This document shows, one piece after another, positions 1 to 64,000 of a stretch of 64,000 nucleotides of DNA (within the stretch, counting starts at the first letter, position 1; each line of letters opens with the position of its first letter). The position numbers and the translations under genes were made by a program. The stretch comes from Liolophura sinensis (lineage: Eukaryota > Mollusca > Polyplacophora > Chitonida > Chitonidae), in assembly GCF_032854445.1 (NCBI RefSeq), contig NC_088301.1, positions 39,975,187 to 40,039,186 of the forward strand. Direction: 5' to 3'. The notes beneath the pieces are model-generated. The model had not been told where the DNA came from. It ran no database searches and worked only from the letters and a program-made list of their open reading frames with translations.

Positions 1-1577
1 ATTCACTGGTGTTCCAACATAAAGCATCTGCTTTCAAGAAACACTCTAACGGTAACCAACAGCAACCAAAGAGATAATTTAACTTCTGATGTAAATCTGC
101 TGACAAGAGAAAGTAAAGGAGATGAAGAAATAAGTCCAATTCATCTCACCACCTTTTACTGCTGCTACAATTCAGAGCAATTTTAGGAATACTAACATTT
201 TAATGATGCATTACCTAAGGTTCATACACAAAACCTAACAATTAGAGGCCAAAAAATGTTGAGATTTAGTTGGTTATTATATTGCCATGAGGTATAATCA
301 TTATCTTTAAATTTTCCATGTCAAGGTATTGAACCAAAGCCTCAGCTGTGTACACATGTATGTTGATGAAATCTTTACCGTTTATATCTACGCATGGTGA
401 TTACAACAACAAAAAAAAAAAAAAACAAAAAAAAAAACAACCCAACACATCAAACCTTATGTTCAAGGTTGAATAACAAAACGACACATTATAAGGGTAA
501 TTCACAAGCATTGTTCTAGCAAAATGCATCTGTAATCACAAGACCAGCTGCTCATTCAAAACATAAGAATCGCCCTGAAGCTATTCTCTGTAAATGTGGG
601 ACAACTGACACTTTCTCAGCCTCCCGTACAGATTGCAACATAATTAAAACAAATAAAAAAAGGAGTTATGGTTTGCACTCATCCCTATATACTTACATGA
701 ATACCATATTTCTGGCTGTTCTACCACATAGAGGCACGGTTAACTAATGATGCTGAGCATGTAACCTTTACACTAACATTGCGAGCTGTGAATCAGCTGT
801 TGCTATGGTAATCATCAGGTCATCCCGCGTTTTAGACACTTGATCTAGCAAAACTGAACAAGAGCAAACACCCACAAAAATCAGGGCTCCACAATATCCC
901 AGTTAAAGTTTGAATGCATCAATTTCCTTCCACAAACATGTCATCTCCAGTAATTAACCTTCTCTGTTCAGTTTCTTTTCGAAACAGCAAACCTACCTCC
1001 AAAAACAAAGAGTTCAGGCAGGGGCATGAGCACAACCAGCCTAACTGTGGGCAGCCGAGCCAGAACTGATAACACAAGCCAGCCCCACTATTCATACAGA
1101 CTGTGTGTGACCTAGTTATGGTGGCTTGAGGAGCTGCATGGTGAACCTAGCAGCACCACAAGCAGTGTGAAGGTCCAGAAACCTCTCATGGACCTTAAAC
1201 ACAGAAGCATGTCACTTTACAAATCAGTATGACCAGAACTGCCCTGTAGCAGCAGTAAACCTGCACAATGTACTAGGACGCAAGAGACTGATCTGTTGTG
1301 TGGGTAGTTACTGGGCCTAAGCTCATGCGGTAATTGACAGCAAAAGCAATTAACCTATCTGACTTCAGTGAAGCGATTCAATGTGGTTTATGAAGTTTGC
1401 ATTGCAGTATTATGTCTTACATGACATGATTACTTGGAATACTTCTTTACAGAAAATTCTTACTAATTACATATACATGCACCACAAATTGTTCAATATA
1501 ACATTTGCTCTCATACACGTAAGAAAACACACATTTGTGAATCATACTTGTCATTTCATACCCTGGACTGACCCAGG
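1..1577. other. non-coding, AT-rich
   Basis: No supported gene. A minus-strand segment near 1,118-1,188 reads as a short signal-peptide-like ORF (MRGFWTFTLLVVLLG) that stops soon after; start context is poor and no convincing donor is present, so it is not called. Confidence 0.6.
411..437 (+). repeat. A-rich tract (A15 C A11)
   Basis: A near-homopolymer that might be an old poly(A) tail, though no element body is recognised to its left. A very similar A13 C A13 tract lies at 7676-7702. Confidence 0.8.
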
Positions 1578-1798
1578 AGCCTCTCACCAATGCGATTGCT
1601 GTGAGTTCAAGTTCAGCTCATGCTCGCTTCCTCTCTGAAGGTAGGTGAGAAGGTCTGCCAGTAACATGTGGATGGTTGTGGGCTTCCCCCGGACTCTGTC
1701 CGGTTTCTTCCCACCATAACAATGGTTGCTGTCTTATAAGTGAAACATTCTTGAGTACAGCATAAAACACCAATCAAATAAATAAATAAAATAAATAC
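1578..1798 (+). mobile_element. SINE family 1, near full-length copy
   Basis: It starts AGCCTCTCACCAATGCG and contains the conserved block around GTCCGGTTTCTTCCCACCAT. It ends with the diagnostic CAAAACACCAATCAAATA-like end and an AAATAAATAAAT tail. It aligns by eye over its whole length with the copy at 60489-60700. No clear target duplication was found. A short internal minus-strand ORF over this repeat is not a gene. Confidence 0.85.
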
Positions 1799-3485
1799 AA
1801 CATGCACAGTGCCTAATGCAGGTACCCACACAACAAGATAAGTGAGCAGTGCATGTCCGGGTGAACCACTGGTCAGCCAGAATATGTACCTTTCATAATG
1901 ACCAACTAATGTGTTTACACAAACCTCACCCTGCACACTAATGATGTTCATTAACTATTTCCAGCGGAAGTCTGACATTGTGCTAACCTATATGCCACTG
2001 GCCACTGAGGACTCAAATATTCTAACACATGTTAGACGTATGTTGGCATTTTCTTATATTCTTCATAAAATCCTACAACTTCTTTCTCACCACTGACTTA
2101 TTGTTCCCTTTACCTATTTGTCATCTCTAGCTCCACTACTTCGCACTGAACTTCCATTCATACAGAGCCTTCTCAGGAATGACGCTCCCACAAGCTCTCA
2201 AGCAGTTCAACTACCGGTGCTCCACATGTTAAAATACGGTACACCACAAAAATGTCGGCTGGTACTCTCAGATTTCATACCAACTAACACTTGCTGCAAC
2301 ATCTACAGTTTATGTAAGCATCACTCATCACAAACATGTGCATTAAATCAGCAGAAACTGGCACATATGCAAATCCTTACGCACACTAATATGATAACAG
2401 TGCGTTATATTCAACACAGGTTATTGGTAAATCCAATGCAGGTACTGTTATGTATAAGTGTACACCGGCACTGGCCAAAACCCACGAAGTTTCATTCCCA
2501 GTGTTACACGAAGCAATAACAATAGTCAATCATACAATTCAAAAGAAGTCAGTGAAATAAGCCTACTCTAAACTATAGACACTAGCAATGACAGCTGACA
2601 GAGCACATCACAACTTAATTCAATGAATATATCTAGACTCACAACAACACATACGACCGGGTAGAATGTAGGTATTAATTGCAAGTTAGCATGTAAAAGG
2701 TTCCTTGAAACAATCTCAGATCTGTATATCAGAAGTTACATGAACTTACATTAACAAAGCAGCACAAAATTGTCACATACCTTTAGGGAGATAATTCGGA
2801 CTGATACTGCATTAAAGTGATCAAATTTCCAAAACAAAGTAACAGTCCAGGGAATTACTAGCCTCCAGTAGACTACTGAAGTTCCCACCAAGAGTAATGG
2901 CAAGTGACAGGCAAATCCAGAGTCACACGTTCTTGGTGCTTAGCAAGTTGTGTACACAGATATGACGTTCAGTGGTTCAGTGCGTTATATACCTCCTTGT
3001 CCAGGTGTGAGCAGTTGACAGGCACTGAGTGAGTCACACATCTTAAGTAGTGGACACTGGTCAGCTGAACTGTCCACTGACCAGAGCAGCCAACGAAATC
3101 AGGATTAGAGATGGTATGAATAATCCCCCTCCCCCTTACCCCCTGCCTACTTCAAACTGACCACATTAAACCAGATGATGATTTGACAATAGACTCAGCA
3201 CAGAGCAAGACACAAAAGAGCTGGGAAGAAACACCTTTGTCAATCTCCCCTGCTGTTGTCAGTTTCCAGGCCTTAGAGCTGCAGGCTAAACCCACAACCA
3301 GGGGGAGGGAACTCCATTGTTTAGTGCCTGCCCATTGTCACTGTTCCCCAGGATATAGGTATAGGTGAAGTGCTGGACTGTGATTGGTGATTGTAGGGTG
3401 TAGCAATAGAGACTTGTCTAGGTTAGGCTAGACATGACTCCCAGGATCAAAGCTTGGGACAGGGCACCTGCTTGGGCAAGATCAG

Positions 3486-3499
3486 CCCCCCCCCCCCCC
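3486..3499. repeat. poly-C tract (C14)
   Basis: Fourteen consecutive C, inside an otherwise unique segment with a few more G and C than the surroundings (about 3360-3600). Confidence 0.9.
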
Positions 3500-4768
3500 A
3501 GGTCACCACATGAGAAGTAGTGACATTCCAGTGTGGCTACTAGAGTTGGCTGTCTGGAGACTGGGTACCTCAAGGAACAGCCCCTGCTCACACATACCAG
3601 GTACCTATATTTCATCATCATGGCTCTCATTCTAAAACTTACAGCTTAACACTTGTGGCTGATTCAGGCAGAAAATCTCCACCTTAATTACAATTGCAGA
3701 ATAACAAATTAAAGGCAGCTTGAACTTTTATGAAAATACCAGTACATACGTTGTTCAAATTCTACATTATTTTATAGCCTAGCATACTACATAACACATA
3801 TATGTATGCTTAGTTCTGGTGAGTACAAGGTATTTTTCCTAATATTTAAATAACAAGTTTCATTTCAAGGAATTTTAAGCTCAAAGCATCATCATACAAC
3901 TCCACTATACACAAACTCCATCAAGTGCATACATAATCCCAACGGCTTAATATACTAACCGGATATGACACTTCATGGACCACTGGTCAAAAGTTGTTCA
4001 ACTTTAGAAGCATTGGACAGGTATTAATTCTGAGCATGCTCTCACAAAATACTCTCTCTCTGTCTATCTCTTTCTCCTTGGCTGTACATAATCAGACACA
4101 GGCACTTTAATGTAAATCCCTCATTCCAGTTCATGACTTGATGCCTTAAAAGGGTGCCACAAGAAGTATCTAGCATATGTGTGATAAAAAATGTGTGAGT
4201 GTATTTTTTGGAAACGCTTCTATCAATTTAACAAACAATTTTTCTTGTCAATATAATATAATATTTCACCAATTTATTTATTTATTGGAAAGGGTCTGAA
4301 CTAAGACTGGAGGAAATCTGTACCACAACAATCCTACATATACAGGTAGTTGAAGAAAAAAAAATATATAGAGAACTACTCAAATAATCCAGAATTACTT
4401 GTCAGGTTAAACAACTTTCCTACATGTAAATATAATTTTAGACAGAAAATATCTGATTACTTTTTTTTTCATATTAATATGTATACATAAAATCCAGCTA
4501 AATTACTGTTCCATACTGGCAACCATTTTTGATTCATGTTGGCAACTGTTTTCAACAACCTAGGGCAATATTTGGATGAAAATGTCAGCAGGTTATGATA
4601 TTATGGTGTTGACATTTTGTCTCACTGTAGTTGGAGTCTACATACATGAACACAGCACCAAGAAACGATACATCATTATCGCTCCAACATTTTTGTCATG
4701 GTAAATGTCAACCTGACCAAGGTAATAGGAAATTTCCGGAGAAGAAACAACAATTCATTCTTTGGTGA

Positions 4769-4790
4769 CACATACACACACACACATACA
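4769..4790. repeat. (CA)n microsatellite
   Basis: CATACACACACACACACATACA, a short CA run. Confidence 0.8.
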
Positions 4791-7675
4791 GGCAAATTAA
4801 AAAATAAAATCACAAGCCAAAATAGATTCCTTTTTGTTTTTAATGACAGGGACACTATTCTACCCATGGGATGACTGTGACTATATTAATCTACTGTAAT
4901 AGGTCCAGTGCTTTACATATAATAGGATATACATGTATGTATAACAAGTGATACTCTAATCAAGTGACAGTAACACCACTTAACTGACACTCAGAGCAGG
5001 AAACTATCACTCAAACTTTCAAAGCATTCTCTTCCTGTGGTGGAGAGATCACATACTATTAGGATATAAGCTCATATAGTTTGGACAAAAACCTCACAGA
5101 TGTCCCTTTGTTCTAAGTGACAAAACCCAAGCTCCACCACCACCTCACCAGCAGTTGCCCTGTCACCATATGGTAAAGTAATTCACTTGTGGTGGGTGTC
5201 TGGTCTCACACGCACAGCACAAGGCCACAGAAATTATCTGCTAATTTGCTTGGTTACAAGTAAACATGATTTCTATAAATACATCTCATAAGAAAACAAT
5301 ATACAGTTTTCTTCTCAGCAACTGACACATAAATGGAATGTTACAAATTTCTCAGATGGATAATTTATTAAAAACTTATTTACACATGAACTCTAAGCAA
5401 AGCAAGCTGAACAAGAACAGAAATTGATTTACTTTCCTTACTTTGCATGTCAGCATATCCACAGTCATAGAACATACCATATTCAATGTGCTGAGACAAA
5501 GCAGACTCAACTATTTGCACGTCAAACTTCTCAAAACCAAATTTCTGCGATTATACCATTTTTTCTCAACTAGATTAGTCATGATATGGATAAGTGGATG
5601 GAAGACAAAATGCAATCCATCAATGACCTGTGACTAAAGCAGTCCTCATCATCCTCAGTAGATTCATTACGAGAAGTTGGGTGTAGCCTAGGGGATAGAT
5701 TTTGCCTCATGGTTTTGTGTTTCCTCATCTAGATATTGCAAATATAACTGATGAACTACCACTAGAGAAGGCCCAGAGCCCAAACCGAACACGTTCCCCC
5801 AGAGCAGGTTTCCTCCAAATTCAGTACCCAGTACCAGTGTTTGATGACAATCCTATTGATTACCGGGCACTGAGCGTGAGTGGGATATGGGCCTGGATTG
5901 TTAGTGAGTCACCATGATCCCACAAACTATTTGGTGTTATTACGCCTCAGTACCACTGGGCAATAATAGTAATACAGTCGTGATGGGGCACACTGTGAAG
6001 TTGGCAAACCACCATCTCTCACTGCACTGTTTTTATCTGCCAGAATCAAGCCAACCAGTGTTTTATGGGGACAGCATTGTATAAAGGAAACATTTTTAAA
6101 AAACCCACCTCATGCTTGTCTGAGATGAGAATATAAAAAAAAATGTATTGCAAAATGATTGACTCTAACCTATGGTCTTGGCATCCGGATAACATATTAG
6201 CATAAAAGTTTTTGATGTTCAGAATCGCAAGAAAAAATTTTGGTTCAAACTACTTCCTAATATGTTAAAAGGAATATGCATTTTGTGTATGAGAACATGA
6301 CATATCACTAAAACAACCACTGATTTACTGTTTTTCCCCCTCTCTGATGACATCCTGAAATACTGGTAATTTAAACATCAAAAGATCAAGGTCAAGCAAA
6401 ACTTTGAAATCACAAAAAATTCACTTTCCTACTTATAAACCTGATAAAAACATCGGTGGCAATGCAACTGTATGCACAGACAAGAGGCTATTAGTGGTGT
6501 GATCTTAGAAAACTATGAAAGGCTCAACAGAAGGCTAAGCTGGTAAGGCTGACCATGGGTCAGTGTGTAGGCTGGCATGTCTAGGCAAGATTGAAGGGAA
6601 AAGTCTAGACATCCAGAGCTGGGATTACCTCAGCAGGGAACGATTTAGTGCCACATTCTACTTTCATAGCTCATCAATTAAAACACCTCGTTAACCACCT
6701 GTCAGATGTAAAACAATACACTTCTGGGCAACACACTGAATTTTTTAAATGACACACGCATCTGGAGATGTTCCCAGAGGACACTTTTTACAGAGTCTAC
6801 TATTAACTTAAAAAATAAAAGACATGCACAGAAGCTAACAGCCCAGGGAGCCAGCTGTATTCATTAATAGAACAAAGCAGCATGTTTCAATTGGATTACC
6901 TCCACAAAAACAACAGGATACAAAGCAACAGGGAATTTCTTCCTGTTCACTATCAACCATGTGGGGCTAAGATCTGTCACATCAGCAAAATAATTGTGGA
7001 TTTTCATTCTCTACAGTTTCAACTCAATTCTTCCAGAAACATACACTTGTTAATATTAAACACAGCAGGAAATATATTCCATTTCTTTGAAAACATTATT
7101 GATTGGTACAAGGGAAAACAATGATACAACCAGTTTTATCTATTTGTGGGTGAAAACCAATAACAATTCCACAGCACTGACCTTTCGTCTGCATTACAAC
7201 AGATTTACATCAACAGATTACATCATCAGGCATAAGAGCAGACAGAAGCATTTGCATGTTGTTAAGGGCTTAAATAGGATGATCTGTCTCTTAATTTCCT
7301 TTCCCTATTATAGAATGGCTGTCCTGTAAGAAGATCCTGTGTTTTAACGCTATCAACATTGAGCCAGCAGTAACACATGGCTGGTTTAATAGCGCTCATT
7401 TTAAAATCTGTTAACTGAATTTAATTGCCTAGTGGCATTAACACTTGTTTAAGCCCTATTCAATGAGCTAACACAAAAGGTAAACTACGTGTAACTTTGG
7501 GAGTTTCCACATAACAGCTGCTACTTTTTCAGTCCACAGGCCACCTTATTGAAAACCACCCATCCGTAACTGTTGTAATTTAGGGCCTACAAAGTCAGAG
7601 GGCTGTGTTTACAGATTTTCCAGATTAACGTTTATGGACATACATGTAGTTGTACTTACTCTTGTGACACAACAC

Positions 7676-7702
7676 AAAAAAAAAAAAACAAAAAAAAAAA
7701 AA
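7676..7702 (+). repeat. A-rich tract (A13 C A13)
   Basis: Same architecture as the tract at 411-437. No retroposed gene or SINE body is visible on either side. Confidence 0.8.
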
Positions 7703-8460
7703 CACCAGCTAAATTTAGTAGAGAGTTGGTGTTTTGTTTTTGAAATATATGTGTGCATGTGTTAAACCGAATATCATGGTTGTATGTGTACACATGTTTA
7801 TAAGGAAGATTTGCTTTTAGCATTCTTGCAAATGAAAGTCTGGTAAATTAATGCAGAAAGAAAAACTGAATTTCAGTAAGGATGTAGGTGCAAATATATT
7901 AATGACTTGCTACACATAAATATGCATTGGTTTTTCCAAAAGCTAAATAATTTGGGTAAAGGTATAACATTAAAACTTTGTAACCTAGAAACTATAATAG
8001 CATAACAGTAAGAATGTAATTGTAAATTATTCACATGAAAAATACTAAATTTTTTCAAAAAATCATGTATCCTTAAAAAGAATGCAATTTTATATACTTA
8101 GTCCTTCCAAGACAATATTTTAGTATTTCATGTCATCGAAATTCACTTCCAGCTGATGACAATGATTAGTAACCAAATATCATAATGCATGTACATTATA
8201 TAGGTGAAAATTTAAAAAGATTCTGCCCAAACACCAGGAAAAGCTGGTGACAGGAGTTTACACTTCATGGAATAAGGAAAACTGGGTTAACTCTGGACCC
8301 AGATTAACCTCAGACTATTTTTATACCACACCATAAATTAAGGTCTGAGGATACCATGAAATGATGGAAAGATATGCCAAACAAGCTATTTTCGACCAGA
8401 TGGTTATTCCAGCTGATAAGTATTCTGGCCTGTCCAATGGAGCAGAATGTTTCCCATTCT

Positions 8461-8510
8461 GGGTGTCCTTGGCAATAGCACATTCCTTGTGGGTGTCCTT
8501 AGCAACAGCA
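8461..8510. repeat. two-copy 30-bp tandem duplication
   Basis: GGGTGTCCTTGGCAATAGCA at 8461 and GGGTGTCCTTAGCAACAGCA at 8491 are exactly 30 bp apart, with two differences in 20. Confidence 0.8.
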
Positions 8511-11500
8511 AATTAATCACTCTTATCCATGCGGACCGACAAGCTGAATGAAACTGCTTTCAAATTTCTGTCCACAACCTTGGATAAAGATAAGAAATTT
8601 CTTGCTCCAATAATTGATTTTTCTTTTAATTCAGCAGTTAAGATGAACTTCATGGGCACTATGGCAACAAATTATTGCCAACAGTGATACAGCCTCTTAT
8701 ACACATACCTAAATCACCACCAAGTCCAGGTGCAAAACCTATCTGGGCCATGAGACAGTATAAAACATACATGAAAATTTATTACGCAGATTCTGCATCA
8801 GGCTGAAACGATAACCAAATTGGACGATATTCAAGGATTAAATGTACCTACATGTAATATTTCTGATTTATTTGTTTTTGCTTGGGGTTTAATTATGCTT
8901 TCAACCAATATCATGTTCATGAAGTGAAGAGGGTCAGTCTCAATGATAACAGACTGATTAGTGCTGTCTCACTAGAAAACAATACCAACGACACCTGACA
9001 GAAGTCCACCCAGTAGTAGTAGACAGACTTAGAGCAAATTAGTGCCTGACACAGTGGTGACATGTTACTGTAACAATGATCTCTTCATATCACATGATCA
9101 TTAGAAAAATACTTCCACTGCAATAAATATTTTCATCATCATCAAATATAAAAAGTAAAACTGTACATGTATATTTGTACAGATATCTTTGAGTATCACA
9201 TATGCTAACAGCTGTTATTTACAACAGGCATACGTGTGCTAACATCATCTTTATCATTGCTAATAAGAACTCCATCTGAATAAAAGATGAGAAGCCAGAA
9301 CTTAGTGAACACAGAGTCACCTGTCTCCAGCCATCTCCAAAGAAACAACCCTGAACTAAGTTTACACGGCTGTGTTGCACCTGGAATGACATATACCTGC
9401 CAACTGTAGACCACACAGCTGCAGAGGTATCTCTGCTCTGGGAAAACAACACCTATGCACATACGAGATACACACATAGGGCCTATGCAGTTCTTTAAAC
9501 CTTAAAAGTTTACACCAGATTTAAATTTAAGCCAAGTCTTCAGTTTTGTACTGGTCCCAAAAATAAATATGTAACACCATGTTAAATATAAACTAAATCT
9601 GCTGCTATTCCATTTTGTCTCCATACAACTCTATTGGTTGTTGACTTATTGCTAAAATTGTACGTATCACTTAATACCGACTGGTATTAGCCAATACACT
9701 TTTGAACTGCTGGACCCACATCTACTCACATGAACTAATGAACAAATCTACAGTCAAAGTATTAACCATCACAGACCTCTTTAATAGGAGTACAGTAAGA
9801 AAGACATGATCTGTATGTTAGTAGTGCACTAAGCCACCTACTGCGCATATATCCCTCAAAGCGTAAATACAACTGACATTCCCCTTCAGTATACTGATTG
9901 CTGAGCATGGTGACTTCACAGAAGTCTTTTCATGGTGACTTTTCTCAGAGCTCAGAATTGTGCAATATACCTGATATTCAAATTGTCTTGCTCAAACCAA
10001 AAATCATTTTCAACCCACACTATTCTTCATTTTGAACTTATTACCACGAAATATCTATGATATCACGATGTACATGCGATTTTTTGATTTTTTTTTTTAT
10101 TAAGTATAAAGACATTTTTCATCCTCAAGTGGTATGACACTAATGTATAAGTGTGAAACTACAACTTATCCAACTCTCAGTTTCTCTGGATGTACATTGT
10201 ATTCTTGGTACTTTTCTATTCTGGGTAGCATGGATTTGTAAAGGACAATCCCAACTTGACAATATATCCCCTCAACACTGTTTGATGTCTGCCACCATGA
10301 CCCCTGTCTCTTATAACCCTTGACTGACCTTTGGCCTCTCTGGCTACAAACAAGTGATCTTTCTAGCAAGCCTTTAAAAGTCACCACTCCATGTGAATTC
10401 AATGCCTTTCAGAAGTACACAAATACTGCATTATAATCATGAAGTAAATGACAGAAGCCTTCACCGCCCTTAACCACAGTCATACAATGCACACCTTGAA
10501 ATCACAAAGATGTAATTAATACATGGCATATAGGTAACCATATACTAGTAATTACAATTATATACTACTTCCTTGCTGAAATTTTGCTCTGGCTAACACA
10601 TCTGGTAATTCACAAAGTGTGACATAATGTAAAACTTGATTTACGACATCAATGACATGTATGTAAAATAGATTTCTGTAACCCATAGTTGTTAAAATAT
10701 CTCAAAGCAACTTCTAGTCAGAGAATGAATAGCAGAATGAAAACTCCACTGAATAGGAAAGAAAGATAAATTCTTGTAAATGAATAAAGTCAGTGTAGAA
10801 GTCAATATGAAGAAACGTGGGCCACATACTTCAGCAAGTAGACGCTGCCTCATACAAATGCAATGTGCTAGTTCATGCATCCTATAATGACCCACCCTAT
10901 ACTCTATTCATGCAGAGCCTAAATGCATGCTGTTGTGTGGAAAGTTTCATTTGTAAATTTTCAAGCAGACTAGAATGTCTTAACACACATGCATCTAACG
11001 TGCCATTCACAAAACAATGTCAATGCACATGTATATGACATATATACAAGTAACTATAACTTTTCCAACCCAAACTGTTCTGTCAGGTAGGCTTAGTGTA
11101 AGGGTCTTGTGAAGCAGGATAAATACCTGCATACAACTGACTTCTTGCTTTAAGCATGGCGACCCATGTGTAGACATTACACAAACAACAATTCTTCAGG
11201 TGTAAATGCAACTCACTTGTAACATTCCTGTAGTGTGTGGCACTATACTCAGCTAAGGTGAGTTACCTGCACTTCATGTACCTGCAGCCTCTCTAAACTT
11301 TACACCTGAGACAGGTACACTAAACACACGGTAACACAGGCTCTCTTTCCTCCTGTCCTAATTCCTCAGATTAATCCTATCCTTAATCTCTCTGTGACCC
11401 AGTTCAGATAAATATATCTACAGCTGTCCAGTCCACATTCTTGCTGATTTGCATTTTTTCCTTAGAAAATGAACAAGTCTTTGCCTTAAGGGTTGAACAG

Positions 11501-14500
11501 ACATATTTTACCTTTGTCACATGCCTAGGAAAATCACTTGGGTGAAGGCATTCTGACCTAATGCCACACAGCAAACACACACTAAAGTCATCTTGAATTA
11601 TGACAGATCCTCATGAAACAGACACCATCACAAGACAATTCTGTCTCTCTTGCATGCAAGCAAAGCAGGTAGGTCACTCATATTTCCCCTGGGCTTACGC
11701 TTGAAAGCACATGTGTGTTATTGTTTCCTTCCCTGTTGTAGTTAAATAAAGCAGTATTATACAACATGAGGAGCCTTCACTGGCATTTCTGAAGCATGTG
11801 CATGTGCTTGTTCTTTATACCTGTAGACATTTGAAGTGATGAATGAAATACTGACATTGTGAGTTATTTTGTGCCAGATTCAGATAGTTAATTTTCTGCT
11901 GGCCAGTTAATACATGCAACAACAAAAATTCTTAAATTTTGAAAACATTGAAAAGAAAAAAAAAAAAAGAAAAATCTAGGATCAAAACGTGGCAAGAAAG
12001 GTATCAAATGGAAGTTGTTCCTAATTCCTAATAGCAATATTTTCAGACAGACTTGGTACTATAATTCTTCTTGTTGAAGCAATGGTTGGCGTCTTTCCAT
12101 CTTTACAAAGACAGACTCCTCTATTCCTCGACAGCAGTGTGTCATGTATTTACCTACACATACTCTAGATATACAGAGGAGTTATCTTAACTATGTGCAT
12201 TCACAGTACAGCAGTAAGTCTATTTATGGCTGCAGACATGTAAATTTCCAGCAAGAAGCCAACTGGTACATTGGCACATGCCAGGTCTGCCAACCTACAC
12301 ACTGTGTCTTGTAAGCTGGTTGAAAAAGTTTTGATTCATTAAAAGAAGTTATGTCCAATACTTTCTTTCCAATGAAAGATAGAATCAATACAATAACAGC
12401 TTAAAGATGACTTTTCAAGTCCAATGCAGCGAAAAAAAACCCCCCAAAAACTATGTATACTTTGGACATACCACAACAGAATGTGTTTTCTTGGAGAGCA
12501 GCATTACCTTGAACATTTTAGGAAAATATTAACTGCACTGGTATACATCCCGGTGAACTGCATAATTTTAATCAGTATGTGATAAAATACACAGAGCAAC
12601 AAGATGAGAAGAGTTTTAGGCAATTTTCACATTTCGAAATATTCAGGGAACTTACCAGGAATTGATCTAAAGAAAATAATATCTTAATATATGGTATCAC
12701 CACTTCTTTTACCAGAAAACATTAACAGAAAATGCATCTTTATCTGGAAATTTAGCTGAAATCATGTAAGTAATTTGAAGTATCACCCTACATAAGCTTG
12801 CAAACTACATGTACAAGTACGATTAAACAAAGAAAACTAAAATGAATTTGCATGGCCATTCGTTGAAGTATCAGGGCACTAATTATGGAAATATACATGA
12901 GATTGCTACAAAGAAAGCTAACCATTATCAGGGGAGAAACAGACAGAGATGTAGATATTCCCTAAACGAATTAATGCTCTCCCCCTCAATTACACATACT
13001 CGGATCCAATGGCTGGCCACATCAGATTCATGGGTACATCCTTCAGGCTGTCTGTGTTTAATCTGACACTCATTATATGGCAGGTTCTTATCATGCCATG
13101 CCACACTCCAGCAAAACAAAGGTCTCTCTTTCAACACACATGGAGGCCAGGTCAAGCCTACCAAGTAATCAAAGGTATTACATATTGCAGATTAGACTCT
13201 TGGCAAAAATTGCACTTGGGCATGGAATGGAACATTCTGGTGCAATTGCAGGCACAAATAAATTGCACAAATATTTTCCACAATCCGCTTTCTGTCTGCC
13301 CACATTTCAATGAAATAAAAAAAAATGGCATGGTGTTATAATATCCAAAGGCATGATTATTATATACTGCATGTACAAAATGTCGTTCAATGTCATTTAA
13401 TCCACAGATACATTTAACCAGACTTATAAATCAGTCTCTCACATCACTCCCATGTCCATTTTTACACAACCTGCAGTTGAAAGACACCTAAACAGCCTCT
13501 TTGAAAACCTGTATAGCAACTTCCTCATGATTTCTTAACACTATAACAGTTTTCCTCCAACAGCAATCAAACTATACTGTGATATGTACAATAGCAACAA
13601 GAGCCAGTTTTCCATCAAACTACCCAGCTAATCTACTTACAGGTCAGCAAGACATATGCCAGCCACTGCTCACAGTAATATACTGTATATAAAGCTGACG
13701 TATGATGATACTGTCTCTCATCCACAGTAATAAAATACTACATTAAGGTTATATATGAACATATACATATATAGCCAAGCCAAACACAATCTTTCTTTTT
13801 TCTTTCCAACACAAACAGAACCTTTAATATTGTGACTTCATTTCAACTTAATTGAGAAGACTGATGTTTTATGACAATTTATTCTTTGCAATGTTAATCA
13901 AATTACATTTCTCCTCACCCCATACGGTGAAGTATATGTCAATCTAATCCAATTCTGCTTAATTATTCATGACAGACAAATTACATATACATGTACACTG
14001 AAATAGTAATGACAGCACTCTATGGGAAAATATCATAGGAATGAACTTATGAATGTGTATTAGTACATGTATGGATATGAAGGGCAGATATTTCAAAAAA
14101 TATCATCAACAAAATACTGAACTAAAAATGACATTGTACAAAGTGACATTTTGACATACTGGTACATATTTCAACAATATCTTTTCTGGAGTGTAGTGAA
14201 TGGTCATGTGTGACCTGTTCCTAGTGCCGGGGCTACACGTAGCTTCTTGACAAAAATCTCTAAGAAATATCCTTATCCCATTCATAGAACTTAAACTTGT
14301 CTTAGACGCTTAACATGGTACATGTTTATAAAACTTGGACTGCTAAACAACTTGTGTAAACACACCCTGAAGTGATGCAAAAGGCACTTCATCAGAGTTT
14401 GTGTAACTAAAGTTGACACATAAAAAAAAACGAAGTCGTTTTGTGTGTTGGTTACCCAAAGGAATTCAAGGCCTAAACGAGAGACGTGGCTTCCTTGTTG

Positions 14501-14717
14501 AAGAGATGGACAAGGTGCCATGCTTGTTTCAAGGAGGTTATCAGGAAGGTTGTGGGTTTGAGGAATTTCTTATTTCTCTGTACAGGGTGTAACCCAATGT
14601 GAACCAAGTGGGGGTGGGGGAGGGGGGTGGATGAGTCCAACTCAATAAACTATACTGAAAGACATCTGCTATAAGAAAATGTCCATACCCTACCACAAGA
14701 ATACAGTCAAGGAATGC

Positions 14718-14827
14718 AAACGAATTTGACTGATTTATTTGATTGGTGTTTTTACGCGGTACTCAAGAACATTTCACTTATATGACCGCAGCAAGCATTA
14801 TGGTGGGAGGAAACCAAACAAATTTGA
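14718..14827 (-). mobile_element. SINE family 1, 3'-end fragment, minus orientation
   Basis: 14730-14815 is the reverse complement of the family 3' end (TTTATTTGATTGGTGTTTTTACG...). It is 5'-truncated. It is flanked by AAACGAATTTGA (14718-14729) and AAACAAATTTGA (14816-14827), a 12-bp target duplication with one mismatch. Confidence 0.8.
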
Positions 14828-15582
14828 GAGTCAACAATTTCTTCTCCATGTGTTTAAAAAGTGAGTTACATATTTTAAATTCTTAACAATATGTTTTTAA
14901 ATACAAAACTTTTCACGAAAAGTAGAACACAATTCTATATGATCATCAATTCTAAGCATCCATCTTCCATCTTTGTGTTTTTACCATTATCTTACACTGT
15001 CTATCAACTATTCAGAAGTTCTTTCTCTGACAAGCAAAGTTAACACAAGATGCTTCCTCAAACTAATTCTCTTAAAAACACTGATCACTCTTTTCAGTAT
15101 AACGTGTGGTTCTTGTATGTGGGATTTTCCAACAGCTTTGGACATCAAGGTCACTTCACTGTTATCATTACCAATCACTCAAAGTCTGGCATGATGAAAT
15201 CTGAACCATAGTATCACTTACATATACTAATCAAGTTCCTAGAACCGTTAATTTGAAATTCCCGTGGAGACACTCACATGCTGTTCACATTTTAAATACA
15301 CATCTTTTTGTCAGTCAGCATATACATTTACACATTTATAAATTTAGAATTGAAAAAAATCAGAAAAAAAATAAACTGACAATTTTTTTCAATCAAATAA
15401 GGATGGCTTTTGATTGAATTCATACCTTTTACTTTTGTGGACACCATGCTGAACTTGTTTACTTTACAAGCACTAGTGGTTAACAGAAACATGGAGGTTT
15501 AAAAATCATACTGACATCATCACAAAACCCTTTTATTCATGTACATACATGCAGGTATTTCATTGCAAATCTGCCTCCCTCA

Positions 15583-15603
15583 CCCCCCCCCCCCCACCCC
15601 CCC
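15583..15603. repeat. poly-C tract
   Basis: Thirteen C, one A and seven C (15583-15603). It creates a spurious Gly-rich minus-strand ORF. Confidence 0.9.
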
Positions 15604-16161
15604 ACCTCCAAAATCTATGTTTGGGATGCCTTAAAAACGACTTGCAAAGCAAATCATCCTTGCAACTGTTTATAAAAGTGACCGATGACAAATGAGACAA
15701 ACTGTAAATGGTGTTGGGAGCAGCACACATACATGTATGACGTGTGAACTGTGGTTTAAGACATTGCAGCATTATTATACATGTACAATAATACATCATT
15801 TTGGGAGGCAAATGAAACTTAGCTACAGACATCCATATGGAGAGCCATCAGTGAATTACACATGAACAAGAATCTCCATGTGTCAAACAGATATTACTAA
15901 ACCCTCATAAATATAACACATACTATTATTAAACACTAATTAACATCTTGGTCAGCTACAAAAAAAAAAAAAAATTTGATTATCTGTTGGTTAAATCTGT
16001 CTGTTGCATGACAATATAATAGCAATTAGAACTAGAGGGTTTGTAACTAGGCTAAGATCATAATAAGAATCCAGTATAATAACTGACACCATGATCAAAA
16101 GGTTCTTTTTCATTCAAATTTAATTGAGATTTTTGTGTGGACATGAGAAAAGATAACTCAC

Positions 16162-16211
16162 CAAGATAGAGTTCAAATATGGCTGTCTTTCTACTGGTTT
16201 AGCATCAACTT
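16162..16211 (-). other. weak candidate exon, minus strand
   Basis: Acceptor TATATTTACTTTACAG|AA and donor TCTATCTTG|GTGAGT bound 50 bases. The open frame reads VDAKPVERQPYLNSIL (phase 1 in, phase 0 out), a coding-looking composition without a recognisable domain. Confidence 0.22.
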
Positions 16212-16488
16212 CTGTAAAGTAAATATAAATCATCCTGATGGTCTAATACATCACAGAGTAATGACAATGCTTGCGAGTCATAATCTCCTGAAGTCTACAA
16301 CAGTGTACATGGATGTAATGGTGCAGCAGGCGGGAGAGTACGGAAATGTTAATGAGCATAATTGAGAAAAGTCACTCATTAATTCTGCTAGCGCTTTTAC
16401 CCGCCAGAAAGACTGGCACAAGATTCATCATTTTACATTAGTTTTTCACACCAACTCGTGAAGTTTATCCCACAACATTCCAGCTTAC

Positions 16489-16565
16489 CTCAGCAAAGTG
16501 GAAACACATCCAATATGGCTACCGTTTCTAATAGGAGCATGGGCCATACACAGCCAGTTTGAAAC
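16489..16565 (-). other. weak candidate exon, minus strand
   Basis: A strong acceptor, TATCTTCTTGTTGCAG|G, and donor TTTGCTGAG|GTAAGC bound 77 bases. One frame is open (25 codons, phase 0 in, phase 2 out). The nearby candidate 16162-16211 needs phase 1, so only one of the pair can be coding in the same transcript. Confidence 0.18.
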
Positions 16566-19500
16566 CTGCAACAAGAAGATAGAGATACCAGGATGAGATG
16601 AGCCACATGTACATGCAAAATGGAACAGTTTGGCCTCAAAAGTCAGCCTCACTGATAGGTTGAGTTAGCTGCCAAACTCTCACTGATTCTCTCTCACTCT
16701 TCCTCTCGCTCTCTCTCTCATAGGGCCAACCCGGCCCAGGAGATTTTTGTAATTTGAGGAGCCTTTGGTGGTAACAGAAAATAAAACCTAAGCCTGGCAC
16801 AGAGAGATGGTTGCTGGTTCTAGTCTGTACCTTGTAGACGGATCAGTGCACTGTCAGCTGGCTGTAGCACTGATGAAGTAAAAGAGGGCCATCCAAAACT
16901 GCATATATTCATGTATGTGTCTAGCCCTGTGAGCTCAGACCATGCGTCCACAATTACAGCTTACAGCTGCGTTTCCCGTTCAGCCGTCCAGGACAATTGC
17001 ATATACCACAATCACAAATATTCGGCTGTTGCATTACAAAAGAGTTCCATACTCAACGACCAACACAAACCATGCAAAGGAATTCTGCATCAAGTGCATC
17101 CCGTATGCATTAGGACAAGCCATGAATCACAAACCAGTTGCACAAATTTGATTTCTACCATTATCAGGTTTAGGATTGAGGACACACACTTAGCCTCTAG
17201 TCGGCTTGCCCATACAGCGGCACAAGCCAAAGTGACAGAATGGTATAAATCAATGGAAATGTCCATGGCCATGTAATTCATGTGTATTGATCAGAACAGA
17301 GAAAGATATAATTCATCATTTTGGGGCGGCAGATTAAAGTAATGCAATGCACAACAGACTCAGTACACACTAAACAAATAAGATCTGTGAAGTGTACATA
17401 GATGCTAGCTAGCCTTAATTCATCATACCAAGTCATTTCCATCCTAAGCTATGTCTTTTTTTTTTCAACTATATGGACAAGAAACAATGCTAATACATAC
17501 AAGTACATACCCTAACTCTTCTAGTTTTTGGGACAGGTGTTAAAAGCAGTGTTCAAACTAAAATATTACATTTCTTTACCAGCCTTTTGGAAAAGTAAAG
17601 ATATAAATATGTTGTTCATTAGATGGTCTAACCATGTGAGAAAAAAGGAACTCAATATTCCTGCTACAATTACATATATACTGACTAAAATGAACAGATC
17701 AGGCGTTCCAAAACTTAGAAGAAATTGGGTACATACACAGAGGTGGTCAAGCTTACACCAGGCAGATTGTGTAGTATGCTGAACAACATTTTTATGCTTT
17801 GTTATTGTTTTAGACCAGTGCTGTGACAGCCAAGTCAAATGAGTCAAACTTGCATAACAACATGTGCACAAAGAGTGTGGTGATGAGACCAATGTACAGA
17901 TATGCTCGCGAGCAGTTGAATCTTAAGCACAGAACATATTGTGTGGACCACAATGTGTGCCTCTATGAATATGGACGGACTCTCTAAATGCCCAAGATAA
18001 GCATATCATATAGCAAATTTCCCTTCATAATAACCCCAATCTAGTCACAAAACCATAAAGAGTTAGCCTACAGCCAACTCTCTACAATGGCTTATAAACT
18101 GCCATCATGGATACTTAAACATTGTCCTGGCTAGAGTGTGGGGGACATAATGTTATACATGGGTGTTAGTTAATACTGCATGAGAATGAAATACCCAGTT
18201 CATCAGACCCAGATTAATCACTTAATTACTGTCTGAAAAATAAGAAGACCATTAACGTGGTGGAAAGTATGCAAGCTTGATTTCGCTGCTCTTGATCTGC
18301 TTTAACACTAGTGGCCCTGAAGTTAAGCCTGCCATTTCACATAGTGCACAACACACAGCCCAGAAGACATAGTGCCATAACAAATCAGACATTATGTATA
18401 GCACATGAAGTGTTGTTTGTGTCTGGGGGAGACTTTATCCTGACTACTTAATTGCTGATCCAGTCCAGTCCTGTCTGTCCAGCCAACTATCAGCTAGGAT
18501 TTCATCACAACTCATCAGAGAGCTCGGACAGAGAGATTAAGCTGGTTGGAATATACACATGTACATGTATAGGGCACACAGAAAATACTTGTTCTGGATA
18601 GGTTATTTCCATTTAACCATCAAGCCCTAATTTCATGTTTGATAAAGCTTATGTGCAGTGCTGGCTTAGGCTGGCTGAAGAACTAATGACAACCTGATAA
18701 GAAGTATTTGAGTAGTTGCCATACAAGACAGTTAGTGAAGAACAGAAATATCCCCATGCCAATAGTAGAAATAAGTTCCATACGGTTCCTCCATATCCTT
18801 GGGGTGACCCTGACCAGCCAGCCCGCTATTGCCAGACAGATCCCACATACGCAACTACTTAAACAGTCTGGCAGATGACAGACATCATAATGGATGAATT
18901 GAAATCAGAGTGTAGTCACAGTTGAAGGTGTTGGGGTTAGAGTCTAAGATGAAATGCCCACTGCTGGACGTGACTAGTCCAGATGGTCAGCATTCCTCGG
19001 GACATTACCAGTAACTGACCACAGATGATAGCCATTAGGGCTCCAAATTGGCCCACCAGAAACTTCTTCACCAGAGTAAGATGTTAAAATATTTACCAAT
19101 AGACTCTGAGATGGAAATACAGAATGCAACGTTTCAAACATTCATTTCAAACATTCATCTATGAGGAGAATGATACATGTCTAGAAACACTACAAGTAAT
19201 AGTCCAAACATCTGCTTTTTTGTGGTTGATGTTTTAAAATTCTTTTTTAAAACTGCAGGTAGTTTTGGTTATATCACAAGTATGTTCTTAGTATGTCTTA
19301 TGATATTTGCAGGGCATCTCAATTGAAAATCACTTCAAAAAGACCAGACATGGTACCTCATCCAGATAAGAAGTATAGTAAAACTAAACCATCAAGCTTT
19401 TATAGTTATTCCTCAAGAATGAACCTGACTTATACTGTAGAGGCTAACTCTATAACCAGGCTATTTCTGACCTAATCAAAATATAAATGCACATGTATAT

Positions 19501-22500
19501 ACGTGTACATGTGTCCCAACATCACTGAGAAATTTTCATAGAAACATCTACAAAACAGTACATGGAAAACATCATACATGTATTGTCTGGACAGAAAGAT
19601 GACTATGATAGTGAACTAGATCAGACCTACCAGGATTTGTCAGTACATTTATTCAGTCATTCTAACCAACTGTTCTTCAACTAAAGAAATTACATTGTAC
19701 CTAAGACACCCAGGCAAAAACAAGTAAACAAACATCCATTTCATTTAACAGAATTCAGCGAAATATTTGAATAAATGAGCATTAAAGATGTAAAGGAGGA
19801 TATCTGATCTGAAATCTCCACATCACAGAAAAAATTGATAACATGCCAATCAAAACTCTACAGTCAAGAACTGGATAATTGGTTCCATCCAGAGAGGACA
19901 AAAGTTCACTCTTTGATATATCTTACATCAGTTACAGAAGAACCCATGCAAAGTGTTTTATCATAAAAATTCATTTTCTAAATTAAACATCAGGATGTTG
20001 CAGTTTGTCACTTCATCTCTGACAGTATGTACCCAGTGCCCTTAAAACCGCTAAGCTAACCTTACTGAACGGGTTTTCAACATTATCAATATCAGTGCAA
20101 AACATTACTATCCACTCTGAAAAAAATCAAATGTTTGCTTGTGCAGACATCCAGAGGGTCTTGCTAGTCTGCTCACACTACAGGGATACATACTTTCAAT
20201 AGTGTACATTTTGCAAGAGCATGAAGTTTCTATTCAGGTAGTTTAATGTCATAATCAGTGGAAAAGTCATCAGGTACCCTTCTAACAAAGCCCTTCTCAG
20301 CATCTTACTGGTACTCAAACGGTACCAAATTTAATGATGGAAGACATGCGGGCTACATTGCCAATCCTGTCAAAAATAGCAAGAGAGTTCAGGATTTTTT
20401 TTTTCTTCAGGATTTCAACCATTTTTATAGCTAACAGGAAATAACAAGGCCAACAGCCCACCTAATGGCACAAAATGTACCAGCATAATGGGTTAAGCAG
20501 CCATCATCTTTTTGGAAAGTCAAATTATTACAAACAAATTAAGTGTAAAGTAAATGTCATGGGATACTCTGACAAATAAGCTCTGACCAATTTAAGTTTT
20601 GGAGAATGACAAGAACAAAGACATGGATATGTAGACAAATACAGATATACCCCTACATATATGACTATATAAACGACAAGTGAACCCCACACGAAAAATG
20701 TGAAACCCCTTCCTAAACAAATATGAATTCTGTTCAAGAATTAACCAGTGTTTCAAGTCACAGGTAACATTTCTTACAATGTGCTCATCAGACAAGAGTT
20801 AAAACCAATTAAACAGTTCCATGATCACATAATTTTAAACACAATAGAAGTGACAAAGAACAAGCCATACTTCAGCCTTTCCTGCTCCTGTGTCAGAAGA
20901 GTTACAGTGTCCACTTTTCCGGGGGCAATATTTCGCTCATCACACCTTAACTACACAGTTTCTGATGTCTGACTAAACATTTACATGGCCTATTTTAATA
21001 CTGACCGCATGATGTCCAGCTAAAATAATATTTGTCTTCAGAATAGCCAGGCAAAGGGTTGGGTAACTAAGTTAGCCAGGGCCAAATGGAGATGAGCTGA
21101 ACATGAATGACTCTGGAATGCTTCCTCAATCCTCACTTGAGTAGTGTCCACTCCTTAATCTCACTGTATACTGTTTGTCTTGAAACTGTTTGGTTTTTCA
21201 AGGCCCTGGGGATTGTGCTATCATCACCTATGATGTAACCCATGATACTGTCTATGAAGTTCACTGACCAGTGAAGGATAACTGGCCAGTCACTTGTGAT
21301 GTAGCTGCGTGAAACAAACCTCACAATGGATAGCTGATCCACGTGGTCCGCAAATGTGTTTTTACAAATCCATGCACATAGCAGCTAAATATTTTATTTC
21401 ATATGAATACATACATGTACATTTATTGATGTCGAAGTGAAAAATGTTTTGCCGTAGGTTATCAATTACATGTGCTATATGGTGTTGCTAGGTATATTTT
21501 GTCTGGTTCACAATGCAGACAAAATGCACTTTTCCTTTCCAAAGAACCAACTGAGATCAGTCAAGAGCCTGTTAGCAAAGACATATCTGGCTACCTATCA
21601 AATAGCAGACTGTTCTCCAAGGAATTCTGTTTGTGTTTACTTGTCTTATCTACCTACACTAACACTTGTGCTGATCCCTAGTGCATACAAATCTACATCA
21701 AATCCCCAGGTGGCTCCATTAGGGGGCAAATATGACCTACCCCAGAGGTGTTGAGATGAACAGCAAAGACTTCTGGGAGCACTTTCATTAAACTTTGCAC
21801 AAAGGCTTCTCCCTGTAAATACAGATTTCCTATTTTGGAGATCCAGAAGTGATGTGATTCAAGTATGACATTTTTTAACAGAATCATGCTTTACAATATA
21901 CCACAGAATCAAACGAAAATGGCATCTAATACTACAATGATGATGGAATTTCATCAACTGAGAAGAGAAGTAAGAATTCAAAACAAGAAATATATAACAC
22001 TCACTTGTTGATAGCAAAGGTTACGCCTACAGCCTTTGTATAGTGTTTCATAGCACACTGGCGTAACTCAGTGTAGAGGTACATATATATGGTTAACATT
22101 GTAAATCTATATGACTAAAAATGCTACATATAATCTGTGTCAACAAAGAACAATTAGATGAAACTGTAGTTCTTGATGGTTTAAAAAAAAAACCCCTTCT
22201 TTCTATGTATGAATATACAGTGGAGAAATAACACATTATTCTGACAGCCACTAGAAGTGTATCATACCTACATTTGGGGTTAGTTTTTCTATTTAGTCTA
22301 CACAGTGCTGTGAGGTGTAAACACTCATTCCGGACATACTTTGTTTTAGAACACAAGGTGGCCTAACACATACAAGCCACTGGACTGAACAGGTCTAGAA
22401 CCTAAGTACAAATAGGATGTAACCATATCACAGAAAACAAACCACCCACTTTGTCTGAAAGCACTTCCTCTCTATTGGCTGATGGTATAAACCTCATCCA

Positions 22501-25500
22501 TGTCAAGTCAATCCTGCACATTTAGTAAAACATTGGGATCTACCAGGCTTGTAGTCTCTCACCAGCAGTATCATTCACAGGGAGGTACCCACACTGTCTA
22601 CCAGTCTTCACTGGCCTGCCATGGGACAGGATCTGATTACACTGGCATAGGGCCAGTTACTGCACCACTAAAACAAACAGCCCACTACAAAACTCAATCA
22701 CACCCATAGGACTACTTATGGGCCCTGGTCAGTTCCCTTGACCACTAAGTGACCAGGGGTAAAATATCTGCAGTATGTACCAATTGTTTACACCCCTTTG
22801 GTACTGGAAAACAACACAAGTACAAGGCCTTTGGTATCCTGAAGCTAAAAATCAACACAGACTCTAATTGGTATTGCAGAATCCTAATTGAGCTAACAGA
22901 AGGGTCAAGTTTTCCAGATTTCCTCCCTTCATTGTTTAGCCTCTCCCTGTGATCCCTGGCATGGTGAAAGGTCAAATTCTTTCTCCTTGGCAAACAAGGC
23001 CCATAACAAAGGGTAAGAGGAGAAACCTTGGGGGACTAGGTGCAAGACTGTGGTCTCCTGTGAAGTAAGGTATAAGGGAAGATTTTGGTTCAGATGTCTG
23101 TCCAGATCATCCACACCCTTGCTAACTTGAACCTCATGTTCCTGCTGTGAGCAGAAAACCCTTACAAGCGATGGTTACTCTTTAACACCTCTTCTGTGAA
23201 TACCATGCTAGAGGAAAATATCATGTCTTCTCAATTTTTCCTTTATAAAGAAAATTTAGCACGTGTTAGAATTATGGAGGATGCCATCATGATTATCTAC
23301 AATTGATTTCCCAACAAAGCATTTTTCTGAGTGTCTTGAAACATATTCTCATCACAGATGTAACACATATTAATAGAAATACAATTACAAGTACACAAAC
23401 AAAAGATTCTATCTGAAGCACAGACTTGCTGTTAGGAAGATATGGATGCTCTATGAAGATTTAGTACACTGAACTGTCATTCCAAAAAAAAAAATTAGGA
23501 CAACTTATCCATGCCTCCCTTGTACTGGAAGAAACTTGTTCAGCATGTGCCTTGCTTATAAGAACCTTGTGGCATCTTGTTTGAGCATCTAGGGCATTTC
23601 ACAGTGGTTGCTTTTTTATTCTTGAGAAGAGCACTAGCTTCTTAGTTTTCTGGGTCTATCAAGATGTTTCTTACAGAAACCCCACTTGTGCCGGATGACG
23701 AATTCTTGCTTAACCAGTGGGTTTCCTGCTCGCTAACCAGTGCCAGGCACCTACATGATGTTCATTCAAATGAAATATTTGTACTCAAATCATGGTTTCA
23801 TAATCCATAATAGATTTACATGTAATACACACAAGTACAATACTGAAATAACAACATCAATGCTTTTGCTACCTTTTTTATGACATCTGTTTCTCAAAAA
23901 AGTAGTTTTAGCCTTTTAACTTAAGACTTATAGTTTTAATCAATTTGTGTACCTCAAAGTAAATTCTGTACACAATTTTTTTAACAAAAACAGGGAAATG
24001 AGGCAAACTAAATCAGAGGATACAATGGGATAATTTTACTTGATTACACATCCCTGGTTCAATTCCATCATTTGGCATTTTTGGCTCACTTAGAAGTCTG
24101 CTTGCAATTATCCAAATTACTTTATGGATCAAGCTTTTAACAGATAAAATTTTAACCCATGAAGATATAAAACACAAAGACTGCACTGCAGACTGATGAA
24201 AACTAGAACACCACCGTCAATATGACACATCCCATCTGTACACTCTAAACTGGTCACACATAACTGGTTAAATGTAGGTACAACATAATTCAATTGTGCA
24301 CATATCAATTAATACTTTAATGTAAGTGATGTCTGGAGATATACATCCATGACCAAATTATGACTGCATTATTAAATCCTCCACAGTCTGCAAATACATG
24401 TTTGATTTCCTCTCTCAGTTTTTCTCTGACAGCTTTGATTTATTGAAGCATCAACATAAATCTTTTTTTCATATTTTGTCTATTTGTGACAGGAAAACAA
24501 TCCATCATTATCTAGCACTTCATCATTTCTCTTTGTGCAGCACTTGTACTTAACATAGCAATGATGTCATCCTATCCTCATAGGACATGAAACCCTGTAA
24601 CAGCATTCAGTGATAAAATTTTGAATAGACTACAAGGTAATGCCCATATTCCTGTATCTAGAAGTGTACTGTATCTAGAGTTGTGCCGCTCAACCACATG
24701 TGTTAAAGATTCAGATCTTCATTTAACACTTCACACCTGTGAAATACAGACAGTATCTAAATACAGATAAACACATTACTCACAACATGGACACATATGA
24801 TGCTCTATGTACAGATCTCTATGTGAAGTATATGGATAATTAAGCAGGGCAGTTAAGAAACTGTATACCTCTGCAGAGGAGGTTAGCCTTCAGGCCAGAT
24901 TGTAAACATGTGTCAGCTATTTGTGATTTGCATAGACAAATAGCTAAGGCACAGGGCAAGCAGCTAAATTAGTATCCCACCAGTTAAATGACCTCAAGTT
25001 CCATACATGTACATATAAAGAAGCTTACTAGACACATACCTGTACAAATACATGGACAAAGCATATGGTCATACACTATTGAGGACACAATTCAGGATGT
25101 CGAGGTAACAGTCATCAATTTCCCAACAAACATCAACGACTTTGTGATACATGTCCCCATTCTGTATACCTTCAGTGTTCATATCATACAGCGCATTAGC
25201 TGAAATCCCGAGGTAAATTAATGGGATTAATGCTTGGATAAAGCCCTACATAGAAACCACACTTTTCCCGATGGCTCAGGTAGATGGTTTGGCTCAGTAT
25301 ACCTATGAAGACTACAGTATATGATAAGAGATCACTATCAGCTTATTGCTCAGATATCCCGATACTTTGTCCTGCTTTAATGAACACAAACCTATTCCAC
25401 TGACTTAACGTGTCTCTAACTCCCAAACGTCATTAAATCCTTCGTGGGAATAACAAAGGATTAGGACAGACAGCAAACTATTTTGATAACATTTATATCC

Positions 25501-26103
25501 TTTTTTGATTCCTTAAATCCTGGCATGCTTTGTCCTTCTTAAGAGACTTACTGCAGACACAGGCAAAAGTACATGTATGTATAAATACATAAGCAAAACA
25601 ATTCTGTAAATTCTGAACATCAAAACATCAAAATGTAATTAGCTACATAAATACCCTTTGAAACTCACCTATAAAGTGCTTTCTAATGTCTTCTTTAAAG
25701 AGTACTTAAAATTATAGGTTAAATTCTCTATTAATGTTTTCCCATTATTTCATGTGTAAAAATAGTAACAGAAGAATGTTCATTTATCTGCTTTTGCAGA
25801 AAAGTAAAATTTGATATGCTACCTGCAACAATCTTTCTTTTACTGGTTCAATTTTACTCAACTCTATATTTAATTAAATGATGTTTAAATGCAGCCTATC
25901 CAACACACTCAGCTGAGAAATATAAGCAGGATTCAGGTTTTTCCAAGGTGGAGCCGCTTAGAGGTTTACAATGTATTTGTGAGTTCTAGGATTACATGTG
26001 TACTAGGCTTTTGGGAGTGGTTAATTTTTCAGGGAAACTTAATTATCCTGGAATGGCTTAGTGCTGACTCCATAAACTGGAATTGAACATAAGATCATCT
26101 TAC
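16566..26103. other. non-coding stretch
   Basis: No supported gene. It contains a CT-rich run just before its start (16690-16720), a 13-bp tandem TTTCAAACATTCA at about 19,133-19,158, and many TACATGTA sites. A segment at 24,988-25,203 is open on both strands and cannot be assigned. Confidence 0.55.
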
Positions 26104-26165
26104 CTTATGCAGGCCTACAGAGAGTGTCATGAAACAATGTTGTGTCAGAGTCCAGGAGATTAAAT
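26104..26165 (-). other. weak candidate exon, minus strand
   Basis: Acceptor GCTTGTCACAG|AT and donor CATAAG|GTAAGA bound 62 bases. The one frame without a stop gives 20 codons, phase 1 in and phase 0 out. Too short to judge on its own. Confidence 0.13.
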
Positions 26166-28620
26166 CTGTGACAAGCACAGCCCCAGTAATGAATAATTAA
26201 TTAAACAAGGCTCAGTGTTTCACCTCAGTATGGCTGATTAATTGCACATGTACCACTATTGATAAATACTTCACTACACAAGAGCAATGATCATCCAGAT
26301 AGCAGTAAGGTTACTCTGACAGGTCAATACACAAAAGACTTCTACACACAGCCATTTACTTTATAACTAAATTCACTTGAGCTGATGCATTTCATGTCTA
26401 AGTATGCAAATAATAAATACAATACTTTCCAAAGAAATGAATTTCAAACTACTTAAGATATGAATTATTGACATCTAATTTAATTAAGCTCTATTCATAC
26501 ATGAGAAATGTATGCAGCATTTCTGCATAGCAAATAAAATTTGAATGAAGCTAAGTACACTTAATTTCAAGGTAAAGAGGTAAATGGCTCTGCACATATT
26601 GCTAGGTGTTCACACGAAACCAATACATGTATGTAACAAACAAAAAGATTTCTTCATTGCTGAACATCTCTGATATGAGTAAATTACCTTGTGGAACAAA
26701 AACAGGTAATTAGTTTGCACGCTGTGAAGCATGGGTTTCTTTTCTCCTTGGCTAATGTCTGCATTGTGACTGGTTTTTTAAGGCTTTGAGTCATCTCCAC
26801 TCCTTTATCTACATGTTCAACTTTTTGCTGAATCAAATAATTTCTTTATCTACTGAAGTTACACAATTCACAAAAACACAGGTTGTAAGGTTTAATTGTG
26901 CGAGAAACCATGAAATGCCTGAAGGAAACCATCCCACCTAGTCAAGTACCAATGTTCACTGCAGACCTCAACTCCATGATCTAGGAAGCCAGAAATGCAT
27001 CGCCCCCACAGGATATCCTCTTTGTTAGGTATTGAGACATGTGGTTGACAGTCCCTTACTTTTGTGGTCTGCTGTGTTTTTTTCACAGCTCCACATACAA
27101 CCAGACACACCAACTTCGCAGTCTAGGAAAATATATCTTTCACAAATCATGTGTGTGTGTTTTGTTTTTTTTTTCTTTCCTATTTTAACGTTTTTGTTTA
27201 CTGACTTCATTGCCAGGGTTCAGACAATTCACAAACACATTTATGTATATAATGTTGGCACTGCACTCTAACTACTACCGGTACATAAAGTTCCATTCTG
27301 CATCTGCCCCTAAGCCAGTATCTTAAACCTTAATCATAAATATTTACCTATGTACAGCTGTTGAGTGCTACACCTACACAGATGTATACTTACATGGGCT
27401 GACAGAGGAAGTATCAGCTTTTAAGTTCACAGTAGAGTCAGTAGAGCTGACAAGTTTGGTTTTTATTCTAGGAAGAAGCTATCACAAACCTTTTATAGGC
27501 TTAGTTAGCATCAACTTTTCAGGGAGGTCAGTCTGAACGCAAGGGAACAAAAGTGATGAAGGGAATAGGGAGAATGTACACTGAGATTACTGCATGTGTA
27601 TGAATTCCTAGTGAAGAAAAGATAGAAATGCCCTCTTCAGTACCTCAGTTCGCATGCATTGGTATCTCTGATTCAATTGCAAAGTGTAACACTATTCCCC
27701 TATGCATGGTTGGGTACTACTTATTCGGAACTGGTAAAATAATAGTACCGTAATAGTTTTAAAAAAAAATTAAACTATAAAAACAAGAAAAACTGGAATG
27801 ATTTAGACAATTTTTTGGTGATCTAACGTAAGCATACACAGCCAATTGCACTTTTTTTGACTTTTCTTTAGAAGGAACAACTTTGGTTTTCCAAAACCCA
27901 ATTTAATTACATCAGAACATACAGCCCTACAACTGTAATCATCATTAAGAAATAAAATCCAAGGATTTTCTATATCTTAAAATGTGAAAGCTAGAATATC
28001 AGGAACCCCTCCCCACACCAGAGGCTATGATGGATCAAGTATTAAACCCTCCTACTATTACATTCTGTTTCTCTTAAATTTAACAAGGTTCACCCGCCCA
28101 CAATTAATCAAGCCCGGAAATACCAACACAGCCTCACATTCATGATGGGGAAAGTAAAACTTTCCCTCCTTTTTTTACTGGCTACAGTTTTCATGTTTAA
28201 CAGGTTCAGCCTCTATGATATACACATGTTATACACACTACATGTGCCTTGCTGGAGTCAAACTACCAATACACCCACAAAGTTGTGTACATGCCTCTAT
28301 GGACTGAGCCAGCTAACAATTACATTCTGTGTACCCTCTTAGTGGGCATTTAGAACATTACTCCACTTCACAGAGCTTACATTACAGGACCTATTCTCAC
28401 TCCATTGATCCCCTCCAACCTCAATTTTCTGCTCTTTTGACTCCTGTGTGAAACTAACTTAACTTGTTGGAATTGCAAGCAAGGTTACACAAGTCTTCAC
28501 AGGCAATTTTGCCCCCTTTTGGGCAAACATTTTCTAATCTGTGTGCACGGATAGTTATCAGTGTTAGGTCTTTCCTTTCTGACCTTTAGCAAGACCTGTG
28601 AGATAGAATGAGGCACTCAC

Positions 28621-28805
28621 CACAGAGATTCCCTCTGTAAACCTTGTGGGTGAGCTGGGTGAGCTCTCTTGTGTGAAGTCAGTGTGGGGGAGCAAGGGTC
28701 AAGTCTTGCAGAGGCAGTTACTAAGCCCAAGGCAGCCTCAATCACATCCAACAAACCTTGCCCACTGTGTGCCATACAAACTACACCCCACACCAACACA
28801 TTCAG
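28621..28805 (-). other. weak candidate exon, minus strand, GC-richer than flanks
   Basis: Acceptor CTCCCTTAACAG|CTG and donor CTCTGTG|GTGAGT bound 185 bases with a single open frame (61 codons, phase 0 in, phase 2 out). The composition is more GC-rich than its surroundings. Its entry phase does not fit the exit phase of the candidate at 31193-31278, so the two cannot both be consecutive coding exons. Confidence 0.2.
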
Positions 28806-31192
28806 CTGTTAAGGGAGATGGGATACCCCTACATTAGACATCATGCAGTTGCCAGGGAAACCAACATAAACAGTTACAAATGAGTAACTAAGGCTTTGCC
28901 CGAAGCCAACATGTTGTCTTAAGGGTAAAGCCAACTTTCTCTCTTCTTACATACATGTATATTCTATTTTCTCTCACACTGCATAGGCTACAAAGTGCCA
29001 TGGCAAAGTGTTACCTATCAACACCAACTTCAAACACATACACTGCTTTGGATGCAGAAGGAGCTTCAGGGCAATATACATGCAGTCTACACAAAACTAT
29101 ATTATCTACTGCCGCTACATTTTATAACACAGGTAAAGAGAAGTATATGCATGTATGTAGCCGGAAAAAACCCCCCCAAAAAAAACCAAATTCTAAGGAC
29201 TTTCTTACACATCAGGCAGTGCAATTATTACATCATGGTTTTCTGATACAAAAGCTGAATACTCTAGGAGTCAAATAACATACATTTTTACATGAACACA
29301 GTGAGTTGTACCATATACAAAGTCATAGAACAATTTAACGTATTTAATCAGGGCTAAGTGTATAATGGGTTATGTATCAGTATGTATAAATCCAAAGCCT
29401 TAATTTTCATTTCACTTTTAAATACATAAACATGATAATATTAAATGTCAACAACATGGCACAGCTACAATCATACTGTGCAGTGTGTGTAAATAATTTT
29501 ATACAAATCCTTCCGTAGAATGAGAAACTTTCCGTTAATTGATCTGTATTTTTGCTGGTATCACTGACCTATAAGGAATAGCAGTTAAACACAAATAACC
29601 TATAACTACTGCCACTTGGGGACACACACCATGCCAGAATACATATATAAGCAGATTGCCATGCATTTGCTTTCTGGACTAAGAGCATTGGTTATAATGG
29701 CAACCTATTTTTGATAGCCTCAGACTAATTTAGGGAACATGTTGGCTAATTGCATTGGGGAATAGATAAGTCCTGATGGAACCCAACCACTGTAAGAGAG
29801 GACGTCCTGCAGACAAGTTGCAATCTACATAGCAATCAAATAGGTACCACATCGCCTTACTTAATACATCCATGGTTAGGAATATAAATACATGTATCTG
29901 TAGATATTTCTCTGCATTCAGTGTCTTGTGAAACAGAATTCAACATGACTCAACAGACAGGGTGTGACACAAATGCATGTACACCCATCATAGAGAGATA
30001 GGGAGGAAGACTATATTTGTATATGTGTTCGAACAAATTATATGTATGAGACCAAAGCTCATCTGTTTCCACTTTTTATCTGCAAAGCAAGGCAAAGTTT
30101 AGTACTAATAGGAGAAAACATTCCTTGCTTTAAGGAGATGCAACTTATATGTAGGCTAACAGACAGGACTGCATGGAAGTGCTGTTTCTAAAACTGGGCA
30201 AACACCCAAATGCCTCACTTTCTTTCAAACCCTAATTCAATTCCACGGCTATTTCCCCTCAGTAAGTTGCCATCAAAATGACAACAGACAACCAGAAAAA
30301 GCAGTTTTGCATTACTTCCCCTTCACCATAGGCAATCCCCTTTACCACCAACACTGCAGCAACTACAAAAATGATCTAATAAGCTAAATTTTCTTTTCCA
30401 TACTGTGCATTTTTAAATGGAACAACAAATCCCCCTGCCAAGACAATGTTTTTATCGAAAGCATCTTTTTACCATCATTCTTCTGATAAAGCCAAACACA
30501 TGCTGTTATGATAGTTTACAAATGCGCAAATGTATCCCAAGTTTTGCTGAGTGTTTTGTCCAAACATTTACATGTTGTCAGAACAATGTGGTTTGTATTA
30601 ACACCAGTCTCAAGGTCATCTCCATGTCAAGGCAAAGAAAGTTCGTTCAGGGTTGACTTCAGTAAACCAACCATATGATTTCAATATTTTCATTCCAAGA
30701 TGCATGCATATGCCATGTTATTTTTTGGCTCTAGACACTGAATGTCAGAAGGAACTATTGTGTACAAAAATCTGATACTGTACAGCATTTACATGCGCTG
30801 TGTTCCTCAGATGATGTTTTGTTGTTACATTTACCCATATACATATATATAGGTACATGTACATACAATTCTAGAAAAAATATTTACTAGTGCATATTCA
30901 TAAGGGACGGTTTTGTTTGCAGTTTCTCACTGTGTTATAATATTGTACTTGTATATCACTGCTGAAAATATACATGCCAGACTTGCTAACAATCTAGAAT
31001 ATGCACATTTTAAACAAAAGTTTATTAGAAACAAAGCAACTTTTGGAACTAACAGCAGCTGGTCATTACACAATATTTACCAGTATATAAAACTGTCTGT
31101 CAATGCTAAAATATGACCAGTCTTTTAAAACTGCTTAACATACATCTACATCATGAGAAATAAAGGGAGGAAATAAAACAATCAAATCTCAC

Positions 31193-31278
31193 CTGTGATT
31201 CTTCTCAGTCTTCCTTTAAAGCAATGGTAAGACCCCTGGAACCCGAGGTTGTACTGAACAAGCCCATTCAGTGAGAAG
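31193..31278 (-). other. weak candidate exon, minus strand
   Basis: Acceptor GATACTTGCAG|CTT and donor ATCACAG|GTGAGA bound 86 bases. The only open frame gives 28 codons containing NGLVQYNLGFQGSYHCF, phase 2 in and phase 1 out. It is compatible with the segment at 37530-37669 upstream, and with those at 26104-26165 or 16162-16211 downstream. No known domain. Confidence 0.2.
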
Positions 31279-34200
31279 CTGCAAGTATCAAAAAGTCATT
31301 GGGTACAGTCTGGCGGGTTACAATTTGGCGGGCACATGCTCAGTTAGTCTGAGAGATATACCCGTGCCACATATGCCCAAGCAAACGGTTCAATCGGGCC
31401 AGGAAACAGGCCAATTTACTTCTGCCCTTAAACACAGCCCTGCACCAATCAAGAACCTTGTTATTCGATACTGTCTGACATTTCCTCCTTCCAATACAGA
31501 TGTACCACCAGTCTTAATTTCCCTTATGCCATCTGGGCAGTGAATCCAAATCATGGGGACCTTAACCTCTTCAAACCTGTGCCAAAGACTCCTTAATAAT
31601 ATATTTATTGAGGCATTTTGTCCATGCTTTAACATTTAGTCTGTGGTTACAACTGACATGCATCTGTTCAGAAAGCCACAATACTCAAGCCTGGGATACC
31701 AAAACAAAAGCCACCCACACACACACAATGTCATCAATTGCCTTTAGATCCAGTACGAGATAAACACATAATGATTATCTCGGTTGGGTACCCCTTTAAA
31801 TATTTAACCTCCATTGTCCAGACTGGGCCAAACACCATGCTGCCAGTATTAACTCAATAATAGCTGATGCATAACAATGACAATGAGTTCAAAAGTCAGC
31901 TATAACCCTTAACACCTACTGTTCCCACTGAGTGGCCAAATAAGGCACCCACAGGAAATGTGTTGCACATGTACACTAAGTTTAAGTCAAAATGAGAAAT
32001 ACCAGAACTTTTGGAAGTTAATAATGTACCAAAATAAATGAGTAATAATCATCAGTTAACTACACATCTTTTCTCAGAAAAGTTTGTTTCCCAGCTGTAT
32101 TATTACATGTAACACCATGCAGTATGATATGTTATAGTAAACTCATCATAATCACATCAGCCCAAACTCTGCAGGAATGTCCAGATGCCAATATCTTATG
32201 TAGATCTCCACCGTCCAGGAGCTAAAATGTTGACTGAAGGTGACCTCAAGTGACCACAGGGAAGCACTACTAGCTGGGCTGACCACCCCCCAGGACCTAA
32301 TCTGGACTTGATGGTCGGAAGTGTGAAGTGGTATGTTTTATGATTGTGATATATAGCCAGGGAGGTAAAGCTGTGGAACAAATGTGTGCAGGATTGATTT
32401 CAGTTCTACATGTACATGAGCTGAGGACAAATCAGGACAGCTGTTCTTGTCTATGAACTACACCACAGACTGGTCAGCCAATGGGGGCTGAGAATGGGTG
32501 AGTTCAAAGGGCCTGTGCTGTCCCTGCTGAGAATTTCTTCACTCAGATTCTTGCTTTTTTTTTTTTTTTCACTGCAAGAAAATAGTAAGAAAAATGCAAC
32601 CATTCTCCTCTCAACTGTATTATAAACATGCTAAATGCAGTTACGTTTTCAAATAATAATCCAGAGACAATTTAGACTATATTCATTTATATTTTATCTT
32701 TAGTATAGATCCAAATATTATTTATCACACAAGTGGATTCCAATTCCCAATAGAAGGTTCTGAGCTTACTCTATAATGAATTCACACAGGACTATACATA
32801 CACTGTAATCACTGATGAAAAGTATTTGTAAGCACGATCTGACAGTAATGAAATCATTTGTGTAATCGGATATTCCTAGATGTTACCAATGTACCCTCGG
32901 TATTTTGGGTTATTACTTATGATCATACAAAAATATGCACGTGTATGCTAAATAAACCACATCCTTATGAACTACCTACTGCCTAACTAAGCTGGGAGCA
33001 AAGGAAAGGCGTTGCCCAGACAGTTTATAAAACACATCCTGGCAAATGGTACTGCTTTTGCCTAACACCATCCCAACTGAGTAACATCTGAACAGGATCT
33101 TTTGGAGTTCTACCTTTGTGCTGGAGTACACAGGTTTATACCCTCCTCCCAGCATATGGCTGTAGAGGAGGAACGTCTCACGGCTGTCTATCTGATCATG
33201 TTCCGGAGGCCTGTATTCTGTGTGTGAACTAACCCCACCCTATCTCCAGTGGAGACCATTTTAACTCTGAGTGGCTGGATAAATATACACCATGTATGAG
33301 TCAGCTTGCCAAGAATTTCCACCATCTGTCCCATCCCAAAGCTAGAGCACCTCAACCTTACCAGCCATCCCTGAAGCACTTTGCAAACTGCACACACAGA
33401 ATCTACATGATAACACCTACACTGGGATGTGTTGACTGCATGTGCTTGAAATGCACAGGTTCACCAGACGAGGTGTAAATAGAAACGCGAAGAGTTTCAA
33501 AGAAATCTTAACTACCTAATCCAAGCTGCCTACACTGCACTAATGAGCTTATGAAATTGTTCACAGTGGCACAACTTAAAATGTAGCATTTTGACAATGA
33601 TCCCAGAAAATATTTCTTAGATTGAAATGTTCTTCATGATGTTCTCTTCAAGATGTAAGACACACCTGTACTGCACAAAATAACAATGAACACCGTTTAT
33701 CTAGAAATTAACTACCGGAATTCTTCAACCTTTTGCAAAATAAATTTAAAAACAAGTTACTCATATGCTCATAATTCATGTGCGAAAAGTTTGAGGAATT
33801 ATGGTAATGTAACGTATATAGATCTGCTTATGATATACATGAACTTATCTATTCCTCAAAAAATGCTGTGTTAAATGTCACAAAAATGTAAATGCATCCT
33901 GACCTCATTAGTCACACAAGTGTTGCTGCAGGATCTGGAGCAAGATGTCCTTTGATTGCACAGCCTAAATAAATGGCTATGGGCATGCTATTATTTAATT
34001 TCTACAATAAACTATTATGCCCAAATGTATATTGTGTTGTAACACACATGCATCTTTGCAAATAAGATGAAGTGCTTCACATAAAGGAGCATCATCACAA
34101 AACACATGAAATAGTCAAGTAAGTGCATAACAATACACCTACAAGATATACACTGTGAGATCGCCACATTTATGTACTTGATGTACTGTACATGTATCAA

Positions 34201-37200
34201 TGATTTACCACACACCCAACTGGGGAAAAAGACATGAGGGCCCCTTCAAATATAGATATATTGACATAAAGTAAATATGTTCTTCGACTCAAAAACATGA
34301 ATGACTGTGGAATGAGAGAACTGTGTCATTTTAATGTAAGTACCATTCTGCACAGTTCGAACTAGCTTCACATGAATGATATGATGACAGCTCTTAAGGA
34401 GAAGTGCTCTTAAAGGTCATGTGTTGCTAAGCCTCAGAAATCTACTCACTGATAAGTGATGGGTGTTATCAGTAGCTTTAGTAATGCTTCAATCCAAGAA
34501 GACAGACACTGCTCTTGGCTTAAAAGGACACAAGTGTTATGCTGGAGGGTGGTGCTAGGGGGGGTTGGGGTAGGGGAGTGGGGGGGAGAGGTTGCCTGGA
34601 GGAAAATAATCATGCTTGTCCACAGTTTTATAAACATAAGCTGCAGGACAGACTGGAGAAACCATGGCTATAAGCATTTGTCACAAGTAGGTTTATAGAT
34701 GACCAGGTGCCTTCTTGGTGGGGTCCATGAAATGGTAGGCCAAATGGAGCCTCTCAGCATAGATTACAAGTGTCACTGTGTGTTGGCTTCAAGGAGGGCC
34801 AGCAGGAACATCTCAGTCTTCACTTGACCAGAAACCACAACAAGGATGCCAGGCATTCTATGGTATCTCCTTCTTGGCATTCTCAGCACAAAGTCTGGAG
34901 GTGGTGGAACTCCCAGCAGTCCCCAAACTAACTACACCTACATGTACCGTTGTGTGCCACAAATCACTTAGGCCAGGATTTGCACCAGTTTACCCTTACT
35001 TAAAGTGTAAATTTGTAAGAGAAAAAAAGCCAATACAATCTTAGGGAATTCTAATAAGATCTGAAAAGCACCCCTTTCAGAGATCTTTGGCCTATAACCA
35101 CTATATGCAGTGTTATAACATACACACACCAAAGAACAATCTTCAACAAGTAATTTATCATACTGATATAAAATATCCTACAGTTTGGTAAATTCCCAAA
35201 ATCTTCATGTACAAGCCAAAAAAGAAAGCTGGAGTACTGCTTACAAATGCACACAACCAAAGAGCACTTTCATGTCAGAAACATTACTGCTGAAGCAGGT
35301 GAAGAAAACTTTTCTTGTGATGGGTCTATTTCCCTTTATTTGAGAGAACAATAAATTAAAAGATTCTATGAAAAGTGTAATGAGATTTTAGGGCACTTTT
35401 TGGAGGGTCGGTCAAGGTACATTTAAAGAACATATTTTTAAACTTGGCCTAAATGGGTTGACTAATAATTCAGGAAATCCTTAACATTTGTGGCTCTGCC
35501 ACATCATTTGTAATGGCAGCTGTTTCCTAGATTTCACTCAAGGAAGGATACCAGGAGGCAAAAAACAGTCAAAAAACATTAGGTACTTGCCCTGGGAGGT
35601 TCACTAAATGGCACCTACCAACAGCCGCGATAACTCTTAGTTAAGGTATTTAAAAAATAAGAAACATTGTAATACGAATAACTGACTATTTCAAGCTTAC
35701 TTACTTTATGGTAATGGTTTTACATTATTAAACTTTTTCAAGAGTATTAGTCCTAGTAGTGAGTAAGTGGACCTGTGAAAATCTTCTAATTGTACACTTC
35801 TGGTATTCCAGCGTAGACGTGTATGACATGGCTGCAGTACATGACTAAACCACAACTACATTTGCTCAATCAATAATGAAACAGGACAGACTTGGGGCAG
35901 AAAAACACCCCGAGGAAGATAATAGTTAAATTCATGCCATGCAAATATTGACTCGGGCCAACTGGACCCAAATCCATGATGTGTGCCTTTCTGACAGAGC
36001 GGATTACAGCCATTTCCTAACAAAAGTTCGTTTTTTGTGACAACAATAAAGCAAAATCCAAATCGTGCTTTGAATTCATCCCTGAATAAATTCACTGAGA
36101 ACTGACCAGGGTGTGAAACTGCCAGCCAGCAAAAGTCAACACTATGGGATGAATGAGCAGGCTCCTAGGACAGAGGGAGCATTTACAACTGACCAGTTGA
36201 TGGTGCGTGTGTCATCCCCTACTGGAAAAGGTACACAACTACAGGCGCTGGCTAACATAAATCAGACTGCTAGGCTTTAATACAGCTTAACAAAGGCTGT
36301 GTCCAACCAACTTTAGTTTTTGAAAATAAATACAACACAAATGTCAAACATTACACTTTCACTAAGCTTAACGTGACTTTCATGTATTATTATGTGACCT
36401 TGCAGGTGTATTTTAATTGAACATGTCAACAGATGTTGCACGACTCTACGCTATCTGATACACACACTAGATAATTAATGTAAAAGATCGATAAGAATCC
36501 GCATGATCATACAAAAGGTATATAAACCCTGCTAACATGTACACGGGCACCCAAAATGAGGTCAAATAGAGCAGCTCTCCAGCTGTTCTTCAAAATCAAT
36601 AAATCAGCCTCTTTTTTGTTCTGTTGTCACTAAGGCTGTCCATAGCTCAATCTTGTCCATCTGAATGTCTCCGTTAGGATTGAAGGCTGACCCCAGTATG
36701 GTATACACAGAGTCATACATCATTATGCCAACAGACAGCTACCTATATAATTCCAGGTGTTTCACCCATAGAAAGCAGGCCAGAGGCAAGACGCGATCAC
36801 TTGACCTATTAACATATATGTACATGGGAGCAAAACTGACCTACAACTGTGTACTATAAAACATATCCAGGAATCCTGTATTTATTCACAACATGCCCAC
36901 TCCACATTAAATACTCCACGGCCTACTCACATGCGGTGTAAATGTACTGCTTGCTAGATAACAGTTGAGATCACGTCAGGTGAAATCTTATCTTGAAACA
37001 AGTAACAGAGAGCAGTCATACAAAAGCACCCTTTGCACCTCTTTCAATTTTATTTGTCTCGACTTTCCCAAAAAATTGTAATCTTGAGAAACTCCAGATA
37101 GTGACATATATTTAGAGTCACCGTACCATACTACATTACACTTGAAAACAAGAATGTGGATGGCTTTTTTAGATATTTATTCTTAAGCTTTATTACACAC

Positions 37201-37529
37201 AATGGTAACTAGCACACTTGAATAAAAACAAAGGTAATGATTCCAACATAGTTGGAAAAACATACTTTCACCACATATTACAAAAAAAGACATCCAAGCC
37301 ATACATTGTACCTGTACAGATCAGCATAGAATATAACTGTGATATTTTGTCATCTTAGCTATCCACGTGCAGAACACAATCAAAATACCTATGAAATATT
37401 CTTTCATTACATCATTCCCTGCATAAACTTCTCAATGGTTTATCGTGTATTGTAACAGTTAAGTATCTTCAACTTAAGGCTAACAGAGAAAGGGAGACCC
37501 CCAAAAGACCAATGTGCAGATAAACTTAC
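31279..37529. other. non-coding stretch
   Basis: No recognisable coding sequence. Moderately GC-richer islands at about 32,190-32,330 and 34,640-34,990 give chance ORFs of up to 88 codons. The G-quadruplex motif lies at 34,558. Confidence 0.55.
34558..34586 (+). other. G-quadruplex-forming motif
   Basis: Four runs of at least four G are separated by loops of two, two and three bases (TT, TA, AGT). This is a strong intramolecular G4 pattern on the + strand. If the region is transcribed on the minus strand, the G-rich strand is the template. Confidence 0.8.
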
Positions 37530-37669
37530 CTCGACTTGGGCTCAAGTTTATAGCACCCAGTCACTATGGTAACACCTTTGCAATAGTCAACTCTTCTGTG
37601 ACTCCCGCAAAGGTCACTAGGGCTAACTTGCAACCAATCTGCCACAAACTGACAGCAATTGGTCAAGAA
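37530..37669 (-). other. weak candidate exon, minus strand
   Basis: Acceptor GGTTTCTAACAG|TTC and donor GTCGAG|GTAAGT bound 140 bases. One frame is open throughout (46 codons, phase 0 in, phase 2 out), is Cys-rich and is not recognised. It could equally be an untranslated exon or a chance pairing of splice-like sites. Confidence 0.2.
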
Positions 37670-40600
37670 CTGTTAGAAACCTAAGACAAGACAACAGTAA
37701 TTGTGCCCAGGCTGTCTGCCTTCAAACAAAGTAAGCAGAGCGTGTGTATCACCAGTGACTCACTCAGCTTCTCTCTCTCTGCCGTCTGCCACTGTAGTTC
37801 TATTGATAGCAAGGGACAATGCCATTATAACCGTTGCCCTACCAGACAAAACCCCTTCATCAGATATTGGAATCACAAAAGATCTGGCGTCAATTATTGA
37901 ATTTCCAACAGAAAATGACTCACTCAATACAGGCCTAGACTGCTAATTTCCCTAATGTCCTCCACCAATCAAATCTGATCCTATGCAATTCCTATCCTAT
38001 GATCCAATGTCAACAACAACAAACACATCAAGTATTACCTATTTAGATTTTAAAAATTGGACTTTATCAAACATAAATTAACACAACATGAAAACGCTGG
38101 TACTTTGTTGGATCCTTGACTCTGTGATTACCACTTACATCTCATAACACACAAAGTTGCCTCCACTGTCTTGAAATCAAAGTCATAGAAGTTGTTCAAA
38201 CAAATTTTATGTAGATGTTTACAAGATAAAAATCAGATGCTTGTTAAACGCAGAATTTAATATATTTGATTTTTCTAGTTTTTATGACATCACTGCATTA
38301 ATCATTACAACTGTGCCCCTGTGAAGGTGTAGCTTTTGTCTGGGCTCAGTACTAACCTATTTCCACCAAACCCAAAACAGGCAGGATTCGTATCGTCAAG
38401 TTAGTGGCTTTAAAGTTTGAAGTATATACAAATACCTGTTCACTTACATCTACCTGCTTTGAATGGAGAAGTCTACATTCATTCAACACTGCTGTAGATT
38501 GTTAATACCATCACTCACACCACTGAATGAAGCTGTTGAATTTACCTTTCCATGTTATTTTTTTAACTCATCTATAAACATACATATCGGTACTCCTAAA
38601 GAAATAAGCTCATCACCATAACTTAGTCACATAATGTATATTCAACCACTCAGTGCTATGAATACTGGTGAAAATGCAATTCACAGATACAAAATTTCAT
38701 AATAAATATTGAACATTTCAAAATTTGCTCTTTGAACTGTAACTGTTGCAGTTATTGTTTTGTCTTTCATAGTGTTCTCAGAAATTTATTCACACTTACA
38801 CTCTGCTCCACACTACTTTTCCCCTCAGTTTTGATCACATATCCCGAGATGACAAATATCACATATTCTTGATATGCATAAGGCCACAAATTAACAAATT
38901 TATTAAAACTCTAATGATTGAACTTTCAAATGACTGTGCAAAGTAATGAAAACTCAATAACATTAACCAGGGTACAGTACAAGAAACATCATTTTTGTGA
39001 TACCTGATAGCATGATGATTTAATCCTGGAAAAAAATATACACTTGAATTCAAATTAACAATGCTTGTATCTGTGAGCCCATTATGATCTATTACACTCA
39101 GTAAATTTGCTACTGGATAATTAACCTGATGAATATGCAAATATGGGTTACCTCAGCCTACAACACTGTTTAAATAGGTGTCCCACAGCCAACACATCAG
39201 TTTTAGATTGTGTAAGTTTGTTTTCCTTCCCTTCTTTTTTTCTTTTAATCTTATGATGCATGGAAAATGTGTCAACAATTCAACCATGCACATGTACCTG
39301 TATAATAAAAGAAATTGCAGCGAATGGTTTCATAAAATTCCAAGTATTATGCAAGAAACATCCTGATTTTCTCCATGACCTTGTACACTTACATCATTCA
39401 TGGGACTGATCACACATGCACTGTTATGCAGCAATCAGGATTGAGGTAACAGTTCAGCACGCATAGCATATTTCACCATAAAGCTTCTATCCTCTTAAGT
39501 ACTGTAATTCCTACCATGTACCATTCAATTCAATCCTGGCAACCCCTATATCATAGAGTAGAATGAAGGGCAATCTACATTAGTCTAAGTTGAATTTCTT
39601 CTGAGAAAGGTGCTGGTGTCCATGAAGAAAATGTGAGAAAATGTTAAAATCTCTCAGCAACCGACATACAGGGTGTTTATTTAGACACTGGAATTAAAAA
39701 ATAAAAAAGGGATATTGTTTCTCACAACATATTTTATATTGACACTAATCGAGTGTTAAATTCAGTTCTGGGTATGTATCATCTGGCACACTTAGTAGAG
39801 GAAAGGAAAAGTATTCAGAAAAAACAGAAACGGATTCCAGCACAGTTAACCTGAACCATCCCTTGGCTTTTATAGCTCTTTGTGACTTCACCGCAACACA
39901 TGTCCCTGTCACTTGGAAAGTGTGACCAACTGGCAAAAGCTTGACAAACCTCACATGTAAATCATATTTTTTAAATGTGTAATAACATATATATATGACA
40001 ATGCTTAAGAATTATGATAACTGTTATATGAAAAGAAAGGTTTGTGGGCGTCTTTCAAAAATGTGAGAGCTGCATTTATTTCATGTCTTGCCAGTCCACT
40101 GCATAACAGATATCAGGTGTGAAAGACAGCATGTACAACTGTCCATGTATTACGTGTATATCTATGTATGTGTAAGCACGTTAAAGTTTATGGCACGACT
40201 GCTCTAAGACATGAGGTTGCCCCATCTACACGCAGCCTGTCCAGACACTGAACACATTTTTACAGCTTCCCCTTGGTTCTGATCTTTTGTGTTTTTGTCA
40301 GTATAGGGTTACATACATCCCGTTCTTGCAAGCATAAAAACAAAGCCCAGTGGATCACAAACTCAACAGCCTTATCTCTACACATTCAGGTGGGGCTCAG
40401 CAAACCCATATTTCCTACAATTCCTAGCAGTGTTTAGCTTGAATAGCCCCGCATTGAGACCAGCATTGCTAGATTAGTCCCTCGGCAAAGAAAATTTGCA
40501 TAATCTTACATTTCTAACCCTGGTGGTTCATGATTTATTTTTTCTGATTTCATCATATACAATTAAAACTGAACATAGCCAGGACATGCTTTAATTAAAA

Positions 40601-42294
40601 CGCCAGTATGTTTTACAGTACTATTGTGAAATTTATTCATAAATTTAACAATTACTTCTGACAATTTAACATAGCTACATGTGGAGATTTATTTGGAGAT
40701 TGGAGTGTCAAGCAAATTTAACAGGTCATGGACGCTTAATGTGGTGCATGAGTTACCAATTAATGGCAGAAATATGCAATAGATGTATTTAGTTCTTATT
40801 TGGGTGTTTTTCAAGCAAAGAACAAGAAAAGTCAGTTCACTCCATTATCATACTATGTGTAATATTTAAGTATGAATATAAATTTTTGAATCTACATTGA
40901 TCATAATACTTTGATTAATCTGGATATGATGATCTGTTTTTAACTTGCTATTCACTGCATCTATCAACAATAACCATTCTACATTTAAACTTCACTAAAT
41001 TAACCTTTTTTTTTTTTTAAACTGACAAACAAGTGCCAGCAGGAAATTTGAGCCACTGCTGTGGCAAATGTCAAAGAAAATTTACACCATGTACATGGTG
41101 GGCAACAAGGGACCAATTGAAAGGTCACCCTGAAACAATGAACAATTGACAATAGACACAACTAAATAGTAGAGGACCTGGGGAATCCTGAGGGCCCATA
41201 TATTAATGGCTCCCGTGGTGATAAACAGCTAGGGCAGAAGAACCAACATAAAAACCAATGTGTCAGTGATGTGTCCAATAAAGCTGTCACTCCTACTATA
41301 TACATGTAGTTTAGTCTATAACATAACACATTTTGTACGACTGCTTTAACTGGACAAGGCAAGACCATAAAAGGGTACATGAGAATCACACAAATATGTA
41401 TTATAAGTTCAAGGTAGTTTTTGAGATTTCTCTTAAAATGCGTAAAAAAACCCCAGGACTGACATCACTGTAAACTGGGCAGAGATTAGTCCGATGGTTA
41501 AACCTGACCATTGTACCTGAAATAATGTTGTGTATGGCATTCAACCCCCAACCAAATAAAAATGTGTGGGAATGGCTAGCACACCACAAGTGTACCTTAT
41601 AATCCTCCGTTTTGCCATCTCTATTAATGAACACCATCACATATAAAAGTATGTTAATAAGAGAGTGTCCAAACAGTTTTTAGAAACACAACACCTTTTC
41701 CATCAATTTTTAGCAAGGCTATCTTCTTATTTTGAACGCTTGCTCAGAGCTATAAACAAACATTGAAATTAACTATTTTAGTACATGTACCTGTAACAAC
41801 TGTGTTGTGTTACACATTCCTTTTCTATAAACTGAGAACAAAATCCATTGGTGGTTTGCGTCCCTTTTCTTTAGATGGACACGAATCTAACAGAATGATG
41901 TGTAAGACATTCTTGAGGGCAAATGAAAGCAAAGATTACATTTCTGAATGGCAAGGCCCCTGTTGTGAAGATGAACAGCAGAGCACCTGTAGTTTTGCTA
42001 CAAAGGCTTTAAAAAACCATACAGGAAGGGAAACGCATTCAGTGTTGTACCAGTAGTATTCAGCAGAAGAGTGGCAAACAAACCTCTGAAAGCGCTCATT
42101 AATGTGTGTCTTTGACCAATACAGCCTTCTTTCCACTGCTGGCAAACTTCACTCCAGACATTCAACAAACTTGTAACAACTTGTCAAAAGTGACTCTGCC
42201 CCTGTCTTGGTCAAGCAATAAGAAAGCCCACTGTTAACATTTCTCTGCATTCTCATTCTCTGTGAATGAGTATATTGGTCAGGTGTTTGTATTC

Positions 42295-42428
42295 CAGGGA
42301 CCAGTTTCACGAAGTGTACTTAGTGTTAAGTATCCCTTAGCTAAGTGCACTTTATCTCTCTACAACATATGTTGCCATGGTAGTTAAGGGCCTTCTTAAC
42401 TAACTGTGCTTGATGAAACCGGCTCCTG
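42295..42428. mobile_element. MITE-like element with imperfect terminal inverted repeats
   Basis: The left end, CAGGGACCAGTTTCACGAAG, is an imperfect inverted copy of the right end, which reads TGATGAAACCGGCTCCTG on the + strand. Inner segments (CTTAGTGTTAAG, and TTCTTAACTAACTGTGC) continue the symmetry, and GTTGCCATGGTAGTT lies inside. There is no coding capacity. It resembles the short palindromic CCGGTTTCAxGAAGC repeats of marine invertebrate genomes. No clear target duplication was seen. Confidence 0.6.
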
Positions 42429-44841
42429 AAAATTTCTACCATTCTGATGTGCTTAAGTCCCAAGAGTGGGCTAAGAAAGTTATCAGTAATTAGACTGACA
42501 CTTCATGGAATAGTGTCAAGTTTAAGTAACACTGAACTGAGCCTCTGAACTTGTTAAAGTACATATAGAAATGAACTGGGTGGCCTAGCATTAGAATGTT
42601 TGTGCAAAAAAAAAAAAATACAGATTGGAATTTTGGACTTGCACAGGATGATGGGATACTGCAATGAGAGTACATGCATCTTTAACCAAGGATGAAAACT
42701 CCATCTTAACCTGAATTAGGGGCATATCATGTAGATATGTCACTTGACTATGAAGCTTGTTGGTTCCACAGTATGTTGGGAATAAATTCCAAGGTTAGGT
42801 AACTGAGAAGTGAGGTTCTGGAATCCTATAGTTTACACATGTACTGCAGTCTAGCAGAAGCATCATCAGTAGGTGTCAGGTACAGCGCTGAGTAATATTG
42901 AGGGCATCATGACCTAGGGAAGAGTTTCAGGGAATACTCAGAGCCCGGAAACAGTTAAAATAAGAAATGCTTGGAATCTGCGAATGCAATAGAGTCTGGT
43001 ACTTTTAAACCTAAACATCCGCCGCATCAGACACACACCAAAGCTTCTGGAGCAGAAAAAAATACACAATTCTGAGGCACAATACTTCATCCTTCTGTTA
43101 CATCCATTCGGTTTTGTCTTGTTCTACATGTATTCAAAATTTTTCTTTTTTGCTCAATGCAGACAGAAAGAATGGAACGGATAAACCAAAACTATTATAC
43201 ATGTACAAGCATTCTATTTTTTAACCCCATAAAATAATTTTTCTAACAATGTTAAAACAACTGTCAACAACTATTAAAATTGTAAACTGATTGATTTAAA
43301 GCATAATGTTTTCAACAAATATGGACAGATTCTGGAACAATTGTGAAGCTATTTATGTACAAGATAATTTATTTATAATAAGACATTTTATAGTTCAGTA
43401 AAATCAATCTTTACAATCTATTCTCAAAAAAGAAAAACAATAACACAGAATTTGGTTATCACTTCATAAAGATATAAATGCATACGCTAAGCAGAATACC
43501 CAACCATGATATTGATCTAATATTAAATAAAATGAACTCTGACAGGTAAGAGTTAAATCTGAAAACTAAGCCTGTGCCCATGTCAAGAAGCACTGCGAAA
43601 AAACTTGTGTAAATCTATAAATAATAATTGACTATTGTATCAAACAATAAAGTTACTGTAGTTGGAAGTGAATGTACTTACTTTCTGTTTCATAATATTC
43701 ATGTCAATTCCCTTCATAGTAAATCGGATTAAATCTACCTTAGTGAAAAAAAAGGTACACAAAAATTTCACTTTCTTGTATACCAAGCGCTTTAAACACC
43801 GAAGACATGGAACACAGGGCTGTTTAAAAATAGATTCATTGGCACACCAAAGCTAAATTCCTTCTACTGGGATAAAATATTGGTCTTTTTTTCACAGCAA
43901 ATTTTCACCTAAACCATGCACAAGACAATAATATAGTTTAAGATCTACGTCTTTCAAAATCACCAACTAGATAACGACCAAATCATTTCTTCTTAAATCA
44001 AGTACATAATGAAAATATGATATTAAACTATTTCATGGCAATACATGTATATGAAGAACTATTCAATTTCATCAAACTATATCATGATAAACAGCGTACT
44101 TAACATCCACATTTGCACATACATTAACATACGATTTGGAAAAGCACATGCATCTGTATGTTAGGTAGGTGCCAGTTTTATAATCATGGAGATAATCCTA
44201 TTAGAAGCCAAACAGGTTTTTCCGCAAGTGGAGTTAGATCCTGCCAGAAATGTTTTTGTTTTTTTTTATATAAGTTAACACTCTTGACAATTTTCTTCAA
44301 ATTTTTACCATTGCTTCAAAAAACTCGTCTTTTCTGCTTAGAAAAATGAGCACAGACGTATGTCGAAAAACACAAATTTGTGTGTGAAAATCAGTCAAAC
44401 GGAGCTTATTGTCTTTTATGAAATACCATTATTTGTCTTATTTCATGGAAACAGCGACAAACAGCAGCAGTGAACATATTATTCTAATGCATACTAAGAA
44501 GTCTTACTGAAACTGAAAGACATACTTCTGTTTTGGTCAATCAAACAACTTTATCGAAGAAACCATGATGAAAGGAGCCATTGAGGTGAATGCACATAAG
44601 TATCATGAGCAATTCTCGTCAGGTTACCAAAATGTTTTTAATGTACTTGTACACATGCACTTGATGTACCTAGCTGTCCTGGTCATTCAATGATATAACT
44701 TATTTGCAACAATGTATCAACCCATCCTTACACAGTCAAGTGCAGTTGGTCTTGATCTCAGCAGGTACTCTTTATAAAGTTGCACTAAAATATGCCATGT
44801 GGATGAGCTATCAAAATGTACATTACAGTTTATTCAAAGGC

Positions 44842-44863
44842 GGGGAGGGTGGGGGGGGGGGGG
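44842..44863 (+). repeat. G-rich homopolymer tract
   Basis: GGGGAGGGT followed by thirteen G, 44842-44863. It has quadruplex potential, and length errors are likely in assemblies. Confidence 0.85.
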
Positions 44864-45182
44864 TCTTTTCGCTGCTAGGTTGCCAAGCATAAAATGACAC
44901 ACAACGTCAACAACACATGGAAGAATATGACACATGTAGAGTTATGCTGGGCTAAAGTTAGTAAAGTGACGTTCTACTCTTTGCTATGAATGGGTGAAAC
45001 AAATTCACAGGATAAGAGCTCCCAGCTTTATGATGTCGGTCTCACATCAGAGGGCTTATCCTTTCTGCGTAAGGTCACACATTCATACATTGTAAACAGA
45101 GTAGCCCAGTGCGCCATTTTCACCAGCTGACCAGTGTTAAAATAGAGTACGCACATGGCGTAGTTATTGCCGAAATTCGTAC

Positions 45183-45440
45183 CTTTTCCGTTGACTTTAA
45201 CACTTGATTTCTCGCCACAGCCTTTCTTGGTCCAGGGAAAACCCAGGTGAACACTAAATCGAGGCAAATGTGGGTGCTAACCGCTGTTCCTGTCTCCAAT
45301 CGCGGAGCCTCAACTTCGCCGGCCAAGGCACAGCTTGACAGACTGCACGAAGGGAGGTTATTACTGCATTGAACCCTGTCACGTGCAAAATGTTTTGCCC
45401 CCTGGGCCGTAAGCGGGTGCCAGCGTCTGGACGTATATAT
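45183..45440 (-). promoter_or_regulatory. candidate minus-strand promoter and non-coding first exon
   Basis: On the minus strand, a TATA-like ATATATAC (+ strand 45433-45440) lies about 30 bases before a GC-rich start region (CACCCGCTTACGGCCCAGG). This is followed by about 220 bases with raised CpG (CCGGCGAAG, CTCCGCGATTGG) and a donor GGAAAAG|GTACGAA at 45183/45182. The only ATG in the segment gives a two-codon uORF. This fits a non-coding first exon of a minus-strand gene extending left. Confidence 0.33.
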
Positions 45441-45444
45441 TAGT

Positions 45445-47507
45445 TATGTATGTAATTTCAATATCCCTAGGGCCTACAAATGAATTCAATAAACGTATGG
45501 GCGACGTCCAATCCTCAGTTTATTCCATTTGAAAAGTACATGAGATCGTGTGCATGGCCAGACGAAAATGAATGTGTTACACGTTTCCCTGATCATCGGT
45601 AGAGACGATTTATAAATATGGACAGCTTTCGGACATGACTGATAGAATTAAGGCACATTTCTAATAAGTTACAAAAATAATTCATTAAATTTAGGAATTT
45701 TGAAAGGAGTTTTGGAAGTATTTTTCTGTCTCCAACCATTCTCTCTCAGTATCAGCACTGATATTGCATCATGTTAAAATTGTCCATTGTAACTTGCACG
45801 AGCCCGGGGAAAATCCCACCGCACGCGTGTAGGTACTATTCAAACCAGCGTGATGTTTTCAAGGGCGACAATTCTCTCACTATTCATATTTATTATCTCC
45901 CTTGTAGGCGTTTTAGAAACACGTAATGCGAACTGTGCATTACCATAATTTCGTCTTCTTTCGACAAACATCAGCTTGAAATTTGTTTAATCAATGACCC
46001 GCTTGGCCAATAGCACTTGAATGTATTGATAATCGTGACACTATAGGCCATGCAATATATATACATTCATATGAACACTTGTACTTTTTTTTCAACTTCG
46101 AGCAGGGTGATGGGCCGCGAAAAATTATACCTTGCCCAACGTTCTCTTTAAGAATTGCATGCCCTGTAAAAAGAATGTTGGGTGGGATAAAAATTTAATA
46201 ATAAAACACAAACTTATATTGAGATAATCTGTGCAATACAACAAAAACTTGCGTATTTTGCATTAAGTATTGTGTACAATATCAAACACATCTTGTGTTC
46301 AATTCTTTCGACGCAATTCAACTCAGGAAAAGGTTATTCAGCTATGCTACAAGACGTTTGTTGGAAAGAGCACAAGTTTGTGTTCGCAGACAAGTGTTTT
46401 TTGTGTATATCTAAAAACAATTGCTCAGGACATATAATTAACGTGTTTATAGGTCAGTGTCAACTTAGCGGACGTCTATCATACTGTAGGCAAATGGCGT
46501 GGCACTGTAATCACCATCAGAACGGGTGCTCGTGACACTATAGGCGAAAAACATTTATGTGGATCCCTTTGAAGCTGTATGCAAATGTCACCTGAACAGA
46601 CGACCGTATGACAGTGTACGTGCAGGACAACAGCATCTGAACGGCGTGTTCGTGACACTTCATGCATTTTGACGAATATACACATTGAACGTGTGCCCAA
46701 TGTCATCCAATAGCATCAGGACTGACAATTGCCCTTGCCACTGTTTAGGTCAACGTAATCTGTATACGTGAAATCTCACGACACCAACATCAAGGTGACA
46801 GTGTGGGCCTACATGAAATCTGAACAGGTGCCCAATATAGCATTTGCACTGAATGAACGACCTTAATAGCTTATTTTAATTTTAAGTTATTTAATAGAGG
46901 TGTGCAAGGTTGAAACCTTGAACATTAACTTAGCATGCATCTCAAAGGATCGACAGTCGCGACACTGTACACCGCGTTAACCCCTACTTGTTCCGTTTGC
47001 TCATATTGGTTCTAAATTTAATTTACAGCTAAACGCAACAGTTTTAAAAAAATTTCTTCAGCTTCTGATTTAGGAAAAGTATATATCCTGCAAGAAGTTT
47101 TTATTCTTTCACGAAAAAATGCTCACTTGACTGAACTGGTATAACCGCGATTTGATGCCGATTTAGACAATACATAGTGGACTCAAAAAAAGATCATCCT
47201 TCAGTTTATAAAGATTTGTCACTTTCGAGTGGAAGAGAAGATTGACAAGTGTGCTACGACAGCCATAGAATGTAATTTAATACCTTTACTCGCGCATTCA
47301 GCTATATTTGATTTATCGAATGATAACTGGCAGAAACGTTCCGATTTTGTTAATTTCCGCAAGTCGGCATACAACAAATTGCATCATATGAACTAGGCTT
47401 AACCTAAATATATGAATAACATGTCTTTGTATGATAGCATTTTCTTCTTATCAAATGTATGTTTGATATCCCAAATACCATCAAGAAGTAAAACTGGTTT
47501 ACTTCCT
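45445..47507. other. intergenic, GC-richer, with decayed repeats
   Basis: No gene. CpG-containing sequence continues to about 45,860. The irregular tandem repeat at 46,500-46,850 and the shared CGTGACACTATAGG motif are the only structure seen. Confidence 0.5.
46500..46850. repeat. degenerate, irregular tandem repeat
   Basis: The motif TCTGAAC followed by a GTG-containing stretch recurs with variation at 46517, 46591, 46636, 46684, 46716, 46759 and 46819. Several units continue into CGTGACACT (46531, 46651). Spacing varies from 32 to 74 bases, so this is a decayed satellite-like array at best. TCGTGACACTATAGG at 46530-46544 also occurs at 46033-46047. Confidence 0.4.
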
Positions 47508-47694
47508 GCCGCCGCGGTAGGTGTAGCATAAGTCCAGCTTAAGCTGGCTTCCTCTCCGGCCGTATATACGTGGGAAGGTTTGTCAGCTGCCTGCGGATGG
47601 TCGTGCGTTTCCCCAGGGCTCTGCTCGGTTTCCTCTCACCATAATGCTGGCCGCCGTCATATAAGTGAAGTACTCAAATAAAAACTAATAAAAA
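47508..47694 (+). mobile_element. SINE family 1, diverged copy
   Basis: It carries GTCCAGCTTAAGCTGGCTTCCTCTCC, the GGTTTCCTCTCACCATAATG block and GGCCGCCGTCATATAAGTGAA. The end (ACTCAAATAAAAACTAATAAA) has lost the usual CACCAATCAAATAA segment. Confidence 0.75.
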
Positions 47695-48206
47695 CATCAT
47701 ATATATCCGTTCCACAAAAGTACCAATCTGATTCTTACCAGAAAAGATACAAAAAATGAAACTGAACAATTCTGATAGTCATTTGTTACTTTGAACTGCA
47801 TATAATCTGAATAAATTATTTTCAAAAAACAAAAACAAAAAAAAACCATATTGGTACACGTATGTACATATACATGTACAGTTAATAAAACACACTGCCA
47901 AATTCACTGATCAATCGTTATTCTCAATATATTTTTTTCATACTAAAATCGTGCAGACTGTAAAACTCTTGTGATTGAAAATGCATGGGAGCTTATATTA
48001 AAAATACTGTTTAAAACTACATTGCCCGTAATATAAAATATCATGGAATTGTGATCTATTTTGATATTTGTACAAATTGATTTGCTGTCACATTCGCAAA
48101 GTAGGTTTTATATGTATATTAATTGTATTTGCTATGATGTGTTGCCATTGTTGTCCTTGTCATAGACGTGTAGCATTCTCGGACAGTATATTTTTGTGGA
48201 CAATGT

Positions 48207-50915
48207 TCAATTTCCGCCAAAAGAGGTGCTCGTTTTCGAGAGTTCTCCGACAGGACAAAGATGGACTCTTATCGAGCCTTGTGATCCGAAGGTGGTGTTT
48301 GTCCATTTCTCGTACATGCGTTCTTCGAGTTTCTTAAGCTTTCTGACACGAACGTCTTGCTGAGACACTCGCACCAATGTTAGGTGAGGCACGTAATGTT
48401 CCTTCTCACGAACCTGGAATCCTGCTTGAACAAGGCACTGGACGGCGCTGGACAAAAGCTCTAAAAATTGAGGTGGGTAACTTACTCTGGCATAGATGAC
48501 TCGTTCAAAAAATAGTCCAAGGCCTTCTATTTTAATACATTTGTCTTTTGGGCAGATATTTTGAAGCTTGGGCTGTGCATCCGACAGTACTTGCATGGCT
48601 ACTGTTATCTCTTCAGGGGTCTCTAGGCGCAAAGTGCCAAAGGTTATATGTAGATCATTTGACGGAATACAAAAATCTTGAAAAATGGGCTCTTTCTCCC
48701 TGAACATTTGTTGAAAAATATCTACGTTCTTAATCACGTTGGGGTCATTTATTTTGACTGTAAGAAAGTAATTAGAGCGTATTCTATCCGAAAGATTTGT
48801 GGCTTGAAATTGTCTTGTAACCCTTGGTACCTGGGATTCGAATTCCGTCTCCAAATCCGAAAGAGTTTCACTATCAATAACAGAATTATTTACAACAGAG
48901 GACATTCCAAAGTCGATGGACACAGGTGTAATGTAAAACCCATCCTCTCTTCTGTCATCGCCCATCGCACACAGGTGGATCCCATCGATACTTTGTGTGC
49001 CGAAGTAGGTGTCAGTGTGCGCCGCAGAGATGTTGGGATTCACCTTAGATGTTCCTATCAAGCGAGCAGCAGGCCGGGACACCTTCATAATGGTCATGTG
49101 TGGCACGAATTCATATCCATCCTTGTTACTTACACCACCTTCCCACAAACACATCTTCAAATGATCCACGAAGCCCAGAAACTCCGGAGGGTACTGGACT
49201 TTGGCGTAAATAACGCGGTCGTAAAAATTACTCACGCCGTCCAGTTTTAAAGCTTTTCCCTTAGGTGCCATATTAGCCAGTTCCGACTTTGCTTTCTGGA
49301 GGATTTGAACAGCGTTTTTTACGTTTTCATCCGTATCAAGGCGAATAACACACAACGTAACGTGCAAAGAAGAATTTGGTATACAGCAGTCACCATAGCG
49401 AGGTTCAGCCTTCAGAATGGCATTGCGGACCTTTTCTACGTTCTTGATAATTTCTTGATCCGTAATCCTGAGAGCTAAGAAGTAGTTAGGACGGAGTTTG
49501 TCCTCCCAAAATTCCTTCTCAGTGTTAGTAAGAGTCTTCAATGTGTCACTCACGTCCTGTTCATTCTCATCTTCATCAACATACGGTTTGTCAATGGCGC
49601 CAATGGTTATTTGAATGCCATCGTCATCGCTATCATCATCCGAATCGTCAGTTTCAGTAACTTCCAAGTTGCTCTCAACATCAGCATTCTCGTCACACTC
49701 TGTCTGTTCGACTCTTCTCTGCGTTTCGTACTGTTCCATTGCGTCCGTTATGGTCATGTTACTTCCTGTTGACCCAAATACGTTGTCCATCCTCTTGTCT
49801 TTGTCCCATACCTTTAAGTCTTTGTACTTGAAGTAATGAATCCTGTGCTTTGGAATCGCGAGCACCGTATAGTCTACAGATGCCAAATCTTCCCACGAAA
49901 ACGCTGAAAAGTTTTTCTCCACCATGCCTACAAATCGGTCCATGTATCCTACAGTGAATTGGTCGCTAGGCAAACTTTCATCCCACAGTATACGAGAAAT
50001 CACATCACCAGCTGTTTTCATAGATACCTTCTTCTCTTCAACTTCGTCTTCATAGTGTTTCTTCTTGGGTCGGTTTTTCTTCTTTCCTCTTGGTTTTTGT
50101 TTATTCAGATATTTGTCCTGTGTCTGAACGTCTAGTTCCATCACGTCTATCTGCTCTATAGCATAGTTTACAAGCTTTTCTATCATTGGCAATCCCACAC
50201 AATCATGTGACTTACACACAAGCTGATTGGCTAACTCTTCAGCACCATCAGCCTTGTTGCCAAATTTTACAAATATATTAGGTGGATCTTTAGGGTAAAG
50301 CTCTGTGAAGAAATAAAAATGAAGTGATTCGGAAAAACCAAACAATGCACAAATGCAATCAATTTTCACTAGGCCAGAAAGAAACTTGAATAGGGTAATA
50401 TATTCCAGAAATCCTTGGGCAAAATCTGACTTTGGCACATTTTGTCATGTTTAACATTTATTACTTGGTACATTAGCTATGCTATAAATCTTTGTCACAT
50501 TTTGTAACTTTGCTATAGGCTCAGTGAAGCCTAACATTCTCTAAATACACTAACCATGTACATGTATTTGTATATTTTTAAATTTAAATTAATACAGACA
50601 GTTTTTATGCTGAAAGTAATAATTACTTAAATCATAACTTTCCTAAATTCAAGCATTTCCAAACTTAAAATTCTCTTGATGACAGGTAAGGACCATAAGA
50701 CCATTTTTTGAAGTGAACACAACTAAAAACATGGAGTGGAACAAACCTGTCAACTGGAATTTGATGTTGACATCAAGTCCTTCTGGATGGACATTGACAA
50801 CATAAATAAACTCTCCCAGGTTTTTTATCACTCGTATTTGATCTGGAAATGTTTCCTTTAACTTCACGATTTCTGCTTCTTGAGCCTCTGTATTTGATGA
50901 ATATGTAGCCGCCAT
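48207..50915 (-). CDS. LENG9-like: RWD - MJ1316 - tandem 2H phosphoesterase protein (LENG9/AKAP7-like), two coding exons
   Basis: Coding exons are 50915-50747 and 50302-48207, joined across a 444-bp intron (donor ACAG|GTTTGT, acceptor TTCTTCACAG|AG), giving 754 residues. ATG 50915 has A at -3, G at +4 and an in-frame TAG ten codons upstream. Seen in order: an RWD domain (about 10-112; the splice restores its YPKDPP turn at 59-64); a Lys-rich linker (about 123-139); an MJ1316/DUF504 domain (about 149-235; motifs SRILWD, VGYMDRF, HRIHYF, VWDKDKRMD); an acidic stretch (about 258-290); 2H domain A (about 327-503; HVT 370-372, HMT 458-460); 2H domain B (about 564-741; HIT 608-610, HLT 696-698). 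Known: 2H enzymes act on 2',3'-cyclic phosphate or 2'-5' bonds; MJ1316 is predicted to bind cyclic-phosphate RNA ends; human LENG9 joins MJ1316 to one 2H domain. Inferred: an RNA-end or 2'-5' oligoadenylate processing factor, with RWD as a protein-binding module. The substrate is unknown. No clear poly(A) signal was seen downstream. Confidence 0.93.
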
Positions 50916-50987
50916 ACTTTTCTGAGATGTCTGACCAGAAACTATATCCGGATACTCTGTGTTGACTACAGCGAATAGCCAGCAACT
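50916..50987 (-). other. 5' UTR part of the RWD-MJ1316-2H gene, with upstream splice acceptor
   Basis: On the minus strand, TATATTTACAG|AGTTGC places a good splice acceptor with the exon beginning at 50987, 72 bases before the ATG. This suggests that at least one non-coding exon lies further upstream, somewhere in 51,000-52,500. I could not fix that exon or a start site: a possible donor sits near 51,575 (ATAG|GTGAAT), with an AT-rich TATA-like stretch upstream of it. Confidence 0.4.
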
Positions 50988-52420
50988 CTGTAAATATAGA
51001 ATGTATTAAACAGTTAAATATACATTTATTTGACAGCACAGCTCTTCCAACAAAAATGAAGTAGTGTCATATGCTGCAAACTACATCTTCTGCAGGTAAA
51101 TGCCTGATTTTTTTTTTTACAGCAATGTATACATGTATTTATTTTGCAGCCTACATAGCTTACTTGTATGAAAATAATTTATAACTCAGCCACAACAATA
51201 CAGGCAGTGTTAACATTTGCAAGGTTCAATTTGTGTCCCATTATACATGTGGCATTTATTACAGTCAGACACCCATTCAAATATTACATAACAAGTATCG
51301 TTGTTGCCATCATATATAAATAACTATGATTCATAGAGAATTGAAATCATATTTTATGTTTATGAGTGAACAAGCTTCACATAAAGGGTTTTCCATAATG
51401 CACTGGCACATATTTACGGCTGTAGATTGACAATTATTCTTCAGTTTTAACTGGTTTCCATGCCGTCTTTAGTCATATACAGAACAGCCCATAGAAGAGT
51501 ATAGCACAAACCCGTGTAGCTTGTTATTCACGGTAGAAATGTCAATAAATATAGACATAAAAAAGAAATCATTCACCTATTGCTTAGTTCGTATAACGTA
51601 AAATATATGGTCAATGAAATTTATCGCATATCGGTTAACACCACAGGCGGACCTAACCTAAAACGTAAACATTAACAGCAGAGATAGGCATGTAACACTG
51701 CTGTAGAAAACATGCCCAAGCACATAACCCCTTAACTCTGCAAGTAAACGGTGACAGTGCTACACGCATGAAGTAAATGGTGACAGTGCTACACGGACCA
51801 TGGTGTTAGTACATGGGTAGTCATGTTAGGCCTGTAATTACTAGATGAAAATATACCGGTACAGCCTTAGCTTCTGCGTGTGGGTAGAAAATAGAACATA
51901 TTCTAGCTCAATGGCTGTTCTAACTACTCACAAATCTTCCAATGACCCTCCAGTTCAGTAACCGTGTTGATGGCAGAACAGCGGTGTGTTGTGTTTTATG
52001 TGGCCAGTGAATGATAATATCGTTAATTCGAACGTTGCAACATAATCAGACATAGTTTACAATATGTGGTGCAAGCCTTGCTGGCTAAAAATAGATACCG
52101 GTGATTCCCTGTACGGGTAAACCATTTCACCACTGTAGGTAACATTGTTGTCTCTTGTGGTGAAAGAATACATCTGCTGTGGAAGTGGAGCATAAAGTAA
52201 GGCATGGAAAATAAAATCATTCAAAACTGGTCTCTTGTTTGCGCAAAAAAAAAATCGGGTCAACCCATAGGGTGGGTTACATAAACAGAATACTACACTA
52301 CGTTTCACCCCTCGTAGACTAATAAGCAACCGGTCCACGAGAGCTCCAACGAAGGGGGATAACCCCTTCAATCAAACTGTCTTTTTTGCCACGCCCCTCT
52401 CCCCAAGTCGTTCTCAGTAC
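50988..52420. other. 5' flank or upstream intron of the RWD-MJ1316-2H gene
   Basis: No coding sequence. It holds the 29-bp tandem duplication and probably the undetermined transcription start of the minus-strand gene. It lies between divergently transcribed genes. Confidence 0.5.
51742..51799. repeat. two-copy 29-bp tandem duplication
   Basis: AAGTAAACGGTGACAGTGCT (51742) and AAGTAAATGGTGACAGTGCT (51771) begin two adjacent 29-bp units. They lie upstream of the RWD-MJ1316-2H gene, so they may be in its 5' intron or promoter. Confidence 0.8.
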
Positions 52421-52560
52421 TATATAATTATGAGATCTCTAGAGCTCTTTAGTCTCTTCCATGATACTGTATTTAAAGAAAAAGTAGCAGAACAATCAGC
52501 TCCACCCTTCCGTGTTTGTCTGACCGCTTCATCCTGTCAACGCGAACCCACCTACCGCCT
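52421..52560 (+). promoter_or_regulatory. candidate core promoter and 5' UTR start for the tetraspan gene
   Basis: A TATATAA box at 52421-52427 is preceded by a CCACGCCCC GC-box-like motif at about 52388-52397. It is followed about 25-35 bases later by a pyrimidine-rich start-site-like stretch, then a GC- and CpG-richer 5' UTR-like segment up to about 52570. No ORF of note starts here. The next downstream acceptor that fits is 54223/54224. The linking intron and the exact donor are not determined. Confidence 0.3.
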
Positions 52561-54270
52561 TCGTGAAAATGTGCAAGTGTGTTAGGGACGATATGAATAT
52601 ATACTTTGTGTTGAGTGTTTTGTTTCTATTTTTGCATTGCCGTTGAAGATAGAGTTTGGACTTGAACGAAATGACATTAGAAAACTTTTTTTGTCAGTGC
52701 AGTTCGCCATGCACTTCCAATGGAATGAGAAAACTATGCAGATGGACGTGTGCCCTTTTGAATGAATTTCCTTAATTTTTTTCCTAGTTGCGGCTAAGAT
52801 GAAACCCTTAATAAGGAAATCGAGAGCTTGTTAACACCAGGCTTCCTGTAATTTTCAAAGAATTTCCTTTAAATTTCTACATGGAGAAACTACCTACAAT
52901 GTAGAATAGTTGCATTTCGCGAATTACCATCCGTTATTCCAGTCAAGCGGCAGTATATGGCCTATCACCTTATGTATTTTCACACCTGTCATTAATTTTG
53001 CCTTGGCCCTTTTCTTGTTATTACATTATCTTGAGTAAGAATTAAGCTGATTGTAGATAATTTAGTAGTTTAGTGAATGTTGGGTTTTGGAGTCTTATTA
53101 TCCACATTCTTATCGTCACCAAGCTTAATTCATGTAACCTTACCGATATTCATTAAACGCAATGTTTGGCAAATCGCAGGTCTGAACAGTTGCAATCAAA
53201 GCTCAGCTGAGAATCATGCATTATTATCGACAACTTATACATATTAGCATGATATACGATTGGAATATTGATTCCACTCGTTCGCCTAGAACATACCTTG
53301 CGTCTTTCCAACACTATTGAAAACTGTTGACTGCTTCTCTTTGCATGATTCCCTCCTATTTTCGTACTTTATAAACTTTCCTACATCATTACTAATTGTT
53401 TTGGGAATTGGCCTTGCGATTATTGACCTGGAACCTCCATCATGATTGACAGATGGTATACGAATGTCTCTTTCGACGCAAATATACTATAATTTACAGA
53501 CATACATACTTCTTTATTGTTATGTATACTTACTTTTTTGCAGACGTACAAGTCATATGCCGCTGATCTGTCTATTTTATCAATGAAATTATACACGTTA
53601 TTAATGGATCATTAACACGTACGTAAACTATGCCGCCATGCATGGGTCATTCTGGTATTATTTTACTGAAAGAGTTGGAGGCATTTGGCAAAATCCACAT
53701 ACTCGTGTTTAAGCAGCGCTATGTTCAAAGGTCCTGCTGCAGATCTAATATCTGATTCTGTGCTTCTAGGGTTAATAAAACTATTTTGAAACTACATTAT
53801 GAATTCATTTTTTGCTTTTATTTTAGCAAATGCTTATTAAATATACATTTGTATCTCGCCGCGTCATGTTCTCCCACCCTTCACCCATGTGCAAGTTCAT
53901 GATGCGTAGTTACAACATTTCGCTGTCTGCATAATGACCTTTTCGATAACTATATAGCTATCTTTGCTTTCACCACCTATCACAAATACCAAATGCCATG
54001 CAAGGGAAATCTAGGGTGCAAGACGGGCGCGTTTTCCATTAACTAAGTTGATAGGTATGCTGGCCCAGACAGCACGTGTCTTAAGAATAACAATCCCCTG
54101 CCTGCTGGACACCATATCAAGTTTCTATAGCAACGCTAGATCGGCCGGCACACGGTTTTGATGTTTATGTCTAACAGAATCTCACTAAATCCGCTAAATT
54201 TCTTGTCAGTCCGATTTGTTCAGGGTGAGGGGTGGTCCTACGTTCAAACACAGATCACCAGCGAGGGCAG

Positions 54271-55373
54271 ATGGTCATCCTTGGCAAAATGCTGGAGCTC
54301 GATGGAAGACGACCTAGCGTGGGGCCCAGTTGTTCAAAGCTTTCGGCGCACAATGACCTTGCTGACTTGGCGGATTATGACCAAAAGAGACCAGTATATT
54401 GTCCATCCAGTTCCACGGTATCTTCGAATTGTGTCAGCGAGGCCAGTACCGGTGCACATAAAATGTGCCAATCTTTTTGCAGTATTTGCAAAATTCGGTT
54501 TTGTCTGGCACTTGGCCAGTGCCTGACTGGAATCGTGGTTTCTGTTTTGGGGTTGTACGCGCAAACACTCACTCCCCCACTGCGGACTCGAGACACACCG
54601 TACTGGGCTGGAGTTATCGTGAGTACAATGCACCCAACTATATATATAACTATGAATATTCCTTTTCTGTGAATGTTCCGAAGATTCTACTGCTCATCAA
54701 ACAACGTTGTTGCACTTAAATATGTCAACTTGTTAAATATCAATGTACATCATTTAGCGTGTGCATGCATGGCGTCATTTAGGTATATAACTTATAACAA
54801 TACATAAATTGTCACCCGTGTATCTTATGAGGGATAAAACAATTTAAATCGGCTCAACAGTTTTGTGGGATTTGAATTCTGTGAGCTCCGAATTTTCCTT
54901 CAGTACATACACCGCATGTATTAAGACATATTCGATGGTTCAGGATTGAAGTATCCCCTGGATAAATGGCTTGTTTGTGTAGGTTATGTTCCCATGTACA
55001 TATTTATGTGCATGGCTTAGAAGGCATGCAACCCACATATATTATGCTTGGTGAAAAGTATAGGCTATATAACATCCTAATTGGTGGTTTATTGAGATGA
55101 ACTCTTATATCTCACCTTAGAGCGATGATGTGACTACCACACATTAAGCTCATAGATATATAAGATTTAAAAATACATGAACGATAAACACTTGAAATGT
55201 CAGAAGTGTCTTGCGAGTAGAGCAGGGGATTATATGCACAACCTACAGTATAAATGTAGGCGTATACCTGATATATGTGTATATCAGGGTTATCTAGGTC
55301 AAGTTTATACTGCCGTCTATAGTACAACAAGGCGTCAAAACGTATGTCAAAGAGCTAGCATACGATGATACAA

Positions 55374-55425
<52 letters not shown>

Positions 55426-58400
55426 GCTTGTATCATCGTATGCTAGCTCTTTGACATACGTTTTGTGATATATAACACATATATATTAGCCACCGTTTGC
55501 CACCGTTTGTTTTTTTTTCTCGATATCCACACATTTAGGCGTCCTATATACCGATATCCAGAATCCATGCAATCCATGTGAATTCATGCTCAGCAGTTCC
55601 ATCCTTAAATTAAATATGTTCAGATATTTAACTTAAACATATAGCCGGTGGTGGACACTGAATGTAATTTGTGTTCTGAAGGTTGTCTTGGACATTGAGG
55701 GATTTTAGAGTGAAACAAACGATTAAGTGCTAACAGTTGCGAAAATGAATATTCTAGATGCACTACTGTTTATAGCTCTTCAACTATTAAAATGCTGATT
55801 GAATGAGATCCCACAAAGAAAGCCAACATCCGGAACGAGGAATTATATGGTGGATTAAGGGTTACCTTGTATGGAACAACACTGTTAACAGCAATACAGA
55901 CTGAGGTGTATAGCCATACCATGGACATGATTTCAAACGTTTGCTTTCCTTCAACGGCTGGCCCTTGTTTCTTTGTAGTGTTCATCAAATGCTCGATGGT
56001 TGCGCTGCTAAGTCAACCGCCAAATTTCACTAGCTTTGAATGAATGAATGACTATGGATTAACGCCACATCGGCAATATTTCAGGCACATCGTGGCGATC
56101 ACTAGCTTTGACACTGCAGCTCTCCGCGCATCAGCCAAAAGGTAGGAAACAGTGAGTTGTTCGAGGTTAATCTCGGTTTCTAAATGGAAGATTAATACTG
56201 TATAGTTTTGCCATTAAATATATGCCTATGCACTGACATATTACAATGTAACATTTTGGACAGTTTATTCCCTTTACAGCTACTTCTTTCTGGGATATTA
56301 AACCTGTACTTGTGTGCAGTTGATTTGGAGCCGTACTCGTCCAGCAGTAAATCTCTTGTTTTAAAGGTAAGGTGAACAGAAAATTGCTTGTATTTCCGTT
56401 TCAAAATATCCATCATTTTCTATACAATACTTATAATCTGTCAATCAAATCCTGCTGTTATGGAATATCTATTAATTTAGTTTTTGAGTCGTTCTATAAA
56501 ACTTCAGATTGCATGATATACAGTCATGCCTGGGACCAATATAACAGCTGTTATATTAGTGCTAGGTCATTCTCACTACACGCCAGGTACACATATGCAC
56601 GAGTATAAGATTGTTTTATGCAGGGATCGATGTTTTTGCAGGGATCCAGGCTGACTATAAAACTCTAAATATTAAACCGGCCCCGTTAGCGCAGTTGGTA
56701 GAGCGTCCGCTTCGGGAGCATGCAATATATCCTGAGTCGAGACACACCTAAGACCTTAAAAGAGGAATTTGTAACCGCCTTGCATGGCGTTCAGCATGAA
56801 AGAGATAGTGCTACGCCCTGTTGACCCATATCAGTATAATGGCGTGGCGACTTACTTCCACTTGACAAGCCTTGGATGACCAACGTTGTTCGGTACAAGA
56901 TACGAGTGAGGAATCGTTGTTTCAAAAAATACAAACGGACTAAGTCCGATGGGGATAAGTTTCGATATTATATATCTTGAAGGGAGGCCAATAATGCTAA
57001 ACGTCAAGAAATACTGCGTTACTCCAGGATCGAAAGCAAAACCGCCTATTCCTCCTCTCTTGCTGTCAATGGCAAAAACGTGTCAAATGACGTTGAAAAG
57101 GCGTACCTGTCTTACCACCTTTTACGTATGTTACAGAATCATGTCTCAGTTATATACAGACCTGTGAAAATGAGATTAAACATTCCCTTGAGGCTCTGAA
57201 TACACGGAAAGCCTCAGGTACTGATGGTATAAACAACTTCATGCTTAAAAATTCTGCTGATTGTATTGCAGCTTCCGTAACGATTCTTTTTAACTATTCC
57301 TTACGAACAGCTGTCTTTCCAGCAGCATGGAAGCTCTCTCAAGTCTGCCCTGTATTTAAAAAAGAAGACAGACATGACGTTTTTAAGTATCGACCGGTGT
57401 CCCTTCAACCCTCTCTTTCTAAGGTCTTGGAGAAGGTCGTGTATTATTAACATCTGTATGAGTATTGCATGTCAAATAATCTTCTTATATCACAAAACTC
57501 TGGATTTTAAACGTGGGGATTCGACTGTATGCCAGCTTGCAAAAATTGTTCATGACATATACAAAAGTCTTGACAGTGGAAATGACTCCTGTTTACTACT
57601 TTTAGGTGGCAGTAAGGCATCTGATAAAGTCTGGCATGATGGTCTCCTGTTTAAGTTAGAGCAGTTGGGTATTGAAGATCCTCTACTTGCGGGGTTAAAA
57701 GATTATTTGTGTGACAGAAAAATTAAGGTTTGCCTTAACGGCACTGAGTTCGAAACTTATCCAATATATGCTGGCGTCCCACAAGGCTCTGTATTGGGCC
57801 CACTTCTCTTCTTAACTTTTGTCAATGATATTAGTATGAATATTGAATGTAATATTAACATATCTGCAGATGACACATCCTTGTCTGAAGAAATTTTAGA
57901 CTTAGCAACATCTGAGGCTAAACTTAATCGTGATCTTGAACGTCTATCCAACTGGGCTAGTCAATGGCTTGTGTCATTTAATGCTACCAAAACTGATCTC
58001 TTAATATCCTCTTAATAACCTTCCAGCCGAGATTGTATTTAGATGGTGTAGATGTGAAGAGCATTCCGTCCCATAAACATCTCGGAATTATTCTGCAACA
58101 CAATGGTAAATGGAATGAGCATGTAAGAGCTATAGTTAAGAAAAGTAATATGAAATTGTGTATCATTAGTGGGGCCAGGCGAACACTTACTAGAAAGTGT
58201 ATGATCACACTGTACTTTGGCTTGATAAGGTCCTCTATTGAATGTGGAGATTTTCTATTTGACAACTGCAGCGTTTCAATATCCAACTAATTGTAAAGTG
58301 TTCAACGCCGAGCAGCATTGTTATGTACAGGAGGCTTACGTCGAACTTCATACAAATCTCTTTTAAACGAACTAAAATGGAACCCTTATACAGTCGGCGT

Positions 58401-59856
58401 AGATCCAAGCGCATTCTGTTCTTTCATAAAATCGTCAATGGGCTCTCTCCTCCATACCTAATTACCTTACTAACTCAAAGGTATAACAGCGAAACAAATG
58501 CCTACAATCTTATAAATAGACATCACTTTCGATTATTTAAATGCCGAATTCAGATTTTCTCTTCTTCCTTCTTTTCCAAGACTACCAAAGAATGGAATTC
58601 ATTGTCTGTTCATATCCAAAAATCTCCACTGGAAACAGTTAAGAACTTTTTGTATTCTCAAGACAGTATTAACCGTGATCTAACATGTGAGTATAATTCA
58701 TTTGACACCTTTTCCTCTATTGTGCTCTGAGAATGAGAATGGGACTGAGTGCTCTTCACGGTGACCTCTTTAAATATAACATTATCGACGTTCAGTCATG
58801 TAGTAAATGTAAACATAAATGTGAAAATGCATTTCATTATTTCCTTGACTGCCCTGCCTATGCCACTCATAGAAAGCACATGCTAAAAAGTATCTTTAAG
58901 AATTAAATCTCCTGGACTTCACCCTTCTGTATTTTTGACTAGTTGTTCTAAACACATTTGTACTTTACTCTTATTTGGTTCACCTGAACTAAGCGTGAAT
59001 AATAATCAGTTGTTCTTAAAATCTGTACATAATTTTATAATCATGCCCAATAGATTCACCATCCAAGCCCAGCAGAAATATGATTTGATAATGACCTTTC
59101 TTTGTTCCCATCACCTTATTCTGTACATGTGCATGTCATTTGTTCTCTTTGTTTTCTATGTTATTTTATGTATATACGCTGATTTTATGTTGAGGAGCCC
59201 CTCGTGGCTAAAGAGCTGTGGGAAATCCTCAATAAACAAATAAAGAATTACAATTACTTGCCTTCGGTAAGGCTTCCCAGTGAAGCAGCACTAGATAAAA
59301 GAGCTGTGGAAATCCGTCCTGCAACAAGGAGGCACATTACATGCACTCTAAGGTTTCCTTCGTCGTCATATGACTGAAAAATTGTTAAGTACGACGTTAA
59401 ACCCCAAGCACTCACTCACTCTAAATATTTGAACTGTACAATGTTTGCAGACCTAATGTTTTGCAGGTCTAAAGGGTGTTTTTCTTTTCGAAATAGGTGT
59501 AACCATTCTGTGAGCGTAAAGTAAAATTGTCTGTTCGGTTCTCTCTTTTGCAGGTCGTTGCAGCTGTCTGCAGCACGGCAACTGTGTTCACATGCCTAAC
59601 GGCTGCGATGTTCCCGGCTATCCTGGCGTCTAGAATCCAGCTTTCCAGCTCATGTGACACAGACAATACAAATTGTAACTGCTCGCTAATGGACGGCAGT
59701 AAAACTGTGATACATACCTACAATATTCAAGGCAGTTGTGATGTACTGATTTCTGAAATCAGTGGCTTGCTAATCGCCTTGAGCTGTTTGTGCATCGCCG
59801 GAAGCTTGTCTTGCCTTTGGTTTGTCATTTTGGTGTGGAAATCACGATACAGCTGA
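54271..59856 (+). CDS. four-transmembrane protein, ENTREP/FAM189- or MS4A-like, three exons
   Basis: I assembled this from three exons, all phase 0: 54271-54618 (donor ATC|GTGAGT), 56280-56366 (acceptor CCCTTTACAG|CTA, donor AAG|GTAAGG) and 59554-59856 (acceptor CTCTTTTGCAG|GTC, stop TGA). The protein is 245 residues: a Ser-rich cytoplasmic-looking N-terminus (1-76), TM1 (about 77-98), a short loop ending TPYWAGVI, TM2 (about 111-130, crossing the exon 1/2 junction), TM3 (about 144-169), an extracellular loop with four Cys (179, 186, 188, 207), and TM4 (about 209-241) with a five-residue tail. The short TM1-TM2 loop with a W-x-G entry to TM2, and the Cys-containing TM3-TM4 loop, match the ENTREP/FAM189 and MS4A tetraspan plan. 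Family membership is inference. ATG 54271 is the first ATG after a candidate acceptor at 54223/54224 (TTTGTTCAG|GG) and an in-frame TGA; the ATG at 54289 is an alternative. Intron 2 carries nested transposons. Confidence 0.72.
55246..55312. repeat. nested short inverted repeats
   Basis: Outer arms CAGTATAAA (55246-55254) and TTTATACTG (55304-55312) enclose inner arms CCTGATATA (55267-55275) and TATATCAGG (55280-55288). A further CCTACA/TGTAGG stem lies at about 55242-55260. The block sits 24 bp before the long TA-core hairpin. No transposon family is recognised. Confidence 0.6.
55336..55465. repeat. perfect 39-bp inverted repeat around a (TA)n core
   Basis: The left arm (55336-55374, CAAAACGTATGTCAAAGAGC...) and the right arm (55427-55465) are exact reverse complements. 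They are separated by a pure TA tract (55375-55424, 25 units) plus CG. The whole 130-bp block can fold into one long hairpin or extrude a cruciform. Complementarity stops abruptly outside the arms. It lies in intron 1 of the tetraspan gene. Confidence 0.95.
56027..56111 (-). mobile_element. 59-bp SINE tail fragment flanked by a perfect 13-bp target duplication
   Basis: The core 56040-56098, read on the minus strand, matches the 3' end of the split SINE: CTGAAATATTG, then GGCGTTAATCC, then TCATTCATTCAT in place of CACTCACTCACT. TCACTAGCTTTGA is repeated exactly at 56027-56039 and 56099-56111. It looks like a severely 5'-truncated retroposed copy in intron 1 of the tetraspan gene. Confidence 0.75.
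56858..59253 (+). mobile_element. 5'-truncated, inactivated non-LTR retrotransposon (LINE), jockey/CR1-like
   Basis: The element begins in the linker before the reverse transcriptase (DKPWMTN... from 56863) and runs through RT and the C-terminal region to an A-rich end (AATAAACAAATAAAG). The reading frame is broken several times: an in-frame TGA follows YYIS near 56980, frames change near 57,450 and 57,500, and stops occur at about 58,013 and 58,288. The RT motif AGVPQGSVLGP is present at about 57768-57800. The catalytic box reads SADD rather than YADD (57863-57874), and the first catalytic Asp region reads LGGSKASDKVWH, with Gly where Asp is expected. A Cys/His segment ending FLDCP lies at about 58797-58855. 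TTACTT at 56852-56857 and at 59254-59259 is a plausible short target duplication. Superfamily placement is tentative. Confidence 0.88.
57159..58730 (+). pseudogene. LINE ORF2 remnant: reverse transcriptase and C-terminal region, frameshifted
   Basis: Three main open pieces can be read. 57159-57450 holds the RT fingers, including KASGTDGINN and the WKLSQVCPVFKK segment. 57498-58015 holds the RT palm, with the altered first Asp and SADD. 58025-58290 together with 58323-58730 holds the thumb and C-terminal part. Shifts and stops separate them, so no functional polymerase can be made. The endonuclease region is absent because of the 5' truncation. Confidence 0.85.
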
Positions 59857-60478
59857 CAAGACTATTTATACATTAACATGCTGTCGTTCTGACGTGTTTG
59901 TTTATATGAACGACGTGTATTCAGTAAAATATCATTGTTGACTTCTATATGCTGTTTGATGTTACTAATTTGTTAAAACCAACATTGCAGGGATGTAAAT
60001 TTGAGGATAAATGTGTTCATACTTTTCTCATCATGTCGAAGACTAAACTTCGGAAAATGTCCCGTGGCCCAAACGGCGAGCAAATCTTACTGCAAAGGAA
60101 CACTTTATTACAATGAAGCCATGCACGCATCCCTGGCCACCGCCGTCATCATGTCGTGACAAAACAATACCTGTAGAAAACAACTCAACTTCCCTGTTCC
60201 CGTTAATCCATAATCGTAAAGGGCACATAGAAATAAGTTTATTCATTTCACCCAAGGATCACATTGTGTGGGACTATTCTGAGAAAATGTTCAATGATTA
60301 TAAAAATGACATCAATGGTGGGTGAAACAGGGAAAGTGTTGAATAAATGTTTAAATCCAGTAAGTAATTCAGCCACCTCAATATTTTGCCAATAACTGTT
60401 CGGATATTTTTGACTTTGGTAAAATGATTTAAACCACTATACTTTAGCAAAGTCGATAAACAAATTTCAGATGACACG
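59857..60478 (+). other. presumed 3' UTR of the tetraspan gene
   Basis: No independent gene. Short frames on both strands at 60,043-60,325 lack motifs. The candidate AATAAA is at 60,342. Confidence 0.45.
60342..60347 (+). terminator. candidate poly(A) signal AATAAA for the tetraspan gene
   Basis: This is the first canonical AATAAA I see downstream of the stop at 59856, about 490 bases into the presumed 3' UTR. The intervening sequence has no repeat and no supported ORF. Confidence 0.35.
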
Positions 60479-60711
60479 ATGACCCAATAGCCTCTCACCA
60501 ATGCGGTCGCTGTGAGCTCAAGTCCAGCTCATGCCGACTTCCTAACCGGCTGTACGTGGGGATGTCTGACAGCAAACTGTGCAAGGACGTGGGTTTCCCC
60601 TGTGTTCTGTCCGGTTTCCTCCTACCATAATGCTGGCCGCCGTCATATGAGTGAAATATATTTGAGTACGGCGTAAAACACCAATCAAATAAATAAATCA
60701 AATGACAATAG
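60479..60711 (+). mobile_element. SINE family 1, near full-length copy
   Basis: This is the least degraded copy (60489-60700): AGCCTCTCACCAATGCGGTC start, GTCCGGTTTCCTCCTACC block, GTACGGCGTAAAACACC end and an AAATAAAT tail. ATGACCCAATAG (60479-60490) and ATGACAATAG (60702-60711) may be a degraded target duplication with a two-base indel. Confidence 0.87.
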
Positions 60712-61427
60712 TATTTACCAACTACATTGGATTGGAATATCTGAATGAATAAGAATATGTGCAGAAATTATTAAAGGTTATCTAATCTTCACCAGGCTCG
60801 ATCTTTCTCATTTACTAAATGGCATATTGATGATACGTTAGTTTTAAACAATCGATATATATAGGTAGCAAAGGCTATGAATTAAGCTATATCGCATACT
60901 TTACGATAAGAGGGATAGTTTCAGTTTTGACAATTATCCTTACTCGTATTGCAGGGTCCTGTAAACGGTTTGTAATTATTCCGACTTGTATATTATGTTA
61001 ATCGTATTCATAATTTATTTGCATGCAGTAAATGTGGTCCATTTTCTGAAGCTATATACAGAGCCTAAAGGCCACATATATATGTATGTAATATGTTTAA
61101 TGGTTATTGTTTGGGCCATACACCAGCTTTCCTAAGCCTCACATATTAATGATAACGACAAATCCCACCAACTTAACGGACAATGATATATGAACGGAAT
61201 TGTACACTGAGAGAAAAAAAGGGTCAACTGAATATAAAATCCGTGTTATACAACTGAGCTAATTCAATTTAGAAAACTGAGTCTAACGACCAGATCTGCT
61301 GAGTTAGGAAACTCATCTGATTACATTGTTGACTCACCCATTTCGCCCATCAAGTATTATTTTAATGTACGGTACCGTACCTAATGAAAGTCTGGACCGC
61401 TTAGCAACACTTTCAGCAAAACCCGAG

Positions 61428-61457
61428 ATTAAGATAGTCTAGGTCCGCTATCTTAAT
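61428..61457. repeat. short perfect hairpin
   Basis: ATTAAGATAG (61428-61437) and CTATCTTAAT (61448-61457) are exact inverted repeats around a 10-base loop. A 14-bp perfect palindrome, GTACGGTACCGTAC, lies just upstream at 61367-61380. No terminator role is implied in a eukaryote. Confidence 0.6.
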
Positions 61458-61542
61458 TCCAAAACAAATAATTTGACGAAATCTGATCAATCTCAGTGAA
61501 AATGGTTAGTTTCGGGAAAATACTTAGTGGGTTCGCCTGTAA

Positions 61543-62031
61543 ATGGGATTAGAAAATGTAAATGTTTTTACAGAAACATTTGGATTACCGGTAGGCAATA
61601 AAACGAAACAATTTGACACAGAAGTTCACCTTCCGCGGTTTGAACCACTATGCACATGCAGTTTATACAGTTGTGTTGACTTTCCTTTCATACCTGTATA
61701 CTCGATATGTCGTCTTGATTCTTCACTTTCTTTTCTGATGATAAATTTCAATAAAGTTTCTCCGAGGCGACAATTAGCATCCGGTTATGAGCACAAAAAT
61801 ATCATATTCATATACCTAGCACCATGGTTTGGCTCAAGCCTGCATCAATGTACGAGTCAACCAATCTCACTAGATGGCGCTGCTGTAATCAGGGGAATCC
61901 CCACGACATCCTGGCAAGACCAGGTAATCTATTTCTCAGAAATAACTTGTTATGATCTGGTGCCGTGCGCGAATTTTGTGACTGACCTTGGCCTAAGATC
62001 GTCCATATGCGCTCGCTGGAGGAAATGGTGA
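61543..62031 (+). CDS. unrecognised 162-codon open frame
   Basis: It opens at ATG 61543 and stops at TGA 62029-62031. Composition is mixed, with eight Cys and no repeats, signal peptide or known motif visible. It is longer than most chance frames in this AT-rich DNA, but its 3' part coincides with a CpG-rich putative first exon and a strong splice donor, so the frame may be incidental. I would not assign a product. Confidence 0.18.
   Translation: MGLENVNVFTETFGLPVGNKTKQFDTEVHLPRFEPLCTCSLYSCVDFPFIPVYSICRLDSSLSFLMINFNKVSPRRQLASGYEHKNIIFIYLAPWFGSSLHQCTSQPISLDGAAVIRGIPTTSWQDQVIYFSEITCYDLVPCANFVTDLGLRSSICARWRKW
61840..62027 (+). promoter_or_regulatory. candidate promoter-proximal first exon with strong donor
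   Basis: CpG dinucleotides are denser here than in the flanks (GATGGCGCTGCTG, GTGCCGTGCGCG, GCGCTCGCTGG). The segment ends with GGAGGAAATG|GTGAGT, a strong donor at 62027/62028 directly after an ATG in good context (62025-62027). It also lies inside an open frame from 61543 to 62031 (162 codons) that I do not recognise. The downstream sequence is T-rich on +, as in a plus-strand intron, and the THAP start at 63848 could be a later exon. No junction is proven. Confidence 0.3.
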
Positions 62032-63847
62032 GTGTGTAAACAGCCAGATACACTAGCAGGCACCCACATCACTCATCAGGCACATGTGAAATTGTGATGT
62101 AGTCAGCAATGTTCGCGCCATGTAAGTTGTGTGACACAAGTTGTACTCGCGGTCATGAATACGCCCACAGGTGTTCACTAACTATAATGTTGTGACGGTT
62201 GTCGTGATTGCATGACACATAAACGTAAGGTTGGCTTCACCACATTTAGAAGATGGATTGAATTTTGAGAGAGTTGTTACCTCTACCGCAGTCTTGGTAA
62301 AATTAATGTATTAGAATCTCGCTCTCCTCTCACTCTCACTCTCAGGCTCTTTACTCCCGGAGTAGACAGTACATTTCTGCCATTGCGGGTAGCTGATCGA
62401 CCTGCTTCTGGGATGCTCATTGTGATAAAAGCAAATTCTTCTGTGAATTGACATTCTTCTTGTAAATGTTACTATACATATAAATTGATACAAAAAACTT
62501 GCCTTCTCTAGTGTTTGTTGAACTCATTAAATATTCCAGTTTCCTGCCTCCAATGCCAATTAAACATACATCTGATTTCAAACTAAGGGCTTGTAGAAGC
62601 CGAATTTATACACAAATATGTTTGTCACATTGTTGAAAGGCAAGCAATCTTTAGCTTCAGCGTAAGGCAAGTTCAGCAAATTGTCCATAACATCACTGGA
62701 ATGGTAATTTTTGGTTGATTTACATTGTCTTCTAGAATATGGATTTCTTATGCAGAGCAGAAAATGTATATGTCTATAGAACTTTTTATGAACTGACATC
62801 TGATGTGTGGGATCCAACAAAGATTGACAGCACAAGTTTCAGGTCATCATTAAGAATATGTTTGTTGGGTGAACCTGACCATCCCCCCAAATGGGCCCTA
62901 TAGTTTTTAATGGAATATTGTAGAATTTTTTCTCTCTCCATGTTATTTTCTATAAAATCCCCATCTTTTTCATCTTTTGAAAAAGAATTACCAACTGATC
63001 AACCCTATTTCTTGCGATAGGGTCAGGTTATGCCCAACAAAGAATTTTCTAAGGATGGCTTCAATGTGCTAGACTAATCAGATGCCTAGAAAGTTAATTG
63101 GGCACAATTTTTCTAGTCATTTTCTCTCCGGCTCTGCCAGGTTTCCTCCCATCATAATGACGCCGTTGTATAAGTGAAATATTCTGGAGTATGGCATAAA
63201 ACACCAATCAAATAAGTAAATAAATAAAGAAAATCATATGACTGCTTACATATAACTTTGCATAGTAATAACTACAGAATATTATATTATCGATGTAGGC
63301 GAAGCTTCGTCCCAATACAGTGTACTTCATACAGAAATTTTTCTAGGTAAATGACATCACTTTGGAGAGATGCATGTATGTAAAGCACATAAGTAAACTT
63401 TGTTCTTGTACAATTGTAAAACAGTTAAATTTGAACTTGAAGTTGAAATCAGGTGCTGTGACAGGTGCCAATTTTGATCTACCTCCAGCACAGCTAAGGA
63501 TTGTTGTTATTAAATCCTATATATTGTGTCGAGGTGGGCCATTGCCAGCTGGTTAAAGGATTAGTGTCCAGATTGGTTATTTCTTTATAAATTGCTTCCA
63601 GTGCATATATATTGTTAAATTAAGTGTAAAAAATTATTGGGAAAAAAGTACAGTATTCAGAGCAATATGGCAATAAAATCACTAGATAATGAGGCTGTGT
63701 TTATGCATTTTTTCCGCCAACACTTGATAGTCTGTGCCGAATGACGTCCTGTAAGTCCAACCTTTATGAGCTGTCAGAGCTTCGCTATTTACTTCAGTTT
63801 TAAAAATCAACACAATTGTCAACAACCATATCAAATTTCTCCACGAA
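62028..63847 (+). other. T-rich non-coding sequence before the THAP start
   Basis: Apart from the SINE fragment at 63,125-63,231 and a CTCTCACTCTCACTC-rich patch near 62,325-62,345, I see nothing defined. T exceeds A on the + strand in sampled rows (62941-63000: 25 T, 19 A), compatible with a plus-strand intron. Confidence 0.45.
63125..63231 (+). mobile_element. SINE family 1, 3' fragment
   Basis: Only the 3' half is present: CCAGGTTTCCTCCCATCAT, then GTATAAGTGAAATATTCTGG, ending AAACACCAATCAAATAAG with an AAATAAATAAAG tail. Confidence 0.82.
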
Positions 63848-64000
63848 ATGGTTTGCTGTTTTGCATATGGTTGTAAAAACTGGTTTTTGAAGAACCCTCA
63901 AGTTAGTTTTCAGACGATTTGGCCCTCAGGAAAGCATAAATTCTTGGTACCAAACAGAGCTAAATCATTGCTGTCTGACAGGAGTTGGGATAAGAAATCC
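63848..64000 (+). CDS. N-terminus of a THAP-type zinc-finger protein, truncated by the window end
   Basis: ATG 63848 has a good start context (CACGAAATGG), and the frame is open for all 51 remaining codons. It begins MVCCFAYGCKN, which matches the start of THAP domains (zinc-ligand Cys pair with a C-x4-C spacing), followed by QVSFQTIWP in the place of the usual SFHxFP and by a later Trp (SW, residue 47). The remaining zinc ligands (Cys, His) and the AVPTIF-like end would lie beyond the window. Known: THAP domains are C2CH DNA-binding modules of transcription regulators and of P-element-type transposases. Inferred: either a host THAP gene or a domesticated or transposon-borne copy. The HRFP-like motif is weak, so divergence or decay is possible. 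Confidence 0.55.
   Translation, partial: MVCCFAYGCKNWFLKNPQVSFQTIWPSGKHKFLVPNRAKSLLSDRSWDKKS

Follow-up and report, generated by a model that had tools for sequence, protein, structure and literature searches.

An RWD-MJ1316-2H-2H protein of the chiton Liolophura sinensis that looks like a doubled relative of vertebrate LENG9

A gene of the chiton Liolophura sinensis encodes a 754-residue protein that joins an RWD domain, an MJ1316 domain and two AKAP7-type 2H phosphoesterase domains and that appears, from this composition, to be a doubled relative of LENG9, a vertebrate protein on which little work has been done. Vertebrate LENG9 has one AKAP7-type 2H domain. It has a CCCH finger (PMC2478707, PMC9635633) and is described with CCCH and MJ1316 domains, and the chicken LENG9L likewise contains an MJ1316 domain (PMC9635633). 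The best reading of the chiton protein, judged by its domains, is a LENG9-type protein with an RWD domain in place of the vertebrate CCCH finger and with the 2H domain doubled. With moderate confidence, we propose that it is an RNA 3'-end processing factor of the LENG9 type with a duplicated catalytic domain, the activity being a predicted one. The architecture may already appear in Burroughs and Aravind 2016 or, under the LENG9 name, in public databases; judged by titles and the beginnings of abstracts, none of the matches listed in a full-text search was a functional study of LENG9 or MJ1316.

Results

Gene structure and domain architecture

The gene lies on the minus strand of the window, by which we mean the whole stretch of 64,000 nucleotides that was analyzed (NC_088301.1, positions 39,975,187 to 40,039,186), and positions are counted from its first letter. 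The gene model, built from the sequence, joins exons 50915-50747 and 50302-48207 by GT-AG splicing into a coding sequence of 2265 nt with a single terminal stop, and bears out the coordinates, strand and 754-residue length given in a preliminary description of this DNA. The start ATG is at 50915 in the context AAAAGTATGG, the donor of exon 1 reads ACAG/GTTTG and the acceptor of exon 2 reads TTCTTCACAG/AG. Domains were searched for with Pfam in the spliced 754-residue protein, applying the curated cut-offs, and the features are as follows.

50747..50915, minus strand: exon 1, residues 1-56 plus one base, with the start codon and the first half of the RWD domain
50303..50746, minus strand: intron of 444 bases, GT...TTCTTCACAG, with splice sites in the sequence and stops in the genomic reading
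48207..50302, minus strand: exon 2, with the remaining RWD, MJ1316, acidic linker, 2H1 and 2H2; stop codon 48209-48207
50151..50888, minus strand: RWD domain, residues 10-107, spanning the intron (PF05773, 28.2 bits, cut-off 22.8, E 2.2e-6)
49800..50021, minus strand: MJ1316 domain, residues 151-224 (PF04457, 85.8 bits, cut-off 26.3, E 3.4e-24)
49554..49676, minus strand: acidic low-complexity linker, residues 266-306, read from the sequence
48909..49496, minus strand: 2H1, AKAP7-type 2H phosphoesterase domain, residues 326-521, motifs HVT at 370 and HMT at 458
48210..48782, minus strand: 2H2, AKAP7-type 2H domain, residues 564-754, motifs HIT at 608 and HLT at 696

The preliminary description had placed all four domains in one protein and had named a failure of profile searches to find RWD or MJ1316 as one outcome that would speak against it. 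Both domains were found, and each domain of the architecture scored above its curated cut-off, AKAP7_NLS matching the spliced protein in two stretches with 243.8 bits in all (cut-off 24.4). A stop-free frame of 745 codons covers exon 2; together with the domain E-values, this excludes chance.

The RWD domain was detected only once the exons were joined, and Pfam gave no match to it when either exon was scanned by itself or when exon 1 was extended into the intron. The domain itself thus crosses the splice junction, and its completion by splicing is therefore the best available support, from sequence, for exons 1 and 2 forming one gene. That the two exons belong to separate genes was rejected, as the RWD is visible only across the junction.

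By sequence, MJ1316 had no relative among solved structures (best E 0.65). Its model had a pLDDT of 78 and gave no Foldseek match to known folds at E 0.001 or better, the best Z score being 3.5 (3r1m). The AlphaFold model of the 2H pair, with a pLDDT of 37, was unusable.

Several other features were seen elsewhere in the window. A pair of nearly identical direct repeats (25 bases each, 29 bases apart) lies upstream of the gene at 51742-51795. Positions 55375-55424 are a perfect (TA)25 dinucleotide run. On the plus strand, broken frames with reverse-transcriptase-like stretches (GVPQGSVLGPLLFL, SADDTSL) at 57097-58730 look by eye like a LINE remnant, and an open frame of 117 residues with hydrophobic stretches at 59503-59856 has by eye the look of an exon from a multi-pass membrane protein.

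The 2H domains and their predicted substrate

Scanned singly, 2H1 matched PF10469 with 139.0 bits over profile positions 1-208 of 208 and 2H2 with 112.9 bits over positions 2-195 of 208. Against the solved AKAP7 structure 5jj2, the E-values were 5.6e-21 and 2.2e-17, respectively. Each copy is 21-29% identical to the solved AKAP7/AKAP18 chains 5jj2 and 2vfk, and 29-31% identical to a partial AKAP7-like row of the same genome. Both copies keep both H-x-T motifs, just as the preliminary description had it, and the motifs are spaced by 88 residues in each (370/458 and 608/696), in line with the spacing of about 80 residues between the two H-x-S/T motifs of the 2H superfamily.

When the 2',5'-phosphoesterase AKAP7 cuts a 2'-5' bond, a 2',3'-cyclic phosphate is left behind (PMC8406329), so that the product of one 2H reaction is the predicted ligand of the MJ1316 domain. 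The latter is said, with reference to Burroughs and Aravind 2016, to recognize 2'-3' cyclic ends and to occur in diverse fusions with RNA-repair domains in eukaryotes (PMC6514570); as far as the cited text goes, this recognition is a computational prediction. In the mechanism that we propose, the RWD domain would dock the protein on a partner and MJ1316 would hold the 3' end of an RNA or oligonucleotide carrying a 2',3'-cyclic (or opened) phosphate. The 2H sites would then hydrolyze the cyclic-phosphate end, or the 2'-5' bond giving rise to such an end, and the hydrolyzed end would be free for trimming, tailing or re-joining. The preliminary description had likewise proposed a role in RNA-end or 2'-5' oligonucleotide processing: this is still the best reading, and the bacterial proteins described below strengthen it, but they leave the exact substrate unsupported. 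Its suggestion that the protein might process both ends of a break found no support, since the 2H chemistry described in the papers cited here is directed at 2',3'-cyclic phosphates as well as 2'-5' bonds, and the Pfam list for the 754-residue protein contains no kinase or ligase domain.

Both copies also match TIGR02258, the 2',3'-cyclic phosphodiesterase model (ThpR/LigT), with single-domain scores of 41.1 bits for 2H1 (E 1.6e-10) and 46.2 bits for 2H2 (E 4.7e-12), neither of which passes the cut-off of 65.7. Three AKAP7 rows scored 35.0, 29.5 and 31.7 bits (the last row partial), all likewise below 65.7. Whole exon 2 reached 80.1 bits, over the cut-off only as the sum of two domains, and its identification as a ThpR enzyme by the whole-protein score was rejected because that score sums two sub-threshold domains.

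We searched the L. sinensis genome (609 Mb, 632 contigs) for other loci with these domains. The MJ1316 profile matches once, in the RWD-MJ1316-2H-2H gene only. AKAP7_NLS matches six times: besides the two domains described here, there is an exon belonging to an AKAP7-like gene, and another locus, read as ASCC1, contributes three pieces, the last locus being named from KH-like plus 2H frames and not by profile. The AKAP7-like exon is 48% identical to chain 5jj2 over 52 residues, and HLTL and HITL motifs occur in frames of the gene to which it belongs. That our gene is simply AKAP7 or ASCC1 was rejected, as both are found at other loci. The RtcB and CNPase profiles both match in the genome, which thus encodes other cyclic-phosphate enzymes.

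The AKAP7 family is the best Pfam match of both 2H copies, and this would also suit a 2'-5' phosphodiesterase removing 2-5A-like messengers or other 2'-5' oligonucleotides and so switching innate immunity off, in which case RWD and MJ1316 would serve localization or product handling. We regard such a role as possible but rather unlikely. A transcript called Leng9 features in a study of animal-bacterial symbiosis, the animal host of which we take to be a squid. It was reported there together with innate-immune genes (PMC5385879), in the mouse, Leng9 shows enrichment in organs related to macrophages and goes up when macrophages are activated by LPS (PMC2478707), and mouse AKAP7 and its viral relatives cleave 2'-5' and not 3'-5' bonds (PMC8406329). 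The genome, however, already has an AKAP7-like gene; OAS1_C matched nowhere in it, though the control likewise matched nowhere, so that absence cannot be concluded, and the one match to the KEN domain is partial and fits RNase L and IRE1 alike.

Duplication and unequal divergence of the 2H copies

The two copies are 37% identical over 180 gap-free residues (150 bits). In a six-row tree, they formed a sister pair (support 98/98) to the exclusion of the two solved AKAP7 rows. A long-branch warning was issued for this tree, the row for ASCC1 being very long, and no firm place was obtained for the partial AKAP7-like row from the same genome. By this tree, the copies are sisters within the AKAP7 family, that is, a tandem duplication, and 2H2 is the one that changed faster, its branch measuring 2.02 in comparison with 0.37 for 2H1.

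The positions kept tell of a similar inequality. AKAP7-conserved positions were defined as those common to three AKAP7 rows, leaving ASCC1 out; of these 53, 30 are kept in 2H1 and 19 in 2H2. Among the 30 positions common to AKAP7 and 2H1, 2H2 keeps 16 and has changed 14, and it is without the C-terminal GYYH strand, the last strand of AKAP7. All four catalytic residues of the motifs (two H, two T) are among the 16 kept positions, which is suggestive of a maintained site. If 16 of 30 positions were kept at random, all four catalytic ones would be kept by luck with a chance of ~0.07, so the retention is no proof. Nor does it prove activity, given that in viral 2H relatives the determinants of activity are reported to lie outside the catalytic motifs (PMC10835031). 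The earlier view that two active sites seem to be maintained stands in that every H and T of the motifs is kept in both copies, but it needs the qualification that the copies are unequally intact.

The ancestral AKAP7-like activity probably persists in the slower 2H1, and the faster 2H2 has probably specialized or become partly relaxed. A division of labour between the two sites, which the preliminary description had raised for 2',3'-cyclic phosphate and 2'-5' substrates, is possible: the unequal divergence and the slightly higher TIGR02258 score of 2H2 hint at it, and they go no further than a hint.

The same divergence fits a sensor or scaffold, in which MJ1316 and degenerate 2H domains would bind cyclic-phosphate RNA without turnover and the RWD would signal, 2H2 being at least catalytically weak. 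The few AKAP7-conserved positions of 2H2, its longer branch and its missing last strand are as such a protein would have them, but with the H and T motif residues all present in both copies and 2H1 matching the profile over its full length, we judge it unlikely.

MJ1316 and 2H domains in bacteria

Searched alone against plasmids with tblastn, the animal MJ1316 domain matched three records, one of them convincingly (E 1e-7, from Calothrix) and two weakly (E 0.07). The Calothrix plasmid protein (L003:7995-10970) is annotated as an RNA 2',3'-cyclic phosphodiesterase and has the architecture MJ1316-EEP-2H-PAP. Its nucleotidyltransferase part weakly matches a CBASS cyclase model (E 5.9e-8, 32 of 200 bits), and the gene for a dynamin-family GTPase lies nearby, one gene away, on the opposite strand.

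When the genomes of two phyla, picked because seed proteins lay there, were surveyed with the MJ1316 Pfam model, the domain was found in 2 of 292 genomes in the phylum of Calothrix and in 3 of 396 in that of Streptomyces, with one seed in each. All three non-seed proteins (L033-L035) are MJ1316-EEP-2H-PAP proteins, PAP being the poly(A)-polymerase. A seeded bacterial scan gave 21 loci, of which 20 were scanned, L011 being dropped as 976 of its 989 residues are identical to L010. MJ1316 matched in all 20 proteins, 2H in 17, EEP in 13 and PAP_central in 11, shares that are biased because the seeds were mostly MJ1316-2H proteins. Three of the 20 had no 2H match; the frames read for L012, L018 and L019 are without a complete 2H motif pair. 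Judged by motifs, Streptomyces has short MJ1316-2H frames of about 270-310 residues. In the alignment, 12 columns are invariant between the animal MJ1316 and the 20 bacterial rows, and the MJ1316 model also matches two archaeal control genomes.

Searches of mobile elements gave little else. Viral contigs yielded no relatives with the exon-2 protein, the MJ1316 alignment or the 2H alignment, 2H1 matched nothing among plasmids at E 0.01, MJ1316 had three weak matches among phages (best E 0.5) and a PHROGs search with the exon-2 protein found nothing.

ANGEL2, a 2',3'-cyclic phosphatase, belongs to the EEP-type CCR4 family (PMC12265940). Because of this and of the PAP domain in their company, the bacterial MJ1316-EEP-2H-PAP proteins look like tools for cleaning and then extending an RNA 3' end. 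By analogy, the bacterial coupling of MJ1316 and 2H supports RNA 3'-end healing, though not an exact substrate, for the chiton protein.

The RWD domain and its possible partner

Compared with three other RWD loci of the same genome, the stretches were too distant to classify the RWD. One other RWD locus (L037, G000 C6:20951345-20951851) has a CCCH-like finger inside the RWD match and looks by eye DHX57-like.

Another reading, quite improbable in our view, is that the protein works where ribosomes stall or collide, opening the 2',3'-cyclic phosphates of the ends made there while its RWD docks on GCN1: such binding is reported for the RWD of GCN2, IMPACT, RWDD1 and RNF14 (PMC10931611), RWDD1 is the sole solved structure that the chiton RWD matched (weakly, E 0.063), and Angel1, the Angel2 paralogue with weaker cyclic phosphatase activity, associates with GCN1 and non-stop decay factors (PMC12265940), but other RWD domains work otherwise, RWDD3 with UBC9 (PMC10931611), Angel1 depletion led to no detectable cyclic phosphate on a reporter mRNA (PMC12265940), and no RWD is attributed to vertebrate LENG9 in the consulted text of PMC9635633 and PMC10931611, the latter a review that tabulates human RWD proteins and in whose available text the word LENG9 is absent. 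The facts on GCN1 and Angel1 make this reading testable without showing it.

A more far-reaching possibility, which we think very unlikely, is a two-step chain in which the AKAP7-like 2H1 would cut a 2'-5' bond and leave a 2',3'-cyclic phosphate, MJ1316 would hold the cyclic end, the diverged 2H2 would open it and the RWD would bring the protein to GCN1 on collided ribosomes. Animals would then have, in addition to RTCA, CNP and ANGEL2, a protein dedicated to healing cyclic-phosphate ends.

Discussion

In a review from 2026 on the tRNA ligase complex of animals, RTCA, CNP and ANGEL2 are given as three mammalian enzymes modulating 2',3'-cyclic phosphate ends, and a word search of its available text found mention of neither LENG9 nor MJ1316 (PMC13247085). 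If LENG9-type proteins do act on cyclic ends, they would be a new player in antiviral signalling, in the rescue of ribosomes or in RNA repair. Direct tests are possible with the chiton protein, given its RWD and its doubled 2H, and offer a route to what the LENG9 family does.

Several known systems resemble the RNA 3'-end processing factor that we propose. The bacterial MJ1316-EEP-2H-PAP and MJ1316-2H proteins of cyanobacteria and actinobacteria share with it the combination of MJ1316 and 2H in one polypeptide, but their single 2H matches 2_5_RNA_ligase2 and not AKAP7_NLS, many have EEP and poly(A)-polymerase domains, and no RWD is listed for them. Since the bacterial 2H matches another Pfam family and the domain company differs, we infer that the MJ1316-2H fusion arose independently in bacteria and in the animal gene. 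The RNA 2',3'-cyclic phosphodiesterases ThpR/LigT are alike in that both 2H copies match their model, and unlike in that each copy stays below its curated cut-off.

Two further likenesses are those that the preliminary description had drawn: kinship with AKAP7 is borne out by Pfam and the PDB, and that with LENG9 is drawn from the common MJ1316 and 2H domains and not from a tree. With the 2',5'-phosphoesterase domain in the centre of AKAP7/AKAP18, the chiton protein shares AKAP7_NLS over most of each copy and both H-x-T motifs, whereas its copies stand in tandem and are fused to MJ1316 and RWD, and Pfam lists no PKA-binding module of AKAP7 at E <= 1, a module so short that it can be missed. 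With LENG9, it shares MJ1316 and an AKAP7-type 2H downstream of it. Unlike LENG9, it shows in its 754 residues neither a match to zf-CCCH (E <= 1) nor the pattern C-x(4-20)-C-x(3-8)-C-x(2-4)-H, and it carries an RWD domain and a doubled 2H.
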